DNA of 64,000 nt, from the NCBI GenBank assembly GCA_900319795.1, contig ONPU01000006.1, positions 1-64,000 of the forward strand. The letters run 5' to 3'. This stretch comes from an uncultured Eubacteriales bacterium (GTDB taxonomy: Bacteria > Bacillota > Clostridia > Lachnospirales > Lachnospiraceae). Position numbers and translations under genes: made by a program. The notes under the pieces are model-generated. The model saw only the letters and a program-made list of their open reading frames with translations, ran no database searches and was not told where the DNA came from. The first letter of the stretch is position 1. Each line of letters starts with the position of its first letter. Positions 1-64,000 of the stretch are shown in pieces.

Positions 1-905
1 CTTAGCTCATGGGAACCGTGGCCGAATATAACGTTTGCGCCGGCATCAATACAGGCGTGACAAAACTCGACGATAAACGGTGCCGGTTTGTCGGCACTTT
101 CGCTCATCTGATGGGAATGGAAACTGACCACCACACAGTCCGCCTGGAGAGTTGCTTCCTGAATGGCGTTTTTTACTCTCTCCATGTCGGCTGGATGCGG
201 GTGATTAACCCTGCGGTTGCACCCGCCTTTTACAAACTTTATTTCCCGTAGGAAGAGCTCTTCGCTTTGCTCAGACGCTGGTGAAACCTCACTGGCTTTT
301 CTATAGCCGTAGGCAATCGCCCATTTGTAGCCATCGTTCATGCCTGTCTCTTCAGCAACTTTGCTCAAGGTATGAAAGTTTTCTTCCGTCACCTCATAAT
401 ATTCAATTCTTCTGAGCGGGTTAATGCCCGGTCGCCCAGGCACAATGCCGCCTTGAGGACCGGCTGCGTCCGTATCATGGTATGAACTGGTTACACCAAT
501 AAAGGCAACCCTTCCTTCCCGACATTCCACATATTTAGGCAAAGCCGCCTCGGCCAGATTTCTGCCTGCCCCTACGTAGGTCATTCCCGCATCCTTCAGG
601 TGGCGGATGGTGGCTTCCAGTCCTTTTTGACAATAATCAAGAGCATGGTTGTTGGCTATGCTCAGCACATTAAAGCCCTGCTGCTTTAAGTCGTCAAGGA
701 CGGCGGGATTGGCCATCGAATACGCACCGCCGGGGAATGCCGACGGATAGCCCTCATTGTCATGGACTGTCGTTTCAAGATTGCCGAAACAGGCATCATG
801 GCAATCTAACAAGTGCTTTATCTCGTCATAGCCGCAGTAGCCTTTTGAGGGCAGTCGCTTTGCTACAATGATGTCTCCGACTCCAAGAATATTCATTTCA
901 GACAT
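1..905 (-). CDS. CapA family (PGA_cap) protein, C-terminus cut by window edge
   Basis: About 301 codons are visible from the ATG at 905; the frame is open to base 1, so the end is missing. The protein starts MSEMNILGVGDIIVAKRL and shows the features of the CapA/PgsA calcineurin-like fold: GD near residues 10-11, GNLET at 41-45, NNHALD at 85-90, then a SFHSH segment and GHGSHELRG at the visible end. Family members are metallophosphatase-like proteins tied to poly-gamma-glutamate capsule or to cell-surface polymer modification. There is no signal peptide, so a cytoplasmic role is likely, unlike membrane-anchored PgsA. It starts 8 bp after the ATP-grasp gene and is probably co-transcribed with it. 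The exact substrate cannot be read from the sequence. Confidence 0.85.
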   Translation of the reverse strand, partial: MSEMNILGVGDIIVAKRLPSKGYCGYDEIKHLLDCHDACFGNLETTVHDNEGYPSAFPGGAYSMANPAVLDDLKQQGFNVLSIANNHALDYCQKGLEATIRHLKDAGMTYVGAGRNLAEAALPKYVECREGRVAFIGVTSSYHDTDAAGPQGGIVPGRPGINPLRRIEYYEVTEENFHTLSKVAEETGMNDGYKWAIAYGYRKASEVSPASEQSEELFLREIKFVKGGCNRRVNHPHPADMERVKNAIQEATLQADCVVVSFHSHQMSESADKPAPFIVEFCHACIDAGANVIFGHGSHEL

Positions 906-913
906 GATGCCCC

Positions 914-2077
914 CTATTTAATGTTTTCGAATCTTGAAGGGTATTTGCCTTGCCACCAATACTCTTTGGTAGGATGGTAGCCGATGAGTTGTTCAAACTC
1001 CTCACGCATTCCTCTGTGATGAATCAGCTGGGAACTGCTGATTCCGGCATTTTCATTGCCCTCCATCACAATCCACTCTCCGTCCTTGTCATAGACAAAA
1101 TCCCAGCCGATGTAGCGCAGGGTGGGCAGACGCTCGGACATCTCGATGGCTTTCTGGCAGAGTTTACCCCATCGGGGAATCTTGATACCCTTAATCGTGA
1201 AATGGGTGTCTGGATGCACATCAGTAGTCTTACCTAACTTATCAAAACCAGTAGTTTCCACCACGCCTGTACCCGCATTGATGCCTGCAACAATGCTACC
1301 GGTTGCTGCTGCACTGATAAAATTTCCACCCACACCGATGCGGACGTAAGGATACCATAGACGGATGTCGCCATCTCCCAGATTGATGGTGAGCATCCGC
1401 ACACTGTTGACACTGGCAGGATGAAGCATAGCCATTTCCTCGCCTTGTTCAATCAGTTCCTCCAACAGCACGCCCTTTTCGGTGCCACAGTTCCAATGGC
1501 TGTTGACCTCCTTTATTTCTGCAAACAGCTGGTTGAAGAGCGTGTGGAGATTTGCATTTCCAACCTCCACTTTGCGGACTCCCAACGATAGGCCGAGACC
1601 GACGGGCTTGACGACGAACGTGGGGTGACGCTGGCAGAAGGCCTCGAAAGCAGGGAAGTCCTGCTCGCTTTCGAGCAGCAGCACCTCGCGCCGGTAGGCA
1701 TCCTTCAGCAGCTGGTAGGCATGCCACTTGTTGCTCAGCAGGTGCATGTCCTCCTTCTTGTTCAGATGGTATATGTAGTCGAAGCGTCCTCGGAAGGTGA
1801 TGTACTGGCGCTTCTTTTCGTCGGTAGCTCCTAACTGCTCGTGGGAGAACTCTTCGGGTGTATCGATACCATATTGCCAGTAGTCGTAAGTAGCAATGGC
1901 AAAGATGTCCTCTATGCTCCTGCCGCCCGCTATGTCGGGTCTGGTTTTGGCACGTACCTCCAACTTCTTCTTAATGTCTTGGATGATCCACGGATTGTAG
2001 ATTTCGGGATAAGCCTCTACAATCTCACGACCTGTGCGAATCTGATAGGCCTCGTCTTCACTTGCGTATAGTCTCAT
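914..2077 (-). CDS. Sugar-transfer-associated ATP-grasp protein
   Basis: This 387-aa protein resembles the ATP-grasp family found in polysaccharide loci (ATPgrasp_ST type). Visible parts are an N-terminal helical region, the segment FVVKPVGLGLSLGVRKV (about 150-170) matching the ATP-binding lysine and flexible loop, and a C-terminal GWDFVYD...WIVMEGNENAG block (about 315-345) with the acidic and Asn ligands for Mg-ATP. Such enzymes usually join a carboxylate to an amine, so here it may add an amino acid or similar group to a glycan. A good ribosome site (AGGTGA) precedes the ATG. The CapA-like gene follows directly, and the pair probably works together. The substrate is unknown. Confidence 0.8.
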   Translation of the reverse strand: MRLYASEDEAYQIRTGREIVEAYPEIYNPWIIQDIKKKLEVRAKTRPDIAGGRSIEDIFAIATYDYWQYGIDTPEEFSHEQLGATDEKKRQYITFRGRFDYIYHLNKKEDMHLLSNKWHAYQLLKDAYRREVLLLESEQDFPAFEAFCQRHPTFVVKPVGLGLSLGVRKVEVGNANLHTLFNQLFAEIKEVNSHWNCGTEKGVLLEELIEQGEEMAMLHPASVNSVRMLTINLGDGDIRLWYPYVRIGVGGNFISAAATGSIVAGINAGTGVVETTGFDKLGKTTDVHPDTHFTIKGIKIPRWGKLCQKAIEMSERLPTLRYIGWDFVYDKDGEWIVMEGNENAGISSSQLIHHRGMREEFEQLIGYHPTKEYWWQGKYPSRFENIK

Positions 2078-2145
2078 ATATTTTCACCTATTTGATATTG
2101 AATGATTACAAAAACGTTTTCTGTTTCAGCGATTCTGCCATTTGA

Positions 2146-2467
2146 TCATAAGAAATGATAACGATTCAGAATGTCGTGAAGCTCGTCGCGTGAGCAGAAC
2201 ATCATCAGGTCGATGATGCTCAAGTCGGGAACGAACTCGCCACCAAATTGTTTGTAGCGGATGTCCTCGTTGCGCCGCAGGAACTGGAGGTTGATGCCCA
2301 TCTCGCGGAAAGCATCCTTGTCGTAATAGCCCATCCCCTTTTAATCTGTTTATGATTTTCAAGTAGTCCTGAGACGACTTCCCTTTATAAAGCTCAGGGT
2401 GCCGTGAAACAATTTCCTTTCCCATTGCAATCTGCGTTTTCAAATCATCTGTTTTCTGAAGCATCAT
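2146..2467 (-). pseudogene. Frameshifted relic ending in a WbqC-like C-terminus
   Basis: A frame opens at 2467 behind a strong ribosome site (AAAGGAG) and encodes about 44 residues (MMLQKTDDLKTQIAMGKEIV...). After that the recognisable protein moves to another frame and continues as GYYDKDAFREMGINLQFL...YKQFGGEFVPDLSIIDLMMF, ending at 2146. The second part matches the C-terminal end of WbqC-family proteins of polysaccharide loci. The first part instead resembles the N-terminus of the neighbouring ATP-grasp protein (compare QIRTGREIVEAYPEIY). The locus therefore looks like a join of two gene ends plus a frameshift, with the bulk of WbqC missing. A functional short protein seems unlikely. Confidence 0.65.
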
Positions 2468-2676
2468 TATTTTTACTCCTTTTTATTTCTGTTAATGTAC
2501 GGAATGCCGTAAATATAATAGAGCTTAATGCTCTGCGCCCCGATTCGTTCCAGATAAAGCAAAAGAAAATTGAAAAAACGATTTCTGCCGATTATTCATA
2601 GCAACTCACCGCTTTCGCAAAAAGCAGGCACGTTCTTAATAACCCGTATTGTTTATGGAATAATCTCAAATATTTT
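2468..2676. other. Intergenic gap, no gene seen
   Basis: About 209 A+T-rich bases separate the WbqC-like relic from the broken glycosyltransferase. I see no coding frame with family resemblance, no RNA gene and no clear terminator. The ribosome site for the frame starting at 2467 lies at its low-coordinate edge. Confidence 0.5.
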
Positions 2677-3392
2677 TTATTTGAGACTATATCGCGATAC
2701 TTTTTTTGTTTGAACAAAATATCTGCCTCCTTTGCCCTTATCACCTCTTGAAAAATGTCTGTACACACTCATTGTTTTATTTAGAAAGCGCACCTTCCCG
2801 GATAATGTCAGATAAATAGCTCTTGAATAATCACCAAACCATCTGTTTATTATCTCATTAGGAATTAGAAAAGCTCTTTTTTTGCCAGAAGAGAAGAGGT
2901 ATGAAAGGCACTGCCGCCTCTCCAAATCACATCTTCCAGGGTTATGTCTCTTGATCTCCCCTTTTTATACATCAGTGTTGATTTGTTATCTCTGCAATTA
3001 TATCTCAGAGTATTGTGAACACAGGCAACATAATCCTCGTGATTTTTCATGAAATCAACCTGTTCTTGAAGCTTATCAGGAGCGCACCAATAATCATCCC
3101 CCTCACATAAGGCAAAATACTCTCCCTCTAATAACGGTTGAATATAGTTGCGCATAATTCCGATACCCGCTTGATACTGATTCTCTTCCTGTAAAATGGG
3201 GACAAATAATTCGGGATACTTCTCGGCATACTCACGAATAATCGCCTGCGTATTATCAGTCGATGCGTCGTCGTGAATGACTATTTTGTATTGAAAATCA
3301 GTCTTCTGTGACAAAAACCCATCAAGAGCATTTCTTATATATTTTTCATGATTGTACGCTATACATACTACAGTAACCAACGCACCACTCAT
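2677..3392 (-). pseudogene. GT2-family glycosyltransferase split by a frameshift in A7
   Basis: From ATG 3392 the frame encodes a typical GT-A nucleotide-sugar domain: VTVVCIAYNHEKYIRNAL (6-23), HDDAST (about 40-45) and the DxD-like EGDDYW (about 96-101). It stops at 2865, just after HTSSLLAKKEL. The family continues in the next frame (KKRAFLIPNEIINRWFGDYSRAIYLTLSGKVRFLNKTMSVYR) to a stop at 2677. The switch falls at a run of seven A residues (2877-2883 on the plus strand as T7), arranged as A AAA AAA in the reading frame. A -1 slip there restores the protein exactly. It could be a decayed gene, a sequencing slip, a phase-variable gene or a slippage-expressed one. Even when joined, about 238 aa is short for the family. 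Confidence 0.75.
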
Positions 3393-3425
3393 TTTTCTCC
3401 TCCATATATGTTCGCAACGGTCGCA

Positions 3426-4706
3426 CTAAATATAACGCGCATCTTCACTACTATACGAAGTAGCGCACATCAACGTGAATACGACGGGATAGAAAACCCC
3501 CATACATTCACCTTTAATTTCAAATACAATGAAAGCTATAAAACCCATAATTGCAAGCATACCGTATTCTGATTCTTTTCTGATTTTCGGAATTGTTTTT
3601 AACGTAGCCACAATGAGAAAAACAACAAACAAGAACCCGATCAATCCATAATAAAGAATCGCACGCATGTAACCAAGGTCAGTAGACATATAGTATCTAC
3701 CGTTTTCGCTCATATACAAGCCGTCTCCAAACAGCAAAGTTGGGATGCTTGGAACAAACGTCATTCGCCTCATAATGTTCAGCGATGTTGCGTTGAATCC
3801 CCTGCCGTTTAACATGTTGGTGAACACTTCCAGCTGCCATGCCAGACTTGCGTTATCTCCTTCAAATTGGCCTATAAGCTGTATCGCAATAAGAGCAGCA
3901 AAAACACCCAACAGAACAAACTTGAGAAATGTTGTGATACGGCCCAGCTTCGTTAAAACCATAATCACAAATAGAACGAGGAAAATAATCGAGAGCAGAA
4001 GGCTCGTCCTGGAGTACAAGAATTCTCCGAAGATCGTCAATAGATATAGAACCCATATTCCCAACCTGATTCTGGTTTTTTCTCGTAAGCTCTTAAACGC
4101 AAAGAACAAAACGAACAGATTTGCGAGCGCACACTTTATTCCGGAATTGTATACGGACAGTCCGGCAAAGCCGATTCTGGTTCTGTATTTTTCTACTTGT
4201 ATTACACTACGCGCATAATCTGACATACTTACGGTCTTTATGATGAATTCTCTGTATGGCGGAAAAACTATGGCAATAATCGAAGAGAAAACATATAGTA
4301 CCATCGCATAAACAAATATGCGCATAAACTTTTCAGACAGGTCGTTTTCACCCTCTGTCTTGTAAATACGAACACAGATTGCAAGGCAATATAGTACTGC
4401 TGTGACGATTGTGATATATTCTCCAAAATATGAAAAATCCCTTGTTCCATGAAGAAGAGGGGTTAGAAGAATCATGATTCCCCACGTCAAAAACAGCAAG
4501 AGGACTATTTTCTTTTTGTAATAACGAAGAACCATTCTGTTGAGGATCTCCGAGACGATTCTTGCATTCAGCACAAGATATACGCCAACCAAAGACCACA
4601 AGAGCAGCTTCTGTACTGTTTCATACATATTAAAGTAAAAAACATTCATTAAATACGCAGTTATCAGCACAGTGGTTATTCGCCGAGGGTTAATTCGAAT
4701 TACCAT
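3426..4706 (-). CDS. Wzy / O-antigen ligase-like polysaccharide polymerase
   Basis: This 426-aa protein is almost entirely hydrophobic, with about ten or more membrane-spanning segments. A long extracytoplasmic loop at about residues 280-340 (AWQLEVFTNMLNGRGFN...LFGDGLYMSENGRYY) is typical of Wzy polymerases and WaaL ligases. Wzy enzymes join lipid-linked repeat units outside the membrane. Sequence identity within this class is low, so the call rests on topology and on its place among glycosyltransferases. An AGGA ribosome site precedes the ATG. The A+T-rich base use fits a transferred locus. Confidence 0.7.
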   Translation of the reverse strand: MVIRINPRRITTVLITAYLMNVFYFNMYETVQKLLLWSLVGVYLVLNARIVSEILNRMVLRYYKKKIVLLLFLTWGIMILLTPLLHGTRDFSYFGEYITIVTAVLYCLAICVRIYKTEGENDLSEKFMRIFVYAMVLYVFSSIIAIVFPPYREFIIKTVSMSDYARSVIQVEKYRTRIGFAGLSVYNSGIKCALANLFVLFFAFKSLREKTRIRLGIWVLYLLTIFGEFLYSRTSLLLSIIFLVLFVIMVLTKLGRITTFLKFVLLGVFAALIAIQLIGQFEGDNASLAWQLEVFTNMLNGRGFNATSLNIMRRMTFVPSIPTLLFGDGLYMSENGRYYMSTDLGYMRAILYYGLIGFLFVVFLIVATLKTIPKIRKESEYGMLAIMGFIAFIVFEIKGECMGVFYPVVFTLMCATSYSSEDARYI

Positions 4707-4754
4707 AAGCGCATCCTTTAGATGTTCGCAAAGCGGAGTAGGAAAATTCTCAAA

Positions 4755-5981
4755 TCACTTATATTCAATCATCGAAATCTTCTGATAAAAAACCGGTCTA
4801 TTGATATTTGAACTAAAAGACTTCTCGTACTTTATTAAAGCGTTATTTCTGATCTCATTCCTTTTTCCTTTCTCAAAACTCAGGAAAAGCTCTATGGCAT
4901 TTTTTACTTCTTCCGGTGATGGATCAAGCGAAAGAAGAAAACCCACATGACTATCACAAACCTCAGAGTTTCCCCCTACATCAGTCGCAATGATTGGTAT
5001 TCCATAGGACAATGCTTCAACCAATGATACAGGAATCCCTTCTGTCGTACTCAGATTCATTGCAAGATCAATCGCATGGTTTGCGTAGAATGCGTGTACC
5101 TCTGAATTGGGCAATGAACCCAGCCAGGACACGGTAATATTCGATGGCAGGTATTTCGACATTTCACGCAAATCATTGAATAGAACGCCATCGCCGATAT
5201 GGGTCCAATGTATGTTTGTTTCATTAATCAGGGAAAGCGCCCTTATCAACAAATCAAGCCTTTTTAATTCTATACATCTGCTGCATGTAACAATATGATA
5301 TGGATTGCCATCTGATGGAGATGAAACAGTCTGATTTTCCTTTACCGTTCCAAGATAATCTACATGACAGTTATCTACTCTCCATTTCCACTTGTCAGCG
5401 TGATTTTTCAAATACTCGTTCATTCGATTTTTGCTGATGAATGAAATATAATCCAGCCGCTCATGGCAGAACTCCTTGCATGAGTAGTCGATCTGTTGAT
5501 TTCGGGAATCATCTATTTCAAAAGCGTGGGCCAGAGAAACGAGGGTCGCTTCTTTGTAAGTATCTTTTAGCAAACTGACAGCATAGGCCGTTGCAAATAA
5601 CCAAAAGGACACGATCACCCATCTATTTCCCTGGTCGTCTATATACTTCCTGCATAATCTGTTCAGAACAGATTTGCACCGCATGAAGTACATCATGTTC
5701 TTGAGATAATCAACAGTCACAACCCTATTTACTGCCGCACGATATACGTCCTTCATAATCCTGCAATCTAACTGAACGAAGGATTCCGCCAGTTCCTTCG
5801 GTCCCCGGAAGGGTATAAACGGTTCATATATCACATTTGCGTATTGATCACAGACTGCCTGCAATTCACGGTCTTGCGGGGCAATTAGAACGACCTTCTC
5901 GTATTCCTGGGACGCAAATTGAATCTCATTGAACATAAAAGCGTGTATATTATGGCTAAAGAGAATGATCCGATCCCTCAT
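4755..5981 (-). CDS. Glycosyltransferase family 4 (GT-B fold)
   Basis: The 408-aa protein has the GT-B layout. The C-terminal half carries HIVTCSRCIELKRLDLLIRAL (donor-side start) and the EX7E-like block EGIPVSLVEALSYGIPIIATDVGG at about 314-337, which binds the nucleotide sugar. GGAG lies 8 bp before the ATG. It is separated by 5 bp from the preceding GT4 gene (stop at 5987), so the two are translated from one message. The sugar and linkage cannot be predicted. Confidence 0.85.
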   Translation of the reverse strand: MRDRIILFSHNIHAFMFNEIQFASQEYEKVVLIAPQDRELQAVCDQYANVIYEPFIPFRGPKELAESFVQLDCRIMKDVYRAAVNRVVTVDYLKNMMYFMRCKSVLNRLCRKYIDDQGNRWVIVSFWLFATAYAVSLLKDTYKEATLVSLAHAFEIDDSRNQQIDYSCKEFCHERLDYISFISKNRMNEYLKNHADKWKWRVDNCHVDYLGTVKENQTVSSPSDGNPYHIVTCSRCIELKRLDLLIRALSLINETNIHWTHIGDGVLFNDLREMSKYLPSNITVSWLGSLPNSEVHAFYANHAIDLAMNLSTTEGIPVSLVEALSYGIPIIATDVGGNSEVCDSHVGFLLSLDPSPEEVKNAIELFLSFEKGKRNEIRNNALIKYEKSFSSNINRPVFYQKISMIEYK

Positions 5982-5986
5982 GGCAA

Positions 5987-7201
5987 TTACTCCAGAATAT
6001 TTGACAAGTACATTTTCGCAACCTGACTGTCTGAATACTGAGTTGCGGTTGCTGCTGCCTTTTCTGAAATCTGTTTCTTCTCAGCATCTGTCATCCGTAG
6101 TATTTTTGAAATAATGCTCGCCAGCTCTTTGGAGTTTCCTTGTTCGCAAAGGAAACCATTGACTCCGTCGATGATGATGCCGTCAACGCCTCCGCCCTTT
6201 GCCGCAATCACGATACATCCTTGAAGCATGGCTTCCAAATAGACCAGCCCGAAGACTTCCTTCTCGCTGATTAAAGCAAAGACATCGCTTTGATACATCA
6301 TGTGAATCAAAGCATCTCTTTCAACTCTCCCTGTGAATACGATTCTTTCGGAAAAGCTGTGTTCCTTTGCGCTTTTTTCCAAGTCTTCCCTGAGTAGTCC
6401 TTCGCCCACAATGGTTAATTGACGAATATCTTCTTTTTCAAATTCAGCGCAGGCTGTGATCACGGCGTCAATTCGCTTATAATTCACCAATCTGCCTGCA
6501 CATATGACTTGCAGCTCATGATCTCTGATTGTCTTGCCTGAAACCTGCCGATCCTCAATGTACTGATCGGGAATACCGGAAGGGCATACAAAAGGATCAT
6601 AGGGCAAACCCAGGTTCGCTTTGAGTATTTCAGAATTGGTTTTCGATCTGCAACCTATCCGATGAATGTTCTTTATGTATTGTCTGACATTGTATTTGTT
6701 TATGTAGTTACTGGTAACTTCGCTATGAAACACAAAAGCGGATTTACAGTGATAATGCTCAGTCAACATAGAAATGAGACGCAGCTGCGGATTTAGCCAG
6801 TGTCCTGTAATGACATCTGGAACAAAGCCATTTGCAGATAGAATATCTGCAATGATTTCTACCTGATGCTTACACCGCGTTTCAGTAAAGTTTCCACTCG
6901 GGATATATTTCAGCATCGGCCTGTTATAAACAAGTACGCCTTCATCGATCAAATCGAAAGGCTTCGCCCATGTTCGACTGGACAGATTTGATTCTATGAT
7001 ATTGTACTTTTTCATCAGGAACGGCTTGATGAAATTGACTCCCCAATAGCAAATCAGGGGAAATTTTGTCGAATTCACAACAACAATGACTCTGTTCCCT
7101 TGCTTTACCCATTCTCTTGCAAAATATGGGACGATCCACGGGGAATCTTTTTTGGGGTAATTCTTGTTTGGATACTCATTGGTAAGGCAAAGGATATTCA
7201 T
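5987..7201 (-). CDS. Glycosyltransferase family 4 (GT-B fold)
   Basis: The ATG at 7201 (MNILCLTNEYPNKN) is chosen because AGGTGA lies just upstream; a start ten codons earlier would overlap glf more and has no better site. The 404-aa protein has LQVICAGRLVNYKRIDAVI in its C-terminal domain and the nucleotide-sugar block EVFGLVYLEAMLQGCIVIAAKGGG at about 315-338. The N-terminal acceptor domain contains DVITGHWLNPQL. It overlaps the last bases before the glf stop region within one operon. It probably adds one sugar of the repeat unit; specificity is unknown. Confidence 0.85.
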   Translation of the reverse strand: MNILCLTNEYPNKNYPKKDSPWIVPYFAREWVKQGNRVIVVVNSTKFPLICYWGVNFIKPFLMKKYNIIESNLSSRTWAKPFDLIDEGVLVYNRPMLKYIPSGNFTETRCKHQVEIIADILSANGFVPDVITGHWLNPQLRLISMLTEHYHCKSAFVFHSEVTSNYINKYNVRQYIKNIHRIGCRSKTNSEILKANLGLPYDPFVCPSGIPDQYIEDRQVSGKTIRDHELQVICAGRLVNYKRIDAVITACAEFEKEDIRQLTIVGEGLLREDLEKSAKEHSFSERIVFTGRVERDALIHMMYQSDVFALISEKEVFGLVYLEAMLQGCIVIAAKGGGVDGIIIDGVNGFLCEQGNSKELASIISKILRMTDAEKKQISEKAAATATQYSDSQVAKMYLSNILE

Positions 7202-7205
7202 TTTC

Positions 7206-8297
7206 TCACCTGATCTCTTCCTCAAAAACATCCAGCGCTCTTCTTACGACATCATCCATATCGTAGTACTTGTATTCAGCCAGTCTTCCCAGGAAAATCA
7301 CATTTTTCTCCTGCGCAGCCATATCTCTGTATTGCTGGGCCAGAGCTTTCCACTCCGCCGTCGGGAACGTGTAAAAGGGCTCGTCCCCTTCGCAGGGGAT
7401 TTCTTTCAGGATGGTCGTCTTGTCGCTTTTCTGACCGGTCATCTTCTTGAATTCCGTAATTCTTGTGTACGCATAGTCCATTGGCCAGCGTGTGCTGGGA
7501 GCAGGCTGGTAAGATTCACAGTCATGCGTTTCAAAGAGAAACCGGATGCTGCGCCACTTGAGCTTCCCGAGCCGATCATCAAAATAATAGTCGAGAGGAC
7601 CAGTGTATATCAGTTTCTCATACTGGATATCCTTGAGTACCTCTTTATAGTCCGTGTTCAGCAGCACTTTGATTTCAGGATGATCGAGCATCCTTTGACA
7701 CATCTTGGTAAAGCCGCCCTTCGGATTCCCCTGGTACTGATCCGTAAAATATCTGGTGTCACGGTTTTTTCGGAACGGAATCCTGCTGATCACGCTCTTA
7801 TCAAGCTGCGAGGGGTCCACGCCCCACTGTTTGATCGTGAAGTACTTGAAAAACTTCTCGTATATATCACGCCCGCCTTGGCTCAATACGACATCTTCAC
7901 TTGTCTTGATTTCGTCGAGCTTTACTCTGCGGCTTTCGATGAATCCTTCCATCTCATCCTCAGACAAATTCATGTTATAGAGCTGATTGATAGTTTCCAG
8001 TGAGATGGGCATGGGGACAAAGTTTCCGTTCACATAGGAAAGCACCCTGTGCTGGTAATCATGCCAGTCACAGTATTGGCAGATATAGTCAAACACTTCC
8101 TTGTCGTTCGTGTGGAATGTATGTGGTCCATACATCTGAACCAGGATACCGGCAGCATCATATTCATCATATACGTTTCCGCCGATGTGACCGCGTTTTT
8201 CGATCACAAGCACCTTTTCATGAAGCTGGGTTGCGATCCGCTCCGCGACCGTGATTCCGGCAAGTCCGGCGCCCACTACAACATATTTGAACTTCAT
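7206..8297 (-). CDS. glf: UDP-galactopyranose mutase
   Basis: The 363-aa protein begins with an FAD-binding motif, VVVGAGLAGITVAER (residues 6-20), followed by GGNVYDEYDAAGILVQMYGPHTFHT, a segment highly conserved in Glf. KQWGVDPSQLDKSVISRIPFR, FTDQYQGNPKGGF and the C-terminal FLGRLAEYKYYDMDDVV complete the family signature. The enzyme converts UDP-galactopyranose to UDP-galactofuranose, so the glycan built by this locus probably contains galactofuranose. Its start overlaps the stop of the upstream GT4 gene by 4 bp (ATGA), which indicates translational coupling. Confidence 0.95.
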   Translation of the reverse strand: MKFKYVVVGAGLAGITVAERIATQLHEKVLVIEKRGHIGGNVYDEYDAAGILVQMYGPHTFHTNDKEVFDYICQYCDWHDYQHRVLSYVNGNFVPMPISLETINQLYNMNLSEDEMEGFIESRRVKLDEIKTSEDVVLSQGGRDIYEKFFKYFTIKQWGVDPSQLDKSVISRIPFRKNRDTRYFTDQYQGNPKGGFTKMCQRMLDHPEIKVLLNTDYKEVLKDIQYEKLIYTGPLDYYFDDRLGKLKWRSIRFLFETHDCESYQPAPSTRWPMDYAYTRITEFKKMTGQKSDKTTILKEIPCEGDEPFYTFPTAEWKALAQQYRDMAAQEKNVIFLGRLAEYKYYDMDDVVRRALDVFEEEIR

Positions 8298-9550
8298 CGT
8301 TTCCTCTCCTCGGCCATCTCCAGGATATATTCCCCAAACTCTTTGTAGACATTGCTTACATCAAAGGCTCGTTCAAACAAATCTCTTGAATTCTTCTTCA
8401 TCCGATCCAGCAGTTCTCGATTGTCTGACAGCCTTTTTAGCGCCTGATAAAGCTCCTCCGCGTTTTCATAGTGAAGCCCGCATTCGTTCTTTGTGATGAC
8501 ATCCAGCATGATGCCTGTCGGCTGAAGCATAACCGCCAATCCCAGGGATAAGGATTCGCTGAATTTGTTTGGCATCTGCATATCAAAGTTCTCATTCTTC
8601 TTATAGGCCATAAGCCCTATATCAGAAAGATACCCGATATCGGCAATATCCGTCTGATTCACCCATCCGGGAAGGATAACATTCTTCAGTTCTTTCTCTT
8701 TTACAAGCTTCTGGTAGTGTTCAAGCAATTCACCTTTGCCACAAAGCATGAAAAGAACGTCTGTCCCTCTCTCCTGGCATAGCGCGGCAGCTTCCATCAG
8801 CGTGTCAAAATCAACGAGCTGCCCAAATTGGCCAAAGAAACAGCAGATGATCCCAGGATAGTTTTCATATTCTTTCCACCTGGAGTTTTCACTTAATGCT
8901 GTCGCAGCTCCTTGATCGGGATAAGATACGAAGAAAACTCTGTCGTTTTTTCCCCGGCTTCTCCCAGCGTAGTTGAGCCCCCATTGAAGATACGGTTCCG
9001 TCGTACCGACAAGACCATCCGCGTGCTTGAGGGCATGACCCAGCATGATCCGCAAGGGTATGATTCCAACGGAAACGGCTGTTCGCATCAATCCATGAAA
9101 GGGAGAAACAAATACGTCAGGGTTGAGGTCTCTCAAATCAACAATGACCGGAATATTGTGTTCTCTGCCAAATTTCACCGTGAAATGCGCCTGCGCGACC
9201 GTCGGCATCGCAGATACAATCACGTCGGGCAATTCCTCGTTCTTTGCCCTTATGTAGAAGCCCTTTGCGGTCTTCCATTCATGGATCATTCTTCTGACGC
9301 AGACATTCTTTTGATACCCGCAGGAATGGATCAGCTTCATTTCCAGATGGTCTGTGACTTTGATATCCTTATCTGCGCGATACCTGAACTTTTTCTGGTA
9401 ATGATTAAAAGTGGACTGCCACCAGGTCACTTCCGGTCCGAGTTTTTCAAGCTCAAAAGCGAGGAGTCCCATCCTTTGAAGCCTTGGGTTATTGTCATCC
9501 CCCGGAAGATTCTCTCCTTCATTTACCAGCCAAACCTTAAGTTGTCTCAT
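8294..9550 (-). CDS. WbuB/WcaI-like glycosyltransferase family 4
   Basis: The 418-aa protein begins with LKVWLVNEGENLPGDDNNPRLQRMG, the N-terminal style of WbuB/WcaI-like glycosyltransferases. It has PVIVDLRDLNPDV near 140-152, FFGQFGQLVDFDTLMEA near 245-262 and FSESLSLGLAVMLQPTG near 340-356, where the usual EX7E acid pair is represented by the FSESL region. Family members often add amino or deoxy sugars as second sugar of the repeat. It overlaps the priming transferase start region (9537-9550) by 14 bp and glf by 4 bp, placing it directly after the initiating enzyme. Confidence 0.8.
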   Translation of the reverse strand: MRQLKVWLVNEGENLPGDDNNPRLQRMGLLAFELEKLGPEVTWWQSTFNHYQKKFRYRADKDIKVTDHLEMKLIHSCGYQKNVCVRRMIHEWKTAKGFYIRAKNEELPDVIVSAMPTVAQAHFTVKFGREHNIPVIVDLRDLNPDVFVSPFHGLMRTAVSVGIIPLRIMLGHALKHADGLVGTTEPYLQWGLNYAGRSRGKNDRVFFVSYPDQGAATALSENSRWKEYENYPGIICCFFGQFGQLVDFDTLMEAAALCQERGTDVLFMLCGKGELLEHYQKLVKEKELKNVILPGWVNQTDIADIGYLSDIGLMAYKKNENFDMQMPNKFSESLSLGLAVMLQPTGIMLDVITKNECGLHYENAEELYQALKRLSDNRELLDRMKKNSRDLFERAFDVSNVYKEFGEYILEMAEERKR

Positions 9551-10268
9551 GATGCTTCTCCATCACCTGGAATTTTCTGTAATCCTTTCCCAACACAGCC
9601 AATACTGTGCGGAACATCGTCAAAATTTCTCTCAGAAAGCGGAACCGGCGAATGGACTCTAAATTCCAAACCATCTTCGCCGGCAGTACTTCTTCAAGAT
9701 ACACTCTGTCAACGTCGTCCGCAGCGCTTAACAGCGTTTCTTCATCTTTGTATCTGATGCTTGCCTCGCTCGTTATACCTGCCGGCATCAGCAGCGTGGC
9801 GTTGAATTCAGGTCGGTACTGCTCTACATACTTCACAGCTTCGGGCCGAGTGCCCACAAAACTCATATTGCCGCATATCACGTCAAACAATTGGGGCAGT
9901 TCGTCTAATCTGAAACATCGGAGTTTAGTGCCAATTCTGGTAATCCGGCGGTCATTTCCAACCGTGACCGCTGTTCCAATCTTGTCTGCATTCAAAACCA
10001 TTGTACGAAACTTGTGAATTCTAAAATGCCTACCGTAAGTTGTCACACGCTCTTGCCGATATAAGGCCGGGCCGGAATCCTCACGTTTAATCATTAGTGC
10101 GATAAGTGCCATCGGGATAGCAAGGAGTATCAGCAGAATAAGCGAAAGGAAAAGATCAAACACCCGTTTCAGCACTAGCTGACCGCGTTTTTTGTAAAGT
10201 ATCTCCCAATAAGGCCGTACTTCTGAAGTCCTCATGAATACCGGGAGATCGTCCCATTTTTTCAACAC
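9537..10268 (-). CDS. Priming sugar transferase (undecaprenyl-phosphate sugar-1-phosphate transferase)
   Basis: This 243-aa protein belongs to the bacterial sugar transferase family (PF02397) in its short form, without the multi-span N-terminal part of WbaP. It has KRVFDLF at 34-40, one membrane segment at about 41-60, GPALYRQERV at 66-75, KFRTM at 86-90, LDELPQLFDV at 121-130 and SFVGTRPE at 136-143. The enzyme transfers a sugar-1-phosphate from a UDP-sugar to undecaprenyl phosphate and starts the repeat unit at the inner face of the membrane. The start is GTG, with GAGG six bases before it. An added C-terminal stretch after residue 190 is basic. Confidence 0.9.
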   Translation of the reverse strand: MLKKWDDLPVFMRTSEVRPYWEILYKKRGQLVLKRVFDLFLSLILLILLAIPMALIALMIKREDSGPALYRQERVTTYGRHFRIHKFRTMVLNADKIGTAVTVGNDRRITRIGTKLRCFRLDELPQLFDVICGNMSFVGTRPEAVKYVEQYRPEFNATLLMPAGITSEASIRYKDEETLLSAADDVDRVYLEEVLPAKMVWNLESIRRFRFLREILTMFRTVLAVLGKDYRKFQVMEKHHETT

Positions 10269-10271
10269 AAT

Positions 10272-10599
10272 TCAATTGTCCTCTCTGTAAATAGCGGGGC
10301 GAACATAATATCTTTCCTTTGAGCCAGGATATATTCCGATCAATGTCCGAACCCTTGTGGACGCGTCAAGTTCAAAAAACGTTTGTTCCACTGCCCCCCA
10401 TAATTGCCCTATACGACCATAAGGGCGATAAGAAGTGCCGAGAATAAGAACCAAGTCTGGAAAACAGTGTGAGCCACAGTATCAGGGCAATGGAAGCCGC
10501 AAGAATGATAAGAATGAGTGAATTCTGCCATCTTTTTGTGTTCATCTCTGGTTCTTCCAAACTATCCATATTCTCATACTCCAGAAAACTGTCAACCAC
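10272..10599 (-). pseudogene. Decayed VanZ-like gene joined to an unrecognised tail
   Basis: The frame from 10599 gives a hydrophilic leader, one membrane segment (SLILIILAASIALILWLTLF) and HFLSPLWSYRAIMGGSG, which resembles the N-terminal part of VanZ-family membrane proteins; it stops at 10372. A second frame carries on through the same region and reads FELDASTRVRTLIGIYPGSKERYYVRPAIYREDN to a stop at 10272. I do not recognise that tail. A frameshift near 10390 would join both parts. The remaining VanZ core is absent, so this looks like a deletion remnant. The stop sits 3 bp before the start of the priming transferase, so transcription through it is still needed. Confidence 0.5.
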
Positions 10600-11911
10600 A
10601 AACCTCGCTCACAACTTCCCTCAACATCTCACACACATACGCAACATCCTCATCTGACAGCAGCGTATGGAAGGGAAGGGTAATCAGGTTGTGATAATAA
10701 TCATATGCATTCGGGTAAGCTGAGCAATCCTTCCCATAAGCCGTCATCATCGGCAGAGGTTTAAAATGGACATTGGTAGCCACACCTCGCTTCGCCATCT
10801 TTTCGATTATTTCATTCCGCCGTTCAACGTCTATCCCCGGCACACGGATAAGATAGAGATGATTCGAGCTGTCCATATAGTCCGTATGATGAACGAGATG
10901 TCTGATTCCCAGCTCATCACAAGCCTTATCATACACAGCCATGATCTGCGCTCTTCGAGCAAGAAACCCTGTATACCTGTCAAGCTGCCGGAGGCCAATG
11001 GCAGCCATAATGTCGGTCATGTTGCACTTGTACCATGGGCCGATGATGTCATACTCCCATGTGCCGTTTTTTTCTTTCGTCAGGGCATCTTTATTCTGGC
11101 CGTGGAGAGACAGGAGCTGGAACATCTTGTAGATCTCAGCGTTCTCAATTCCCTCTAATGGCAGCCAGGTTGACGCCCCTCCCTCCGCTGTTGTAAAATT
11201 CTTTACTGCGTGGAAGCTAAAAGATGTAAAATCAGCTATAGCTCCAACATTTTTCCGCTGACCGCAGAAATCTCTGCTTGCGCCAAGAGCGTGGGCGGCG
11301 TCACTCACAACAGCCACACGCCCTATGGTTTGCTGGATGCGCGATGAGAGATCGGAGAGTAGATTACAGTGGTCATCCAACGGATGAAAGAGTTCTCGTT
11401 TTCTCTCCGCAATTTCAAAGATTCGCTCATAATCACAGACGAGCCCGCCGAGGTCAACAGGGATGATCGCTTTCGTCTTGGGGCCGATAGCTCGCTCCAA
11501 AGCCTCGTAGTCCATTTCCGGCATATGTGTGCAAGTATCTCCATCCCTCTGGATGTCCACGAATTTCACCGTAGCTCCGCAATGAATGACAGCCGAGGCG
11601 GACGAGGTATATGTATAAGCCGGAACAATCACCTCGTCTCCGGGACCGACGCCGAGGACGCGAAGATTCAACTCTTCTGCGGCTGTCGCAGAGCTCAAAC
11701 ACACGGCTTTATGGTTGTACCGCTCTATAGCTTCCTCAGTTGAGCAGTCAATGTCCGTTCTGCCAGTCTCAATATACGCGGCAAGACGGCGCTCCAACAT
11801 TTTCGTGCGCGGACCTGTAGTGATCCAGCCGGAACGAAGTGCTTCTGCGACTTCAATAATTTCCTTTTCACTAATATCAGGTGGACTAAAGCTTATAACA
11901 CGTTTTTCCAT
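10592..11911 (-). CDS. DegT/DnrJ/EryC1/StrS-family sugar aminotransferase
   Basis: The 439-aa PLP enzyme has VIVPAYTYTSSASAVIHCGA (about 94-113), the cofactor-binding SDAAHALGA (203-211, Asp204) and the Schiff-base lysine in SFHAVKNFTTAEGG (Lys237). It converts a keto-sugar nucleotide to an amino sugar. The lysine rules out the RfbH dehydratase type, which has His there. An insertion at about 170-195 (HPLDDHCNLLSDLSSRIQQ) lengthens the protein compared with most family members. It lies next to the CDP-glucose genes across an IS remnant, but whether it acts on a CDP- or UDP-sugar is not clear. Confidence 0.88.
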   Translation of the reverse strand: MEKRVISFSPPDISEKEIIEVAEALRSGWITTGPRTKMLERRLAAYIETGRTDIDCSTEEAIERYNHKAVCLSSATAAEELNLRVLGVGPGDEVIVPAYTYTSSASAVIHCGATVKFVDIQRDGDTCTHMPEMDYEALERAIGPKTKAIIPVDLGGLVCDYERIFEIAERKRELFHPLDDHCNLLSDLSSRIQQTIGRVAVVSDAAHALGASRDFCGQRKNVGAIADFTSFSFHAVKNFTTAEGGASTWLPLEGIENAEIYKMFQLLSLHGQNKDALTKEKNGTWEYDIIGPWYKCNMTDIMAAIGLRQLDRYTGFLARRAQIMAVYDKACDELGIRHLVHHTDYMDSSNHLYLIRVPGIDVERRNEIIEKMAKRGVATNVHFKPLPMMTAYGKDCSAYPNAYDYYHNLITLPFHTLLSDEDVAYVCEMLREVVSEVCG

Positions 11912-12258
11912 ATCCTGTCTAATCTCCGTTTACGGAGTGTTCTGTTTCCCATTATTTTGATCTTGATAACCTCAAAGACACAGCTTCGCCATCCGAGTCT
12001 TTCACCCAGCCTTGACTGTATTTGATAATCCAGTCTGCCATCTGGAATCATTGTGTCTGCCATTTCCTCATCCCGGCAATCCACTCGGTAATGATTCCGT
12101 GGTTTCTTTTCGATTCTCAAAAGCATCCCGTTCCGCTTCGACCCTTTTACAGGTCTGATCCTGGGTGCAGTGCATGCCTTTCGCGTGGTGCCAATCGCCC
12201 AATAATTCTTTGTTGCAGGATAACGTATAATAAGTTGCGCAAATTTAAAACTGAATAA
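11912..12258. other. Gap between aminotransferase and IS remnant; no supported gene
   Basis: About 350 bases lie between the sugar aminotransferase start and the IS256 remnant. Short open frames exist on both strands (for example a 77-codon minus frame to 12126) but none has a family motif or ribosome site. A TATAAT is present at about 12230 and could be a relic of the insertion element's own promoter. The region is probably scar sequence. Confidence 0.4.
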
Positions 12259-12553
12259 TAAAGCTTGATCAGGAACTTATCCACAACGAATTAAAAGATC
12301 TTGTAAAGAACAGTGTAGAGAAAATCTCAATGCCATGCTTGATGCCGAAGCAGATCGACTTGTTAACGCCGAACGGTATGCCCGTGATGAAGAGCGAAAA
12401 GGCTATCGTGCCGGCCATTATGATCGATCATTCTCAACCATTGCCGGAGATGTGAATCTGAAGATGCCGAAACTAAAGGGTGTCACCTTTGAAACAGCAA
12501 TCATCGAAAGATACCGTCGGCGTGAGACTTCCGTAGAAGAGGCTCTCATGGAA
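12259..12553 (+). pseudogene. IS256-family (Mutator-type) transposase remnant
   Basis: The plus strand encodes LDQELIHNELKDLVKNSVEK, a frame break near 12327, then MLDAEADRLVNAERYARDEERKGYRAGHYDR...LKMPKLKGVTFETAIIERYRRRETSVEEALME. This is the N-terminal quarter of IS256-type transposases. No usable start codon is present, the frame is broken once, and similarity stops abruptly after EEALME (about 12553). The DDE catalytic domain is missing, so it cannot transpose. It marks an old insertion at the border between the glycosyltransferase cluster and the CDP-glucose genes. Confidence 0.85.
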
Positions 12554-12593
12554 TGGACCACAACCGCCGGCAGGACGGTACCTGACCGTTCGC

Positions 12594-12637
12594 CTGGCGT
12601 CAAGACCAGGACAAGTGTACTTGAGTCTTGACGCCAG
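12594..12637 (-). terminator. Hairpin downstream of rfbG, possible terminator
   Basis: CTGGCGTCAAGAC (12594-12606) is perfectly complementary to GTCTTGACGCCAG (12625-12637), a 13-bp stem with an 18-base loop. It lies about 30 bp past the rfbG stop. There is no U-run, so it may be a Rho-aided terminator or an insertion scar rather than an intrinsic terminator. Confidence 0.45.
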
Positions 12638-12668
12638 ACGCCCGTCCAGGTCACTGGCAGACAGGCGG

Positions 12669-13718
12669 TTATATTCGGAAATAATCCGCGATCTGTTCCG
12701 ACATACATGCGCAGATGTCACCGCCATCGGCGTAGACTTTCGACCACTCGACCGTCTTTTTCACCGCCTCGCGGATGCCCCAGCGCGGTGTAAAGCCGAG
12801 GACCTTCGCTATTTTCGTGCTGTCCAGCATGAGCAGTCCCGCTTCATGGGGCCCGCCGTCATTTTTGACGGAAAATGAGAACCCATTTCCCCAATACTCC
12901 GCGAAAATGCCGACCAGCTCCGAAGTCGTCACCGTGTCGGACGCGTTCGGACCCACATTGTAAGCGCCCGAAACGGAAGGATCGTCCTCCTGCCGGGCCG
13001 CAATGGTCAGGTAAGCGGCGAGGGGCTCCAGCACATGCTGGAACGGCCTTACGGAAGACGGGTTCCGAAGGACCACGTCCTCTCCCGCCATCGCGGCGCG
13101 CACACAGTCCGGGATGATCCGGTCCTTCGCGAAATCACCGCCGCCGATCACGTTGCCCGCCCGCGCGGTAGAGACTGCCACGCCGGCTTCGTTGAAGAAG
13201 GACGAACGGTAACTGTGCGTCACAAGATCCGAGCAGGACTTGCTGTTGGAATACGGATCGTATCCGTCCAGCGGGTCGTCCTCGGCGTATCCTCTCTGCT
13301 CTTCCATGTTGAGGTAGACCTTGTCCGTGGTCACGTTGACAATGGACCGCACCGAATCCGTATGCCTCGCGGCTTCCAGCACGTTCACGGTTCCCATCAC
13401 ATTGACCTCGAACGTCTCGCGCGGAATGCGGTAGGACTCCCTTACGATAGGCTGCGCCGCCAGATGCAGCACGATCTCCGGCCGGAACTCCCGCATCGCG
13501 CCAAGGAGGGTCTCATAGTCCCGAATATCCGCAATGCGCTCTCGTATGCTGTTTCCCGTCTTTGTCAGCTCATACAGAGACGGCTCCGTCGGCGCCTTCA
13601 GCGCGTAGCCGTACACTTCGGTTCCGGCCTCCATGAGCATCCGGACCAGCCAGCTTCCCTTGAAGCCGGTGTGCCCCGTCACAAATACGCGTTTTCCTCT
13701 ATACCAATCCAGTATCAT
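12669..13718 (-). CDS. rfbG: CDP-glucose 4,6-dehydratase
   Basis: The 349-aa SDR enzyme starts at ATG 13718 (MILDWYRGKRVFVTGHTGFKG), with AGGAGAAG upstream; the open frame further 5' is repeat DNA and not coding. It has the NAD-binding GHTGFKG (15-21), VLHLAAQP (83-90), TTDK (130-133) and the catalytic YSNSK (Tyr156, Lys160). GHTGFKG with HLAAQPIVRESY is characteristic of RfbG. It makes CDP-4-keto-6-deoxyglucose, the branch point to CDP-dideoxy or amino sugars. rfbF lies upstream, with a palindromic repeat between them. No RfbH is present in the window. Confidence 0.92.
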   Translation of the reverse strand: MILDWYRGKRVFVTGHTGFKGSWLVRMLMEAGTEVYGYALKAPTEPSLYELTKTGNSIRERIADIRDYETLLGAMREFRPEIVLHLAAQPIVRESYRIPRETFEVNVMGTVNVLEAARHTDSVRSIVNVTTDKVYLNMEEQRGYAEDDPLDGYDPYSNSKSCSDLVTHSYRSSFFNEAGVAVSTARAGNVIGGGDFAKDRIIPDCVRAAMAGEDVVLRNPSSVRPFQHVLEPLAAYLTIAARQEDDPSVSGAYNVGPNASDTVTTSELVGIFAEYWGNGFSFSVKNDGGPHEAGLLMLDSTKIAKVLGFTPRWGIREAVKKTVEWSKVYADGGDICACMSEQIADYFRI

Positions 13719-13748
13719 ATATATATTACTTTCTTCTCCTATATACCA

Positions 13749-13813
13749 TGTACCAGGGGGGTCTGGCACCTGTGGTGCATTTTGCACCAGAGGGGTCTGG
13801 CACCTGTGGGCAT
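13749..13813. repeat. Palindromic repeat, locus A (two units)
   Basis: Two 31-bp units of the dispersed palindrome lie head to tail here (13749-13779 and 13783-13813). Both carry the core GGGGTCTGGCACCTGTGG. The second decays at its end. They lie between rfbF and rfbG. Confidence 0.85.
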
Positions 13814-13815
13814 GA

Positions 13816-13853
13816 GGTGGCACCGGCAAAGCCGGTGACGGAGTCCTGGTGCC
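13816..13853. repeat. Hairpin next to palindromic repeat A
   Basis: CACCGGC-AAA-GCCGGTG (13821-13837) forms a 7-bp stem, enclosed by GGCACC and GGTGCC arms (13819-13853). It is adjacent to repeat A, downstream of the rfbF stop, and may act as a transcription barrier. No U-run follows. Confidence 0.5.
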
Positions 13854-13884
13854 TCGTCTTACTCTACTATAGATGTTAACTTTA

Positions 13885-14670
13885 TCAGTCGCTCCAGACC
13901 TTCCACGGAGCCTCTCCGCTCTTCCACAGTCTCTCCAGCAGCTCTTTCTCCCGCAGCGTATCCATACACTGCCAGAAGCCCTCATGCCGGAACGCGTTGA
14001 GCCCGCCGTCCGCCGCGATGCGTTCGATCGGCTCACGTTCGAACGGCTGGTCGTCCCGCTCGATGTACCGAAGCACCTCCGGCTCGGCGACCATAAAGCC
14101 CGCGTTGATCCAGCCCGAGTCCTCGACCCGCTTTTCACGGAAACTCTTCACATGACCGCTGTCTTCCATGTCGAGATTTCCGAAACGGCTCGACGGGTGC
14201 ACGCAGCTCATCGTGAGAATGCCGCCGCTTTTTTTGTGATATTCGTACAGTTCCGGAATATTGACATCCGAAACGCCGTCCCCGTAAGTCAGGAAAAACG
14301 GCTCCCCGTCGTCCAGGTAGCGGGCGATCCGCCTGATTCTCCCGCCGGTCATCGTATCCCGGCCGGTGTCGATGAGCGAGACCTTCCACATTTCCGTATG
14401 CTCGCGGTGAACGGTCATCTCGTTCCGCCCGCCGGTAAAGTCGAACGTCACATCCGAATTGTACAGGAAATAATTCGCGAAGTACTCCTTGATCACATGC
14501 TGCATATACCCGCAGCAAATGATGAAATCATTGAACCCGTAATGGGAGTACTGCTTCATGATATGCCACAGAATCGGTTTCCCGCCGATCTCAACCATCG
14601 GTTTCGGGCGAAGCCTGCTCTCTTCGCTGATGCGCGTTCCGTATCCGCCTGCCAGAATTACTGTTTTCAT
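13885..14670 (-). CDS. rfbF: Glucose-1-phosphate cytidylyltransferase
   Basis: The 261-aa nucleotidyltransferase begins MKTVILAGGYGTRISEESRLRPKPMVEIGGKPILWHIM, with the nucleotide-binding AGGYGTR at 7-13 and the RPKPM substrate lysine region. YFLTYGDGVSDVNI (about 119-132) holds the catalytic Asp and GWINAGFMVAEPEV is also family-typical. It forms CDP-glucose from CTP and glucose-1-phosphate and feeds RfbG. Its length equals that of characterised RfbF proteins (about 257 aa). It is first in the CDP-sugar branch. Confidence 0.93.
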   Translation of the reverse strand: MKTVILAGGYGTRISEESRLRPKPMVEIGGKPILWHIMKQYSHYGFNDFIICCGYMQHVIKEYFANYFLYNSDVTFDFTGGRNEMTVHREHTEMWKVSLIDTGRDTMTGGRIRRIARYLDDGEPFFLTYGDGVSDVNIPELYEYHKKSGGILTMSCVHPSSRFGNLDMEDSGHVKSFREKRVEDSGWINAGFMVAEPEVLRYIERDDQPFEREPIERIAADGGLNAFRHEGFWQCMDTLREKELLERLWKSGEAPWKVWSD

Positions 14671-14706
14671 TGAACCCTCTTAATGATGATCTGAAAAATA
14701 GGATCT

Positions 14707-16194
14707 CTACTTTTTCTTGAATAGCGCCGAAAGGATCACAAGGATGAGCCCGATCAGAATGAGCATCGTCAGCATCGCGATCGCGAAAAATGCGGTTCTC
14801 TGCATGGTGATGCCAAACGGAAGCGTGACCGAATCCGCGTCAGCCGCGGCCTCCCGATCCTCTTCCACCGCAGCGTCCGCTTTCTTGTCGTCCGCTTCTG
14901 CAGCTTCTTCGTTTTCTCCGCTTTCTTCTGTCGTTTCCGCCTCTTCCGTCGTTTCCGTCTCTCCGGCTTTTTCGGCTTCAGCCGCCGCCTTCTCCTCTTC
15001 CACGGCGTCAAAGGTCTCTTTGGCCATCACCGCTTCACCCACGGGATATCCATGCCAGCTGTAGGAGTAGATAAGAGCAGCATTTCCGTCCGCGTCCGTT
15101 CCCTCTGTCATCTCTTCCGTGCAGTCTTCTGACGCGGCCCCTTTCGGCAGTGAAATCACTCCTCCGGAAACAAGCTCGGCGTCTCCCAGGTCGACCCTGC
15201 CGTGCGTAAAGTTGTCAAAACCGTAATCCAGGATCTTCTTCGAATCCGCTCTCATGGCCTGGCTGTCCTCATCGTGAAGGACCACGGAAATGAGGGTCAT
15301 CCCGTCCTTCTGGACATACGTGGCAAGGCAGCTTTTTGCCAGATCCGTGTACCCGGTTTTGCCGCCGATCGTCCCCTCGTAGATCCATTCGGGATCCGTA
15401 ATGAACGGATGGTGGTTCTGGAAGATCCGCTCCTCGGTCATATTGGTGGCCGGGATCGTGTAGACCGCCGTGCTGACGATCTCGCGGAAGGTCTCATTTT
15501 TCAGAGCTTCCCTGGAAATAAGCGCCATATCCAGCGCGCTGGACACATGGCCTTCGGCCGGCATGCCGCAGGCATTTACAAAATGCGTATTCGTACAGCC
15601 CAGCTCAGCCGCGCGCTCATTCATCATATTGATAAATGTATCGAGCGAGCCGCCTCCGATATACTCTCCGACCTGCGTGGCAAAGTCATTGGCGCTCTTT
15701 AACATGACGCCGTAGAGCATGTCCTTCAGCGTGAAGACCTCGCCGACCTGGGTATAGAGATTCGAGCTGCCGCTGATGGCATATTCGACCCCGGTCTTTG
15801 TCATCGTCACCTGCGCGTCAAGGTCTCCGTTTTCGATCGCCAGAAGGCAGGTCATGATCTTCGTCAATGAAGCGGGCGGAGACTGAACGTCCATTCCCTT
15901 GTTGAGGAGAATCGCGCCCGTATCCGCGTCCATGAGGCAGGCATAGTCCGCCATCGGATTTTCGGCCTTTGGCCATCCTTCGGTGGCATTTGTCGGGATC
16001 AGCTCCTCAAGCGGGATCGTCGGCTCCGCTTCAGCAGGCGTCGCCTCAGCGGGCGCTTCCGCTTCCGCCGCTGCCTCGGCAGGTGCTTCCGTCGCGGCCG
16101 CCTCTTCCGCGTATACGCCGATCGCCGGACCAAGTGCAAGGACCAGCGTCATTGCCGCCGAAAAGACTCTCAGCCGGATATGATTCTTATTCAT
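14707..16194 (-). CDS. dacA: D-alanyl-D-alanine carboxypeptidase (peptidase S11, PBP5-like)
   Basis: The 495-aa protein has a signal peptide (1-29, ending VYA), an Ala/Glu-rich spacer, and the three penicillin-binding motifs: SLTK at 109-112 (nucleophile Ser109), SAN at 167-169 and KTG at 279-281. The C-terminus has a long Glu/Ala/Thr-rich linker, then a membrane helix (about 470-492) and KKK, so it is anchored by a true transmembrane helix rather than the usual amphipathic one. It trims the terminal D-Ala of peptidoglycan stems. It overlaps the HPr-like gene upstream by 8 bp. Confidence 0.93.
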   Translation of the reverse strand: MNKNHIRLRVFSAAMTLVLALGPAIGVYAEEAAATEAPAEAAAEAEAPAEATPAEAEPTIPLEELIPTNATEGWPKAENPMADYACLMDADTGAILLNKGMDVQSPPASLTKIMTCLLAIENGDLDAQVTMTKTGVEYAISGSSNLYTQVGEVFTLKDMLYGVMLKSANDFATQVGEYIGGGSLDTFINMMNERAAELGCTNTHFVNACGMPAEGHVSSALDMALISREALKNETFREIVSTAVYTIPATNMTEERIFQNHHPFITDPEWIYEGTIGGKTGYTDLAKSCLATYVQKDGMTLISVVLHDEDSQAMRADSKKILDYGFDNFTHGRVDLGDAELVSGGVISLPKGAASEDCTEEMTEGTDADGNAALIYSYSWHGYPVGEAVMAKETFDAVEEEKAAAEAEKAGETETTEEAETTEESGENEEAAEADDKKADAAVEEDREAAADADSVTLPFGITMQRTAFFAIAMLTMLILIGLILVILSALFKKK

Positions 16195-16453
16195 CGGACA
16201 GACCCTCTCTGATCACGTTCAGCATATGGGCCAGAGCTTCCTCTTCATCGTCGCCGTTGCAGACGATTTCGATCTCGTCTCCGCACTTAACGCAGCCGCC
16301 GAGAATCGAGAGGACGCTTTTCGCGTTCGCCGTCGTATTGCCGAATGTAAATGTGATCGTGGAATTGAATTTCATCGCCTCTTCACAGAAGCGTGCCGCC
16401 GGCTTCAGATGAAGTCCCGAAGCGTCTTTTATTACCGCATGTCCGCTAACCAT
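16187..16453 (-). CDS. HPr-family phosphocarrier, keeps His15 and Ser46
   Basis: The 88-aa protein has the HPr fold with GLHLKPAA around His15 and NAKSVLSI around Ser46, so both phosphorylation positions are present. Arg17, which assists the histidine in PTS HPr, is Lys. It lies between cdaR and dacA and overlaps dacA by 8 bp, away from any PTS gene. A second HPr (62220-62477) lacks Ser46. This copy could be the one seen by HPr kinase, or could have a regulatory role like Crh, though Crh lacks the histidine. Confidence 0.85.
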   Translation of the reverse strand: MVSGHAVIKDASGLHLKPAARFCEEAMKFNSTITFTFGNTTANAKSVLSILGGCVKCGDEIEIVCNGDDEEEALAHMLNVIREGLSDE

Positions 16454-16482
16454 TTCTAAGCTTACTTCCTTCCTTAAATGAC

Positions 16483-17793
16483 TCAGGACTCTTCGGATCC
16501 GGCATTTTCCGAACCGCCTGTCCTTGTGACTGTTACATCGATCGCTACATCACTTACGAGCGTACAGCCTTCCGGCAGTGTGATATCCACCGGCAGAGTC
16601 TGCGCTCCTGTCTTTACGTTGTTGAAATCCACCGCCGCGGTTATCTGATCGGCGCTGAGCTGCGTAAGGACCTCGTCATTGCCCTGGACCCTGACGTCGA
16701 TTGAAGAATCGGCGAACACGGCGCTTAAGGATGTCGGCAGGTTCTGCTTCTCTATGTCGCGGACCGGTATTTCAATGGAGGTCGTATTCTGTTCCAGAAT
16801 CTTGACACTCACAACCACGGTTTCATTCACGCCCTCGGTAACCCGCATTCCCGCCGGCAGATAGTCCGGAAGATTGACGGAGATATCGACATCTTCGTTG
16901 GCTCCGCTGATATCCACCGCGTGAGAGGCCTCGTCGATCAGGATTCTGCTTCCCTCGCTTTTCACCTTGTCGATGGCGGAATCCGTTCCCGCCAGGGAAA
17001 TGGTCGACGGCGTAACCGTAATCTCGCCTACCCGGTAACCTTCCCTCGGCTTCCCGTAAGTCTCCGCCTCGATCGGCACATCCGTGATCACCTTATAGAG
17101 CTCCACTTCCACGCGGATTTCCGACTCACTGACACTGAATGTCAGATAGCTCATGCTCTTTTCACTCAGTTCGTCTCCGTTTTTATCGAACACGTGCAGT
17201 TTCGGAATCAGGGCCGAGTCTTCATCCAGATTGGAGACATTGACTTCCGCCTGGACGTTGTCGATCTTTTCAAGCAGGGACTCAGGTCCCCTGAGCGTAA
17301 TCCGGTCCGGATAGCAGCTCATGCTTCCGACTTCATGACCCCTGCTTGGAGTGGAACCGTTGGTAACAGGATTCAGAACGAAGTCCGTGCTCGCCATTTC
17401 CTCCAGAACGATCTGGATATTGCGGGGCGTAACCGTAATATTTTCCTGCGAAATGCCCGGAACCGTGACCGTCACCGGCGCCATGACCGGATTGGAGTTG
17501 AGGTCCGCGATCTGGGTCAGGTCCACATTGGCGTTGACGGAGGCCGTCGTCAGCCGGTCCACGACCGAGCGGTTGCCCCTCACTGTCACGCTGACATTTT
17601 CAAAGCCCTCCCGGATCCTGTAGGAGAGGTTCATGCTCTCGATATAGGACGCGTTCGAGACATTGACCGGAATATTGTTCAATCTGGTCGGAATGACCGG
17701 ATTGCTGATGTTGATGATCGCGATCCACGCGACAAATCCGAGAACAAGGGACAGGATTTTGAGCCCCGGATTTCTGAACAGGCTTTTATTCAT
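16483..17793 (-). CDS. cdaR: YbbR-domain regulator of diadenylate cyclase
   Basis: The 436-aa protein has a short cytoplasmic N-terminus, one membrane helix (about 11-31, ILSLVLGFVAWIAIINISNP) and four successive YbbR domains of about 80-90 residues, each rich in beta strands and with VTVRG- or ITLRGP-like repeats. CdaR binds and tunes the membrane diadenylate cyclase CdaA. Its start overlaps the cdaA stop by 8 bp, the standard arrangement. The Ser/Glu-rich C-terminus lies outside the cell by this topology. Confidence 0.92.
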   Translation of the reverse strand: MNKSLFRNPGLKILSLVLGFVAWIAIINISNPVIPTRLNNIPVNVSNASYIESMNLSYRIREGFENVSVTVRGNRSVVDRLTTASVNANVDLTQIADLNSNPVMAPVTVTVPGISQENITVTPRNIQIVLEEMASTDFVLNPVTNGSTPSRGHEVGSMSCYPDRITLRGPESLLEKIDNVQAEVNVSNLDEDSALIPKLHVFDKNGDELSEKSMSYLTFSVSESEIRVEVELYKVITDVPIEAETYGKPREGYRVGEITVTPSTISLAGTDSAIDKVKSEGSRILIDEASHAVDISGANEDVDISVNLPDYLPAGMRVTEGVNETVVVSVKILEQNTTSIEIPVRDIEKQNLPTSLSAVFADSSIDVRVQGNDEVLTQLSADQITAAVDFNNVKTGAQTLPVDITLPEGCTLVSDVAIDVTVTRTGGSENAGSEES

Positions 17794-18661
17794 CTCTGCC
17801 TCCTCTCCGGAATCTCAGGCGTCCGGTATCATTTTTCTCCGTACGCGATCCTCTCTTCTGAATCTGATGGAGCTGTTCCCTCAGCTCACTGGCCGTCACG
17901 CCGGTCGTCAGCTCTCCCATATAGGCATACGAAACACGTCCGGTCTCTTCGGAGACAATGATCGTAAAGGAGTCGCTGACCTCGCTGATTCCGAGTCCCG
18001 CGCGGTGGCGGGTCCCGTATTTCTTATTGATTCTGACGTTGTCCGAAAGCGGCAGATAGCAGGTCGCGGCCAGAATCTTGTCCCCGCGCATAATCACCGC
18101 GCCGTCATGAAGCGGCGTATTGTGTTCGAAAATATTGATCAGGAGCTGTGAACTCACTTCGGCGTTCAGGATAATGCCGGTATCAATATATTCATTCAGG
18201 AAAATGTTCTGCTCGATCACGATCAGCGCGCCCGTACGGACCTCACTCATCTCGTTGACCGCGCGCACGATCTCGGTGATGGTCTGATCGGCAAATAACT
18301 GGTTCTTGTCCGAACTGTCCAGACGGAAGAACGAACTGACGAAATTCCGGTTTCCGAGCGACTCCAGCGCCTTTCGAAGCTCCGGCTGGAAAATGATGAC
18401 CAGGGCAATCAAAGCGATAGAGGCGATATTCTGTGTAATCCACAGGATTACGGACATTCGAAGGACACTCGCGATCGCGACAAAGGCGATCACGAAGAGA
18501 AATCCCTTCAGCAATGTATAGGCACGGGTTCTCTGGATCCAAACGATGCAGATATAGATCAGAAACGCCAGAATCAGGATTTCCAGCAGGTCGATGATCT
18601 GTATCTTCGGCATATACACACCGTTGAGCCAGTTTCCCAGAAGATCCGGAAGCTTCGCCAC
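17786..18661 (-). CDS. cdaA: Membrane diadenylate cyclase (c-di-AMP synthase)
   Basis: The 291-aa protein has three membrane helices (about 22-42, 51-70, 75-91), then a DisA_N/DAC domain. The catalytic motifs are DGA (186-188) and RHR (218-220, in GTRHRAGLG). It condenses two ATP to c-di-AMP, a second messenger that controls potassium, osmolyte and cell-wall balance. cdaR overlaps its end. glmM, often third in this operon, is absent; an HPr-like gene and dacA follow instead. Confidence 0.95.
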   Translation of the reverse strand: MAKLPDLLGNWLNGVYMPKIQIIDLLEILILAFLIYICIVWIQRTRAYTLLKGFLFVIAFVAIASVLRMSVILWITQNIASIALIALVIIFQPELRKALESLGNRNFVSSFFRLDSSDKNQLFADQTITEIVRAVNEMSEVRTGALIVIEQNIFLNEYIDTGIILNAEVSSQLLINIFEHNTPLHDGAVIMRGDKILAATCYLPLSDNVRINKKYGTRHRAGLGISEVSDSFTIIVSEETGRVSYAYMGELTTGVTASELREQLHQIQKRGSRTEKNDTGRLRFRRGGRDE

Positions 18662-18693
18662 AGTGTTTCCTCCTTTACAGCGAATTCGTAACT

Positions 18694-19656
18694 TCAGTCA
18701 TCCTCATCGTCATAATAGTAATCGTCATCTTCTTCCTCATACTCGTCTTCCTCTTCCTCTTCGTCATCCGCGTAGGAGGAATATTTCGGCACAGCCTTTA
18801 CATAATAGTAGTAATCGTCATCCTCGAAGCGCAGCTGCTCGCTCTTCTTAAAGTTGAGCGGCAGGAACAGAAGAAGAAAGATAAAGAGCATAAACGCCGA
18901 TGCCGCCGTACTGATGACAGCCGGGAAAAGGCTGAATTCCGTTCCCGCGCCGATATTTCCGAAAAAGAGGCAGAGCAGATAAATACCGCCGCCAAACAGC
19001 AGGGCGAAATAAAACGCGTAGTCAATCGCCAGTCTTCGGATCATATAGGTCAGGAACATACAGCTGGCCACCGCAATCAGCATCACGGCAAGATCCATTG
19101 TAAAAATGCTGTTCAGGAACAGCTTCAGCCGTTCCGTAAAATTCATTCCGTCAAGCGCCGGGAGCTGTCCGCCCGCTTCCGCGATACCGGCCAGGACGTG
19201 GAAAATGACCGTTCCGGGCAGGAGCGCGAACAGCACCGAAGGCTTCTTCTTCAGCCCGCAGTAAAGAGGCAGAAGCGGCGTAAAACCGAAATACATCGCA
19301 AGAGGCATTAAGAACGCGTACTTGAGCTCGTCCGGCACAAACCTGAGGAAAAGAAGAAACAGCACCAGAAGAATCGCCGCCGAGGCGCCTGCCAGATCCG
19401 GCCCCTTCGTATAGGCTGCCGCCGTCAGCATGATCGCCGCGGGCCAGAACATGAAGTTGAGGCTCAGTACGGCCGTCGCCGCGGAAGCCAGAATCATCAG
19501 CGGAATACTGATGAGGAAGCCCGTTCCCCCTGTGATGAGGCGGATCCAGAACAGGCAGAAAAAAGTCAGCGCAAAGCGGGCGGCCATATCCGCGTAGAGC
19601 GACCACCCACCGTATATTCTCTTGAGCTTTCCGCCCAGCTCCGAAAAGAGACTCAT
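18694..19656 (-). CDS. Polytopic membrane protein with acidic, Tyr-rich cytoplasmic tail
   Basis: The 320-aa protein has about seven to eight hydrophobic segments between residues 28 and 270, then a tail from about 275 that is almost all Asp, Glu and Tyr, with clusters such as DDDYYYYV and DDDYYYDDEDD. I do not recognise a named family. It overlaps the upstream small membrane protein by 4 bp and sits 32 bp before cdaA, so it is probably expressed with the c-di-AMP genes. The tail could bind cations or a basic partner; that is inference. Length and reading frame look intact. Confidence 0.7.
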   Translation of the reverse strand: MSLFSELGGKLKRIYGGWSLYADMAARFALTFFCLFWIRLITGGTGFLISIPLMILASAATAVLSLNFMFWPAAIMLTAAAYTKGPDLAGASAAILLVLFLLFLRFVPDELKYAFLMPLAMYFGFTPLLPLYCGLKKKPSVLFALLPGTVIFHVLAGIAEAGGQLPALDGMNFTERLKLFLNSIFTMDLAVMLIAVASCMFLTYMIRRLAIDYAFYFALLFGGGIYLLCLFFGNIGAGTEFSLFPAVISTAASAFMLFIFLLLFLPLNFKKSEQLRFEDDDYYYYVKAVPKYSSYADDEEEEEDEYEEEDDDYYYDDEDD

Positions 19657-20036
19657 TGCAGCATTTCCTTCAGATTCCCGAGATGCCTCTTGTAGGCCCC
19701 GAGATTCTCAGCTTCTTTGTTATATCTGTGCATCGAAAGACCGAATGTCATGAACAGCCAGATTCCGAGCATCGCCAGGTATACAGCGACCAGCACCGTG
19801 ATGACAAAGGGCAGGTCCATCCTGCCGACACGGGCCAGAAGTTCCTCCGCGTTGGACGCGACAAGAAGCCCCAGGATCAGTCCGTACGCAATTGTCGTGT
19901 AAATTGCCGTTCTGATCATCTGAAGCGCCACATAGTCCGACCTGTAATAGCGGAGGATATCCCGATGGCCGGTCCCCTTCTTCTCTTCATAGGCCGCCAT
20001 CCGGATCATTTCCCCAAGTCTTTGAAGATCCGGCAT
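19653..20036 (-). CDS. Small membrane protein of unknown function
   Basis: The 127-aa protein starts at ATG 20036 behind AAGGAGAG. The first 43 residues are charged (LGEMIRMAAYEEKKGTG, then RYYRSDYVALQMIRT); two membrane helices follow (about 45-64 and 78-100), then a C-terminal cytoplasmic segment with RYNKEAENLGAYKRHLGNLKEML. No known motif is visible. It overlaps the next gene by 4 bp (ATGA). The pair is probably a functional unit. Confidence 0.7.
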   Translation of the reverse strand: MPDLQRLGEMIRMAAYEEKKGTGHRDILRYYRSDYVALQMIRTAIYTTIAYGLILGLLVASNAEELLARVGRMDLPFVITVLVAVYLAMLGIWLFMTFGLSMHRYNKEAENLGAYKRHLGNLKEMLQ

Positions 20037-20057
20037 CTTCTCTCCTTTTAATCACTT

Positions 20058-20089
20058 CCGGGATACTCTTTGTCCCTCAAATATCCCGG
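20058..20089 (-). other. Hairpin in the leader of the small membrane protein gene
   Basis: CCGGGATA and TATCCCGG form an 8-bp stem around a 16-base loop, between the comF stop and the ribosome site of the next gene. No U-run follows, so it may be an mRNA-processing or stabilising hairpin. Confidence 0.35.
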
Positions 20090-20100
20090 TCGCAGACTTC

Positions 20101-20829
20101 CTACCATTCTATCATGAAGCCCGCTCCAATGCAAACCGCAAGGAAGAATACCTCCCTTGCTCCTGCCTCAAAAAGGGGTACGGCCGCGGCATCCACGGTT
20201 GAGCCGGTCGTATAGATATCATCAACTAAAATGATACGCCTGATAGCCCCGAGTTCCCCCTTCATCGAAAACGCGTGGGCCGTCTCTTCCGAGCGCCCCT
20301 TCGCGGTCAGAAGCTTCAATGCCCCGGTTTTTTCAACCCTTTGAAGGAGGTCCGTACGCATCGGAATTCCCGAAAGAAGCGAAATCTGCTCCGCGATCAG
20401 CTCCGCCTGATTGAATCCGCGTTTCAGGAAGCGGCTCGGATGAAGGGGTACCGGAACGAGCACGTCCGCCTCCCATTCCATGAGCTTTTCCCGGGCCTCC
20501 CGGTACGTCAGCGTCCCAAGAGCCTTTCCGTATTCCCTCCGGTCTTCGTATTTAAATGCCGCGATCGCGCGCTGCATCACGTCTTCATAGATCAGCGCCC
20601 CGAACCCCTCCGTGCACACATGGCTTTTCGTAAGGCAGTCCCCGCACAGCTCCTGGTCGTCCTCTACGGGTTTTCCGCATCTTTGACATCGTTTTGTCCG
20701 GATATACGGTATTTTCGAAGCGCATTCCGGACAGCAGATCTCTCCGGGCAGCATCACACCTCCGCAGACAAAACACCGCGGAGGATACAGAACATCGAGA
20801 AATTTTGTTCCGAAAGAACTCAGGGGCAT
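20101..20829 (-). CDS. comF: ComF-family amidophosphoribosyltransferase-like protein
   Basis: The 242-aa protein has an N-terminal double zinc-ribbon region: CFVCGG, CCPEC, CQRCGKP and CGDC within residues 18-66. A phosphoribosyltransferase domain follows, with the PRPP-binding VDDIYTTGSTVDA at about 200-212. Known ComFC proteins help single-stranded DNA uptake during natural transformation; the family is also widespread in non-competent bacteria. It overlaps the end of recD2 by 10 bp. comEC and a comEA-like gene are elsewhere in the window. Confidence 0.9.
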   Translation of the reverse strand: MPLSSFGTKFLDVLYPPRCFVCGGVMLPGEICCPECASKIPYIRTKRCQRCGKPVEDDQELCGDCLTKSHVCTEGFGALIYEDVMQRAIAAFKYEDRREYGKALGTLTYREAREKLMEWEADVLVPVPLHPSRFLKRGFNQAELIAEQISLLSGIPMRTDLLQRVEKTGALKLLTAKGRSEETAHAFSMKGELGAIRRIILVDDIYTTGSTVDAAAVPLFEAGAREVFFLAVCIGAGFMIEW

Positions 20830-23033
20830 AATTCGCGGATCCTTTGGTCAAGGGAAGTGAAGCGCTTTCGTTCGCTGACATTTTCGATCATGCCGCGGAC
20901 CGCCGACGAACTGCCGAGGATCATGACGCAGCGTTTCGCGCGCGTCACGGCCGTATAGAGCAGGTTCCGGGTCATCAGCATGGACGGGCCCGAAAGAATC
21001 GGGATGAGGACCGCGGGATATTCGCTTCCCTGCGATTTGTGAATGGTTACGGCGTAGGCGTGCTCCAGATCCTCCAGGTCCCCGAAGGGATAATCGACAA
21101 CCCGGCCTTCGTCGAATTCGATCTCGATGACATGGCCGAACTCATCGATTCTCTTCACAATTCCCATATCCCCGTTGAAAATGCCGCTTCCCGTCTCCAC
21201 GGGAATTCCGAACCTTCCCGGCACTTCCCAGGCGATCTGGTAATTGTTGCGGGTCTGCATGACCTTGTCTCCGACTCTGAAAATGCGGTCTCCGTACTGC
21301 TTTTCGGCCTTTTTCGGCGAAGGCGGATTCAGCTGTTCCTGAAGAACGCTGTTCAGCCGTTCCACGCCGAGGACGCCCTTTCGCATCGGAGAGAGCACCT
21401 GGATGTCCAGAGGCTTCGCCTCGACATAAGAGGGCAGACGGTCCCGGATCAGCTCGATCATATTCCGGATGATGCGTTCGGGATCATCCCGTTCCAGGAA
21501 GAGAAATTCCCGGCTGTTCGTTCCCAGGGTGATCTGCTCTCCTCTGTTGATTTTATGGGCATTGAGGACGATGTCGGAGCTTTCGGCCTGCCGGAAGATC
21601 CGGCTTAAGCGAATCGTCGGAAACGCGTCGGATGCAATGATATCCCTTAAAACAGCCCCCGGTCCCACCGAAGGCAGCTGGTCGACGTCCCCGACGAGGA
21701 TAAGTCTCGTTCCCCGCGCGACGGCGCAAAGCAGCGCGTTGAGAAGGCCGATGTCCACCATCGACATCTCATCGATAATGATCACATCCGCTTCGAGCGG
21801 GTTTTCGGCATTTCGTTCAAAGCGGGCCTCGCTCTCCGCTTCCGGCGAGCTCGAGACCTCCAGAAGGCGGTGAATCGTCAACGCCTCATATCCGGTCGCT
21901 TCCGTCATGCGTTTCGCGGCCCTTCCCGTCGGCGCCGCGAGAAGCACTTCCATGCCCTTTCGCATGAAGAAGCGGATCATTTCGTTGATCGTCGTCGTCT
22001 TGCCCGTTCCCGGGCCGCCGGTCAGTACCAGCACGGTATTGCAGACCGCGGAAATGACGGCTTTTCTCTGGATTTCGTCGAGCACGAGGCGGTGCTCCTG
22101 CTCCATTTTCCGAAGCTCTTCCATCACTTCCTCCCGATCCGTTCCGGTCGGAACCGACAGGTCCAGGAGCATGCGCGCGCTGTTCAGTTCAAGATAGTAA
22201 AGGCGTCCGGAATAGATGATGGTTCCGTCATCCGACTCCCTCGAAATGAGCTTGTGTTCGGAGATCAGGGCCGAAAGCGCGGGCCTCACCGCTTCGGGAT
22301 CCGCCTGGAGCATGGCTGAAGACCTTGAAACCAGCATTTCGAGCGGAAGGTAGACATTTCCCTCTCCCTGTGAGGCGGAAAGGACATAGAGAATGCCGCA
22401 TTTGAGGCGCATTTCCGAATCGGCGGCGATCCCCGCCCGGGCCGCGATCCGGTCCGCGGTGAGAAATCCCACCCCGTCGATATCTTCGGCAAGCTGATAG
22501 GGATTTTCCTTCAGGATTTTATAGAGATCCTCGCCGTAAGCTTTATAGATCCGGACAGCAAGTTTCAGGGAAATGCCGTATCCCTCGAGGAACATCATCG
22601 CGCGCCGCATCTCCCTTTGGGACGCGGCATATGTGCCGATCTCCCTCGCTCTTCTCGCGGAAATTCCCTTGACCTCGGCAAGCCGTTCGGGCTCCTCTTC
22701 CAGAATCCTCAAGGCATCCTCTCCGAAGTACTTGACGATCCTCGACGCCAGGGCCTTTCCGATTCCTTTGATCGCCCCGCTACCGAGATAGGTTTCAATG
22801 GTCTCCTTCGTCTCCGGGACATGATGTTCAAAGCGGTCCACTTTGAACTGCTTCCCGTAGGAAGCGTGCTCCGTGAACCGCCCGAAGGCTTCGATATAGG
22901 ACCCGGCCGCCATTTCGGCAAAATAGCCCACGCAGGTGATCTCCTTCCCGTCCGCCGTCAGTTCGAAGACGGTGTAGCCGTTGTCCTCATTTCGAAAAAT
23001 AATATGATCGACAATCCCGATAATGCTTTCCGT
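20820..23033 (-). CDS. recD2: RecD2-type helicase with apparent ACG start codon
   Basis: The first ATG/GTG/TTG that fits gives a protein missing its conserved N-terminus. Upstream, the same frame reads ESIIGIVDHIIFRNEDNGYTVFELTADGKEITCVGYFAEM, exactly the OB-like start of RecD2. An ideal AAGGAGG lies at 23040-23046, six bases before ACG at 23031-23033, where the family has its initiator Met. From there the protein is 737 aa, the normal length. It has helix-hairpin-helix repeats (about 90-200), Walker A LTGGPGTGKTTT (about 345-355), DEMSMVD and the C-terminal VTIHKSQGSEY. RecD2 is a 5'-3' DNA helicase acting outside RecBCD. Confidence 0.9.
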   Translation of the reverse strand, partial: TESIIGIVDHIIFRNEDNGYTVFELTADGKEITCVGYFAEMAAGSYIEAFGRFTEHASYGKQFKVDRFEHHVPETKETIETYLGSGAIKGIGKALASRIVKYFGEDALRILEEEPERLAEVKGISARRAREIGTYAASQREMRRAMMFLEGYGISLKLAVRIYKAYGEDLYKILKENPYQLAEDIDGVGFLTADRIAARAGIAADSEMRLKCGILYVLSASQGEGNVYLPLEMLVSRSSAMLQADPEAVRPALSALISEHKLISRESDDGTIIYSGRLYYLELNSARMLLDLSVPTGTDREEVMEELRKMEQEHRLVLDEIQRKAVISAVCNTVLVLTGGPGTGKTTTINEMIRFFMRKGMEVLLAAPTGRAAKRMTEATGYEALTIHRLLEVSSSPEAESEARFERNAENPLEADVIIIDEMSMVDIGLLNALLCAVARGTRLILVGDVDQLPSVGPGAVLRDIIASDAFPTIRLSRIFRQAESSDIVLNAHKINRGEQITLGTNSREFLFLERDDPERIIRNMIELIRDRLPSYVEAKPLDIQVLSPMRKGVLGVERLNSVLQEQLNPPSPKKAEKQYGDRIFRVGDKVMQTRNNYQIAWEVPGRFGIPVETGSGIFNGDMGIVKRIDEFGHVIEIEFDEGRVVDYPFGDLEDLEHAYAVTIHKSQGSEYPAVLIPILSGPSMLMTRNLLYTAVTRAKRCVMILGSSSAVRGMIENVSERKRFTSLDQRIRELCP

Positions 23034-23088
23034 AGCGATCCTCCTTCAAATCAGCCTTCCATCCGCTTTCCGCGGCATTTTCGTCAAA

Positions 23089-24087
23089 TCAATAGTCAAT
23101 CCGGCCGAGACGGTCCATCAGTTCCGTGTAATAGCCGGTGCCTAAAGCTACGGCATCGGACGGATTCTCGGCGACCATCGTGTTGATGCCCGTCTTCTCT
23201 TCAAGAAGTGTGGTCATCCCTGTAAGAAGCGCGCCGCCGCCCGTAAGGACAATGCCCCTCTGGGTGATGTCCGCGGCAAGTTCCGGTGTGATTCTCTCCA
23301 GAACGCCGTGCACCGCGTCCGCGATTTTTGTAACAGAGTCATGCAGGGCTTCACACATCTCCTCCGAGGTTATGGTCACCGTCTTCGGAAGGCCGGTCAT
23401 GACATTTCTTCCCGTAATCTGGAAGGTATCGTTCTTCGGAAGCTTGACGGCCGTGCCGATTTTGATCTTGACCTGCTCCACCTGCTCAAGGTCGATGAAG
23501 AGCGAATGGTCTCTTCGAATCGCGCGCGTGATCGCCTCGTTGAAGTCCGAACCGGCGACACGGATCGAATCTTTAATCACAGGTGCTCCGAGGGAAATGA
23601 CGGCGATATCCGTCGTACCCCCGCCGATATCCACGACGAGGTTGCCCACGGGCTTGGTCACGTCGATTCCTGCGCCGATCGCCGCCGCGACGACTTCCTC
23701 CACGATCACGACGTCGCGCGCGCCCGCCTGATAGGCCGCTTCCACAACCGCCCTGCGCTCCACTTCCGTGATGCCGCTCGGCACGCAGAGGGAGATATAG
23801 GGCTTGCGGAACATATGCCTTCCCATCGCCACCTGAATATAATGGCGCATCAGACGTTCCGTAACCGAATAGTCCGAGATGGTCCCGGCTTTAAACGGCT
23901 TGATCGCGACGATCCCGCTGGTGTTCCTTAGGATCAGCTGTCTCGCTTCCTCCCCGAAGGCCACCAGACGGTCGTGTTCCTTGTCATAGGCCGCCAGCGT
24001 CGGTTCATGGATGATCACACCGCGGCCTTTGTACCAGATCACGATGTTCGATGTTCCCAAATCAATTCCTATGTCCGTGTAGATCAT
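23089..24087 (-). CDS. MreB/Mbl-family actin-like cell-shape protein
   Basis: The ATG at 24087 is used because GGAG lies 5 bp upstream; a GTG two codons earlier overlaps that site. The 332-aa protein starts MIYTDIGIDLGTSNIVIWYKGRGVI with the phosphate-1 loop DLGTSN, then phosphate-2 VVDIGGGTTDIAVISLG (about 153-170) and the adenosine motif TGGGALLTGM (about 285-294). It forms filaments under the membrane that steer wall synthesis in rods. mreC and mreD are not adjacent, so it is more like Mbl or a second MreB. Which paralogue it is cannot be settled here. Confidence 0.9.
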   Translation of the reverse strand: MIYTDIGIDLGTSNIVIWYKGRGVIIHEPTLAAYDKEHDRLVAFGEEARQLILRNTSGIVAIKPFKAGTISDYSVTERLMRHYIQVAMGRHMFRKPYISLCVPSGITEVERRAVVEAAYQAGARDVVIVEEVVAAAIGAGIDVTKPVGNLVVDIGGGTTDIAVISLGAPVIKDSIRVAGSDFNEAITRAIRRDHSLFIDLEQVEQVKIKIGTAVKLPKNDTFQITGRNVMTGLPKTVTITSEEMCEALHDSVTKIADAVHGVLERITPELAADITQRGIVLTGGGALLTGMTTLLEEKTGINTMVAENPSDAVALGTGYYTELMDRLGRIDY

Positions 24088-24114
24088 ATGCACTCCAAAA
24101 TCTTTATTTTATGC

Positions 24115-25053
24115 TTATTTCGTTTCCGTCCGGGAAGCCATGTCGCGGATACCGTCCGCGAAGGAGATCTCCGGCACCCAGCCGCAGGCCTTCGTCGTTT
24201 CGGAGATATCCGCCGTCAGATGCATGACCTGCTTTTCCGCGTAAGGCTTTTCCCCAAATCCGATTTCCGCCCCCGGCGCGATGAGGTCCCGCAGTTCCTC
24301 AATATAGGATCGGAGCGTCCGCTCTTTTCCCGAAGCGATCAGGAAGGTTTTCCCGTCCGCCTTTTGGCAAAGACTGTCGTCCGAGCCGGTCTCTCCCAGC
24401 ATTCTGAGCGCCCTCGCGGCGTCCGCCGCCGAAAGATAGTCCCAGATCTGCTCTCCTTTTGTCGTGGAAATGTGTCTCCCCTCCAAAAGCGCGGATACAA
24501 GATCGGTAATGAGGGTTCTCTCTCCGTCATTCGGTCCGTAGAGAGACAGAATCCTTGTCCAGATATGAACCATGCCCTTCTTTGAGGCGGCCAGCCGGCT
24601 CATATGGCCCGCTGCCAGCTTTCCGGCACCGTAGGCATTTTCCGGGTGCGTGGGCGTATCAGGGGTCAGCCGCTCGTCATGGCGGCCGTATTCCGCCTGG
24701 GAACCCGCCCCGATGAAGCATTTGCATCCCAAACGTTCCGCGAGGTCAACGGCGTCGAGGGTATAGAATACATTTTGCGTATGGATCCGGGGATCGAACC
24801 GGTCCGGTCCTTTCGTCCCGCTCCAGCCCAGATGATAGAAGACGTCATATCGGCGTTCGTCCGGAGGGGAGAAGGACGCCATTTTCTCAAGCGAACAGAT
24901 ACACTTCATGATCCCCGGCTCATCGGGGATCCGCGCGTTGTGCGGCGAACCCTCGCGAAGCAGCACGAGGACTTCTGTATCCTGTTTTCTCAGTTCGTTT
25001 ATCAGCGCCGTTCCGACTACGCCGGTCGCGCCCGTAATGACCGCTCTTTTCAT
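24115..25053 (-). CDS. NAD(P)-dependent epimerase/dehydratase (extended SDR)
   Basis: The 312-aa protein has GATGVVGTALI (8-18), YHLGWSGT (about 72-79), GAGSQAEYG (Ser near 117) and the catalytic YGAGKLAA (Tyr and Lys near 142-146). Family relatives modify nucleotide sugars, including CDP-sugar reductases of the RfbJ type. It starts 7 bp after lepA and is probably co-transcribed with it. The substrate is not evident; a link to the CDP-glucose branch 10 kb away is only a possibility. Confidence 0.75.
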   Translation of the reverse strand: MKRAVITGATGVVGTALINELRKQDTEVLVLLREGSPHNARIPDEPGIMKCICSLEKMASFSPPDERRYDVFYHLGWSGTKGPDRFDPRIHTQNVFYTLDAVDLAERLGCKCFIGAGSQAEYGRHDERLTPDTPTHPENAYGAGKLAAGHMSRLAASKKGMVHIWTRILSLYGPNDGERTLITDLVSALLEGRHISTTKGEQIWDYLSAADAARALRMLGETGSDDSLCQKADGKTFLIASGKERTLRSYIEELRDLIAPGAEIGFGEKPYAEKQVMHLTADISETTKACGWVPEISFADGIRDMASRTETK

Positions 25054-25060
25054 CTGTCCG

Positions 25061-26866
25061 TCATTCTTCGTTCAGTTTCAGCACGTTGAGGAAGGCATCC
25101 TTCGGCACTTCCACGCTGCCGATCTGACGCATTTTCTTCTTTCCTTCCTTCTGTTTCTCCAAAAGCTTTCTCTTTCTGGAAATGTCACCGCCGTAACATT
25201 TCGCAAGAACATCCTTCCGCAGCTGGCGGACCGTCTCCCGGGCAATGATCTTGGAACCGATCGCCGCCTGAATCGGAATGTCGAAGAGCTGTCTCGGAAT
25301 CTCCTTCTTCAGACGCTCGCACATCTGGGAACCGCGCGCGTAGGCGTTCGGCGCGTAGACGATGAAGCTCAAGGCGTCCACCGTCTCGTGGTTGACCAGG
25401 ATGTCCATGCGGACAAGCTCGCTCCGCTCGTAGCCGCAGAACTCATAGTCAAAGCTCGCGTACCCTCTCGAACGGCCCTTCAGCGCGTCGAAGAAGTCGT
25501 AAATGATCTCGTTGAGAGGCAGCTTATAGCGAAGGACGGCTCTCGTTGTTTCGATATATTCCGTCTCTTCGTAGATGCCCCGCCGCTCCTGGCAGAGCGT
25601 CATGATGGAGCCGACATACTCGGAGGTCACCATGATCTCCGCTTTCACCATCGGCTCTTCCATATAGTCGATTTCAGACGCGTCCGGCATATTGGTCGGA
25701 TTGGTCAGGTCGATCACTTCTCCGTTCGTCTTATGGATTTTGTAAATAACGCTCGGCGCTGTCGTAATCAGATCCAGGTCGTACTCACGCTCCAGACGCT
25801 GTGTCACGACGTCGAGGTGGAGAAGGCCGAGGAAGCCGCAGCGGAAACCGAAGCCGAGGGCCTGGGAGGTCTCGGGTTCGTACTGCAGTGCCGCGTCATT
25901 GAGCTGAAGCTTTTCGAGCGCGTCGCGGAGGTCGGGATAACGCGGCGTCTCGGCCGGGTAAATCCCGCAGTAGACCATCGGAAGAGGTTCCTTGTATCCC
26001 GGAAGCGCTTCCGCGCACGGGTTCTCCGCGTAGGTGACCGTATCACCGACGCGGCTCAGCTTCATATCCTTAATGCTGGCTTCCAGATACCCGACCATGC
26101 CGGCGGACAGTTCTTCGGTGGGAATAAATTTGCCGGCACCGAAAATACCCACTTCGGTCACCTCAAATTCCCCACCGGTCGCCATCATGCGGATTTTCGT
26201 TCCGCGGGTCAGCTTTCCGTCGAAGAGGCGGATGAAGACAATCACGCCTCTGTAGCTGTCATAGAGCGAATCGAAGATCAGAGCCTTCAGCGGCTTGTCC
26301 GAATCCCCTTCGGGCGGCGGAAGACGCTTCACGATCTGTTCGAGCACTTCGTGTACATTTTCGCCGGTTTTCGCGGAAATGCGCGGGCAGTCCATGGCTT
26401 CGAGGCCGATCACGTCCTCAATCTCCTCCGCGGCCTTGTCGGGCTCCGCGCTCGGAAGATCGATCTTATTGATGACCGGCAGGATTTCCAGGTCATGGTC
26501 CAGAGCCAGGTATACATTTCCGAGAGTCTGCGCTTCCACGCCCTGTGTCGCGTCCACGACCAGCACCGCTCCGTCGCAGGCTGCCAGGGAACGGGACACT
26601 TCGTAGTTGAAGTCGACATGTCCCGGTGTGTCGATCAGGTTGAAGACATACTCTTCCCCGTCGTCCGCTTTGTAGATCGTACGAACGGTCTGCGCCTTGA
26701 TCGTGATGCCGCGCTCCCTCTCGAGATCCATATTGTCGAGTACCTGCTCCTGCATCTCGCGCTCCGTAAGGAGGCCGGTCTTTTCGATGATCCGGTCCGC
26801 GAGCGTACTTTTCCCGTGGTCGATATGCGCGATAATGCAGAAATTGCGAATTTTACTTTGATCCAT
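25061..26866 (-). CDS. lepA: Elongation factor 4 (LepA)
   Basis: The 601-aa GTPase has G1 AHIDHGKST (13-21), G2 [11 protein letters not shown]3 DTPGHVDF (about 78-85) and G4 NKID (about 132-135). The LepA-specific C-terminal domain contains [16 protein letters not shown] and [24 protein letters not shown]. It acts on ribosomes, in back-translocation or in initiation/assembly under stress. Length is normal (about 600 aa). An extended -10 promoter lies upstream at about 26950. Confidence 0.97.
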
Positions 26867-26947
26867 TCCCGTTTCGTCTTTTCTCTTTCTATATTTTCAA
26901 AATCAAACGTCACTAAAGAAAGCGGTGAACCGGTCAACGCTTGTTTA

Positions 26948-26956
26948 AGTATAACA
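26948..26956 (-). promoter_or_regulatory. Extended -10 promoter candidate for lepA
   Basis: On the minus strand TGTTATACT contains TG-N-TATACT, an extended -10 element, about 80 bp before the lepA start. A -35 box at the usual distance is poor, which is common with extended -10 promoters. Confidence 0.5.
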
Positions 26957-26994
26957 CAATGATTCAACCGCCGCGACTTAAAAGCATAAAGGAT

Positions 26995-27486
26995 TCAGAA
27001 TCCCTGCTGCTGCCTGTATGTTCTTCCCTCACGCCTCCGAAGGGCGCCTTCCCATTCCATGCGCTCCGTGTCATTTGTAAGCTCAAGGCCATAGGGAATC
27101 GGCTTCGGATGTCCTTCGTCATCCACGCTGACCATCACGAGATACGCGTGGTTGATCAGATAGCGAAGCCCGGTTTCGCGCTCTTCCTTATAGGTATCGA
27201 CTCTCACTTCCATCGAAGTGTTGCCGACATAGGTCACGCGGGCAATGAGAACGATAATGTCGTTCAGGACCGCGCCCTCTTTAAACCGCAGATTGTCGAT
27301 CGCGCAGGTCGTGATCTGTCCCCCGCAGTGCCGCATGGCGGCGACGCCGGCCACCTCGTCGATCCACGCGAGGAGCTGCCCGCCGAACAGGCGGTTCTGT
27401 CCGTTGATGTCCGCGTAGCGAAGCAGTTTCGTCATCTCTGTCCTGGATTCTTCCACGGTCTTCATCTTCTTTTCGGAATTGCTCAT
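26995..27486 (-). CDS. Acyl-CoA thioesterase (hotdog fold, YciA/BACH-like)
   Basis: ATG 27486 follows AAGGAGGAGATT, so the longer open frame, which runs through repeat B, is not coding. The 163-aa protein has NRLFGGQLLAWIDEVAGVAAMRHCGG (about 31-56), the hotdog helix with the conserved Asp of the active site, and the beta-strand segments TCAIDNLRFKEGAVLNDIIVL and VTYVGNTSMEVRVDTYKE. It hydrolyses acyl-CoA thioesters in the cytoplasm. It is a single-domain form. Confidence 0.85.
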   Translation of the reverse strand: MSNSEKKMKTVEESRTEMTKLLRYADINGQNRLFGGQLLAWIDEVAGVAAMRHCGGQITTCAIDNLRFKEGAVLNDIIVLIARVTYVGNTSMEVRVDTYKEERETGLRYLINHAYLVMVSVDDEGHPKPIPYGLELTNDTERMEWEGALRRREGRTYRQQQGF

Positions 27487-27505
27487 AATCTCCTCCTTCC
27501 TTGGG

Positions 27506-27570
27506 TGCACCACAGGTGCCAGACCCCTCTGGTGCAGATTGCACCACAGGGGTCTGGCACCTGTGGTGCA
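27506..27570. repeat. Palindromic repeat, locus B (two inverted units)
   Basis: Two 31-bp units (27506-27536 and 27540-27570) face each other across a 3-base GAT loop. They pair along 31 positions with one mismatch, giving a very long hairpin. It ends 2 bp from the hemW stop codon and lies just upstream of the thioesterase ribosome site. Confidence 0.9.
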
Positions 27571-27572
27571 GT

Positions 27573-28709
27573 TTACAGATATTCCGCAAGGAGAACGTTG
27601 CTGACTTCCATCCCTCTTCCTGTGAAAGCGAACCTCCCGCATCCGTCTGTTCTGAGGAATCCTCCGGCCAGCTGTTTCCGGATCTGTTCCCCGTAAACAT
27701 CCGTTAAGTTCCGGCCGAACATCTCGCGGAAGTCCTGTTCCGTTACCCCTTCTTTCATCCGAAGCCCGAGGAACATGAATTCCTCCATCTCCGCTTTCAG
27801 GTCCAGCCGCTCTTCTTCCCGCTTCAATAGCTCAGGCGAAGAACTGTTCGTAAGATAGAGGCCGATGTCCCTCGTGTTCCGCCACCTCGTGTGACCGATC
27901 AGGGAAGAGGCTCCGGCACCGATGCCGAGATATCCGCTCCTCTTCCAGTAGCGGGTATTGTGCCGCGACTCGTATCCGGGAAGCGCGTAGTTGGATATTT
28001 CATACTGGGAAAAGCCGTGGATCGAAAGATATTCCTCCGCCAGATTCGTCATCTCCCGCTCCTCGTCCTCGGAGGGGAGGAATGTCAGCTTTCCGTCCCG
28101 GTACATTTTTTCAAATGGCGTACCCTCTTCTATGATGAGACTGTAGGCGCTGATATGCCGGGGACTCAAAGCGACCGCCTTTTCAAGCGTCTCTTTCCAT
28201 CCCGGAATCGTCTGTCCGGGAATCCCGTACATCAGGTCAAAACTCAGATTTTCAAAACCCGCCTTGCGGAGTATGCCAACCGCTTCCACGGCCTCAGCCG
28301 CGCTGTGGATTCTGCCAAGGGCTTTCAGCTCCCGGTCATGAAAAGACTGGATGCCGAGGCTCACCCGGTTCACCAGCGGCCGGAGTAAAAAAGCCGTTTC
28401 CCGGGTCACCGTTCCCGGGTTCATTTCCATCGTGATTTCCGCATCGTCCTTTAGCCGGAACAGGTTTCTGACCGCACTGAGAATCCGGACCAGATCTGCC
28501 GGATCCATGACCGTGGGCGTGCCCCCGCCGATATAGACCGTATCGATTTCATCTTCCTGAAAATGATCCGCCCACGCCTCCAGCTCTTTGATCACCGCGT
28601 CGGCATAGTGCCTTTTCAGCTCCTCATCCGCCGAAAATGAAAAGAAATCGCAGTAGGCGCATTTCCGGACGCAAAATGGGATGTGGATATAAATGCCGGT
28701 GTTCTTCAT
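27573..28709 (-). CDS. hemW: Radical SAM haem chaperone HemW
   Basis: ATG 28709 (MKNTGIYIHIPFC) follows GGAGGAAG. The 378-aa protein has the radical SAM cluster motif C13-VRK-C17-AY-C20, with the Phe next to it (CDFF) typical of HemW, then YIGGGTPT (about 77-84), EMNPGT and SLGIQSFHDRELKALGR. HemW proteins were long annotated as oxygen-independent coproporphyrinogen III oxidases, but members of this group insert or carry haem. HemN-specific residues cannot be judged fully by eye. Repeat B starts 2 bp after its stop. Confidence 0.88.
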   Translation of the reverse strand: MKNTGIYIHIPFCVRKCAYCDFFSFSADEELKRHYADAVIKELEAWADHFQEDEIDTVYIGGGTPTVMDPADLVRILSAVRNLFRLKDDAEITMEMNPGTVTRETAFLLRPLVNRVSLGIQSFHDRELKALGRIHSAAEAVEAVGILRKAGFENLSFDLMYGIPGQTIPGWKETLEKAVALSPRHISAYSLIIEEGTPFEKMYRDGKLTFLPSEDEEREMTNLAEEYLSIHGFSQYEISNYALPGYESRHNTRYWKRSGYLGIGAGASSLIGHTRWRNTRDIGLYLTNSSSPELLKREEERLDLKAEMEEFMFLGLRMKEGVTEQDFREMFGRNLTDVYGEQIRKQLAGGFLRTDGCGRFAFTGRGMEVSNVLLAEYL

Positions 28710-28729
28710 GCTTCCTCCTTCACTCATTT

Positions 28730-29032
28730 TCAGAGGAAACTCATCAGAAAGACAACCAGGCTGCACGCGATCGCGACCGGGAAAAGCCCCGCACCAAACC
28801 AGGCCAGAACAATTCCGACCGCCAGCGCGGCAAGGCCCGCCGCCGGAGTTCCGCCGGCTTCCATAATTGCGGGAAATGTCATAACCGCCAGCGTCACATA
28901 CGGAACGTAGTAAAGAAACGAGCGGATCGTCCTGTTCCGGATCTGCCTGCGGATCAGCGTCAGCGGCAGCGCGCGGAGCGCGTAGGAAACCGCGAACATG
29001 ATGAAAATATAGATATAGGTATTATGCCGCAT
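28730..29032 (-). CDS. azlD: AzlD-family branched-chain amino acid exporter small subunit
   Basis: The 100-aa protein has three or four hydrophobic helices. It contains ALRALPLTLIRRQIRNRTIRSFLYYVPYVTLAVMTFPAI, a region characteristic of AzlD. AzlCD exports branched-chain amino acids and analogues such as azaleucine. A GTG one codon upstream is also possible; AAAGG precedes both. It directly follows azlC. Confidence 0.88.
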   Translation of the reverse strand: MRHNTYIYIFIMFAVSYALRALPLTLIRRQIRNRTIRSFLYYVPYVTLAVMTFPAIMEAGGTPAAGLAALAVGIVLAWFGAGLFPVAIACSLVVFLMSFL

Positions 29033-29050
29033 CACATGAACCTTTCTTTT

Positions 29051-29776
29051 TTAGGAATGCTCTTCCTGATCCTCAATCGGGAAGAAGAACGCCGCTATGA
29101 GCGAAAGCACGACCGTCAGAAGAATAATCCGGTTTCCCTCCGAAAGCGCCGAAATCACAGGCAGTACGGAGGACGCGTAACTAAAGACAAATGAGGCAAT
29201 CACAAGCCCCAGAACAACTTTCGATTTCTTCGCGGGAGGAATGATGATCGCGATAAACATTCCGTAGAGAAGAACTCCGAGCGCCATGACGAGGCGGGCA
29301 GGGAGTACATTTCCCACAAGAACACCGAGACAGGTTCCGAGCGCCCACAGCGAAAGGGAACTGGCCGCGAGTCCGTAATTATAAAATGGATTGAGCACTC
29401 CCTCCTGCATGATCGAAGCCCCGAAGATCTCGTCCGTAATAAAATGTGCCACGAAGAGCCTGTGATAAAATGGCGTCTCGGGAGAAAAGCGCTGTGAAAG
29501 CGCCGCCGACATGAGGAGATAGCGGGCGTTGACCACGAGCGTGATGATGGCCATTTCCAGATACGGTGCCTGGGACGCAATCACGGTAAAGCCGGCATAT
29601 TCCCCCGCCGAAGCGTTGTTGAGCAAAGAGGCCAGCGTTGCCTGAAACGCGGTCAGGCCGGCCTTTCGCGCCGTGATTCCGAGGGCAAAGGAAACCGCCA
29701 AGTAGCCGAGTCCGATCGGGATTCCGTCCCTCAATCCCTTCGCGAAACAATTTCTGTTATTTTTTGTCTGATACAT
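29051..29776 (-). CDS. azlC: AzlC-family branched-chain amino acid exporter large subunit
   Basis: The 241-aa membrane protein has about seven helices. DGIPIGLGYLAVSFALGITARKAGLTAFQATLASLLNNASAGEYAG near the N-terminus is diagnostic for AzlC, as is VNARYLLMSAALSQRF (about 80-95). It forms the exporter with AzlD 19 bp downstream. Its start is weakly marked: no strong ribosome site is visible. It diverges from holA. Confidence 0.9.
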   Translation of the reverse strand: MYQTKNNRNCFAKGLRDGIPIGLGYLAVSFALGITARKAGLTAFQATLASLLNNASAGEYAGFTVIASQAPYLEMAIITLVVNARYLLMSAALSQRFSPETPFYHRLFVAHFITDEIFGASIMQEGVLNPFYNYGLAASSLSLWALGTCLGVLVGNVLPARLVMALGVLLYGMFIAIIIPPAKKSKVVLGLVIASFVFSYASSVLPVISALSEGNRIILLTVVLSLIAAFFFPIEDQEEHS

Positions 29777-29890
29777 ATTTGATCGTTCTTAAAAGCCTTC
29801 CGATTCATTTTCCTGCCGGAAACAAAGCCATCCCTGTTTCGGCATCCCAAACAGGATATCAAAAATTGTGAAAAAATCCAACAGGATCTG

Positions 29891-29899
29891 TGATACACT
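29891..29899 (+). promoter_or_regulatory. Extended -10 promoter touching the holA start
   Basis: TG-A-TACACT (29891-29899) fits TG-N-TANANT. The usual start of transcription, 6-8 bases further, falls on or next to the A of the holA ATG (29906). No ribosome site lies between, so the message may be leaderless. Confidence 0.45.
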
Positions 29900-29905
29900 T
29901 GCATT

Positions 29906-30922
29906 ATGAAAAATCTGAAGAAAGACATCGAGCAAAAACAATTTCACCGGGTTTACCTGCTCTACGGACCGGAGAGCTACTTGAGGATCCGCTACCGCGA
30001 CCTCCTTACCAAAGCGATCCTTCCGGATGAAGGGGATATGAACCTCAACATCATGAAGGCCGATTCCATCACCGAGCAGGATATCATCGATCAGGCGGAG
30101 ACTCTGCCCTTTTTCGCGGACATGCGGGTGATCCGTCTGGATGACACGGGCCTTTTCAAACTGAAGCTTTCGCGCGGGGACGCATTTCGGAAGCCGGCCG
30201 AGCTTTTGCCGGATTATCTGGCGAAGATTCCGGAGACGACGGTCATCATTTTCAATGAGGAAAATATCGACAAGCGCAGCCGCATGTACAAGGCTGTCCA
30301 GAAATACGGTCTGGCCGTGGAGTTCAAGGAGGCGGATGAGAAGACTCTGACCGCATTTGTCCTCAAAATGCTCGCCAGAGAGGGCCTCAGGATCCGTCCT
30401 TCCACCATGGAATATTTTCTGAATCGTACGGGAAATGACATGAATCACATCCGCCGCGAAACCGACAAGCTGATTCACTATATCCGCGGATGCGGCGACG
30501 CCGAAGAAGTCACGCGGGAAGACATCGAGGCGATCGTGTCCGACCGCATCGAAAACCGCATTTTCGAAATGATTACCGACATCGCGGCGTCGAAGACGAA
30601 GGAAGCCCTGTCTCTCTACGCGGATCTCCTTGCGGGCAAGGAGCCGCCGATGCGCATCCTTTCGCTGATTACGCGGGAATTCAACAATCTTCTGCTCATC
30701 AAAGAAATGTCGTCCCAGGGAGAGTCCCGCGACGCGATTGCCAAAGCGGCCGGCATGCCGCCTTTCGCGGTCCGGAAAAGCATGGACCTTCTGCGCTCCT
30801 ATACCAATGAGCAGCTGGAGCGGGCCGTAAAGCTCTGCATACAAAGCGATGAGGATATCAAAAACGGGAAAATCACGGACCGCATGGCTGTGGAGCTGAT
30901 CATTCTGCATGCGGGATTCTGA
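29906..30922 (+). CDS. holA: DNA polymerase III subunit delta
   Basis: The 338-aa protein reads MKNLKKDIEQKQFHRVYLLYGPESYLRIRYRDLL, the degenerate AAA+ start of HolA, with YGPE replacing a Walker A. It continues with a helical middle region and RPSTMEYFLNRTGNDMNHIRRETDKL (about 165-190), then a helical C-terminal clamp-loader collar domain. Delta opens the beta clamp within the clamp loader. It is one of only two confident plus-strand genes in the window. No Shine-Dalgarno sequence sits within 15 bp of the start. Confidence 0.92.
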   Translation: MKNLKKDIEQKQFHRVYLLYGPESYLRIRYRDLLTKAILPDEGDMNLNIMKADSITEQDIIDQAETLPFFADMRVIRLDDTGLFKLKLSRGDAFRKPAELLPDYLAKIPETTVIIFNEENIDKRSRMYKAVQKYGLAVEFKEADEKTLTAFVLKMLAREGLRIRPSTMEYFLNRTGNDMNHIRRETDKLIHYIRGCGDAEEVTREDIEAIVSDRIENRIFEMITDIAASKTKEALSLYADLLAGKEPPMRILSLITREFNNLLLIKEMSSQGESRDAIAKAAGMPPFAVRKSMDLLRSYTNEQLERAVKLCIQSDEDIKNGKITDRMAVELIILHAGF

Positions 30923-30925
30923 AGA

Positions 30926-30957
30926 CCAAAAAAGCGGCCGCCGTTAAGCGACCGCTT
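30926..30957 (-). terminator. Terminator of rpsT, convergent with holA
   Basis: AAGCGG and CCGCTT arms (30932-30957) form a GC-rich stem. On the minus strand it is followed by a run of six U, 12 bp past the rpsT stop. On the plus strand a T-run (30964-30970) lies a few bases after the stem, so it may also stop holA transcripts. Confidence 0.75.
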
Positions 30958-30969
30958 CATCATGTTTTT

Positions 30970-31233
30970 TTAATCCATCTTATCGACGGCTTTGGACATA
31001 CGGGAGATCTTTCTTGCATTGGTATTCTTCTTGTAGATACCCTTTGCCGCAGCTCTGCCCATAACGGCCTGAAGTTTAGAAAGGGCTGCTTTCGCCTCTT
31101 CCTTTGTGCCGTTTTCAATCGCTGCATAGACCTTCTTTACTTCTGTCTTGACCGCTGACTTAGCCGCCTTATTTCTTGCCGCCCTTTTCGCGTTTGTAAG
31201 AATTCTCTTCTTCGCGGATTTGATATTAGCCAA
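30970..31233 (-). CDS. rpsT: 30S ribosomal protein S20 (TTG start)
   Basis: The 87-aa basic protein reads ANIKSAKKRILTNAKRAARNKAAKSAVKTEVKKVY...NTNARKISRMSKAVDKMD, a full S20. It binds 16S rRNA in the small subunit. The start codon is TTG, with GGAGG eight bases before it; E. coli rpsT also starts with UUG, where it takes part in self-control. A strong promoter and an intrinsic terminator make it a single-gene unit. Confidence 0.96.
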   Translation of the reverse strand: MANIKSAKKRILTNAKRAARNKAAKSAVKTEVKKVYAAIENGTKEEAKAALSKLQAVMGRAAAKGIYKKNTNARKISRMSKAVDKMD

Positions 31234-31339
31234 ATCTCTTTCCTCCGTAATAATCTGTTCTCAATATGACTATAGCCGACGTTCCTCCTTTAGCCAAAAG
31301 AGACACGAAACTACGGCATGGGCGGAACACACAGATGGT

Positions 31340-31369
31340 ATTCTAATACCTCCGGGGCTTTCATGTCAA
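31340..31369 (-). promoter_or_regulatory. Promoter of rpsT
   Basis: TTGACA (31364-31369) and TAGAAT (31340-31345) are 18 bp apart on the minus strand, about 107 bp before the rpsT start. The -35 box is a perfect sigma-A match. A leader of about 100 bases follows. Confidence 0.8.
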
Positions 31370-31379
31370 CCACTTTTTT

Positions 31380-31410
31380 TGCACCACAGGGGTCAGGCAC
31401 CTTTGGTGCA
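31380..31410. repeat. Palindromic repeat, locus C, overlapping the comEC stop
   Basis: One 31-bp unit with two changes from the perfect palindrome. It contains the comEC stop codon (31393-31395), so the last residues of ComEC (CTKGA) are mostly encoded by the repeat. Confidence 0.88.
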
Positions 31411-33624
31411 GTCAAGAGTCCACTTCTTTCCGTCCGTCCGAAATCTCAGCATTCCGCTTTGATCCGTCCGGGCAATGACCGTTCCGCTCTTCCTTAAGCG
31501 TTCGAGCAGCTCTTCATGCGGATGGCCGTAACTGTTGTCCTTCCCGCAGGAAATAATACCCACTTTGGGCCTTATAAGTTTCAGGAACTCTTCCGGGGTC
31601 GAAAACCGGGATCCGTGATGAGCCACTTTCAGATATTCATAAGGATCCTTTTTCCGTTCTTTCCGAACTTCCCGGATCAGCTGCTCCTCCCCCGCTCCGC
31701 AGACATCTCCGCAGAACAGAGCATCGAATTCCCTGTAATGGAGATCGACGACGATACATTGGGCATTCGGATCCAAAGGCTTCTCCTCTGCTTCCGTGTC
31801 CGGGTTCCGGATCCGCAGAGTCACGTTCCCGATCCCGATTTCATCTCCTTTTTGAACCTTCAATACCCTGGCGCCGGCCGCCTTCGCCAGCTCACACAAT
31901 TCTCTGTAGGCCGCTATGGAATCGTCGCCCTCCTTTCCTCCGCCCTGTGCTTCCGCATTCAAATAAGGCACTGCGACGCAGCCGACTCTCATTGAAATCT
32001 GATGATCCCGGACCATCCGAAGAAGTTCCCTGATTCCGCTCACATGGTCCTCGTCCAAATGAGTGGCAAAGACATAGTCGAGTCTTCGGACCCCGCTGTA
32101 TTTGAGAAATGGAATGATGCGGTATTGGCCAACATTTCTTACGGACGAAGAACCGCCGTCGATCAAAATTTCCTGTCCCTTTGGCAGGGTAAGCAAAAGG
32201 GAATCGCCCTGCCCCACGGACAGGGCGTCGATTTCGAGGCCGGAAGGAATTTTGAGAACAAACAGGAGAACAACCAGCATGACAGGAAGAGGGAGGATGA
32301 GAAAGCGGCGTTTGTAAAGACGCCATTTCGCGCTCAGCCAAGTCCAGAGAGCGAGAAGAACCAGATAGAGAAGGATCTTTGGGAAAGGAGGTGAGCCGCA
32401 GATGAGGGATGCGCAGGGAAGGCTGCCGGCACAGGACAGCATTTTCCGAAAAAAGGAAATGAGCGCCGCTGCCAACATGGCGAACACCGGCACGTGCGTT
32501 CCGAAGATTATCCCCGCAAATCCCAGCCCCAGAACGAAAGGCAGAAAAGGCAGGGCCAGAACATTGACCGGCACCGAGTACAGCGGAATCTCGTAAAAAA
32601 TACTGAGAACCAGAGGGATCATCCAGAGCCACAGCAGATAAGCCCGCATCAGCTGTCCCCTGTTTTTGAAAATGAAAAACAACAACACTGCCGAAAAGGA
32701 AAGCTGAAACCCGCTGTACATCAGATACCCCGGATTGCCGCAGAGAATGACAACGGCTGCCGCGGCGCAGGCTGTCGGCGTATCATATGTCCGCCGGAAG
32801 ATCTTCGCTCCGATCAGAAGAGCGAGCATAAGAAATGCCCTCAAGGCCGAGACGCTCATTCCCGTAAGGATCGTATAGAACAACATAAGGCCGATCGTCA
32901 GAATGCCGCCCGGCACCTCCGGCCTATGTGTTTTCAGGTAAGTGAAAAGCGTAAACATCACGCGAAACAGCCACATCCCGAGCAGTGTCAGATGCAGGCC
33001 CGAGATCGCGAGCATGTGCAGAACCCCGGCATCTCGCCAGAGCGTCCGTTCTTCATCGGTGAGGCCGGACCGGTTCCCGATGAGGACCGCGCCAAGGACA
33101 GCGGCCGTCTCTTCCGGATAAAGCCGCCTGATCCGTTCATAGATTCTCATGCGCAGACGGCAGAGCATCTCTTCCACGCTCCCGTCCCTTACTCCGAGTG
33201 TCCGGATTGCGGGATCATTCATCGTCGCGGTAATTCCCAGAAGCCGGTCATACTCCGAAAAATCATACTGTCCGGGGTTCTCCGGCTTTTCCGGAAGATC
33301 CAGGTCGCCCCGGGCTTCAATGACGCTTCCGCATCTCACCTCCTCATCACACCGGATCCGGATCTTCCCTGCAGCCAGCTTTCTTTCCGGTTTCACCAGA
33401 TACGCGTCTTTTACAATCAGAGTCACCCGCTCCTCTTTGACTTCCCGGCTCTCCACCGTTCCCACCACGGTGCCGTAAGGAAGCTCCCGTAAAATTTCGC
33501 GCGTTCTTCCAATGCCCGGTGCCTCCGTCTGAAGACGGAAGCCGGCCAATCCCGAAATCCATATCCATACAATGAAAAAAATGGCGACGACACATAATGG
33601 TCTTTTCCGCACAGCACACTCCAT
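31393..33624 (-). CDS. comEC: ComEC/Rec2 DNA-uptake channel
   Basis: The protein of about 743 aa has the three ComEC parts: an N-terminal membrane/OB region (DUF4131), a competence domain with many helices (VLHMLAISGLHLTLLGMWLF at about 205-224) and a C-terminal metallo-beta-lactamase-like domain with THLDEDHVSGI (about 535-545), FCGDVCGAGEE and VAHHGSRFSTPEEFL. ComEC carries single-stranded DNA through the membrane. ATG 33624 is preferred because GAGG precedes it; an ATG four codons earlier has no ribosome site. The final residues come from repeat C. Confidence 0.92.
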   Translation of the reverse strand: MECAVRKRPLCVVAIFFIVWIWISGLAGFRLQTEAPGIGRTREILRELPYGTVVGTVESREVKEERVTLIVKDAYLVKPERKLAAGKIRIRCDEEVRCGSVIEARGDLDLPEKPENPGQYDFSEYDRLLGITATMNDPAIRTLGVRDGSVEEMLCRLRMRIYERIRRLYPEETAAVLGAVLIGNRSGLTDEERTLWRDAGVLHMLAISGLHLTLLGMWLFRVMFTLFTYLKTHRPEVPGGILTIGLMLFYTILTGMSVSALRAFLMLALLIGAKIFRRTYDTPTACAAAAVVILCGNPGYLMYSGFQLSFSAVLLFFIFKNRGQLMRAYLLWLWMIPLVLSIFYEIPLYSVPVNVLALPFLPFVLGLGFAGIIFGTHVPVFAMLAAALISFFRKMLSCAGSLPCASLICGSPPFPKILLYLVLLALWTWLSAKWRLYKRRFLILPLPVMLVVLLFVLKIPSGLEIDALSVGQGDSLLLTLPKGQEILIDGGSSSVRNVGQYRIIPFLKYSGVRRLDYVFATHLDEDHVSGIRELLRMVRDHQISMRVGCVAVPYLNAEAQGGGKEGDDSIAAYRELCELAKAAGARVLKVQKGDEIGIGNVTLRIRNPDTEAEEKPLDPNAQCIVVDLHYREFDALFCGDVCGAGEEQLIREVRKERKKDPYEYLKVAHHGSRFSTPEEFLKLIRPKVGIISCGKDNSYGHPHEELLERLRKSGTVIARTDQSGMLRFRTDGKKWTLDCTKGA

Positions 33625-33722
33625 TTCCTCCCTCATTCCGAAGAATCAGAGACAGCAAGAATATGCGGAAACCATCATGAAAGTCCGGAGCACTCAACGC
33701 CCCGGACGGAAGGTATGTCGTT

Positions 33723-33751
33723 ATTATCGCTCATCTCGAAACCGCTCGCAA
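33723..33751 (-). promoter_or_regulatory. Promoter candidate for comEC
   Basis: TTGCGA (33746-33751) and GATAAT (33723-33728) are 17 bp apart on the minus strand, about 100 bp before comEC. In the leader, GTCCGG and CCGGAC (33683-33707) can form a hairpin. Confidence 0.55.
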
Positions 33752-33771
33752 GTCTTACTTTACATCCAAAA

Positions 33772-33817
33772 TGCACCACAGGTGCCTGCACCACAGGTGC
33801 CAGGCACCTGTGGTGCA
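33772..33817. repeat. Palindromic repeat, locus D (one and a half units)
   Basis: A perfect palindrome at 33787-33817 has 15-bp arms TGCACCACAGGTGCC and the reverse complement around one central base. A half copy of the same arm precedes it (33772-33786). It lies 6 bp past the feoAB stop. Confidence 0.92.
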
Positions 33818-33823
33818 CACATA

Positions 33824-36193
33824 TCACATCATGCCGGCAAGCGAGCCGATCAGCCGCACAGCCAGCGCCGCGAGCCAGGCCACGAGGCACTGCCAGAACA
33901 CAACTCCGACAGCCCACTTGTCCCCCATCTCCCGGCGGATTGCAGCTATCGCCGCCACACAGGGCGTGTAGAGAAGCGAAAACACGAGGAGGCCGGCCGC
34001 GGAGAGCGTCGTCATCACGGATCCCAGTCCCCCATCGCCTTTAAAGAGCACTTCCATCACCGAAACCATGCTCTCCTTCGCGAGGAATCCGCTGATGAGC
34101 GACGAGCAGATCCTCCAGTCCCCGAGGCCGAGCGGCCGCATCAGCGGCACCAGGATTCCCGAGACCGCCGCGAGCATGCTGTCCTTCTGGTCAGCGACGA
34201 GCTCAAAATGGAAATCCATTCTCTTTAAGAACCACACCACGATTGTGGCAATCAGAATGACGGAAAATGCCCTCTGAAGGAAATCCTTCGCCTTCTCCCA
34301 TAAGAGCTGCAGCACGTTTTTCGGGCTCGGAAGACGATAATTCGGAAGCTCCATCACGAACGGAACTGCCTCACCCGCAAACAGGAACTTTTTGTAAATG
34401 AGTGCCGCCACGATCCCGAGGACGATGCCGAGCAGATAGAGTCCCGTCATCACCATCCAGCCGCGCTGCGGGAAGAAGGCCGCCACAAAGAACGAATAGA
34501 TCGGCAGTTTTGCGGTACAGCTCATAAACGGAGTCAGGAGAATCGTCATGCGCCTGTCCCTGTCACTGGGCAGAGTGCGCGTGGACATGACCGCGGGAAC
34601 CGTACATCCGAAGCCGATCAGAAGCGGCACGATGCTGCGCCCCGAAAGACCGATCTTTCGAAGGATCTTGTCCATGAAAAATGCGACCCTCGCGATATAC
34701 CCGCTGTCCTCCAGTATGGACAGGAAGAAGAACATGGTGACAATGATCGGAAGAAAGCTGAGGACACTGCCCACTCCTTCGAAAATGCCCTCGATAATGA
34801 GGCCGTGAAGCACCGCGTTGACGCCCGCGCTTGTCAGGGCCGAATCGACGGCTCCTCCCAGGAAGCCGATCGCGCTTTCGAGGAGGCCCTGCAGAAATGC
34901 TCCGATAACATTGAATGTCAGGAAAAATACAAGGCCCATGACCGCGATAAAAACGGGGATGGCGGTATATTTTCCTGTCAGAACACGGTCAATCCTGCTG
35001 CTTCGCAGATGCTCTTTACTCTCATGCGGTTTGACGATGCACGCGGCACAGACCTTTCGGATAAAGGAAAAGCGCATATCCGCGATCGCGGCGCTCCGGT
35101 CGAGACCGCGCTCTTTTTCCATCTGCAGGACAATATGCTCCAGCATTTCCTGTTCATTTCCGTCCAAAAGGAGCTGGTTGAGGATCAGTTCATCCCCTTC
35201 AATAATCTTGGAGGCCGAAAAACGAACGGGCAGGCCGGCCCTTACAGCATGGTCTTCGATCAGGTGCACTACAGCATGCAGACAGCGGTGGACCGCACCG
35301 CCGTGATCGTTGGAGTCACAGAAATCCTGCCGGGACGGTCTTTCCTGATAGTGCGCGACATGAATGGCGTGCCGGACCAGCTCGTCGATACCTTCATTTT
35401 TCGCTGCGGAAATCGGAACGACCGGCACTCCGAGCATGCTCTCCATCCTGTTGATATCCACGCTTCCGCCGTTTCCGCGGAGCTCGTCCATCATATTGAG
35501 AGCGACCACCATGGGGATATTCATCTCCAGAAGCTGCATCGTCAGGTACAGGTTCCGCTCGATATTCGTCGCGTCCACAATGTTGATAATCGCGTGCGGT
35601 TTTTCGTTCAATACGAAATTCCGGCTCACGAGCTCTTCACTCGAATAAGGAGACATCGAATAGATGCCCGGCAGGTCCGTGATCATGGTATGATCCTTTC
35701 CGCGGATCTGACCGTCTTTCCGGTCTACCGTGACACCCGGAAAGTTGCCGACGTGCTGATTGGCACCGGTCAGCTGATTGAACAGCGTTGTTTTGCCGCT
35801 GTTCTGATTGCCGACAAGCGCAAACGTAAGCACTGTATCATCCGGCAGCGGGTTGCCGCTTCCCTTCGGATGATATTTCCCCTCTTCGCCAAGGCCCGGG
35901 TGCTCGATCTCCCTTGATTGATCCTGTTTTCCCGGCTTCGCATCAGCAGATTCTGCTTCTTCTCCCTCCGGAAGCCATGTCACGTCGATTTTTTCCGCTT
36001 CCGAAAGGCGCAGCGTCAGCTCATAGCCATGGATTCGCAGTTCGATCGGGTCTCCCAACGGTGCCGTCTTCACCAGTGTGACCACAGCTCCCGGGATAAC
36101 CCCCATATCCAGAAAATGCTGGCGGAGAGCTCCTTCTCCGCCGACATTCTCAATTCTCGCAGATTGTCCAATTGATAAATCCCTGATTGTCAT
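33824..36193 (-). CDS. feoB: FeoA-FeoB fusion, ferrous iron transporter
   Basis: The 789-aa protein joins a FeoA (SH3-like) domain at 1-75 (MTIRDLSIGQSARIENVGGEGALRQHFLDMGVIPG) to FeoB by a charged linker of about 45 residues. The G domain has G1 GNQNSGKT (128-135), DLPG (173-176) and NMMD. The membrane part has two Gate-like regions, including GFGCTVPAVMSTRTLPS, which carries the conserved Cys, and about nine helices. It imports Fe2+ powered by GTP. Fusion fixes FeoA to its partner one to one. No FeoC is visible. Palindromic repeat D follows 6 bp after the stop. Confidence 0.96.
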   Translation of the reverse strand: MTIRDLSIGQSARIENVGGEGALRQHFLDMGVIPGAVVTLVKTAPLGDPIELRIHGYELTLRLSEAEKIDVTWLPEGEEAESADAKPGKQDQSREIEHPGLGEEGKYHPKGSGNPLPDDTVLTFALVGNQNSGKTTLFNQLTGANQHVGNFPGVTVDRKDGQIRGKDHTMITDLPGIYSMSPYSSEELVSRNFVLNEKPHAIINIVDATNIERNLYLTMQLLEMNIPMVVALNMMDELRGNGGSVDINRMESMLGVPVVPISAAKNEGIDELVRHAIHVAHYQERPSRQDFCDSNDHGGAVHRCLHAVVHLIEDHAVRAGLPVRFSASKIIEGDELILNQLLLDGNEQEMLEHIVLQMEKERGLDRSAAIADMRFSFIRKVCAACIVKPHESKEHLRSSRIDRVLTGKYTAIPVFIAVMGLVFFLTFNVIGAFLQGLLESAIGFLGGAVDSALTSAGVNAVLHGLIIEGIFEGVGSVLSFLPIIVTMFFFLSILEDSGYIARVAFFMDKILRKIGLSGRSIVPLLIGFGCTVPAVMSTRTLPSDRDRRMTILLTPFMSCTAKLPIYSFFVAAFFPQRGWMVMTGLYLLGIVLGIVAALIYKKFLFAGEAVPFVMELPNYRLPSPKNVLQLLWEKAKDFLQRAFSVILIATIVVWFLKRMDFHFELVADQKDSMLAAVSGILVPLMRPLGLGDWRICSSLISGFLAKESMVSVMEVLFKGDGGLGSVMTTLSAAGLLVFSLLYTPCVAAIAAIRREMGDKWAVGVVFWQCLVAWLAALAVRLIGSLAGMM

Positions 36194-36223
36194 ACTCTTC
36201 TTCCCGACTTATTTTTCTATTCT

Positions 36224-37171
36224 TTATTCTTCCTGTACCAGCGAATGATCCGCCGTAAGCGGCTTGCTCAGATTTACCGAATCCCTGAAGGAGATATTGC
36301 TCTCTCCGTCGATCGAAATCTGAACCGAATCGATGCTGTCACAGTTGTCAACCAGCGCGTCGACAAGCGAATAGACCGGTATTCTCGGGTCGACAGCCAG
36401 AGCCATGTCCGTAAAAGCCCGGTTCAGGTTGACAAAGCAGATCCCGTTGGAACTGGATACCGAGATGATCTGCGTATTGTTCGGCAGCGTCGGATAGTTC
36501 CCGCTGACCTTCGGCCCTGCGATCACGCGCTCCACGATCGCCCATTCAAGGGGCTTGCTGGAGGAATAGTAGATCGTTCTGCCTTCCACATTCAGCTTTG
36601 TTCCGCTTTCATCTGCATAATAGAGGCGGATCTTCTGGTTCTGGATCGAATTGATCTGCCTTCCCGCGTCCTCGACGAAAGAGTTCGCGTCCATGGCTCC
36701 CAGGGTGACATTTCCCGGAGTGACGGCTTCTTCCCCATCAACCGTAAAGGCGACCTTCGATACTCCTTCCGCCTGAACCATCGTCCTCACGACTCCGGCA
36801 CGCGTCAGAACTTCCCTTGTCACATCCAGTGTCTTATAGGCCGACGAAAAATCAAGGATCAGCAGTCCCGCGTTCAGTGTATAGCCTTTGATCTGAAGCT
36901 CATCGTCGATCAGCGGCTTTAACGTCACCTTCGCCGGCATGGATTTGAGCGCTTCGAGGAACGCGTCGACGCTCATATCCTCGCTGTTCCGGTAGTTCTC
37001 CTTATCGAGCCCGTCCCCGTCCTGATTAAGATAGAACACAAACGGTCCTTCTTCCGAAAGTGTGACGGAACGCTTCTGCCCGCATCCCGAAAAAACGCAG
37101 GCAAATACAAGCACTGCCGCGGCCAGCAATGCCGGTATTCTTTTTCCGGATTTGAAAATAAGTTCTCTCAT
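36224..37171 (-). CDS. GerMN-domain lipoprotein
   Basis: ATG 37171 (MRELIFKSGKRIPALLAAAVLVFACVFSGC) follows GGAG and gives a clean lipoprotein signal with lipobox FSGC; an ATG ten codons earlier directly abuts the kinase stop. The 315-aa protein holds GerMN-like modules: a segment around IKGYTLNAGLLILDFS and a second with EWAIVERVIAGPKVSGNYPTLPNNTQIISVSSSNGICFVNLNRAF. GerM-type proteins act at the cell surface, and GerMN lipoproteins often accompany sensor kinases. It probably works with the WalK-like kinase encoded just upstream. Confidence 0.8.
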   Translation of the reverse strand: MRELIFKSGKRIPALLAAAVLVFACVFSGCGQKRSVTLSEEGPFVFYLNQDGDGLDKENYRNSEDMSVDAFLEALKSMPAKVTLKPLIDDELQIKGYTLNAGLLILDFSSAYKTLDVTREVLTRAGVVRTMVQAEGVSKVAFTVDGEEAVTPGNVTLGAMDANSFVEDAGRQINSIQNQKIRLYYADESGTKLNVEGRTIYYSSSKPLEWAIVERVIAGPKVSGNYPTLPNNTQIISVSSSNGICFVNLNRAFTDMALAVDPRIPVYSLVDALVDNCDSIDSVQISIDGESNISFRDSVNLSKPLTADHSLVQEE

Positions 37172-37201
37172 ACCGTGTTCTCCGTAAATGGCATCCGTCA
37201 T

Positions 37202-38641
37202 TCAGACCTTGCCCGCTTCGTCGTTGATCAGCGGGATCCGGACCGTAAATACGGATCCCTCTCCGACAGTACTTTCCACTTTCACGGTTCCCCTGTGCAG
37301 CGCCACAATATCCTTTGTGATCGCGAGGCCGAGCCCGGTCCCCTCGATCGTCGTGGAATGGGACTGGTCGCCTCTGTAGAAGCGCTCGAAAACCCGTTCA
37401 AGCTGTTCCTCCGGTATCCCCATTCCGGAATCGGCTACCGTCACATAGAAGAATTTGTGATCGAACTTCAGCGTCACGCGTACCCAGCCATTTTCATGGT
37501 TGTATTTGACGCCGTTTTCGATCAGATTCGTAAAGGCAAGCGTCAGCTTCGTCACGTCCACTTCCGCCTGAACCGGCTTGTAGCTGTCGAAGATAATCTC
37601 GATGCTCTTCTTATCCGCGATCGGCCGCACTCTTCTGATGATATCCTCCAGAAGACTTCCGATATCCGCCATTTCAAAGGACATGGTCACCGCGGACTTG
37701 TCGAGCCGGACCATCGTCAGAAGGTCCGTGATGATATTGTTCTCACGGTCGATCTCCTTCGTGATATCCTGCATAAACTCCTTATAGAGTTCATTCGGCA
37801 CGTTGTCCATGCCGTTCAGGGAATCCGCCAGAACCTTCATGGATGTCAGCGGTGTTTTCAGCTCATGGGACACGTTGGAGACGAATTCCGAACGGGAACG
37901 GTCGAGCGCGCGCACGCGCTTCAGCATCCTGTTAAACGCGTCCGTAATCATCTCCGTCTCCGTGTATACCGGAACCGAGATCGCTTCGTCTTCAATACCG
38001 TCCGTTACATCCTCAATGGCGTTGGTAACAGCCGTGAACGGCCGGACCAGGAAACCGGATATAAAGAACCCGGCGATCAGGATCAGCAAAGACCCGATCA
38101 CGCCGACCAGGATGCCCCGGTTCTCGAGGTAACGTGTGTTCTGTGTAATTTCATTCGTGGATACGGACGCGACAAGAACTCCGCTCACCCTCATATTGCC
38201 CTTGGAAATGATCGGAGTTATCACCTCAATATAGGAATTGTCATCGTCGTAAATATAGGATCCTTCCCCGCTCGTGAAGCAGTCCACCACATCCTTCGAT
38301 ACCGAGGTCTTTCCGGTATCGAGGTCAAAGGTATCCTTAATCACCTTAAAGTTGGAGTCCACAACGAGGAGACGGCCGCTATAGAAACTGGACACCAGAG
38401 ACAGTTCACTGTCCAGTTCGGGTTGATTCGGATTCTCCAGGTAGCCGTCGGTGAGAATCGCTGTGCTCAGCATATCGCACTGGTTCCGCACGCTGCTGGT
38501 ACGAAGGGCAATCGCTCTTGTCTTATAGCTGTTCAGAACAAGCGTCACCGCTATAAGCGTCGGTATGATTCCGATAAGTACCAGCATCAGCATCAGCCAG
38601 AACCGAAGGCTCCTGAAGAATCTCAGTCTGGATTTCAGCAT
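37202..38641 (-). CDS. WalK/PhoR-like sensor histidine kinase
   Basis: The 479-aa protein has a membrane helix at about 13-35, an extracytoplasmic sensor region (36-175), a second helix (177-198), a HAMP domain (about 198-245), the phospho-acceptor His259 in SHELKTPLTSMK and a catalytic ATPase with NLIENGVKYN (N box), DSGMGIPEEQLERVFERFYRGD (G1/F) and GTGLGLAI (G2). There is no cytoplasmic PAS domain, unlike Bacillus WalK. A WalR-like regulator is encoded 6 kb upstream on the same strand, beyond a transporter operon. The GerMN lipoprotein follows directly. Confidence 0.9.
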   Translation of the reverse strand: MLKSRLRFFRSLRFWLMLMLVLIGIIPTLIAVTLVLNSYKTRAIALRTSSVRNQCDMLSTAILTDGYLENPNQPELDSELSLVSSFYSGRLLVVDSNFKVIKDTFDLDTGKTSVSKDVVDCFTSGEGSYIYDDDNSYIEVITPIISKGNMRVSGVLVASVSTNEITQNTRYLENRGILVGVIGSLLILIAGFFISGFLVRPFTAVTNAIEDVTDGIEDEAISVPVYTETEMITDAFNRMLKRVRALDRSRSEFVSNVSHELKTPLTSMKVLADSLNGMDNVPNELYKEFMQDITKEIDRENNIITDLLTMVRLDKSAVTMSFEMADIGSLLEDIIRRVRPIADKKSIEIIFDSYKPVQAEVDVTKLTLAFTNLIENGVKYNHENGWVRVTLKFDHKFFYVTVADSGMGIPEEQLERVFERFYRGDQSHSTTIEGTGLGLAITKDIVALHRGTVKVESTVGEGSVFTVRIPLINDEAGKV

Positions 38642-38686
38642 CCGTTATTACAAGCTTCCTTTCCGTGATATCGTACAGCTCGCCGT

Positions 38687-39205
38687 TCAGACTTTCTCGG
38701 GCTCCGGATAATCCTTCCCGAACGTCTCCACCGTCACCTTCTTCATACGCTGATCCGTACGCGGACGGTCGGCCATGTCGGTAGGTGTCTCGGCAATCCG
38801 GTTCACGACGTCCATTCCCTCCGTGACCTTGCCGAAAGCCGCATACTGTCCGTCAAGATGCGGAGAATTCCTGTGCATGATAAAGAACTGGCTTCCCGCC
38901 GAATTCGGAATCATCGTCCGTGCCATCGAAAGCACGCCTTCCGTATGTCTTAAGTCATTCGGGAATCCGTTCATCGTAAATTCGCCCTTGATGGAATAGC
39001 CCGGTCCTCCTCTGCCGGTGCCTTCCGGGTCACCGCCCTGGATCATGAAACCGGGGATGACACGGTGGAAAATCACACCGTCATAATAGCCTTTTTTGAT
39101 CAGGGAAATGAAATTGTTCACGGTATTCGGCGCAATGTCCGGATAGAGCTCGGCTTTGATGATGCCGCCGTCTTCCATTTCAATCGTAACAATCGGGTTG
39201 CTCAT
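38687..39205 (-). CDS. Cyclophilin-type peptidyl-prolyl isomerase
   Basis: The 172-aa protein is a single cyclophilin domain without signal peptide. It contains FHRVIPGFMIQGGDPEGTGRGGPGYSI (about 46-72), with the catalytic Arg in FHRVI, then MARTMIPNSAGSQFFIM (about 93-109) and LDGQYAAFGKVTEGMDVV. It speeds cis-trans isomerisation at proline in the cytoplasm. It lies between the transporter operon and the kinase gene, 45 bp from the kinase. Confidence 0.95.
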   Translation of the reverse strand: MSNPIVTIEMEDGGIIKAELYPDIAPNTVNNFISLIKKGYYDGVIFHRVIPGFMIQGGDPEGTGRGGPGYSIKGEFTMNGFPNDLRHTEGVLSMARTMIPNSAGSQFFIMHRNSPHLDGQYAAFGKVTEGMDVVNRIAETPTDMADRPRTDQRMKKVTVETFGKDYPEPEKV

Positions 39206-39237
39206 ATCGGTTATCTCCTTTCAATCTTCAAATCCAT

Positions 39238-40233
39238 TTACCGCTCCTCGCGGAAATACGAAAGCCCGAGGCTCGCCGGCGGCTGGTTTTCTCTCTTGTT
39301 CCGCATGCTCGTAATGATCAGAACCACGATCGTTACCACATAGGGAAGCATCTTGTAGAGTTCCTTCACGGCCAGATTGGTTCCGGTCGGTACGAAGAGG
39401 TACAGAATATACAGGCCGCCGAACAGAATCGAGGCCAGGATGCCGATATCCGGCTTCCAGATCGTGAAAATAACAAGCGCGATCGCCAGCCAGCCGCGGT
39501 CTCCGAAAGCGTCGTTGGACCAGACGCCGTTCATGTAGTCCATGACATAGTAGAGTCCGCCGATTCCCGCGATCATACATCCGATGCAGGTTGATAAATA
39601 CTTGTACTTCGTCGTATTGATACCGGCCGCGTCAGCTGTACCCGGATTCTCTCCCACCGCTCTTAGATGAAGTCCCGTACGGGTTCTGGACAGCACATGC
39701 GCCGCGATGAGGGAAATGATGATTCCCAGATAAGCCAGAAATCCGTAAGAGAACAGAACTTTTCCGATCACGCCGGTCGTATTCGCGAACGGCAGCTGCG
39801 TACGGAACGTATTGCTCGTCGCGGACAGCGTAATCGACGGAACGTCCGCTCCGGTCAGTTTGATCAGGGAGCCGCCAAAGAAGTTTCCGAAGCCGATGCC
39901 GAAAGTGGTCATCGCAAGACCCGTCACGTTCTGATTCGCCCTCAGCGTTACTGTCAGGAAACAATACAGAAGGCCCATCACGAGCGCTCCAAACAGGCAG
40001 GACGCCATCGGAATGAGGATGGTCAGCGCCGGATTCATCCCGACCGCGCCTCCCACGCTTCTTTCATAGAGGAATGCCCCGATGACACCGCTGATCGCGC
40101 CGACATACATGACGCCCGGAATACCCAGATTCAGATTTCCCGCTTTCTGGGAAATGGTCTCTCCGGTACTGCCGTAAAGGAGAGGCATTCCCTGCATGAC
40201 CGCACGGGGAATAAATAATGATAAATCCAACAT
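39238..40233 (-). CDS. ABC transporter permease, nucleoside-type (YufQ/NupQ-like)
   Basis: The 331-aa protein has about eight to nine membrane helices and the signature AGNLNLGIPGVMYVGAISGVIGAF (about 31-54), which matches the second permease of BmpA-type importers and carries the GEI/L loop contact region common to this BPD_transp_2 group. A Glu/Asn-rich loop AVGENPGTADAAGINTTKYK (about 190-210) is also family-typical. With the other permease it forms the channel for nucleosides or similar ligands. It starts 15 bp after its partner. Confidence 0.9.
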   Translation of the reverse strand: MLDLSLFIPRAVMQGMPLLYGSTGETISQKAGNLNLGIPGVMYVGAISGVIGAFLYERSVGGAVGMNPALTILIPMASCLFGALVMGLLYCFLTVTLRANQNVTGLAMTTFGIGFGNFFGGSLIKLTGADVPSITLSATSNTFRTQLPFANTTGVIGKVLFSYGFLAYLGIIISLIAAHVLSRTRTGLHLRAVGENPGTADAAGINTTKYKYLSTCIGCMIAGIGGLYYVMDYMNGVWSNDAFGDRGWLAIALVIFTIWKPDIGILASILFGGLYILYLFVPTGTNLAVKELYKMLPYVVTIVVLIITSMRNKRENQPPASLGLSYFREER

Positions 40234-40248
40234 AAATGCGCCCTCCTT

Positions 40249-41337
40249 TTATTTCGCGGCTTTCCTGAAATGCAGCCTGTAGTTGATAAAGAACTCGCTT
40301 CCGATGATAAAGAACAGGATGATTCCGGTCAGAATATCACCGAAGGACTGGTTCAGACCGTAAATCGATGTGATTTCAGCCGACCCCTGCGAAAGGAACA
40401 CAAGGAGCAGGGAGGACAGAACCATTCCGAGAGGGTTGAACTTCGCGAGCCATGCTACCATGACCGCCGTAAAGCCTTTGCCTCCGGCCAGCGTGGTCGT
40501 AAGGGTGTGATCCGTTCCCGAAACGAGAAGGAAGCCGGTCAGTCCGCAGATGGCTCCCGAAATCAGAAGCGTTCTGATGATGACCTTCGAAACTTTGATA
40601 CCCACATAGCGGGCTGTCGCTTCGCTCTCACCGACGACAGAGATTTCAAATCCCTGCTTGCTGTAGGTCAGGTAGATGTACATCGCGATTGTCAGGATCG
40701 CGACGACCAGAATCGTCAGAAGGTAGCGGTTTCCGATGATGGGAAGCCATCCTGCCTCGGTGGACTGGTTGATGATGCCGATCTTGCCCGAGCCCTTCGG
40801 TACTTCCCAGACGATGATGAAATAGGCGCACAGCTGCGTCGCCACGTAGTTCATCATCAGGGTGAAGAGCGTTTCATTTGTGTTCCATTTCGCTTTGCAG
40901 AGCGCGGGAAGCATCGCCCAGACCGCACCGGCTGCAAGTGCCGCAAGGACCATGATCAGAATGAGGAGCGGGGCAGGGAGCTTATTTCCCAGAAGAATCA
41001 TGCACGCGGTCGTAGCCAGGGCGCCGATGAGGATCTGTCCCTCACCTCCCAGGTTCCAGAACCGCATACGGAAAGCCGGTGTCAGAGCAAGTGAAATGCA
41101 CAGAAGAACGGCTGTCTCCTTACCGAGAGTCCAGCGTCTTCTGGCAGTTCCGAAAGCGCCTGCCACCATGGTCTTGTAGAAACCGATCGGATCGATTCCG
41201 GTCACGATCACCGTCACAACCGCGCAGACGATCAAAGCGATCACAATCGCCAGAAGGCGGATGCCCCATTCCTTCTGCCACGCGAGCTCTTTTCTCTTTG
41301 AAAGATGAATCAGAGGTTCTCTGTGTTTACGGTTCAT
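40249..41337 (-). CDS. ABC transporter permease, nucleoside-type (YufP/NupP-like)
   Basis: The 362-aa protein has about nine to ten membrane helices of the BPD_transp_2 family, including MRFWNLGGEGQILIGALATTACMILLG (about 90-116) and SVVGESEATARYVGIKVSKVIIRTLLISGAICGLTGFLLVSGTDHTL, both hallmarks of the first permease of Bmp systems. The start overlaps the stop of the ATPase gene by 4 bp (ATGA). An N-terminal extension of about 25 basic residues lies in the cytoplasm. Confidence 0.9.
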   Translation of the reverse strand: MNRKHREPLIHLSKRKELAWQKEWGIRLLAIVIALIVCAVVTVIVTGIDPIGFYKTMVAGAFGTARRRWTLGKETAVLLCISLALTPAFRMRFWNLGGEGQILIGALATTACMILLGNKLPAPLLILIMVLAALAAGAVWAMLPALCKAKWNTNETLFTLMMNYVATQLCAYFIIVWEVPKGSGKIGIINQSTEAGWLPIIGNRYLLTILVVAILTIAMYIYLTYSKQGFEISVVGESEATARYVGIKVSKVIIRTLLISGAICGLTGFLLVSGTDHTLTTTLAGGKGFTAVMVAWLAKFNPLGMVLSSLLLVFLSQGSAEITSIYGLNQSFGDILTGIILFFIIGSEFFINYRLHFRKAAK

Positions 41338-42869
41338 TCCTTTTCACCTCCTCCGACTCTGGTCATCAGAAGACCTACTTCGTTCTTGTCCGCGGTTCTT
41401 CCGTCCAATATGCCGCTCACTTTTCCTCCGCAGAGGACCACAATTTTGTCGCAGAGTTCGAGGAGCACGTCCAGATCCTCCCCGACATAGACCACGGCGA
41501 CTCCGCGTTTCTTCTGCTGATTCAGAAGATCATAGATCGTATAGGAGGAATTGATATCGAGGCCGCGTACGGCGTACGCCGTAAGAAGAACCGAAGGCGC
41601 TGAGGCGATCTCGCGTCCGACAAGTACCTTCTGAACATTTCCTCCCGAAAGCCTTCTGACCGGGGTCTCGATGCCCGGTGTCAGAACCTCCAGCTCCTCG
41701 ACAACCTGCTTCGCGAGGTTTTTCGGGAACAGTCTGTCGGTAAACGCGGATTTTCCTCTTCTGTAGGATCTCAGCATCATATTGCCGGACAGATCCATAT
41801 TTCCGACAAGTCCCATGCCGAGGCGGTCTTCCGGAACGAAGGAAAGCGTCACTCCGAGGGCCGCGATCTCTAACGGATCCTTGCCCAGAAGTTCCTTTTT
41901 ATTTCCGTCATCGTCAATGAACATTACGGAGCCCGACTCTGTCGGCTGCAGACCGGCAATGGCTTCTAGCAGTTCCTTCTGGCCGCTTCCGGAAATACCT
42001 GCGATTCCGAGAATCTCACCGGACGAAGCCGTAAATCCGACATTGTCCAGTTTCAGGATGCCGTCCTGATCGCGGACCGTAAGTCCGGAAACCTCGATAC
42101 GCGGCTTCGGATCCACCGGATCCGGGCGGTCGATATTCAGAGAAACCGCGCGTCCGACCATCATATCCGTCATTTCCTGCGCGTTGGTATCCTTTGTCAT
42201 CAGATCCCCGACGTATTCTCCGCGGCGAAGAATCGCGACACGGTCGGAAAGGTCCTCGACTTCGTGCATCTTATGGGTGATGATGACGATGGCTTTGCCG
42301 TCCTCTCTCATGGTCCGAAGCACGGCAAAGAGCTTATCTGTCTCCTGCGGAGTCAGAACAGCGGTAGGCTCGTCCAGAATGAGGATATCGGCTCCTCTGT
42401 AGAGCACCTTCACGATCTCTACAGTCTGTTTCTCAGAGACAGACATCTCATAGATCTTCTTGTCCGGATCCACTTCAAAGCCGTAGGCCTTGCAGATATC
42501 CCGGATCTTCCCGGCAGCCTTCACAAGGTCCAGTTTTCCTTCTTCATGAAGGCCGAGCACAATATTTTCGGTGGCCGTCATGACATCCACCAGTTTAAAG
42601 TGCTGGTGGATCATTCCGATCCCGTAGTCGAAAGCTTCACGCGGAGAACTGATTGTCACCTCTTTGCCATCGATAAAGATCTTTCCTTCATCGGGAAAAT
42701 AAATTCCCGAGAGCATATTCATCAACGTGGTCTTACCGCTTCCGTTTTCCCCCAGGATTGCCAGAATCTCGCCCTTATAGATATCGAGATTCACCCGGTA
42801 ATTCGCGCGAACGCTGCCGAATATCTTTGTAATGCCGCGCATCTGCACAGCCGGTACTCTTTCAGGCAC
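41334..42869 (-). CDS. ABC transporter ATPase with two nucleotide domains (YufO/NupO-like)
   Basis: The start is taken as GTG 42869 with GGAG eight bases upstream, giving 511 aa beginning near VPERVPAVQMRGITKIFG; an open frame reaches 42950 but has no ribosome site. The first half has Walker A GENGSGKTTL and Walker B ILILDEPTAVLTP. The second has a Walker A-like GISGSGQKEL and a degenerate Walker B (VLLTAYAVRGLD), so only the first site is likely to bind and hydrolyse ATP fully. The two-domain arrangement is standard for sugar- and nucleoside-type importers. Confidence 0.92.
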   Translation of the reverse strand: MPERVPAVQMRGITKIFGSVRANYRVNLDIYKGEILAILGENGSGKTTLMNMLSGIYFPDEGKIFIDGKEVTISSPREAFDYGIGMIHQHFKLVDVMTATENIVLGLHEEGKLDLVKAAGKIRDICKAYGFEVDPDKKIYEMSVSEKQTVEIVKVLYRGADILILDEPTAVLTPQETDKLFAVLRTMREDGKAIVIITHKMHEVEDLSDRVAILRRGEYVGDLMTKDTNAQEMTDMMVGRAVSLNIDRPDPVDPKPRIEVSGLTVRDQDGILKLDNVGFTASSGEILGIAGISGSGQKELLEAIAGLQPTESGSVMFIDDDGNKKELLGKDPLEIAALGVTLSFVPEDRLGMGLVGNMDLSGNMMLRSYRRGKSAFTDRLFPKNLAKQVVEELEVLTPGIETPVRRLSGGNVQKVLVGREIASAPSVLLTAYAVRGLDINSSYTIYDLLNQQKKRGVAVVYVGEDLDVLLELCDKIVVLCGGKVSGILDGRTADKNEVGLLMTRVGGGEKE

Positions 42870-42917
42870 GCCGTTTTCTCCTCCCTCGTCAAAAGATAGA
42901 TGAGCCGTAACTAATTT

Positions 42918-42926
42918 ATTATACCA
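42918..42926 (-). promoter_or_regulatory. Extended -10 candidate before the ABC ATPase gene
   Basis: TGG-TATAAT on the minus strand is a perfect -10 with an upstream TG, about 50 bp before the GTG start. Together with the terminator at 42983-43010 it suggests that the ATPase-permease genes can be transcribed separately from bmpA. Confidence 0.6.
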
Positions 42927-42982
42927 CGAAACAACGAGCCGAGCGAGCATTTATGCTCTTATGCTCATTCGGCGACCATGGT

Positions 42983-43010
42983 AAAAGCCCGGGAGTGTTC
43001 CCGGGCTTTT
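42983..43010 (-). terminator. Intrinsic terminator after bmpA
   Basis: AAAAGCCCGGGA and TCCCGGGCTTTT form a perfect 12-bp stem with a 4-base loop. It starts 23 bp past the bmpA stop and ends in four U. It should reduce transporter-gene transcription relative to the binding protein, as is usual for ABC importers. Confidence 0.88.
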
Positions 43011-43032
43011 GAATGACTGCGTCATACTGCCA

Positions 43033-44436
43033 TCAATATTTCTCATCCAGAAGCTCGATGCCGTCGATACGAAGATCGAAATACGGAGCGCTTCTGTATT
43101 CGGATTCATGGAAGTAACCGTCAGAGATGACTTCCGTATCCGGTGTGTAGTTCTCGTCGGTATCGACGTCAGCCTGATAGCTGTCCAGAGTCTTGCCGTC
43201 AACCGTGAAAGCGGAAGTATCGAAGACATGGATGGAGCCGTCTTCAAGGCCGGCCTTCACTTCTTCAAGCTTCTCGTTTGTGCCTTCGGCAATGGCGTTC
43301 TCGTTGGTCTCTGTCAGGACGACGGATTCCGTAGCGATGGTGCCTGTCCAGTCTGTGTCAATCGCTTCGCCGTTAGCAGCTGCTGTGATTGCGTAGACAT
43401 AGTACGGTGTCCAGTCGATTCTGGAGGATACCAGATAGGTGTTCGGGCATGCGGAAATGGTGGAGCCGTTGTAGGATACGTCCGGAACATTGGCTGTTTC
43501 GCAGGCTGTCGGAGCACCCATGGAGTCCGCGTGCTGGCTCATGAGGACGCAGCCGGCATTGATCAGATTTGTAGCGCCTTCCTTTTCAGCTGTTTCATCA
43601 TACCAGGAACCTGTGAATGTAACTTTCATGGTCGCGCTCGGGCAGATGGAACGTGCGCCGAGGAAGAAGGATGTATAACCGGAAATAACTTCCGCGTAAG
43701 TGTAAGCGCCGACATAACCGATCTGAGCCTGATCTTCCGTGATTTCGCCCTTTTCGATCATCTCGTTCAGCTTCATACCGGCAACAACACCTGCCAGATA
43801 ACGGCCTTCATAGATCGATGCGAACGCGTTGTGATAGTTCGGCAGATTTTCGGTATGAGCCTTTGTACCTGTGGAGTGGCAGAACTGAACATCCGGGAAT
43901 TCCTTGGCGGCCTGGATCATGAAGTCTTCATGGCCGAAGGAGTCCGCGAAGATGATTCCGCATCCCGCGTCAACAAGGTCAGCGGCTGTGTCGTAGCATT
44001 CCTGTCCTTCCGGAACGTTCGTACGAAGAATATACTCGATGCCGAGCTGTTCGCAGGCTGCCTTTGCGGCATTGATGAAGTTCAGGTCATAGGTGGAGTT
44101 TTCATCGTGAAGCGTGATGAAACCGGCCTTGATGTTAAGTTTTTCTCCGGAAGCGGCATCCGCTGCTTCCTCTGCAGGTTCTTCAGCTGCTTCGGCAGCT
44201 TCTTCCGTAGCTGCTTCAGCTGTTTCTTCAGTGGCTTCAGCTGTTTCTTCAACAGCCTCTGCTGTCTCTTCAGCGGCTTCAGCTGTCTCTTCAGCAGCTC
44301 CTTCGCCGGCATCTTCGGCAGCTTCAACAGTCGCCTCGGCAGCCTCAGCGGCAGGTTCTTTAGCGGCGCCGCCGCATCCTGCGAGAAGTCCGACGCAAAG
44401 TACCGCAGAAAGCAGAACACTCAATTTCTTTCTCAT
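43033..44436 (-). CDS. BmpA-family substrate-binding lipoprotein
   Basis: ATG 44436 (MRKKLSVLLSAVLCVGLLAGC) follows GGAGGAG; the lipobox is LLAGC with lipidated Cys21. Residues about 27-92 are a low-complexity Ala/Glu/Thr linker built of repeats such as EETAEAA. The binding domain follows: KAGFITLHDENSTYDLNFINAA, GIIFADSFGHEDFM, AGVVAGMKLNEM and IGYVGAYTYAEVISGYTSFFLGA. This matches the Bmp/PnrA group, which binds purine nucleosides. The expected cargo is therefore nucleosides, but ligand residues were not checked. Confidence 0.92.
   Translation of the reverse strand: MRKKLSVLLSAVLCVGLLAGCGGAAKEPAAEAAEATVEAAEDAGEGAAEETAEAAEETAEAVEETAEATEETAEAATEEAAEAAEEPAEEAADAASGEKLNIKAGFITLHDENSTYDLNFINAAKAACEQLGIEYILRTNVPEGQECYDTAADLVDAGCGIIFADSFGHEDFMIQAAKEFPDVQFCHSTGTKAHTENLPNYHNAFASIYEGRYLAGVVAGMKLNEMIEKGEITEDQAQIGYVGAYTYAEVISGYTSFFLGARSICPSATMKVTFTGSWYDETAEKEGATNLINAGCVLMSQHADSMGAPTACETANVPDVSYNGSTISACPNTYLVSSRIDWTPYYVYAITAAANGEAIDTDWTGTIATESVVLTETNENAIAEGTNEKLEEVKAGLEDGSIHVFDTSAFTVDGKTLDSYQADVDTDENYTPDTEVISDGYFHESEYRSAPYFDLRIDGIELLDEKY
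44165..44335. repeat. Imperfect minisatellite encoding the Ala/Glu linker of the binding protein
   Basis: Units of about 18-24 bp built from GCTTCAGCTGTTTCTTCA and close variants repeat across this stretch inside the lipoprotein gene. They encode EETAEA-type repeats. The length may vary between strains by slippage. Confidence 0.7.
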
Positions 44437-44480
44437 TTTCTCCTCCTTTGTAAAAAACAAGCAGATTGATAGTTCTTCCA

Positions 44481-44524
44481 AAACGGGATTTTTTCCACAA
44501 AATAAATGAAATCAGATCCCGTTT
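44481..44524 (-). other. Leader hairpin of the Bmp operon
   Basis: AAACGGGAT (44481-44489) pairs with ATCCCGTTT (44516-44524), a 9-bp stem with a 26-base loop in the leader of bmpA. On the minus strand the stem is followed by only a short T stretch. It may be an attenuator or a stabilising hairpin; no known riboswitch was recognised. Confidence 0.4.
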
Positions 44525-44538
44525 CATCTGACACTTCC

Positions 44539-44567
44539 ATGTTAAATGAACGAAGATCTGATGTCAA
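44539..44567 (-). promoter_or_regulatory. Promoter of the bmpA-type transporter operon
   Basis: A perfect TTGACA (44562-44567) and TAACAT (44539-44544) are 17 bp apart on the minus strand, about 100 bp before the bmpA start. It lies after the WalR-like gene stop, so the transporter is its own unit. Confidence 0.8.
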
Positions 44568-44615
44568 TTTGCTTATTTCCGAAAATACCCGCTTAAATGG
44601 ATTTTTTTAGGAGCA

Positions 44616-45305
44616 TTATGCACTGAAATAATATCCCACACCCCACTTGGTGTGAACGTACTTGGGTTCGCTGGGATTTTCCTCAATTTTCTCACGAAGC
44701 CGGCGGATATGAACGTCCACGGTCCGAACATCTCCCGGATACTCATAGCCCCAGACAATATTGAGCAGGTTCTCGCGGCTGTATACCTTATTCGGATTGA
44801 ACGCGAGCAGTTCGAGCACGTCAAATTCCTTCGCCGTCAGGTTGATCTCACGGCCGTCGATAAAGACACGCCTGCTTTCGGAATCCAGCTTGAGGCCTCC
44901 GGCTTCCATCGTCTTCGGGCGTTCCTTTTCCCTGTCCCCGTGTCCCGATCTGCGGATGATCGCCTTAATTCTGGCCTTTACTTCCAGAATATTAAACGGC
45001 TTTGTGATATAGTCATCAGCCCCGTATTCGAGTCCCATGATCTTGTCCATATCCTCGCCTTTGGCCGTCAGCATGATGATCGGAACATTGGAAAAATCCC
45101 GGATCTGCTGGCAGACCTCAAGTCCGGTAATCTTCGGAAGCATCAGGTCCAGAAGAATCAGGTCATATTCCGTCTCCTTGGCAAGCTCGAGCGCCTCTTC
45201 CCCGTCATAAGCACAGGTGACCTCATAGCCGTCCTGCTCCAGTGAAAAACGGATTCCCTTTACAATGAGTTTTTCATCGTCTACTACCAGAATCTTCCTT
45301 GCCAT
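44616..45305 (-). CDS. WalR/OmpR-family response regulator
   Basis: ATG 45305 follows GGGAG by six bases. The 229-aa protein has a receiver domain with acidic DD at 9-10, phospho-acceptor Asp53 in LLDLMLP, Thr82 region MLTAKG and Lys104 region TKPF. A winged-helix DNA-binding domain follows (LTAKEFDVLELLAFNPNKVYSRENLLNIVWGYEYPGDVRTVDVHIRRLREKI). Its closest style is WalR/PhoP. The likely partner kinase is at 37202-38641; the Bmp transporter and a cyclophilin lie between them. Confidence 0.9.
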   Translation of the reverse strand: MARKILVVDDEKLIVKGIRFSLEQDGYEVTCAYDGEEALELAKETEYDLILLDLMLPKITGLEVCQQIRDFSNVPIIMLTAKGEDMDKIMGLEYGADDYITKPFNILEVKARIKAIIRRSGHGDREKERPKTMEAGGLKLDSESRRVFIDGREINLTAKEFDVLELLAFNPNKVYSRENLLNIVWGYEYPGDVRTVDVHIRRLREKIEENPSEPKYVHTKWGVGYYFSA

Positions 45306-45343
45306 CTTCAACTCCCTGCCCTTTTCATGTGAGGGCCCACGAT

Positions 45344-45952
45344 CTAAACTGTAATCTGATTTTCGATCTTTCCGAACAGCGCGTTCTTGATCCCGCTGAT
45401 TTTCATCAGATCCTCAACCGCTTCAAACGGACCGTTCTGTTCCCTGAATGTGATAATATCCTTCGCGCGTGATTCCCCGATCCCGGGCAGCGTCATCAGT
45501 TCGTCCGCCGTAGCGGTATTGATATTGATTTTTCCCTTATTCCCGTCCGCGATCGCCGCGGATCCGGTGCTGTCCCCGACCGCGTATACGGTCAGCTGCT
45601 GTCCGTCCTTCAGAACCTCCGCCTGGTTGAGCGCGTAAGGATCCGCTTCTTCCGTCATCCCTCCGGCCATCTCGATCGCTTCATAGGCTCTTGCGCCTTC
45701 ATGAAGCTCGTAGACTCCGCTTTTTTCGACCGCTCCGCAGACATAGACACAGATCGTTGCCGCCGTGTCCTCCTCCGCGTCGTCATTTACGGGATCTGCC
45801 GGCCCGGCATCTTCCGTGTCGTCAGCATTTTCATCGCTGAAGGAAGCGATTTTCTCATATACCGACGCGCCGCACCCGGTAAAAACCAGACATAAAAGGA
45901 ACAGCAAAACCATGGCAGTGTATGCCATGGAATGATTTTTCAAATGATTCAT
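45344..45952 (-). CDS. ComEA-like helix-hairpin-helix protein, predicted lipoprotein
   Basis: ATG 45952 is chosen because GGAGG lies eight bases upstream. The 202-aa protein has a signal with lipobox FTGC (Cys27), an acidic linker (about 35-65), an SLBB domain (about 67-125, ICVYVCGAVEKSGVYEL) and a C-terminal helix-hairpin-helix domain, ININTATADELMTLPGIGESRAKDIITFREQNGPF (about 142-176). ComEA is the DNA receptor of transformation. A lipid anchor instead of a membrane helix is unusual. comEC is 12 kb away. Confidence 0.85.
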   Translation of the reverse strand: MNHLKNHSMAYTAMVLLFLLCLVFTGCGASVYEKIASFSDENADDTEDAGPADPVNDDAEEDTAATICVYVCGAVEKSGVYELHEGARAYEAIEMAGGMTEEADPYALNQAEVLKDGQQLTVYAVGDSTGSAAIADGNKGKININTATADELMTLPGIGESRAKDIITFREQNGPFEAVEDLMKISGIKNALFGKIENQITV

Positions 45953-46049
45953 AACCGGCACCTCCATTGCTCGTAATCAGGGCAGACTATCCCTGCCGCA
46001 AATGGCTGTGCCGCTTTTATTTTAACGAATCAGCTTCAGAAACTCAAGA

Positions 46050-47255
46050 TCAATTGCCAACTTCTCCGAAACAATCATTGAGGATCATTGAGGCCGTACG
46101 GATCTCCTCGTCCGTGATCACAAGCGGAGGCAGAAGCCTGATGACGTTGTGGCCGGCCGTAATGATCAGGAGGCCTTTTTCCAATGCTCTTTTGGCGATG
46201 GATGCCGCGGATACCTCCGGATCCAGCTCGAGACCCCGCATGAGGCCGAGCCCTCTCTGGGCCTTGATGAAGCTGTACTTTTCCGTAAGCGCATCCAGTT
46301 CTTTCTCAAGCAGAGCTCCGGCTCTCTGCGCGCCGGCTGCGATTCCGTGCTTTTCGAAAAGATCGAAAACAGCGCTGACCGCTGCCGTCGCAAGCGGATT
46401 TCCGCCGTAGGTGCTGCCGTGATCGCCGGCTACCAAAGAAGCGTCAGCAAGCTTGTCGCCAAGAACGAACGCTCCGACCGGAACGCCGCACCCGAGCGCC
46501 TTGGCCGCCGTCAGGATATCCGGCTTCACGCCGTACTGTTCATAGGCCCACATCGTTCCGCAGCGTCCCATGCCGCACTGAATCTCGTCCAGAATGAGCA
46601 CGATATCCCGTTCGTCGCAGATCTGACGGATCTCTTTCAGAAACGCCTCATCTGCCGGGAAGATCCCGCCCTCGCCCTGTACGGTCTCAAGCAGAATCGC
46701 GGCTGTGCGCTTCGACAAAAGAGCTTTCACACTGTCGATGTTGTTATATTCGGCAAATACGACCCCGCCCATCAGAGGCATGAAGTCTTCCTGATAGTGC
46801 TTATTTCCTGTTACGGAAAGAGCGCCTACCGTTCTTCCGTGGAAGGACTCGCGCATGGAAATTATTTCCACGGCTTCCGGCCCTTTCTTTCCTCTCGCGT
46901 ACTTTCTGGCTGCCTTGACCGCTCCTTCAATCGCCTCCGTCCCGCTGTTCGTGAAAAAGACTTTTTTCAGTCCCGAACTTAGGGCCAGCTTCTTCGCCGC
47001 CTCTGCCAGCGGTTCGTGATAGTACAGGTTTGACGTATGCGTCAGCTTCCGGATCTGAGCGATCAGCGCCTCGTCATATCCGGGGAAATGATACCCCAGC
47101 GCCAGTACGCCGATTCCGGACATAAAGTCCAGGTATGTATTGCCGTCCGCATCCTTGACAAATACCCCGTCTCCCTCCGAAAGAGCGATCGGGAACCGGT
47201 TATAGGTATGCAGGACATATTCTTCACTTAAATTCGATATTTCTTTCTGATTCAC
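46050..47255 (-). CDS. argD: Acetylornithine aminotransferase
   Basis: The 401-aa class III PLP aminotransferase has FFTNSGTEAIEGAVKAARKYA (about 100-120), FHGRTVGALSVTG (about 138-150), LILDEIQCGMGRCG (about 219-232) and the PLP-lysine stretch ILTAAKALGCGVPVGAFVL (about 246-264). It turns N-acetylglutamate semialdehyde into N-acetylornithine in arginine synthesis. It follows argB by 69 bp. The neighbouring arg genes favour this call over other ornithine aminotransferases. Confidence 0.95.
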   Translation of the reverse strand: MNQKEISNLSEEYVLHTYNRFPIALSEGDGVFVKDADGNTYLDFMSGIGVLALGYHFPGYDEALIAQIRKLTHTSNLYYHEPLAEAAKKLALSSGLKKVFFTNSGTEAIEGAVKAARKYARGKKGPEAVEIISMRESFHGRTVGALSVTGNKHYQEDFMPLMGGVVFAEYNNIDSVKALLSKRTAAILLETVQGEGGIFPADEAFLKEIRQICDERDIVLILDEIQCGMGRCGTMWAYEQYGVKPDILTAAKALGCGVPVGAFVLGDKLADASLVAGDHGSTYGGNPLATAAVSAVFDLFEKHGIAAGAQRAGALLEKELDALTEKYSFIKAQRGLGLMRGLELDPEVSAASIAKRALEKGLLIITAGHNVIRLLPPLVITDEEIRTASMILNDCFGEVGN

Positions 47256-47324
47256 GGCCGGGCCGCCTTTCCGCCGCGTAAAACCGATCGCGGCTTATTT
47301 CCATAAATCAACTTCGGACAGTCA

Positions 47325-48224
47325 TTATCCATGATAATAGCGCTTCACGTGATCCCCGACAATCGCGGTACCGATTCCCTTGTCGGTAAAGATCTCAAGC
47401 AGCATGCAGTGCATGATTCTTCCGTCCAGAATATGCACCCTGCTCGTTCCGTTCTCGATCGCGGCGATGCAGTTCTGCAGTTTCGGGAGCATGCCTCCTC
47501 CCGCGTTTCCTTCTGCGATAAAGCGTCTGGCTTCCGAAACACTGAGTTCCGAAATCAGCGTAGAAGGATCCAGCGGGTTGCGGTATACGCCCTCAATATC
47601 GCTTAGGAAGACCAGCTTCTCCGCGCCTTCGCCGGCAGCAATCGCGCAGGCGGCGTCATCGGCGTTGATGTTGTAGGAGTGATAGTCCTCCTCTCCCATG
47701 CCGATCGGGCAGATCACGGGAACGAAATCCTGATCGATCAGCGTGTCGATGAGGCCGACGTCCACTTTGGTCACCTCTCCGACATAACCCAGGTCCTTCC
47801 CGGAATCCAGCATTTTCTTCCTGACCAGCATCGTGGCGCCGTCCTTGCCGGAGATTCCGCAGGCCTTCACGCCGTTTTCCTCCATATACTGAACCAGGCC
47901 CTTATTGACACGGTTCAGAACCATTTCGGCGATCTCCATGGTCTTTTCGTCGGTCACGCGAAGGCCGTTGATAAACTCAGGCGTTCCGCCCGAAAGCTTG
48001 ACCCACTTGCTGATTTCCTTGCCGCCCCCGTGTACGATGATCGGTTTCATGCCGACCAGCTTGAGCAGCGCCACGTCCTGGATCACGCTCTTTTTCAGGG
48101 CGGAGTCCTTCATGGCGGAACCGCCGTATTTGACGACGATTTTTTTGCCGGTGAATTCGCGGATGTAGGGCAGGGCCTCGATGAGGACGTCTGCTTTATG
48201 GATCCACATGTCCATATTTTCCAT
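47325..48224 (-). CDS. argB: Acetylglutamate kinase
   Basis: The 299-aa amino acid kinase has [11 protein letters not shown] (about 29-39), [19 protein letters not shown] (about 58-76), [20 protein letters not shown] (about 83-102), [30 protein letters not shown] (about 183-212) and [17 protein letters not shown]. It phosphorylates N-acetylglutamate. The N-terminal extension of about 25 residues is of the kind associated with arginine-sensitive hexameric enzymes, which fits a cyclic pathway with ArgJ; that is inference. A 284-bp inverted-repeat element lies upstream. Confidence 0.95.
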
Positions 48225-48264
48225 ATCTCAATTCCTCGATTGGTATTTATGGTGTTTCTGGCGT

Positions 48265-48350
48265 TTCTCGATCATGATACTTGTAACGCTCTTTCGGAAG
48301 ACCAGACCTGCCATGGATAATTCTGATTCTCGATTATGATGCTTATTACG
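48265..48350. repeat. Two imperfect direct repeats upstream of argB
   Basis: Two 24-bp copies, 48265-48288 and 48327-48350, both begin TTCTCGAT and end ACG and differ at four positions. They lie 41 bp and more upstream of the argB start. They could be operator sites or a duplication scar. Confidence 0.5.
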
Positions 48351-48366
48351 TTCTTCTGAGTTTCCA

Positions 48367-48650
48367 GCTGAAGATAATAGTATAAATAATTCAGACATCT
48401 GCACAAGTGATTAGTACTTCTTAGCTCGTCAGAAATTGTGTTGTTCGAAAAAATCACACTGTCTGAGCGCAGCGAGTTTGCGATTTTTTCGAACGGTTTT
48501 AGCAATTTCTGAGGAGGTTAGAAGTTCTTCTCTGCCCCCGATCTCTGATCGGGGGAGCCCCTCGCGGCTTTGAGCGAGTTCAGAGAAATCCTGAAAGGAT
48601 TTCTTCCACGGCGCGGAAGCCGTCTGAATTATTTATACTATTATCTCAGC
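48367..48650. mobile_element. MITE-like or structured-RNA element with 24-bp terminal inverted repeats
   Basis: The left end (48367-48396) and right end (48622-48650) are inverted copies: 24 bp match perfectly (starting GATAATAG, ending TTCAGAC), then a one-base bulge and GCTGA on both. Inside are a long imperfect hairpin (about 48414-48520, arms CAGAAATTG and TTCGAAAAAATC), a 9-bp stem CCCCCGATC/GATCGGGGG with a 3-base loop (48535-48555) and GAAATCCT-GAA-AGGATTTC. No protein is encoded. It sits between argJ and argB. A non-autonomous insertion element and a folded RNA are both possible. Confidence 0.7.
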
Positions 48651-48657
48651 GTCAAGT

Positions 48658-48702
48658 CTCAGCTTCAGTCCTCAGCTTCAGTCCTCAGCTTCAGTCCTCA
48701 GC
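48658..48702. repeat. 13-bp tandem repeat (about 3.5 units) at the argJ 3' end
   Basis: CTCAGCTTCAGTC repeats three times (48658-48670, 48671-48683, 48684-48696) and begins a fourth. It ends 4 bp before the argJ stop codon on the plus-strand map, between argJ and the inverted-repeat element. It is non-coding here. Confidence 0.8.
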
Positions 48703-48706
48703 GCCA

Positions 48707-49963
48707 TCACGACCGGTAGTCCGCATTGATATTGACGTACTCATGCGTCAGATCGCACCCCCACGCCGTCGCCGCCGCGTCCCCGAAATGGAGATCAACC
48801 GTCGCGATAATCTCATCGGAGCTCAAAATCTCTGTAGCCTTCTCCTCGGAAAACGGCTCCGCCACCCCGTCCTTCGCAATGGCGATCCTGCCGGCCGCGC
48901 TCTCGAATACGAGATCCACTTTCTCCGGATCAAACTGAGCGCCAGCATATCCGAGCGCGCAGAGAATACGTCCCCAGTTCGCGTCATGGCCCGCGATCGC
49001 CGCCTTGACCAAAGCGGAGGAAACAACCGAGCGGGCGAGCTTCTTCGCGTCCGCTTCGGAAGCGGCTCCTTCGACACAACATTCGAAAAGACAGGTCGCG
49101 CCCTCTCCGTCCTTCGCCATCGCTTTTGCCAGATGGGTGCAGACGAGCAACAGGGCGTCGCAGAAGGTTCCGAAGTCCTCATCCTCTTCGACGATTTCAC
49201 TGTTTCCGGCAAGGCCGCTCGAAAGGAGGAGGCAGGTATCATTCGTGGACGTGTCTCCGTCTACCGAGACCATGTTGAAGGTCTCCGGGACCACGGAAGA
49301 AAGCGCTTTCTGCAGAAGTCCGGCTGAAATCTTCAGATCCGTCGTCAGATACGCGAGCATCGTGCACATATTCGGATGAATCATGCCCGATCCCTTGGTG
49401 CACCCGCCGAGAACCGCCTCGGTTCCGTCTTTCAGGGAAAATGTCACCGCCGCCTCTTTTCTGACGGTGTCGGTGGTCATAATGGCCGTCGCGCAGTCAC
49501 GCCCGGCCTCAAGGGAATCCGAAAGCTTTCCGGTAAGCACGGATACGCCCGCGCAGATCTTGTCGATCGGAATCTGCACGCCGATCACGCCCGTAGAGCC
49601 GATCAGCACGTCTTCCTTCTGAATGCCATTGTATGCGGGATCCGCTTTTGCTAAAGAAGCAGCTGCCGCCTCAGCGGTCTGTTCGCACAGCCGCATGCCT
49701 TCCGCGCCGGTTGCCGCGTTTGCGACTCCCGCGTTGACTACCACCGCGCGTACATTCCTTCCGGAATAAACGATGTCCCGGTCCCAGACGACGGGTGCCG
49801 CCTTCACAATATTGCTTGTAAATGTCCCGGCGGCGGCGCATGGTACTTCACAGGCAATCATCGCCATATCCGCCGCGCCGTTTTTCTTGATTCCGGCAGC
49901 GCAGCCCGCTGCCCGGAATCCCTTTGCCGCGGTCACGCCGCCTTCGATCATTTTCATGCTCAT
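48707..49963 (-). CDS. argJ: Bifunctional ornithine acetyltransferase / N-acetylglutamate synthase
   Basis: The 418-aa protein has GFRAAGCAAGIKKNGAADMAMI at the start, NAGVANAATGAEG (about 76-88), STGVIGVQIP and the self-cleavage site KGSGMIHPNMCTMLAYLTTD (about 195-214). The Thr in CTML would be the new N-terminal nucleophile; many homologues have Ala rather than Cys before it. ArgJ recycles the acetyl group from N-acetylornithine to glutamate. It follows argG by 29 bp. Confidence 0.95.
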   Translation of the reverse strand: MSMKMIEGGVTAAKGFRAAGCAAGIKKNGAADMAMIACEVPCAAAGTFTSNIVKAAPVVWDRDIVYSGRNVRAVVVNAGVANAATGAEGMRLCEQTAEAAAASLAKADPAYNGIQKEDVLIGSTGVIGVQIPIDKICAGVSVLTGKLSDSLEAGRDCATAIMTTDTVRKEAAVTFSLKDGTEAVLGGCTKGSGMIHPNMCTMLAYLTTDLKISAGLLQKALSSVVPETFNMVSVDGDTSTNDTCLLLSSGLAGNSEIVEEDEDFGTFCDALLLVCTHLAKAMAKDGEGATCLFECCVEGAASEADAKKLARSVVSSALVKAAIAGHDANWGRILCALGYAGAQFDPEKVDLVFESAAGRIAIAKDGVAEPFSEEKATEILSSDEIIATVDLHFGDAAATAWGCDLTHEYVNINADYRS

Positions 49964-49992
49964 CTTCTTCTCCTTTTACGGAAAATGTCCGA

Positions 49993-51231
49993 TCAGTCCT
50001 CATAGGGGTTCTTATAGCCGCCCTGAGCCATCTTCATGGCACGCACCTTCAGCGGCAGACCGAAGAGTGTAATGAAGCCGTCGGCGTCGTGATGATCATA
50101 GAGATCACCCGTTGTAAATGAGGCCAAGCTCTCGGAGTAAATGCTGTACGGCGAAGTCTCGCCGGCTTTGATAATATTGCCTTTATAGAGCTTGAACTTC
50201 ACTTCGCCGGTGACATATTCCTGTGTGACGTCGACAAAGGCCTTAATGGCGTCGCAAAGAGGCGTGAACCATTTTCCTTCATAGACGACCTGCGCAAGCT
50301 TCTCGCCGAGAATCTTCTTCTCTTCCAGTGTCGCGCGGTCCAGAACGAGCTCTTCGAGCTGGGCATGGGCTTCCATGAGGATCGTGCCGCCCGGTGTCTC
50401 ATAGACGCCGCGGCTCTTCATGCCGACAACACGGTTTTCAACGATATCCACAATGCCGATTCCGTTCTCTCCGCCGAGCTTGTTGAGCTCACGGATGATA
50501 TCGGCCACTTTCATCTTCTTTCCGTTGACGGAAGTCGGAACGCCCTTCTCAAAGGTCATGGTCACTTCCGTTTCCCTGTCCGGAGCCTTCTGCGGCGTTA
50601 CGCCGAGTACGAGCATATGGTCATAGTCCGGCGCGTTGGCAGGATCTTCCAGTTCCAGGCCTTCGTGGCTGATGTGCCAGAGGTTCCGGTCACGGCTGTA
50701 GCTCTGGGAATGGTCAAACGGCAGATCAATGCCTTTGCTCTTGCAGTAGGCAATTTCATCTTCACGGGACTGGAATTCCCAGATATCCGTCATTCTCCAG
50801 GGAGCGATGATCTTCAGGTCCGGAGCCAGCGCCTTGATGCCCAGCTCAAAACGGATCTGGTCATTTCCCTTTCCGGTCGCGCCGTGGCAGATCGCCGAAG
50901 CGCCTTCCTTCCGGGCAATTTCAACCAGCTTTTTCGCGATCGCCGGCCTGGCCATGGAGGTACCGAGCAGATACTTGTTCTCATACACTGCCCCCGCCTT
51001 TACGCATGGCATAATATAGTTCTCGGCAAAGTCATCATTGATATCCTCAATATAGAGCTTCGACGCGCCGGACAGACGCGCTCTTTCTTCCAGACCGTCC
51101 AGTTCGTTTCCCTGTCCGCAGTCAATGCAGCAGCAGATGACTTCGTAACCGAAATGCTCCTTCAGCCAGGGAATGATCGCTGTCGTGTCAAGACCTCCCG
51201 AATATGCGAGAACTACTTTTTCGTTTGCCAT
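49993..51231 (-). CDS. argG: Argininosuccinate synthase
   Basis: The 412-aa protein has the PP-loop [15 protein letters not shown] (9-23), [19 protein letters not shown] (about 117-135), [43 protein letters not shown] (about 164-197) and [24 protein letters not shown]. It joins citrulline and aspartate with ATP. AAAGGAGGC precedes the ATG. A promoter with an overlapping palindrome lies upstream, so arginine repression is likely. argC, argF and argH are not in this window. Confidence 0.97.
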
Positions 51232-51276
51232 GATAGTGCCTCCTTTGAATTACTTACTTTCTCCAAGTACCCATGT

Positions 51277-51305
51277 ACTATACAGCATATGCATTTATTA
51301 TGCAA
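51277..51305 (-). promoter_or_regulatory. argG promoter with overlapping ArgR-like operator
   Basis: TTGCAT (51300-51305) and TATAGT (51277-51282) are 17 bp apart on the minus strand. TGCATTTATTATGCA (51290-51304) overlies the spacer and -35 box. It has inverted 5-bp arms around an A/T core, similar in layout to ARG boxes. Confidence 0.6.
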
Positions 51306-51350
51306 GCCTAAATTGATAATCCTTGTATCTTTTATGATACTGTGTATGTT

Positions 51351-51387
51351 TATGCATAAATGCGCATATTTTATGAATAATCATTTT
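51351..51387. promoter_or_regulatory. Additional ArgR-like boxes between argG and the XRE gene
   Basis: TATGCATAAATGCGCATA (51351-51368) and TATGAATAATCATTTT (51372-51387) are A/T-rich half-palindromes resembling ARG boxes (TGAATWWWWATTCA type). They lie between the two divergent genes, so either gene or both could be controlled. Confidence 0.4.
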
Positions 51388-51424
51388 GCAATCCATTCAT
51401 TGCATTCCTTAGTGTTTTATCCGC

Positions 51425-51430
51425 TATACT
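51425..51430 (+). promoter_or_regulatory. -10 candidate for the XRE regulator
   Basis: TATACT lies 50 bp before the start codon; TTGCAT at 51400-51405 is 19 bp upstream, a longer spacing than usual. AAGGGGG marks the ribosome site just before the ATG. Confidence 0.45.
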
Positions 51431-51479
51431 GATCCATCTGGGACAGATTATTTTCAAAAAATAATAAGGGGGATTCATA

Positions 51480-51707
51480 ATGGAATACTACGAACGCATG
51501 AAAAGTCTGCGCACCCGACGCAAAATGACACAGGAAGAGCTCTGTGACGAAGTCCTGATCCGTCAGAGGAGCTATTCCGACTATGAAAAGGGACGGACCC
51601 ATATTCCGATCGACCTGCTGATCCGCCTTGCGGAATTCTACGACGTCTCGATGGACTACATCTGCGGCATCAGCGAAAAGGAAGACCGCTTTCTCCATCA
51701 GACATGA
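51480..51707 (+). CDS. Small XRE-family transcriptional regulator
   Basis: The 75-aa protein is a lone Cro/C1-type helix-turn-helix domain: LRTRRKMTQEELCDEVLIRQRSYSDYEKGRTHIPIDLLIRLAEFYDVSMDYICG. The recognition helix is about residues 29-40. There is no ligand or dimerisation domain beyond the short C-terminus. It has its own promoter, ribosome site and terminator and is transcribed away from argG. Its target is unknown; a role near argG is possible only by position. Confidence 0.88.
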   Translation: MEYYERMKSLRTRRKMTQEELCDEVLIRQRSYSDYEKGRTHIPIDLLIRLAEFYDVSMDYICGISEKEDRFLHQT

Positions 51708-51732
51708 ACCGGTACCATGACCGGTCTTTTTT
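51708..51732 (+). terminator. Terminator of the XRE gene
   Basis: ACCGGT (51708-51713) and ACCGGT (51720-51725), itself a palindrome, form a 6-bp stem with a 6-base loop, followed by C and six T. It begins right after the stop codon and overlaps the 3' end of the convergent TPR gene. Confidence 0.8.
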
Positions 51733-52780
51733 ATCTGGACGAAAGGAACTCGTACTCCGCCAGGCCGGCTTCGTCGGCAGGATACTTCGTGATGAACTCC
51801 GCGGCCTTTGCCCGCGCCGTGTTCCAGTCGTGCAGATTCTCATAGCAGACGATCTCATTGAAGAGCAGCCCCTGCTTGTCTTCTTCTTCCGCTTTCTCGA
51901 GTCCGCTCTGAACATTCTGAAGAGCGCTCTCGTAGTTCTTCTCTTCCAGGTCGCACAGCGCGAGTCCGTTATAGGCCCTGGCCGCGGTCTTATCATTGGA
52001 AATATAGTTTCTGTAGACCGCTCTCGCGTCGGCGAGATCGCCTGACGAAAGATAGATCTTGCCCAGAAGGAAGACCGCGCGGCCGTCATTTTCATTGACT
52101 CTTACAGCCTGCACCAGTTTTTCCTTCGCGGCGTTATAGTCTTTCAGATAATACTCCACGAGGCCCTGATTGTAATAGTCGTTCTCGTTCGCGTTGGCCT
52201 CCGTAAGAGCCTCTTCCAGGTAGCGCGCTCCGTCGCCGCTCTTTTCCACGTCCTCATAGAGCTCGTAGATATTGATATAGAGCTGATAATTCGGATCGAG
52301 CGAAACCGCCTGGTCAAAATCGTTCCGGGCCTCCCGGTCATTTTCATTTCTCAGATAGAGCCTTCCGCGAAGGAAGAGAACCTCCGAATCCGGCTGCTTC
52401 ATGACCAGCTCGTTGTAGATTTCCATGGCTTCGTCGGGCTTTCCCTGCCGCTCGCGGCAGTAAGCCAGATAGATCTTGACGTCCCGCTGGAACTGTTCGT
52501 CTTCATTTGTTGTGTAGTAGATGCTCTTCTGAAGAGAAACCGCGGCATCCGCGTAATCCCCCAGAAACAGTTCGCAGAGCCCCTTGCCCCGGTATGCCTC
52601 GGGAAGATATTTTTCCGCGGCAATGACTTCCGAAAATGTCGCGGCCGCCGCGTCAAAGTCGCCGGCCCTCATTTCCTCACAGCCTCTGGCGTAAATATTC
52701 TTCTCTTCCGATTCTCCGCATCCGCATACAATGAGCGCCACGATCAGTGCGGCCCAAACGGCATATATCCTGCGCTTCAA
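51731..52780 (-). CDS. TPR-repeat lipoprotein
   Basis: The start is TTG 52780 behind AGGAGAGG. The 349-aa protein has a lipoprotein signal (ALIVALIVCGC, lipidated Cys21) and about eight tetratricopeptide repeats, for example AAAATFSEVIAAEKYLPEAYRGKGLCELFLGDYADAAVSLQKSIYY. TPRs form a superhelical binding surface. It would sit outside the membrane and bind other proteins. No catalytic domain is present. Partner and function are unknown. Confidence 0.82.
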   Translation of the reverse strand: MKRRIYAVWAALIVALIVCGCGESEEKNIYARGCEEMRAGDFDAAAATFSEVIAAEKYLPEAYRGKGLCELFLGDYADAAVSLQKSIYYTTNEDEQFQRDVKIYLAYCRERQGKPDEAMEIYNELVMKQPDSEVLFLRGRLYLRNENDREARNDFDQAVSLDPNYQLYINIYELYEDVEKSGDGARYLEEALTEANANENDYYNQGLVEYYLKDYNAAKEKLVQAVRVNENDGRAVFLLGKIYLSSGDLADARAVYRNYISNDKTAARAYNGLALCDLEEKNYESALQNVQSGLEKAEEEDKQGLLFNEIVCYENLHDWNTARAKAAEFITKYPADEAGLAEYEFLSSR

Positions 52781-52813
52781 CAGCCAATACCTCTCCTTTG
52801 AAAGATCCGTTTC

Positions 52814-53731
52814 TTAAAACAGCGGCGTCCGGTAGATTCCCTCATCGATCAGCTTCCGGATCTCATTCTGTACATAGGCCTTGTCCTCGGCATAGGTGAC
52901 GCCGAACCAGACATCACCGGAGTGAAGCACCTTCACCTCCGCCCTGTTTTCCCGGACCAGCCCATCGATAATCGTCGGAAGAAGGTATTCCTTTGTCAGG
53001 GGATCCCCTTCTTCAGATGCCAGGAATTCGCGGAATCCGTCTGTGAGGACATCCAGAAATGCCGGTGTAAGGCCCCACATGTTCATGGAAACCGGGCTTT
53101 CGGGATCGATTTCCACGATTCCTTCCGGCGTTTCTATGCCGGCGCCCTGTTCCGTACGGACGAGGTTCTTCGTCTCTTTGATGCCGATGAGCTTTCCGTT
53201 TTCATCCGTAGAAACGATTCCGCGGGTCACGCCGCCGTTTGCGGAAAGCGTGTTCTTCAGCACAAAAGCGGTCATCGCGACCGGAATTTTGCCCTCTCCG
53301 CTCTCCTTATTGTTTTCAACAAGAAGCTCGTGGAGAACCCGGAAGCCCTCTTTTCCGTAGTAGTCATCCGCGTTGATCACGGCAAACGGCTCATGAATCA
53401 GTTCCTTCGCGGCAAGAATCGCCTGGCCGGTTCCCCAGGGCTTTTTTCTGCCCTCCGGAACGCTAAATCCTTCGGGAAGATTCTCCAGTTCCTGATAGGC
53501 ATAGGCCACTTCCGCCACTTTCTCGATTTTGGAGCCGATCAGAGCGCGGAAGTCCTCGTCCAGGTCGCGTCTGATAATAAAGACGATCTTGTTGAAACCC
53601 GCTTCCAGGGCGTCAAAGATCGAATAATCCATCATGATTTCGCCGTTCGGGCCCAGCGGATCCATCTGTTTGATGCCCCCGCCATAGCGGCTTCCGAGTC
53701 CGGCTGCCATAATCACCAGAGACGTTTTCAT
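52814..53731 (-). CDS. Nucleotidyltransferase family protein (sugar-1-phosphate type)
   Basis: ATG 53731 (MKTSLVIMAAGLGSRYGGGIKQMDPLGPNGEIMMDY) follows AAGGAGG. The 305-aa protein has the nucleotide-binding AAGLGSRYGG (9-18) with a Lys in GIKQMDP, GTGQAILAAKEL (about 96-107), and the metal-binding NADDYYG (about 115-121). Family members activate sugar phosphates with NTP. The sugar is unclear. It starts 2 bp after the prfA stop, so it belongs to that operon. Confidence 0.8.
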   Translation of the reverse strand: MKTSLVIMAAGLGSRYGGGIKQMDPLGPNGEIMMDYSIFDALEAGFNKIVFIIRRDLDEDFRALIGSKIEKVAEVAYAYQELENLPEGFSVPEGRKKPWGTGQAILAAKELIHEPFAVINADDYYGKEGFRVLHELLVENNKESGEGKIPVAMTAFVLKNTLSANGGVTRGIVSTDENGKLIGIKETKNLVRTEQGAGIETPEGIVEIDPESPVSMNMWGLTPAFLDVLTDGFREFLASEEGDPLTKEYLLPTIIDGLVRENRAEVKVLHSGDVWFGVTYAEDKAYVQNEIRKLIDEGIYRTPLF

Positions 53732-53732
53732 T

Positions 53733-54815
53733 TCATTCCTCCTTATTGCCGCTGCCCGAAAGCAGCTCCGCGCGTTCATACTGAGTCAGTGCGTCCACAA
53801 TCTCGTCCAGGTCCCCGTTCAGAATCTGGGGAAGCCGGTGCGTCGTCAGGTGGATCCTGTGGTCGGTCACTCTCATCTGAGGAAAGTTGTAAGTCCTGAT
53901 CTTTTCGGAACGATCACCCGTGCCCACCTGGCTTCGCCGAAGATCCGCCCTTGCTTCATGCTGTTTTCTGCGCTCCAGATCGTAAAGCCTTGTTCTTAAC
54001 ACTTTCAGCGCTTTCGCCTTATTTTTGATCTGGGACTTCTCATCCTGGCAGGAAATGACGATTCCCGTCGGAATATGCGTCAGACGGACCGCCGAATCCG
54101 TCGTATTGACGCACTGTCCCCCGTTTCCGGAAGCCCTGAATACGTCGAAGCGGCAGTCATTCATATCGATCTCCACATCCACCTCTTCGGCCTCCGGCAT
54201 AATCGCCACCGTTGCCGTTGACGTATGGATGCGGCCTCCGCTCTCCGTCTCAGGAACTCTCTGAACCCTGTGGGTTCCGCTCTCGAACTTCAGTCTCGCG
54301 AACACTCCGCGTCCGCTGATCTGGAACGTACACTCCTTAAAACCGCCTATGCCGCTTTCGCTTAAGGAGATCATCTCACATTTCCATCCCTTCAGATCGG
54401 CATAGTGCACATACATGCGGTACAGATCCGCCGCGAAAAGCGCCGCTTCTTCGCCGCCGGCACCCGCGCGGATCTCCACAATTACGTTTTTATCATCATC
54501 AGGATCCTTCGGCAGCAGAAGGATCTTCAGTTCCTCTTCGGATTTGGCCAGTTTCCGGGCACATTCGGAGAGTTCTTCCTTAAGAAGGGCTCTCATCTCC
54601 TCGTCTGTTTCCTCCGAGAGCATCTCTTCCGTTTCTTTTTGTTCCTTCTGAAGGCCGAGGAAACGTTCGTAGGCATCCGCGATCGGCTGTATTTCCGCCT
54701 GTTCCTTCAGAAGATACGCCATTCTGGCGGAATCGGAAAGAGTCGCGGGATCGCTGAGTTCCCGTATGATTTCCTCACAGCGGTTCTTCACCGCGTTCAG
54801 TTTTTCCGTCATCAT
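53733..54815 (-). CDS. prfA: Peptide chain release factor 1
   Basis: The ATG at 54815 (MMTEKLN; 54812 is an alternative) avoids overlap with prmC. The 360-aa protein has the peptidyl-hydrolase motif [20 protein letters not shown] (GGQ in the middle third) and the RF1 stop-codon reading tripeptide region [23 protein letters not shown], where the P-x-T is PET. It ends translation at UAA and UAG. The next upstream gene encodes the methyltransferase that modifies the GGQ glutamine. Confidence 0.96.
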
Positions 54816-54822
54816 CTCATCT

Positions 54823-55740
54823 TCACTCCGCCGCGCGCTCCGCAAGGAAGCCCGTCACGAGGCGCGGGTTTCCGCCGTTGTCATAAAAACTTCTGACCTC
54901 CCGGAATCCGGCCTTCTCCATCAGCTCCGAAAGCGCGTCCGTCTGGTCATAACCGCATTCAAGCGCCATAAGCCCTCCGTCCTTCAAAAAAGCCGTAGAG
55001 CCGTCTATGATTCTTCGGTAAAATGCCATCCCGTCCGGACCCCCGTCGAGGGCGATCCTGGGTTCGTAATCCCTGACCTCCGTCATCAGCGTTTCAATAT
55101 CGGCGGAAGGGATATAGGGCGGATTCGACACGATCACGTCAAATCCCGCTCCCGCTTTTCGTGTCTCATTTTGCAGACGGTCATAGAGATCCGACTGAAG
55201 AAGGACACAGTCTGAGCCTTTTAAAGAGAGTTCATTTTTAAAAGAATCCCGATTTTTGCCGGCCACGGAAAGGGCTTCTTCGGAGATGTCCGTTCCCATG
55301 CCCGAAAGTCCTTCCGGTCCCTCAAGAAGAAGTGTCAGCACAATGCAGCCGCTTCCGGTACAAAGGTCCAGAATCCGCATGCCGCTTTGGAGATGCGGAA
55401 GAACGGCCTCAATCAGCGTTTCCGTATCAAAGCGCGGGACCAGAACTCCACGTTCCACATAAAACTCCCGGCCGAAAAACGGGGCCGAATGAAGGATCTG
55501 CTGCAGAGGCTCCCTTTTCGCCCTTCGCCCGATCAATTCATGAAAACGGTCTTTCCGCTCGTCAGTCGCCGGATCGTCCATGAGCAAAGGCCAGTGCGCC
55601 CTGTCACAGCCGCACACCGAAAGCATCAGGATATGCGCGTCGTACTGCGCGTCTTCCACCCCTGCCTCTTCGAGCGTTTTCCGCCCTTTAAGCTCTTCTT
55701 CCCGGTATGTCCCCGTCTTCAACGGTTCTGCTCCTGCCAT
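54823..55740 (-). CDS. prmC: Release factor glutamine N5-methyltransferase
   Basis: The 305-aa protein has a helical N-terminal domain, the SAM-binding [16 protein letters not shown] (about 126-141) and the catalytic [14 protein letters not shown] (about 208-221). NPPY is the glutamine-methylating motif. It methylates the GGQ Gln of RF1 and RF2. It overlaps the DUF1385 gene start by 22 bp and precedes prfA by 8 bp, reversing the prfA-prmC order found in many bacteria. Confidence 0.95.
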
Positions 55741-56702
55741 TTCTTCCAGTCAAATACCGCGTTGACCGCGGCAATTGCCACTTCACACATTTTTTCATCC
55801 GGTTCCCGCGTTACCAGCTTCTGCAGGGCAAGGCCCGGCTTTACGAGAACATTGATCACGGGTCCTTCATGGCATCCCGCATAGCGGAGAAGTTCAAAGG
55901 AAATGCCCGCGATGACCGGAATGAGGATCAGTCTCCACAAAAGTCTCCAAAGACGTGACTGAATCCCGAAAAGCCCGAGAATCAGAAACGCGATAATCGA
56001 AATTACCACGACAATGAGGAGAAAGCTCGTGCCGCAGCGCTTATGCTGGCGGGAGCTTTTCATCACATTTTCCACGTTGAGTTCCAGATTGTGTTCAATG
56101 CAGTTGATGCACTTGTGCTCTGCCCCGTGATAGCCGAAGACCCGCTGAATATCTTTCATGCGGGAAATAAGGAGCATATAGATCAAGAATATCAGAAGAC
56201 GGAGAACCGCTTCACACAGATGCACCAGTACTTCGCTTAAGCCGAATTTCCTTAAGAAGCCCGAAAGGAAGTAAGGCAGAAGCATAAAAAGGACCACCGA
56301 GAAGGCAATCGCGAACGCGACCGTCGCGCCGAGCATGATCTTCCAGAGGAGTTCCTCTTTCTTCTCATCTTTTTCGGTTTTTTCCTTGCCCCTCTCCTCT
56401 TCTTCGTCCTCCACAGCCAGATCCGCCGACCTGGTAAGAGAAGTCACTCCGGTGACAAGGGAGTCCACAAATGCGATCGCCCCGCGTAAAAGCGGAATCT
56501 GATGCGCTTTCTTCCACGGGCAGATGCTCTTGAACTCTTTGATTTCCACCGCGATTTCTCCATCCGGCTTTCGTACCGCGATGGAATAATTATTGCCGGC
56601 ACGCATCATGATTCCCTCTATGATTGCCTGCCCGCCGATTCCGGAATATTTCTGCACTTCGTTTATCTCCATTTGGATAAAGAAAAGCTCCGCACTGGGC
56701 AT
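55719..56702 (-). CDS. DUF1385 (YqhQ-like) membrane protein
   Basis: The 327-aa protein begins with YSGIGGQAIIEGIMMRAGNNYSIAVRKPDGEI, the conserved DUF1385 motif. It has about four to five membrane helices (110-132, 148-165, 215-235, 240-265). FGYHGAEHKCINCIEHN (about 193-209) and RQHKRCGTSFLLIVVVISI (about 220-238) are also invariant features. A hydrophilic Glu/Lys insertion at about 92-110 is local. Its role is not established. ATG 56672 is an equally possible start. It sits between rpmE and prmC. Confidence 0.88.
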   Translation of the reverse strand: MPSAELFFIQMEINEVQKYSGIGGQAIIEGIMMRAGNNYSIAVRKPDGEIAVEIKEFKSICPWKKAHQIPLLRGAIAFVDSLVTGVTSLTRSADLAVEDEEEERGKEKTEKDEKKEELLWKIMLGATVAFAIAFSVVLFMLLPYFLSGFLRKFGLSEVLVHLCEAVLRLLIFLIYMLLISRMKDIQRVFGYHGAEHKCINCIEHNLELNVENVMKSSRQHKRCGTSFLLIVVVISIIAFLILGLFGIQSRLWRLLWRLILIPVIAGISFELLRYAGCHEGPVINVLVKPGLALQKLVTREPDEKMCEVAIAAVNAVFDWKKWQEQNR

Positions 56703-56750
56703 CGCATAATAACCGAGTGCCTGATGCGGAGCATAGTTCCGTAAATATCC

Positions 56751-56963
56751 TTACGCTTTTGTTGTCTGGACGCCATACTTCTTGTTGAAAGCTTCGATAC
56801 GTCCGCGAGCCTGAGCGGCTTTCTGCTGGCCTGTATAGAACGGATGGCACTTGGAACAAACTTCCACGTGGATCTCTTTCTTTGTAGAGCCGACTGTAAA
56901 TGTGTTGCCGCAGTTGCAGGTCACGACCGCCTGATTGTATGACGGATGGATTCCTTCCTTCAT
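56751..56963 (-). CDS. rpmE: 50S ribosomal protein L31 (zinc-binding form)
   Basis: ATG 56963 follows GAGGTG. The 70-aa protein has [22 protein letters not shown]...[17 protein letters not shown]. Cys16, Cys18, Cys36 and Cys39 form the zinc site of the C+ type. L31 bridges the ribosomal subunits. It has its own promoter (57032-57060), so it can be made independently of rho upstream. Confidence 0.97.
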
Positions 56964-57031
56964 GATTATCACCTCGTATTTTCTAAACTCAATAGTTTCC
57001 GACTATTGTTCCGGCTAAAACAGCGAAAATT

Positions 57032-57060
57032 ATTCTATCACACGGCCCGGTGCATTGCAA
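57032..57060 (-). promoter_or_regulatory. Promoter of rpmE
   Basis: TTGCAA (57055-57060) and TAGAAT (57032-57037) are exactly 17 bp apart on the minus strand, about 70 bp before rpmE. The spacer is GC-rich. Confidence 0.7.
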
Positions 57061-57069
57061 GATGCATTT

Positions 57070-58818
57070 TCAGCCGTTCGTCCACTTCTGTAAAATGACA
57101 TTGACCACCTGTTCATTGGTCGGATAGTACGTAAACGCATGGAGCACCTGTTCGATCGCGTCTTCCGCTTTGGCTCCGTTAATCCGCCTTCTCATCACGT
57201 CCACCGCTTTCAGCTCACGCGGGGAAAGAAGAAGATCTTCGCGTCTTGTTCCGGATTTCACGATGTCGATCGCCGGGAAGATACGTCTTTCCTGAAGCTT
57301 TCTGTCCAGGATCAGTTCCATATTGCCCGTTCCTTTGAATTCTTCGTAGACAACGTCGTCCATCTTGCTGCCGGTGTCCACCAGCGCGGTCGCAAGGATC
57401 GTCAGGGACCCTCCCTCACGCATATTTCTCGCCGCTCCGAAAAAGCGCTTCGGCATGTAGAGAGCGGCCGGATCGAGACCGCCGGAAAGCGTTCTTCCGG
57501 TCTGCGGCACGATCGTGTTGTAAGCTCTGGTCAGTCTTGTAATCGAATCGAGCAGAATGATGACGTCCTCATGGTGCTCCACCAGACGCTTCGCGCGTTC
57601 GATCACCATTTCCGCGACTCTTCTGTGATGTTCCGGCTGTTCGTCGAAGGTGGAATAGACGACCTGGACGTTTTTGCCGAATACGGATTCCTTCATGTCC
57701 GTCACTTCTTCGGGACGTTCGTCGATGAGGAGGATGATCAGGTTCGCGTCCGGATCCGCTGTCAGGATCGACTTCGCGATATCCTTCAAAAGCGTCGTCT
57801 TACCGGCTTTCGGCGGTGAGACGATCATGCCTCTCTGGCCTTTGCCGATCGGGGAGATCAGATCCACGATTCTGGTCGCCCTGGAACCGTCCGGGCGTTC
57901 CAGCCGGATGCGCTCGTTCGGGAAGATGGGCGTCATCTTTTCAAAGACGGGCCTTTTGCGTACCTCGTCCGCCGGATGGCCGTTGATCTCGGACACGAAA
58001 AGAAGGGCGCCGTATTTTTCGTTCTGGGCCTTTTCCCGTTTATTGCCGCTCAGCATGTCTCCGGTTTTGAGACCGAAGCGTCTGATCTGGGAAGGAGACA
58101 CATAGACGTCGTCCTCGCCCGGAAGCATGTTGTCGCTTCTTAAGAAGCCGAAACCGTCCGCCATGACCTCCAGAATGCCGGTCACAGGTCTTCCGCGGTC
58201 CTGCAGCTTCGGTTTCTCCTCCGCGGCCTGTGCGCCGCCTTCGGGGGCTGCGGCCGCGCTTCCTTCAGCAGTTTCCGTCTCCTGCTCTGCGCCTTTCGCG
58301 GATCCTCCCGCCTCTTCAGAACGCTCTTCCGCTTCCGCGTTCACGCTTTCTTTCTCCGGAAGATCCGTCTGAGGCACCTTCTCAGCGGCTACCTCTTCGA
58401 CGTTTTCAGCAGCGTTCTCTGCAGCTGCCGCATCCGCTTCCTGGCTCACGGCTTCCGCCTTTTTCCTGCGTCCCGGTTTTTTACGGCTTTTCGCGGTTTT
58501 ATTCTTCTCGGTCGGTTCCTGCGTCTCTTTTACTTCTTTCGCTTTTTTTGTCTCTTTTTCCGCTTTTTCAGAAGCGGCCTTTGACGCAGTTTTCGGGGGC
58601 CTTCCCCTTCTCTTCTCTTTCTTTACGGATTTTGCCTCCGTTTCATTGGCGGCCTGCGCTTTTGCGTCCGCAGCTGCCTTTTCTTCGGCGGCATCCATTT
58701 CCAGCATCCTGTCGATAAGATCATTCTTTTTAAGGGCGGCTGCCCCTTTGATCCCCCTTGCGCGGGCAAGGGCCTTCAGATCCGTTACATGAATCGTCTG
58801 ATACTGTTCTCTTGTCAT
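57070..58818 (-). CDS. rho: Transcription termination factor Rho with long low-complexity N-terminal insertion
   Basis: ATG 58818 has GGAAG five bases upstream. The 582-aa protein is about 160 residues longer than E. coli Rho. It has a Rho N-terminal helical domain (1-45, [29 protein letters not shown]), a charged Lys/Arg then Glu/Ala-rich stretch (about 45-205), the RNA-binding cold-shock domain ([41 protein letters not shown]), Walker [11 protein letters not shown] and Walker [14 protein letters not shown], then the R-loop [13 protein letters not shown]. It terminates transcripts as an RNA-driven hexameric helicase. Confidence 0.95.
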
Positions 58819-58865
58819 ACTCACTTCCTTCAGAAAATATAAAAGATTACATAGACCTGATAAAG

Positions 58866-58946
58866 TGCGGTTAACAGGATTTGAACCTGCACGTTAAAAA
58901 CAACAGAACCTAAATCTGCCGCGTCTGCCAATTCCGCCATAACCGC
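58866..58946 (-). tRNA. tRNA-Leu (anticodon UAG)
   Basis: The minus strand folds as a class II tRNA with a long variable arm. Acceptor GCGGTTA pairs with TAACCGC, the T loop is GGTTCAAATCC and the anticodon loop TTTAGGT gives UAG. The discriminator is A; CCA is not encoded. Confidence 0.9.
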
Positions 58947-58994
58947 AAGGAGAGAATATAGTCCGGAGAATACCGGTTTTTAAAGAAACATTTA

Positions 58995-59020
58995 TCCGGC
59001 TTGCAAAAATGCAAGCCGGA
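58995..59020. other. Hairpin between tRNA-Lys and tRNA-Leu
   Basis: TCCGGCTTGC and GCAAGCCGGA form a perfect 10-bp stem with a 6-base loop. It lies between the last two tRNA genes. No U-run follows on either strand, so it may be a processing site or attenuator. Confidence 0.5.
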
Positions 59021-59034
59021 AAAACTGTATCCAA

Positions 59035-59107
59035 TGAAGCATCGGGGATTCGAACCCCGGACAACTTGATTAAAAGTCAAGTGCTCTACCACCTGAGCTA
59101 ATGCTCC
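59035..59107 (-). tRNA. tRNA-Lys (anticodon UUU)
   Basis: Acceptor GGAGCAT pairs with ATGCTTC and the anticodon loop CTTTTAA gives UUU. D stem GCTC/GAGC and T loop TTCGAAT are canonical. Discriminator A; CCA is not encoded. Confidence 0.96.
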
Positions 59108-59140
59108 ATATATTGAGTTCGCGGCAAAAACTGCCTGCAA

Positions 59141-59212
59141 CTGGGCTAGTTGGATTCGAACCAACGTATGCAGCAGTCAAAGTGCTGTGCCTTACCGCTT
59201 GGCGATAGCCCA
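59141..59212 (-). tRNA. tRNA-Gln (anticodon UUG)
   Basis: Acceptor TGGGCTA pairs with TAGCCCA, and the anticodon loop CTTTGAC gives UUG. The T loop is TTCGAAT. Discriminator G; CCA is not encoded. Confidence 0.96.
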
Positions 59213-59239
59213 TCGTTTCTTCAGCACCACATGCTGCAG

Positions 59240-59314
<75 letters not shown>

Positions 59315-59318
59315 ATAA

Positions 59319-59392
<74 letters not shown>

Positions 59393-59449
59393 ATATTATG
59401 AACGTCCTTCAGAGCTCGCACGAGTCGGATCATCTTCAGAACTGAAAAA

Positions 59450-59520
59450 AGCAGGTGATGGGAATCGAACCCACGTATCCAGCTTGGAAGGCTGGTGTTC
59501 TGCCGTTGAACTACACCTGC
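59450..59520 (-). tRNA. tRNA-Gly (anticodon UCC)
   Basis: Acceptor GCAGGTG pairs with CACCTGC and the anticodon loop CTTCCAA gives UCC. The T loop is TTCGATT. Discriminator U; CCA is not encoded. Confidence 0.96.
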
Positions 59521-59547
59521 ATTCTGGCTAATACGGTGAAAGACCAA

Positions 59548-59622
59548 TCGGGGTGACAGGATTCGAACCTGCGGCTTCCTGCTCCCAAAGCAGGCGCTCT
59601 AGCCAAGCTGAGCCACACCCCG
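59548..59622 (-). tRNA. tRNA-Pro (anticodon UGG)
   Basis: Acceptor CGGGGTG pairs with CACCCCG and the anticodon loop TTTGGGA gives UGG. The T loop is TTCGAAT. Discriminator A; CCA is not encoded. It is the first gene of the tRNA operon. Confidence 0.96.
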
Positions 59623-59652
59623 TCAACTCTCGTGATCCAACACGCAAATGCT

Positions 59653-59681
59653 ATTATATGGGCTTCTTCCGTGCTTGTCAA
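59653..59681 (-). promoter_or_regulatory. Consensus promoter of the seven-gene tRNA operon
   Basis: TTGACA (59676-59681), a 17-bp spacer and TATAAT (59653-59658) are perfect on the minus strand. The -35 box overlaps the stop codon of the phosphodiesterase gene (59678). Confidence 0.92.
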
Positions 59682-60193
59682 TAAAAAAATCCACGGATTC
59701 CTTCTTTTCTTTTGATGAACCGGATTTCAGCGTCCGGCTTCTGCCCTTTTTCAAGAGTGAGCACGATGTAACTCGGCTGCCTGCCGGGCTGTCTCGGGTA
59801 GGTCAGGCTCCCGGGATTCAAGATGAGAAGATCCGGATCCGAGTCGTCGACAACCGGTCTGTGCGTATGTCCGTAGGCCGCTATGGCGCATCCGTACTTC
59901 TTCGCTTCCCGGATGAGTCCTTCATGACCGTAATGAACTCTTAAGCGGTGCCCGTGCGTCACATAGATCGTGATCCCTTCGAAAAAAAGGCGCGCCGTAT
60001 CCTTCAAAGCCCGGTCATAGTCATTATTTCCGCGCACAAATGTACAAAGCGTCCCCGCCATGCTCTCGATTTCTCTCCATTCATCGTCGGTATCCCCGCA
60101 GTGAATCAGATAATCGAAAGGCTTCTCCCGCTCGATGGCTTTTCTCAGGTTTTCATTCATTCCGTGCGTATCGCTGACCAAAAGTATTTTCAT
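59678..60193 (-). CDS. YfcE/MJ0936-type metallophosphoesterase
   Basis: The 171-aa protein has the calcineurin-like metal motifs LLVSDTHGMNENL (D-x-H at 8-10), LIHCGDTDDEW (GD at about 33-34), VRGNNDYD (GN[HN]D type, about 53-60), THGHRLRVHYG (GHxH type) and GHTHRP (about 107-112). Homologues are cytoplasmic phosphodiesterases acting on small model substrates; the natural substrate is not settled. It overlaps the tRNA promoter at its end and follows rdgB by 9 bp. Confidence 0.9.
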   Translation of the reverse strand: MKILLVSDTHGMNENLRKAIEREKPFDYLIHCGDTDDEWREIESMAGTLCTFVRGNNDYDRALKDTARLFFEGITIYVTHGHRLRVHYGHEGLIREAKKYGCAIAAYGHTHRPVVDDSDPDLLILNPGSLTYPRQPGRQPSYIVLTLEKGQKPDAEIRFIKRKEGIRGFFY

Positions 60194-60202
60194 ATTCGCT
60201 GC

Positions 60203-60802
60203 TTATTCCGGTAATTCCCTTTTCAGGATGTCATACATGTTCCGAAGCGCTTTGCCGCGGTGGCTGATCTCATTTTTCTCTTCGGGAGAAAGCTCCGCCG
60301 AGTAACGTCCCTTTTCCGGCACATAGAAAACCGGATCATAGCCGAATCCGTTTTCTCCCTTTTCCTCATAGCCGATCCGCCCTTCGTAAGGCGCTTCGGC
60401 CGTAAAGGCCCTTCCGTCGGGAAATGCGCACGCGATGGCACAGACAAAGCGGGCGCTCCGTTTCTCGTCCGGCACTCCCTCAAGGAGGCGGATCAGCTCA
60501 TTGTTCTTCACATGATAGGAGGTCTCCTCTCCCATCCACCTCGCGGAATAGATGCCCGGCGCTCCGTCCAGATAGTCCACGCATAGTCCGGAGTCATCCG
60601 CCAGCGTCACGCAGCCGGACGCTTCGCAGACCGCCTTTGCCTTGATCATCGCGTTTTCCGCAAATGTCTGCCCGTCTTCCACGATATCGCATTCGATCCC
60701 CGCCTCCTTCATTGAAAGGAGCTCGCAGGGAAGATCCCGGAGTATTTCCCGGATTTCCTCCATTTTATGCGCGTTTCCGGTCGCAAATATGATTCTTGTC
60801 AT
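60203..60802 (-). CDS. rdgB: Non-canonical purine NTP pyrophosphatase (RdgB/HAM1)
   Basis: ATG 60802 (MTRIIFATGNAHKMEEI) follows GGAGG. The 199-aa protein has the substrate motif FATGNAHK (6-13), VTLADDSGLCVDYLDGAPGIYSARW (about 62-86), GENGFGYDPVFYVPEKG and the C-terminal SHRGKAL. It hydrolyses ITP, dITP and XTP, keeping damaged purines out of DNA. It lies in a short operon with the phosphodiesterase. Confidence 0.96.
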   Translation of the reverse strand: MTRIIFATGNAHKMEEIREILRDLPCELLSMKEAGIECDIVEDGQTFAENAMIKAKAVCEASGCVTLADDSGLCVDYLDGAPGIYSARWMGEETSYHVKNNELIRLLEGVPDEKRSARFVCAIACAFPDGRAFTAEAPYEGRIGYEEKGENGFGYDPVFYVPEKGRYSAELSPEEKNEISHRGKALRNMYDILKRELPE

Positions 60803-60831
60803 AGATTCCTCCGGCATAAAAGTGCCATTTT

Positions 60832-61971
60832 TCACTGTCCCGGTTTCGGGCCCATATACTGATAAAGATACGTTTTCAGCATCCCGTTGTAGATCTTGCG
60901 GTTCTTCGTGGCCCGCCTGCCGATATATTTCTCCGCGTCCTCATATGCGGTAATGAGAAACATCGACCAGTCCTTAAGACCGCGGTACGCCTCTCCGATC
61001 TGCGCGTACAAAGCGGGAAGTTCGGCTCGGTCGCTGATCCGCTCTCCATAGGGCGGGTTCGTGATGATAAAGCCGTACCGGCCGGGATGACTCAGGTCTT
61101 TTACCGCCCGTTCCTGAAAATGAATCATCCCCTCGACCCCTGCGGCCTTCGCGTTGTCCCGGGCATATTTCACGGCATTCCGGTCAATGTCATATCCCTG
61201 AATCAGCCTGGACCCTATGTCATGATCGGAAATGATCTCGCTTTTCGCCTCTTCCCGGACTTCCCTCCAGACCTTCGGATCGATAATCTGAGGCCATTCT
61301 TCCGCCGTAAAATGCCTGTTGAGACCCGGGGCGATATGTTTCGCCATCATGGCCGCCTCGATCGGAATCGTTCCCGATCCGCAGAAGGGATCGACAAGGA
61401 AGCGTCCGGGCTTCCAGGGCGAAAGAAGAATGATGGCGGCCGCCAGAGTTTCGGAGATCGGCGCGATCACGGGGGACACGCGGTAGCCTCTTTTATGCAG
61501 GGAGGGCCCGGACATATCGAGCCCCACCGTCACCATATCCTTCTTCAGCGAAACTCTGAACGGATAGGGCGCCCCGTCTTCGGGAAAGTGCTTCCTGTTA
61601 TAGCGGATCTTCATTCGCTCCACCATGGCTTTTTTCATGACGGACTGAATATCCGAGGGCGAAAACAGTTTGCTCTTTACGGAAGACGCTTTCGTGACCC
61701 AGAAGCGGGCGTCTTCGGGAAGATAATCTTCCAGAGGAAGCGCTTTCGTTCCTTCGAACAGCGCGTCATAGGTCTTCGCTTCGAATTCGCCGACGCGAAT
61801 GAGGACCCGTTCCGCTGTCCGAAGGCGGATATTTGCCATGGCGGCCGTATATTCGTCCCCCCGAAACATGACCCGGCCGTCGTCCACCTGAAGGATTTCC
61901 CAGCCTTCGTCCTCTATTTCCCGTTTTAAGACTGCCTCCAGTCCGAAATGGCAAGGCGCAATCAGTTCCAT
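60832..61971 (-). CDS. THUMP-domain class I SAM-dependent RNA methyltransferase (RlmL/YpsC-like)
   Basis: The 379-aa protein begins MELIAPCHFGLEAVLKREIED with a ferredoxin-like/THUMP region (about 1-155). The methyltransferase domain contains FLVDPFCGSGTIPIEAAMMA (about 188-207), SRLIQGYDIDRNAVKYARDNAKAAGV and the catalytic NPPYGERI (about 300-307). Such proteins methylate a guanine of 23S rRNA (N2). It corresponds to the N-terminal half of E. coli RlmL, without the RlmK part. Confidence 0.9.
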   Translation of the reverse strand: MELIAPCHFGLEAVLKREIEDEGWEILQVDDGRVMFRGDEYTAAMANIRLRTAERVLIRVGEFEAKTYDALFEGTKALPLEDYLPEDARFWVTKASSVKSKLFSPSDIQSVMKKAMVERMKIRYNRKHFPEDGAPYPFRVSLKKDMVTVGLDMSGPSLHKRGYRVSPVIAPISETLAAAIILLSPWKPGRFLVDPFCGSGTIPIEAAMMAKHIAPGLNRHFTAEEWPQIIDPKVWREVREEAKSEIISDHDIGSRLIQGYDIDRNAVKYARDNAKAAGVEGMIHFQERAVKDLSHPGRYGFIITNPPYGERISDRAELPALYAQIGEAYRGLKDWSMFLITAYEDAEKYIGRRATKNRKIYNGMLKTYLYQYMGPKPGQ

Positions 61972-62039
61972 AAATCACCCCGTTGTGACCGTAATTTGTT
62001 CAATTTGACGCAAATTTTTAAGAAATTATTAAAAATTTG

Positions 62040-62068
62040 TTGCTTTTTAATTCCCGATCCGATATAAT
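62040..62068 (+). promoter_or_regulatory. Orphan plus-strand promoter
   Basis: TTGCTT (62040-62045), a 17-bp spacer and a perfect TATAAT (62063-62068). No plus-strand gene follows. A terminator-like hairpin begins about 70 bp downstream. Confidence 0.6.
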
Positions 62069-62074
62069 TCTCTT

Positions 62075-62175
62075 CGTAAAAGAATTTACCCTTCAAAAAA
62101 TTTTTTTACAACCCCTTATTAATTATTTATACTCCCCTGAAAAGGTCTTGCCGGCTCCCCCGGTAAGACCTTTTC
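62075..62175 (+). ncRNA. Possible small RNA
   Basis: A transcript starting about 7 bp after the orphan -10 would end at the hairpin 62139-62175, giving about 100 nt. The 5' part is A/U-rich and the 3' part a long GC-rich stem ending UUUUC. No Rfam family was recognised by eye. The call rests only on promoter-terminator spacing. Confidence 0.3.
62139..62175. terminator. Hairpin terminator, probably two-way
   Basis: GAAAAGGTCTT and AAGACCTTTTC (11 bp), a G-T pair, and CCGG/CCGG form a 16-bp stem with a short C-rich loop. Four U end the stem on either strand. On the minus strand it lies 45 bp after the ptsH stop. Confidence 0.7.
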
Positions 62176-62219
62176 ACCATTCATGCTCTATTTATTATTA
62201 CGATTCCGGGGACTCTTCA

Positions 62220-62477
62220 TCAAAGATGTTCTTTCATATAAGCTTCCGCCGCCGCTGCCGCGGTTTCCTCGTCCGCGCCTTCAAACGTAAGGACCACTTC
62301 CTGTCCCTGCTTGATTCCGAGCTGCAGCACCTGCATCAGCTTCTTGGCATCCGCGCTCTTCCCGTTTCCGCTGATCGTAATCGCGCTCTCAAAGCCCTTC
62401 AGCTCCTTGACCAGATTCCCTGCCGGTCTTGCGTGAATACCCACCGGATCCTGAACCGTATATGTAAATGACTTCAT
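62220..62477 (-). CDS. ptsH: Phosphocarrier HPr, without Ser46
   Basis: The 85-aa protein has GIHARPAG with His15 and Arg17, the phosphotransfer site of PTS HPr. At position 46, where Gram-positive HPr has the Ser that HPr kinase phosphorylates, it has Lys (SADAKKLMQVLQLG). So it can pass phosphate from enzyme I but should not be regulated by HPr kinase. It has its own promoter and terminator. No enzyme I gene is adjacent. Confidence 0.88.
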   Translation of the reverse strand: MKSFTYTVQDPVGIHARPAGNLVKELKGFESAITISGNGKSADAKKLMQVLQLGIKQGQEVVLTFEGADEETAAAAAEAYMKEHL

Positions 62478-62503
62478 CTTCTACCTCCGCTTTTCTTCTT
62501 AAC

Positions 62504-62531
62504 CGCCGGCCTCATCTTTTTAAAGCCGGCG
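62504..62531 (-). other. Leader hairpin of ptsH
   Basis: CGCCGGC and GCCGGCG form a 7-bp GC stem around a 14-base loop in the ptsH leader, just before the ribosome site GGAGG. It may affect message stability. Confidence 0.45.
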
Positions 62532-62545
62532 TTTAGTTTCGTCTC

Positions 62546-62574
62546 ATTATAAAGCCCGCAACCACCCAATGCAA
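62546..62574 (-). promoter_or_regulatory. Promoter of ptsH
   Basis: TTGCAT (62569-62574), a 17-bp spacer and a perfect TATAAT (62546-62551) on the minus strand, about 70 bp before the ptsH start. It lies between ptsH and palindromic repeat E. Confidence 0.8.
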
Positions 62575-62582
62575 CGCCAAAG

Positions 62583-62637
62583 TGCACCATAGGGTACACC
62601 ACAGGGTGCACCACAGGTGCCTGGCACCTGTGGTGCA
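62583..62637. repeat. Palindromic repeat, locus E (one unit plus decayed copies)
   Basis: A perfect palindrome at 62607-62637 has 15-bp arms TGCACCACAGGTGCC and the reverse complement around one base. Partial copies (TGCACCATAGGG, ACACCACAGGG) precede it. It lies 10 bp past the sigH stop. Confidence 0.92.
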
Positions 62638-62647
62638 CTTTTTGTTC

Positions 62648-63208
62648 CTACCGGACTTTCCTCCGGATCCTCTGTAGAGCGTTGTCGATCGACTTCGGGC
62701 TCTTCTGAAGGGCCTCGGCGATTTCCTTATAATCCAGTCCGTCCAGATAGAGCTTCAGCACCTGCTGCTCCATCGGGCTCAGTTTTTCCAGAAGCTCCCC
62801 GACCCGCTCGTCGTTGAACTCCCGTCCGATGACGATTTCTTCCGGACTGACCGCCTCTCTTTGCGGCAGCTGTTCCCATTCCGCGTCCTCAAGCGTCACC
62901 GAATCGTTGAGAAGCCTGTTTTTCTCCCGTCCCGCTGCCTCAATCGCATGGAGCATCTGCCGGTTCACACACAGAGCGGCGAAATTCAGGAATGAGCTCC
63001 CGTTTTCCGGGTCAAAGTCGCGCACAGCCTGAAAAAGACCGATCATCCCCTCCTGAATCAGGTCTTCCCGGTCTCCTCCCGCAAGATAGCGTGCCCGGGA
63101 CAGACGCAGCACAAGCGGCTTATAGCGGGCAATCAGCAGATTGACCGCTTCGCTGTCCCCGGCCTTGCTCCTTATCAACAGTTCTTCATCCGTTTCCGCC
63201 TTTTTCAT
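62648..63208 (-). CDS. sigH: SigH-type RNA polymerase sigma factor
   Basis: The 186-aa protein has region 2 (DREDLIQEGMIGLFQAVRDFDPENGSSFLNFAALCVNRQM, about 46-85) with the core-binding and -10-reading helices, and region 4 (LSPMEQQVLKLYLDGLDYKEIAEALQKSPKSIDNALQRIRRKV, about 143-185). The DPENGSSFLNFA and LDGLDYKEIA patterns match SigH of Firmicutes, the sigma factor for early sporulation or competence. Its stop is followed by repeat E. It overlaps the rlmB stop by 4 bp. Confidence 0.85.
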   Translation of the reverse strand: MKKAETDEELLIRSKAGDSEAVNLLIARYKPLVLRLSRARYLAGGDREDLIQEGMIGLFQAVRDFDPENGSSFLNFAALCVNRQMLHAIEAAGREKNRLLNDSVTLEDAEWEQLPQREAVSPEEIVIGREFNDERVGELLEKLSPMEQQVLKLYLDGLDYKEIAEALQKSPKSIDNALQRIRRKVR

Positions 63209-63984
63209 CGTCTCTGCCTTACGATTTCATACATCAGGACGCCGGCGGCGACCGACGCGTTCAGCGAGTCGATCTGTCCCTTCATCGGAATCGAGGTGAC
63301 CAGGTCGCAGCTCTTTTTCACAAGCCGGCTGACTCCGCTGCCTTCATTTCCGATTACAAGGCCGATCGGGCCCTTGAGGTCCGTCTCGTACATGCTCGTG
63401 CCGTCCATATCGGCGCAGACAAACCAGATCCCCTGCTTTTTCAGCTCCTCCATGGTCTGGACCAGGTTCGTCACCTTCGCTACCGGAACGTAGTGGATCG
63501 CTCCGGCCGAAGCTCTGACGACCGTGGCTGTAAGGCCTGCCGACCTGCGTTTCGTCACAATCACACCATGGGCGCCCGCAAGGCAGGCGGTCCGGATGAT
63601 CGCGCCCAGATTGTGGGGGTCCTCGATCTCATCCAGAAGGATGATGAACGGAGGTTCCCCTTTCTCTTCCGCCTTTTTCAGGATGTCCTTTACGGAGGCG
63701 TATTCAAATGAAGCCGCGTAGGCGATAACGCCCTGATGATGTCCCGTGCGGCTCATCTCATCAAGACGCTCTTTCGTGACAAAGCTCACGATGCTGCCCG
63801 CCTTCTTCGCCTCTCTTAAAATGCTTCGGACAGGCCCGTCCTCCGCATGTTCCTGCACAAAGAGCTTATCAATGGTCCTTCCGGCCCGATAGGCCTCAAG
63901 AACCGCGTTTCTGCCTTCAAGCCTTCCGTCGGAAGGAACTTTGTCCTTTTCTTCCATCATGATCCCTTCTTCCCGTCCGCTCAT
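63205..63984 (-). CDS. rlmB: SPOUT-class RNA 2'-O-methyltransferase (TrmH/RlmB-like)
   Basis: The 259-aa protein has an N-terminal substrate-binding domain (LEGRNAVLEAYRAGRTIDKLFVQ, about 22-44) and a knotted SPOUT domain with ILLDEIEDPHNLGAIIRTACLAGAHGVIV (about 113-141), VIGNEGSGVSRLVKKSCD (about 211-228) and IPMKGQIDSLNASVAAGVLMYEI (about 232-254). It methylates a guanosine ribose in 23S rRNA. ATG 63960 is an alternative start. Near sigH this is a common Clostridia arrangement. Confidence 0.9.
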   Translation of the reverse strand: MSGREEGIMMEEKDKVPSDGRLEGRNAVLEAYRAGRTIDKLFVQEHAEDGPVRSILREAKKAGSIVSFVTKERLDEMSRTGHHQGVIAYAASFEYASVKDILKKAEEKGEPPFIILLDEIEDPHNLGAIIRTACLAGAHGVIVTKRRSAGLTATVVRASAGAIHYVPVAKVTNLVQTMEELKKQGIWFVCADMDGTSMYETDLKGPIGLVIGNEGSGVSRLVKKSCDLVTSIPMKGQIDSLNASVAAGVLMYEIVRQRR

Positions 63985-64000
63985 TTCACGGTCCCTTCGA

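Follow-up and report, generated by a model that had tools for sequence, protein, structure and literature searches.

An old hairpin element of 284 bp separates argJ from argB in an uncultured Lachnospiraceae bacterium. The explanation that accounts best for our observations, and which we consider likely as a whole, is that it is an old, probably immobile, MITE-like copy that was inserted between the two genes in this lineage, that its arms have been rewritten by template switching, and that its folded core is read by a protein. As a sequence within an operon it is an old MITE that has met an ordinary fate, and it belongs to an unusual family that was not found described in the literature matches listed. 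The family is regarded as MITE-like and non-autonomous on the basis of 23 dispersed copies in the genome of this bacterium and of target duplications in relatives. Its members are small and gene-less and occur in gut and rumen bacteria of the Lachnospiraceae and related groups.

Structure of the element

The window, i.e. the whole stretch of DNA that was analysed, is 64,000 nucleotides long, and a 284-bp palindromic hairpin element was confirmed in it at 48367–48650. Its parts are as follows.

48367–48650, plus strand: complete palindrome in its long form (window copy); the strand refers to the modelled core, which is antisense to the arg genes
48367–48396, plus strand: left outer arm with a one-base bulge at A48371; private changes are matched in the right arm
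48397–48407, plus strand: conserved ATCTGCACAAG at the left core edge; TCTGCACAAG columns invariant in 48/48 copies (alignment A1)
48460–48478, plus strand: hairpin tip; its unpaired motif TGT(C/T)TGAG...GCGAGTT is near-invariant and is conserved in 27 other genomes (27 copies)
48531–48610, plus strand: 80-bp structured module, missing in 18/23 own-genome copies and also found free-standing
48611–48622, plus strand: conserved GCGCGGAAGCCG at the right core edge (sequence reading and copy alignment)
48622–48650, plus strand: right outer arm (inverted-repeat analysis)

The arms (48372–48396 and 48622–48646) are 25 nt long and 100% complementary, and beyond the bulge four extra pairs are formed between 48367–48370 and 48647–48650. 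The original prediction had described the same ends as 24 perfect pairs plus five across the bulge, which is the same structure counted differently. When perfect arms at most 400 bp apart were considered, the longest inverted repeat was 25 in the window and 12–15 in 20 first-order shuffles of it. The predicted interior hairpins were all seen: nested stems at 48413–48438/48503–48528 (85% paired) and 48443–48458/48479–48494 (94% paired), and stems of 9 bp (CCCCCGATC/GATCGGGGG) and 8 bp (GAAATCCT/AGGATTTC) that were read directly in the element. No convincing protein is encoded, as had been stated; the only overlapping ORFs, flanking genes aside, are of 24–77 aa (20-aa cut-off). Terminal inverted repeats are present in the element family.

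Repeats are also found next to the element. Four tandem 13-bp units (CTCAGCTTCAGTC) at 48645–48709 begin at its right end and repeat its last bases, and a similar array lies at the right end of another copy (L002). To the left, two like stretches (CTCGATCATGATACTTGTAACGCTCTTTCGG and CTCGATTATGATGCTTATTACGTTCTTCTGAG) lie ∼65 bp apart within 48266–48360.

Insertion in the arginine locus

The gene order, with genes named using NCBIfam, is argG–argJ–element–argB–argD, all on the minus strand (argJ 48707–49963, argB 47325–48224), so the element splits argJ from argB as predicted. Thirty loci with argJ were compared, 29 of them also with argB, the own locus included. In 27/28 relatives the two genes are adjacent without the element, with 15–278 nt between aligned ends versus 485 nt in the own locus, and in 1/28 they have another arrangement. 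The core pattern (≤3 substitutions) was found in the own locus only, with no match in the 28 relatives. By these sequence comparisons, the argJ–argB insertion is particular to the lineage of this bacterium.

The original prediction had considered control of arg expression, and it is very improbable that the element is a regulatory RNA of the arginine operon. It does lie between argJ and argB, and would be transcribed with them if these genes form one operon; against this, the element is missing from the gap in the 28 relatives with both genes (27 adjacent, one rearranged), and further copies are located elsewhere in the genome. The orientations of the neighboring genes relative to the modelled strand, as given by long-ORF calls alone, are mixed (58 copies: −/− 22, −/+ 15, +/+ 13, +/− 8). 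Because the modelled core strand is antisense to the arg operon and copies occur in every orientation to their neighbors, there is no sign of arginine control. Arginine-specific regulation was rejected on the mixed orientations and on the relatives that have no element at argJ–argB, and nothing indicates that the element affects the arginine genes more than any other insertion would.

Copies in the own genome and the 80-bp module

BLAST identified 22 other copies in the draft genome of this bacterium (2.0 Mb), counts that are lower bounds since the assembly is 82% complete. The identity of these copies to the element is 86–97%, so none is near-identical, and no convincing target duplication was found at 21 own-genome copies. 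The copies are probably old, and mobility in this genome rests on relatives, because clear target duplications are missing here. At the ends of several copies, outside the bulge, there are degenerate GCCAAAAGT...ACTTTTGGC repeats. The outcome named in advance as speaking against the original prediction, a lone element without structural conservation in related genomes, was not observed: in addition to the 22 other copies, the core is kept across relatives.

The 80-bp module is composed of a CTGCCCCCGATC hairpin, followed by GCCCcTCGCGGC and a small hairpin. Among the 23 own-genome copies, the window copy and four others carry it, at least partly. It is also free-standing in the own genome (L025, G000:C9:78784–78860) and in two other genomes (G024 and G031). 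Loci in which it was noted are L025, L036, L042, L045, L050 and L056; in L042 it is enclosed by its own perfect inverted repeat of 21–23 bp.

Distribution of the family and of its core

BLAST matches were found in 9/36 other genomes of the same genus (those of G024 correspond to the 80-bp module, and those of G002 to 26-base pieces only), and a search against 24 genomes from other families gave no match. The exact core pattern recurs in 83 stretches of genome contigs. Almost all of these belong to MAGs of Lachnospiraceae or Clostridiales, many of ruminant origin, and single records named Amylibacter and Ruminococcaceae were also matched; the pattern was not found in viral contigs. A 20-base tip pattern, CTGTCTGAGCGVAGCGAGTT, is present in two IMG/VR contigs (L395 3318–3337 and L396 5487–5506).

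From 54 candidate copies, 48 were retained in alignment A1 (six with a truncated arm or composite structure were left out), and 37, together with two type-2 copies, in alignment A2. A covariance model of the core was built from 39 copies. It matched 41/397 Lachnospiraceae genomes from 37 genera (E ≤ 1e-4) and 17/392 genomes sampled from the order (1e-6), of which four belong to two other families; in both scans just seven candidates per genome were scored, and some matches are partial, e.g. six in G274 that span model positions 63–102 only. A fuller model search of four genomes gave 9, 10, 7 and 5 matches.

Hardly any variation was seen in the tip motif TGT[CT]TGAG...GCGAGTT across 27 genomes of 24 genera, each represented by one copy; in these copies, 41/46 core pair columns use three or four Watson–Crick types. 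The motif is also kept in the four genomes from other families, in three of which a G–C pair of the tip stem is exchanged. Two of nine matches in G178 are without the motif at the place tested. In another genome (G023), divergent core pairs, 135–210 bp apart, were observed at L043 1166–1656 and L091 6348–6764; each pair consists of one 147-nt and one 134-nt core type, and their tips differ.

Evidence for mobility

In RUG006 and its relatives (family B, from the rumen), 41/80 unique sites have flanking direct repeats, of which 27/41 are exact and 9–14 bp long (20 of these 27 are 10–12 bp); shuffled flanks gave a mean of 0.18 and a maximum of two such sites. In genus g71 (G110 and G424), 10/15 sites are flanked by 8-bp repeats with at most one mismatch (nine are perfect), and shuffles gave none; one further copy (two rows) was dropped as its ends could not be placed. 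The g71 elements end in GTTACAGTTCAC and are usually 289–290 bp long. In G035, the outer end pattern has 261 matches versus 22 for a control (≤3 mismatches), and 12/30 of the end-pattern loci that were read had no core at that end. A 48-bp remnant consisting of arms only was noted in G110 (L377, G110:C1:4437626–4437673), with ends GTTACAGTTCACG and flanks TCGACCAC and TCGACCGC, which are alike at 7/8 bases.

The family thus consists of dispersed copies without a transposase gene, with target duplications in relatives, and we infer that a DDE-type transposase encoded elsewhere may have moved the element. The end patterns relevant to such a partner are CAGGC..TTGCGAAAC and GTTACAGTTCAC. PF01609 was searched in seven genomes, and none of 30 loci from five of them contained a transposase with matching ends; no autonomous partner was found in G110 by end pattern (≤1 mismatch). 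Twelve end pairs 0.5–3.5 kb apart are located in seven loci. Beside a transposase in G025 (L205) there is a 20-bp inverted repeat that contains CAGGCTGTT.

Of the two identities that the original prediction had offered, the MITE-like element is supported by the 23 dispersed copies, the target duplications in relatives and the core-free argJ–argB gap, and is weakened for this genome by the lack of duplications and near-identical copies. The comparison with related genomes, proposed as the means of choosing between an element and an RNA, gave the signs of both, as the family moves and also co-varies.

Covariation of the arms

Among the older groups, arm sequence varies from copy to copy, and complementarity is retained within each copy. 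In G023, the arms are 92% alike within a copy versus 65% between copies, and the own right arm is the best, or joint best, partner in 9/9. In the own genome the values are 91% within a copy and 84% (left arms) or 83% (left versus other right arms) between copies, and the own arm is the best partner in 10/15 only. The arms of the RUG006 group are not copy-specific (0.76 within a copy versus 0.89 between left arms; own arm best in 4/23). In other genera, copy-specific outer stems are paired at 93% (50 copies), and at 97% in G110 (8 copies), both being upper estimates since local alignment picks well-matching stretches. Mismatches in the outer arms of 50 copies (1 of 51 was dropped) are strand-symmetric, with a GU:AC ratio of 36:41.

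Departures from the consensus were counted in two sets. In G424, a young family (seven copies, five with perfect 8-bp duplications), 10 were matched in both arms, 11 were in the left arm only and six in the right only, matched (10) and unmatched (17) changes thus being of roughly equal frequency; in G427 the counts were nine, two and four. Matched events are fewer than these matched cells, because some are common to two copies or may reflect alignment effects near arm ends. On an informal estimate, independent identical changes in both arms should be rare at such rates. The matched changes could also predate insertion, having occurred in the source copies. Unmatched changes are frequent, which speaks against strong selection for pairing. 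From these sequence patterns, we favor a cause at the DNA level, namely template switching between the arms: by changing template inside the hairpin, a polymerase would transfer changes between the two arms. Since this process would give the same pattern, arm covariation alone is no proof of an RNA. The insertion of elements into pre-existing host palindromes was also considered and was dropped, as in g71 the variable arm is enclosed by conserved GTTACAGTTCAC termini, which are in turn enclosed by the target duplications.

RNA or folded DNA

Unpaired motifs and bulges, which copying between arms should by itself erase, are retained in the core, and we propose that some protein reads the folded hairpin, as single-stranded DNA or RNA, through its unpaired bases. 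An alternative is that selection acts on the core as a structured RNA, trans-acting or belonging to a mobile element, and that the covariation of the arms is ordinary compensatory evolution of a basal stem. We consider this doubtful, although several observations speak for it. Changes on both sides were found in 40/64 pairs, and 95.7% of cells are paired, more than in any shuffle or slide (82.9% when shuffled and at most 48% when slid). The covariation expected of a conserved structured RNA is thus present, and template switching would yield the same. The unpaired tip motif is near-invariant, and GU:AC ratios were 42:6 for the outer stem, 57:21 for the inner stem without an invariant UG pair (40:21 without one further pair), 30:10 for the core of distant copies and 24:10 for core pairs at 80% Watson–Crick. 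For the arms the overall ratio was 58:16 (2 of 76 copies left out), with 15:3 in the own genome, 6:5 in G023 and 37:8 in the rest. Selection on RNA as the cause of arm pairing was initially favored on the 42:6 and 57:21 ratios. It was weakened because the early cells share ancestry, so that states are inherited, because pairs had been chosen with an RNA-aware program, and because the ratio is 36:41 in the outer arms and 32:25 in the core when pairs are chosen in a strand-neutral way. For the best-paired core columns (0.9 Watson–Crick) it is 4:6. Young copies tolerate many unmatched changes, copies occur in all orientations to host genes, and no Rfam family matches at gathering score. From the GU:AC counts, the arms need not be RNA and the core may be; for the core, the result depends on the choice of pairs. 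With respect to the folded RNA of the original prediction, the family does co-vary; outer-arm wobble and the matched and unmatched counts point to a DNA-level cause of the arm covariation, and the core may or may not be RNA.

The element may instead be recognised as a folded single DNA strand. Integron attC sites have variable paired arms and conserved unpaired bases, as does this element, and its one-base bulge is kept; the arms could then be of any sequence as long as they pair, and the enzyme would read unpaired bases. We regard this as unlikely. The present family has target duplications, in two size classes, which are not expected from attC recombination; moreover, the outer-arm mismatches have no strand preference, and young copies contain many unmatched changes.

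At gathering scores, Rfam identified seven tRNAs in the window and nothing else; these genes are clustered on the minus strand at 58866–59622. In 18 further loci searched at lax thresholds, only below-threshold matches were obtained, including one microRNA model over the element at L291. Kink-turns contain sheared GA pairs, and by analogy the facing GA/GA in the core might form such pairs.

Implications and comparison with known systems

A broader reading is advanced tentatively. A hairpin module with the near-invariant unpaired UGU(C/U)UGA...GAGUU may have spread through Lachnospirales in mobile elements with differing ends and duplication lengths (8 versus mostly 10–12 bp), as a selfish or useful part that a protein reads in the form of RNA or single-stranded DNA; template switching would meanwhile keep rewriting the arms. 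The elements that carry the module may have unrelated ends, or ends of common origin that diverged. If this reading is true, the family offers a natural experiment in which the covariation commonly accepted as proof of RNA structure is produced by DNA copying alone. Stem-arm covariation is standard evidence for functional RNA, and dispersed, partly recent hairpins allow matched and unmatched changes to be counted, which makes it possible to test directly in bacteria what part template switching plays in 'compensatory' change. A putative binding partner is suggested by the conserved unpaired motif. Because no Rfam family matches at threshold, a copy within a gene cluster, such as the present arginine operon, might be taken for a regulatory RNA.

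A precedent for the proposed mechanism is found in PMC8794818, in which template switching creates and maintains RNA stems and a single event rewrites one arm from the other, mimicking compensatory mutation. The rewriting of arm from arm and the compensatory appearance are the same here; that work reconstructed the histories of RNA genes, whereas our proposal concerns dispersed mobile elements. Among the literature matches listed, titles and abstract openings contained no description of the present element. The core could be among the 3161 candidate RNAs from human microbiomes, 250 of them palindromic, that are reported in PMC8040213.

The bcr1–bcr3 repeats of the Bacillus cereus group are described as MITE-like in PMC3446304. 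Like the present elements they are high-copy, intergenic, mobile by inference and often located in UTRs or between operon genes; compared by description, they differ in their hosts, and the copy-variable arm with a conserved core is a feature of the present family. Small mobile repeats, including ERIC, RUP, Correia and others, are reviewed in PMC2229807, and these are likewise short, gene-less mobile palindromes with transcribed structural motifs. The core reported here, which may differ from them in this respect, recurs across a bacterial family with differing ends and target-duplication lengths.
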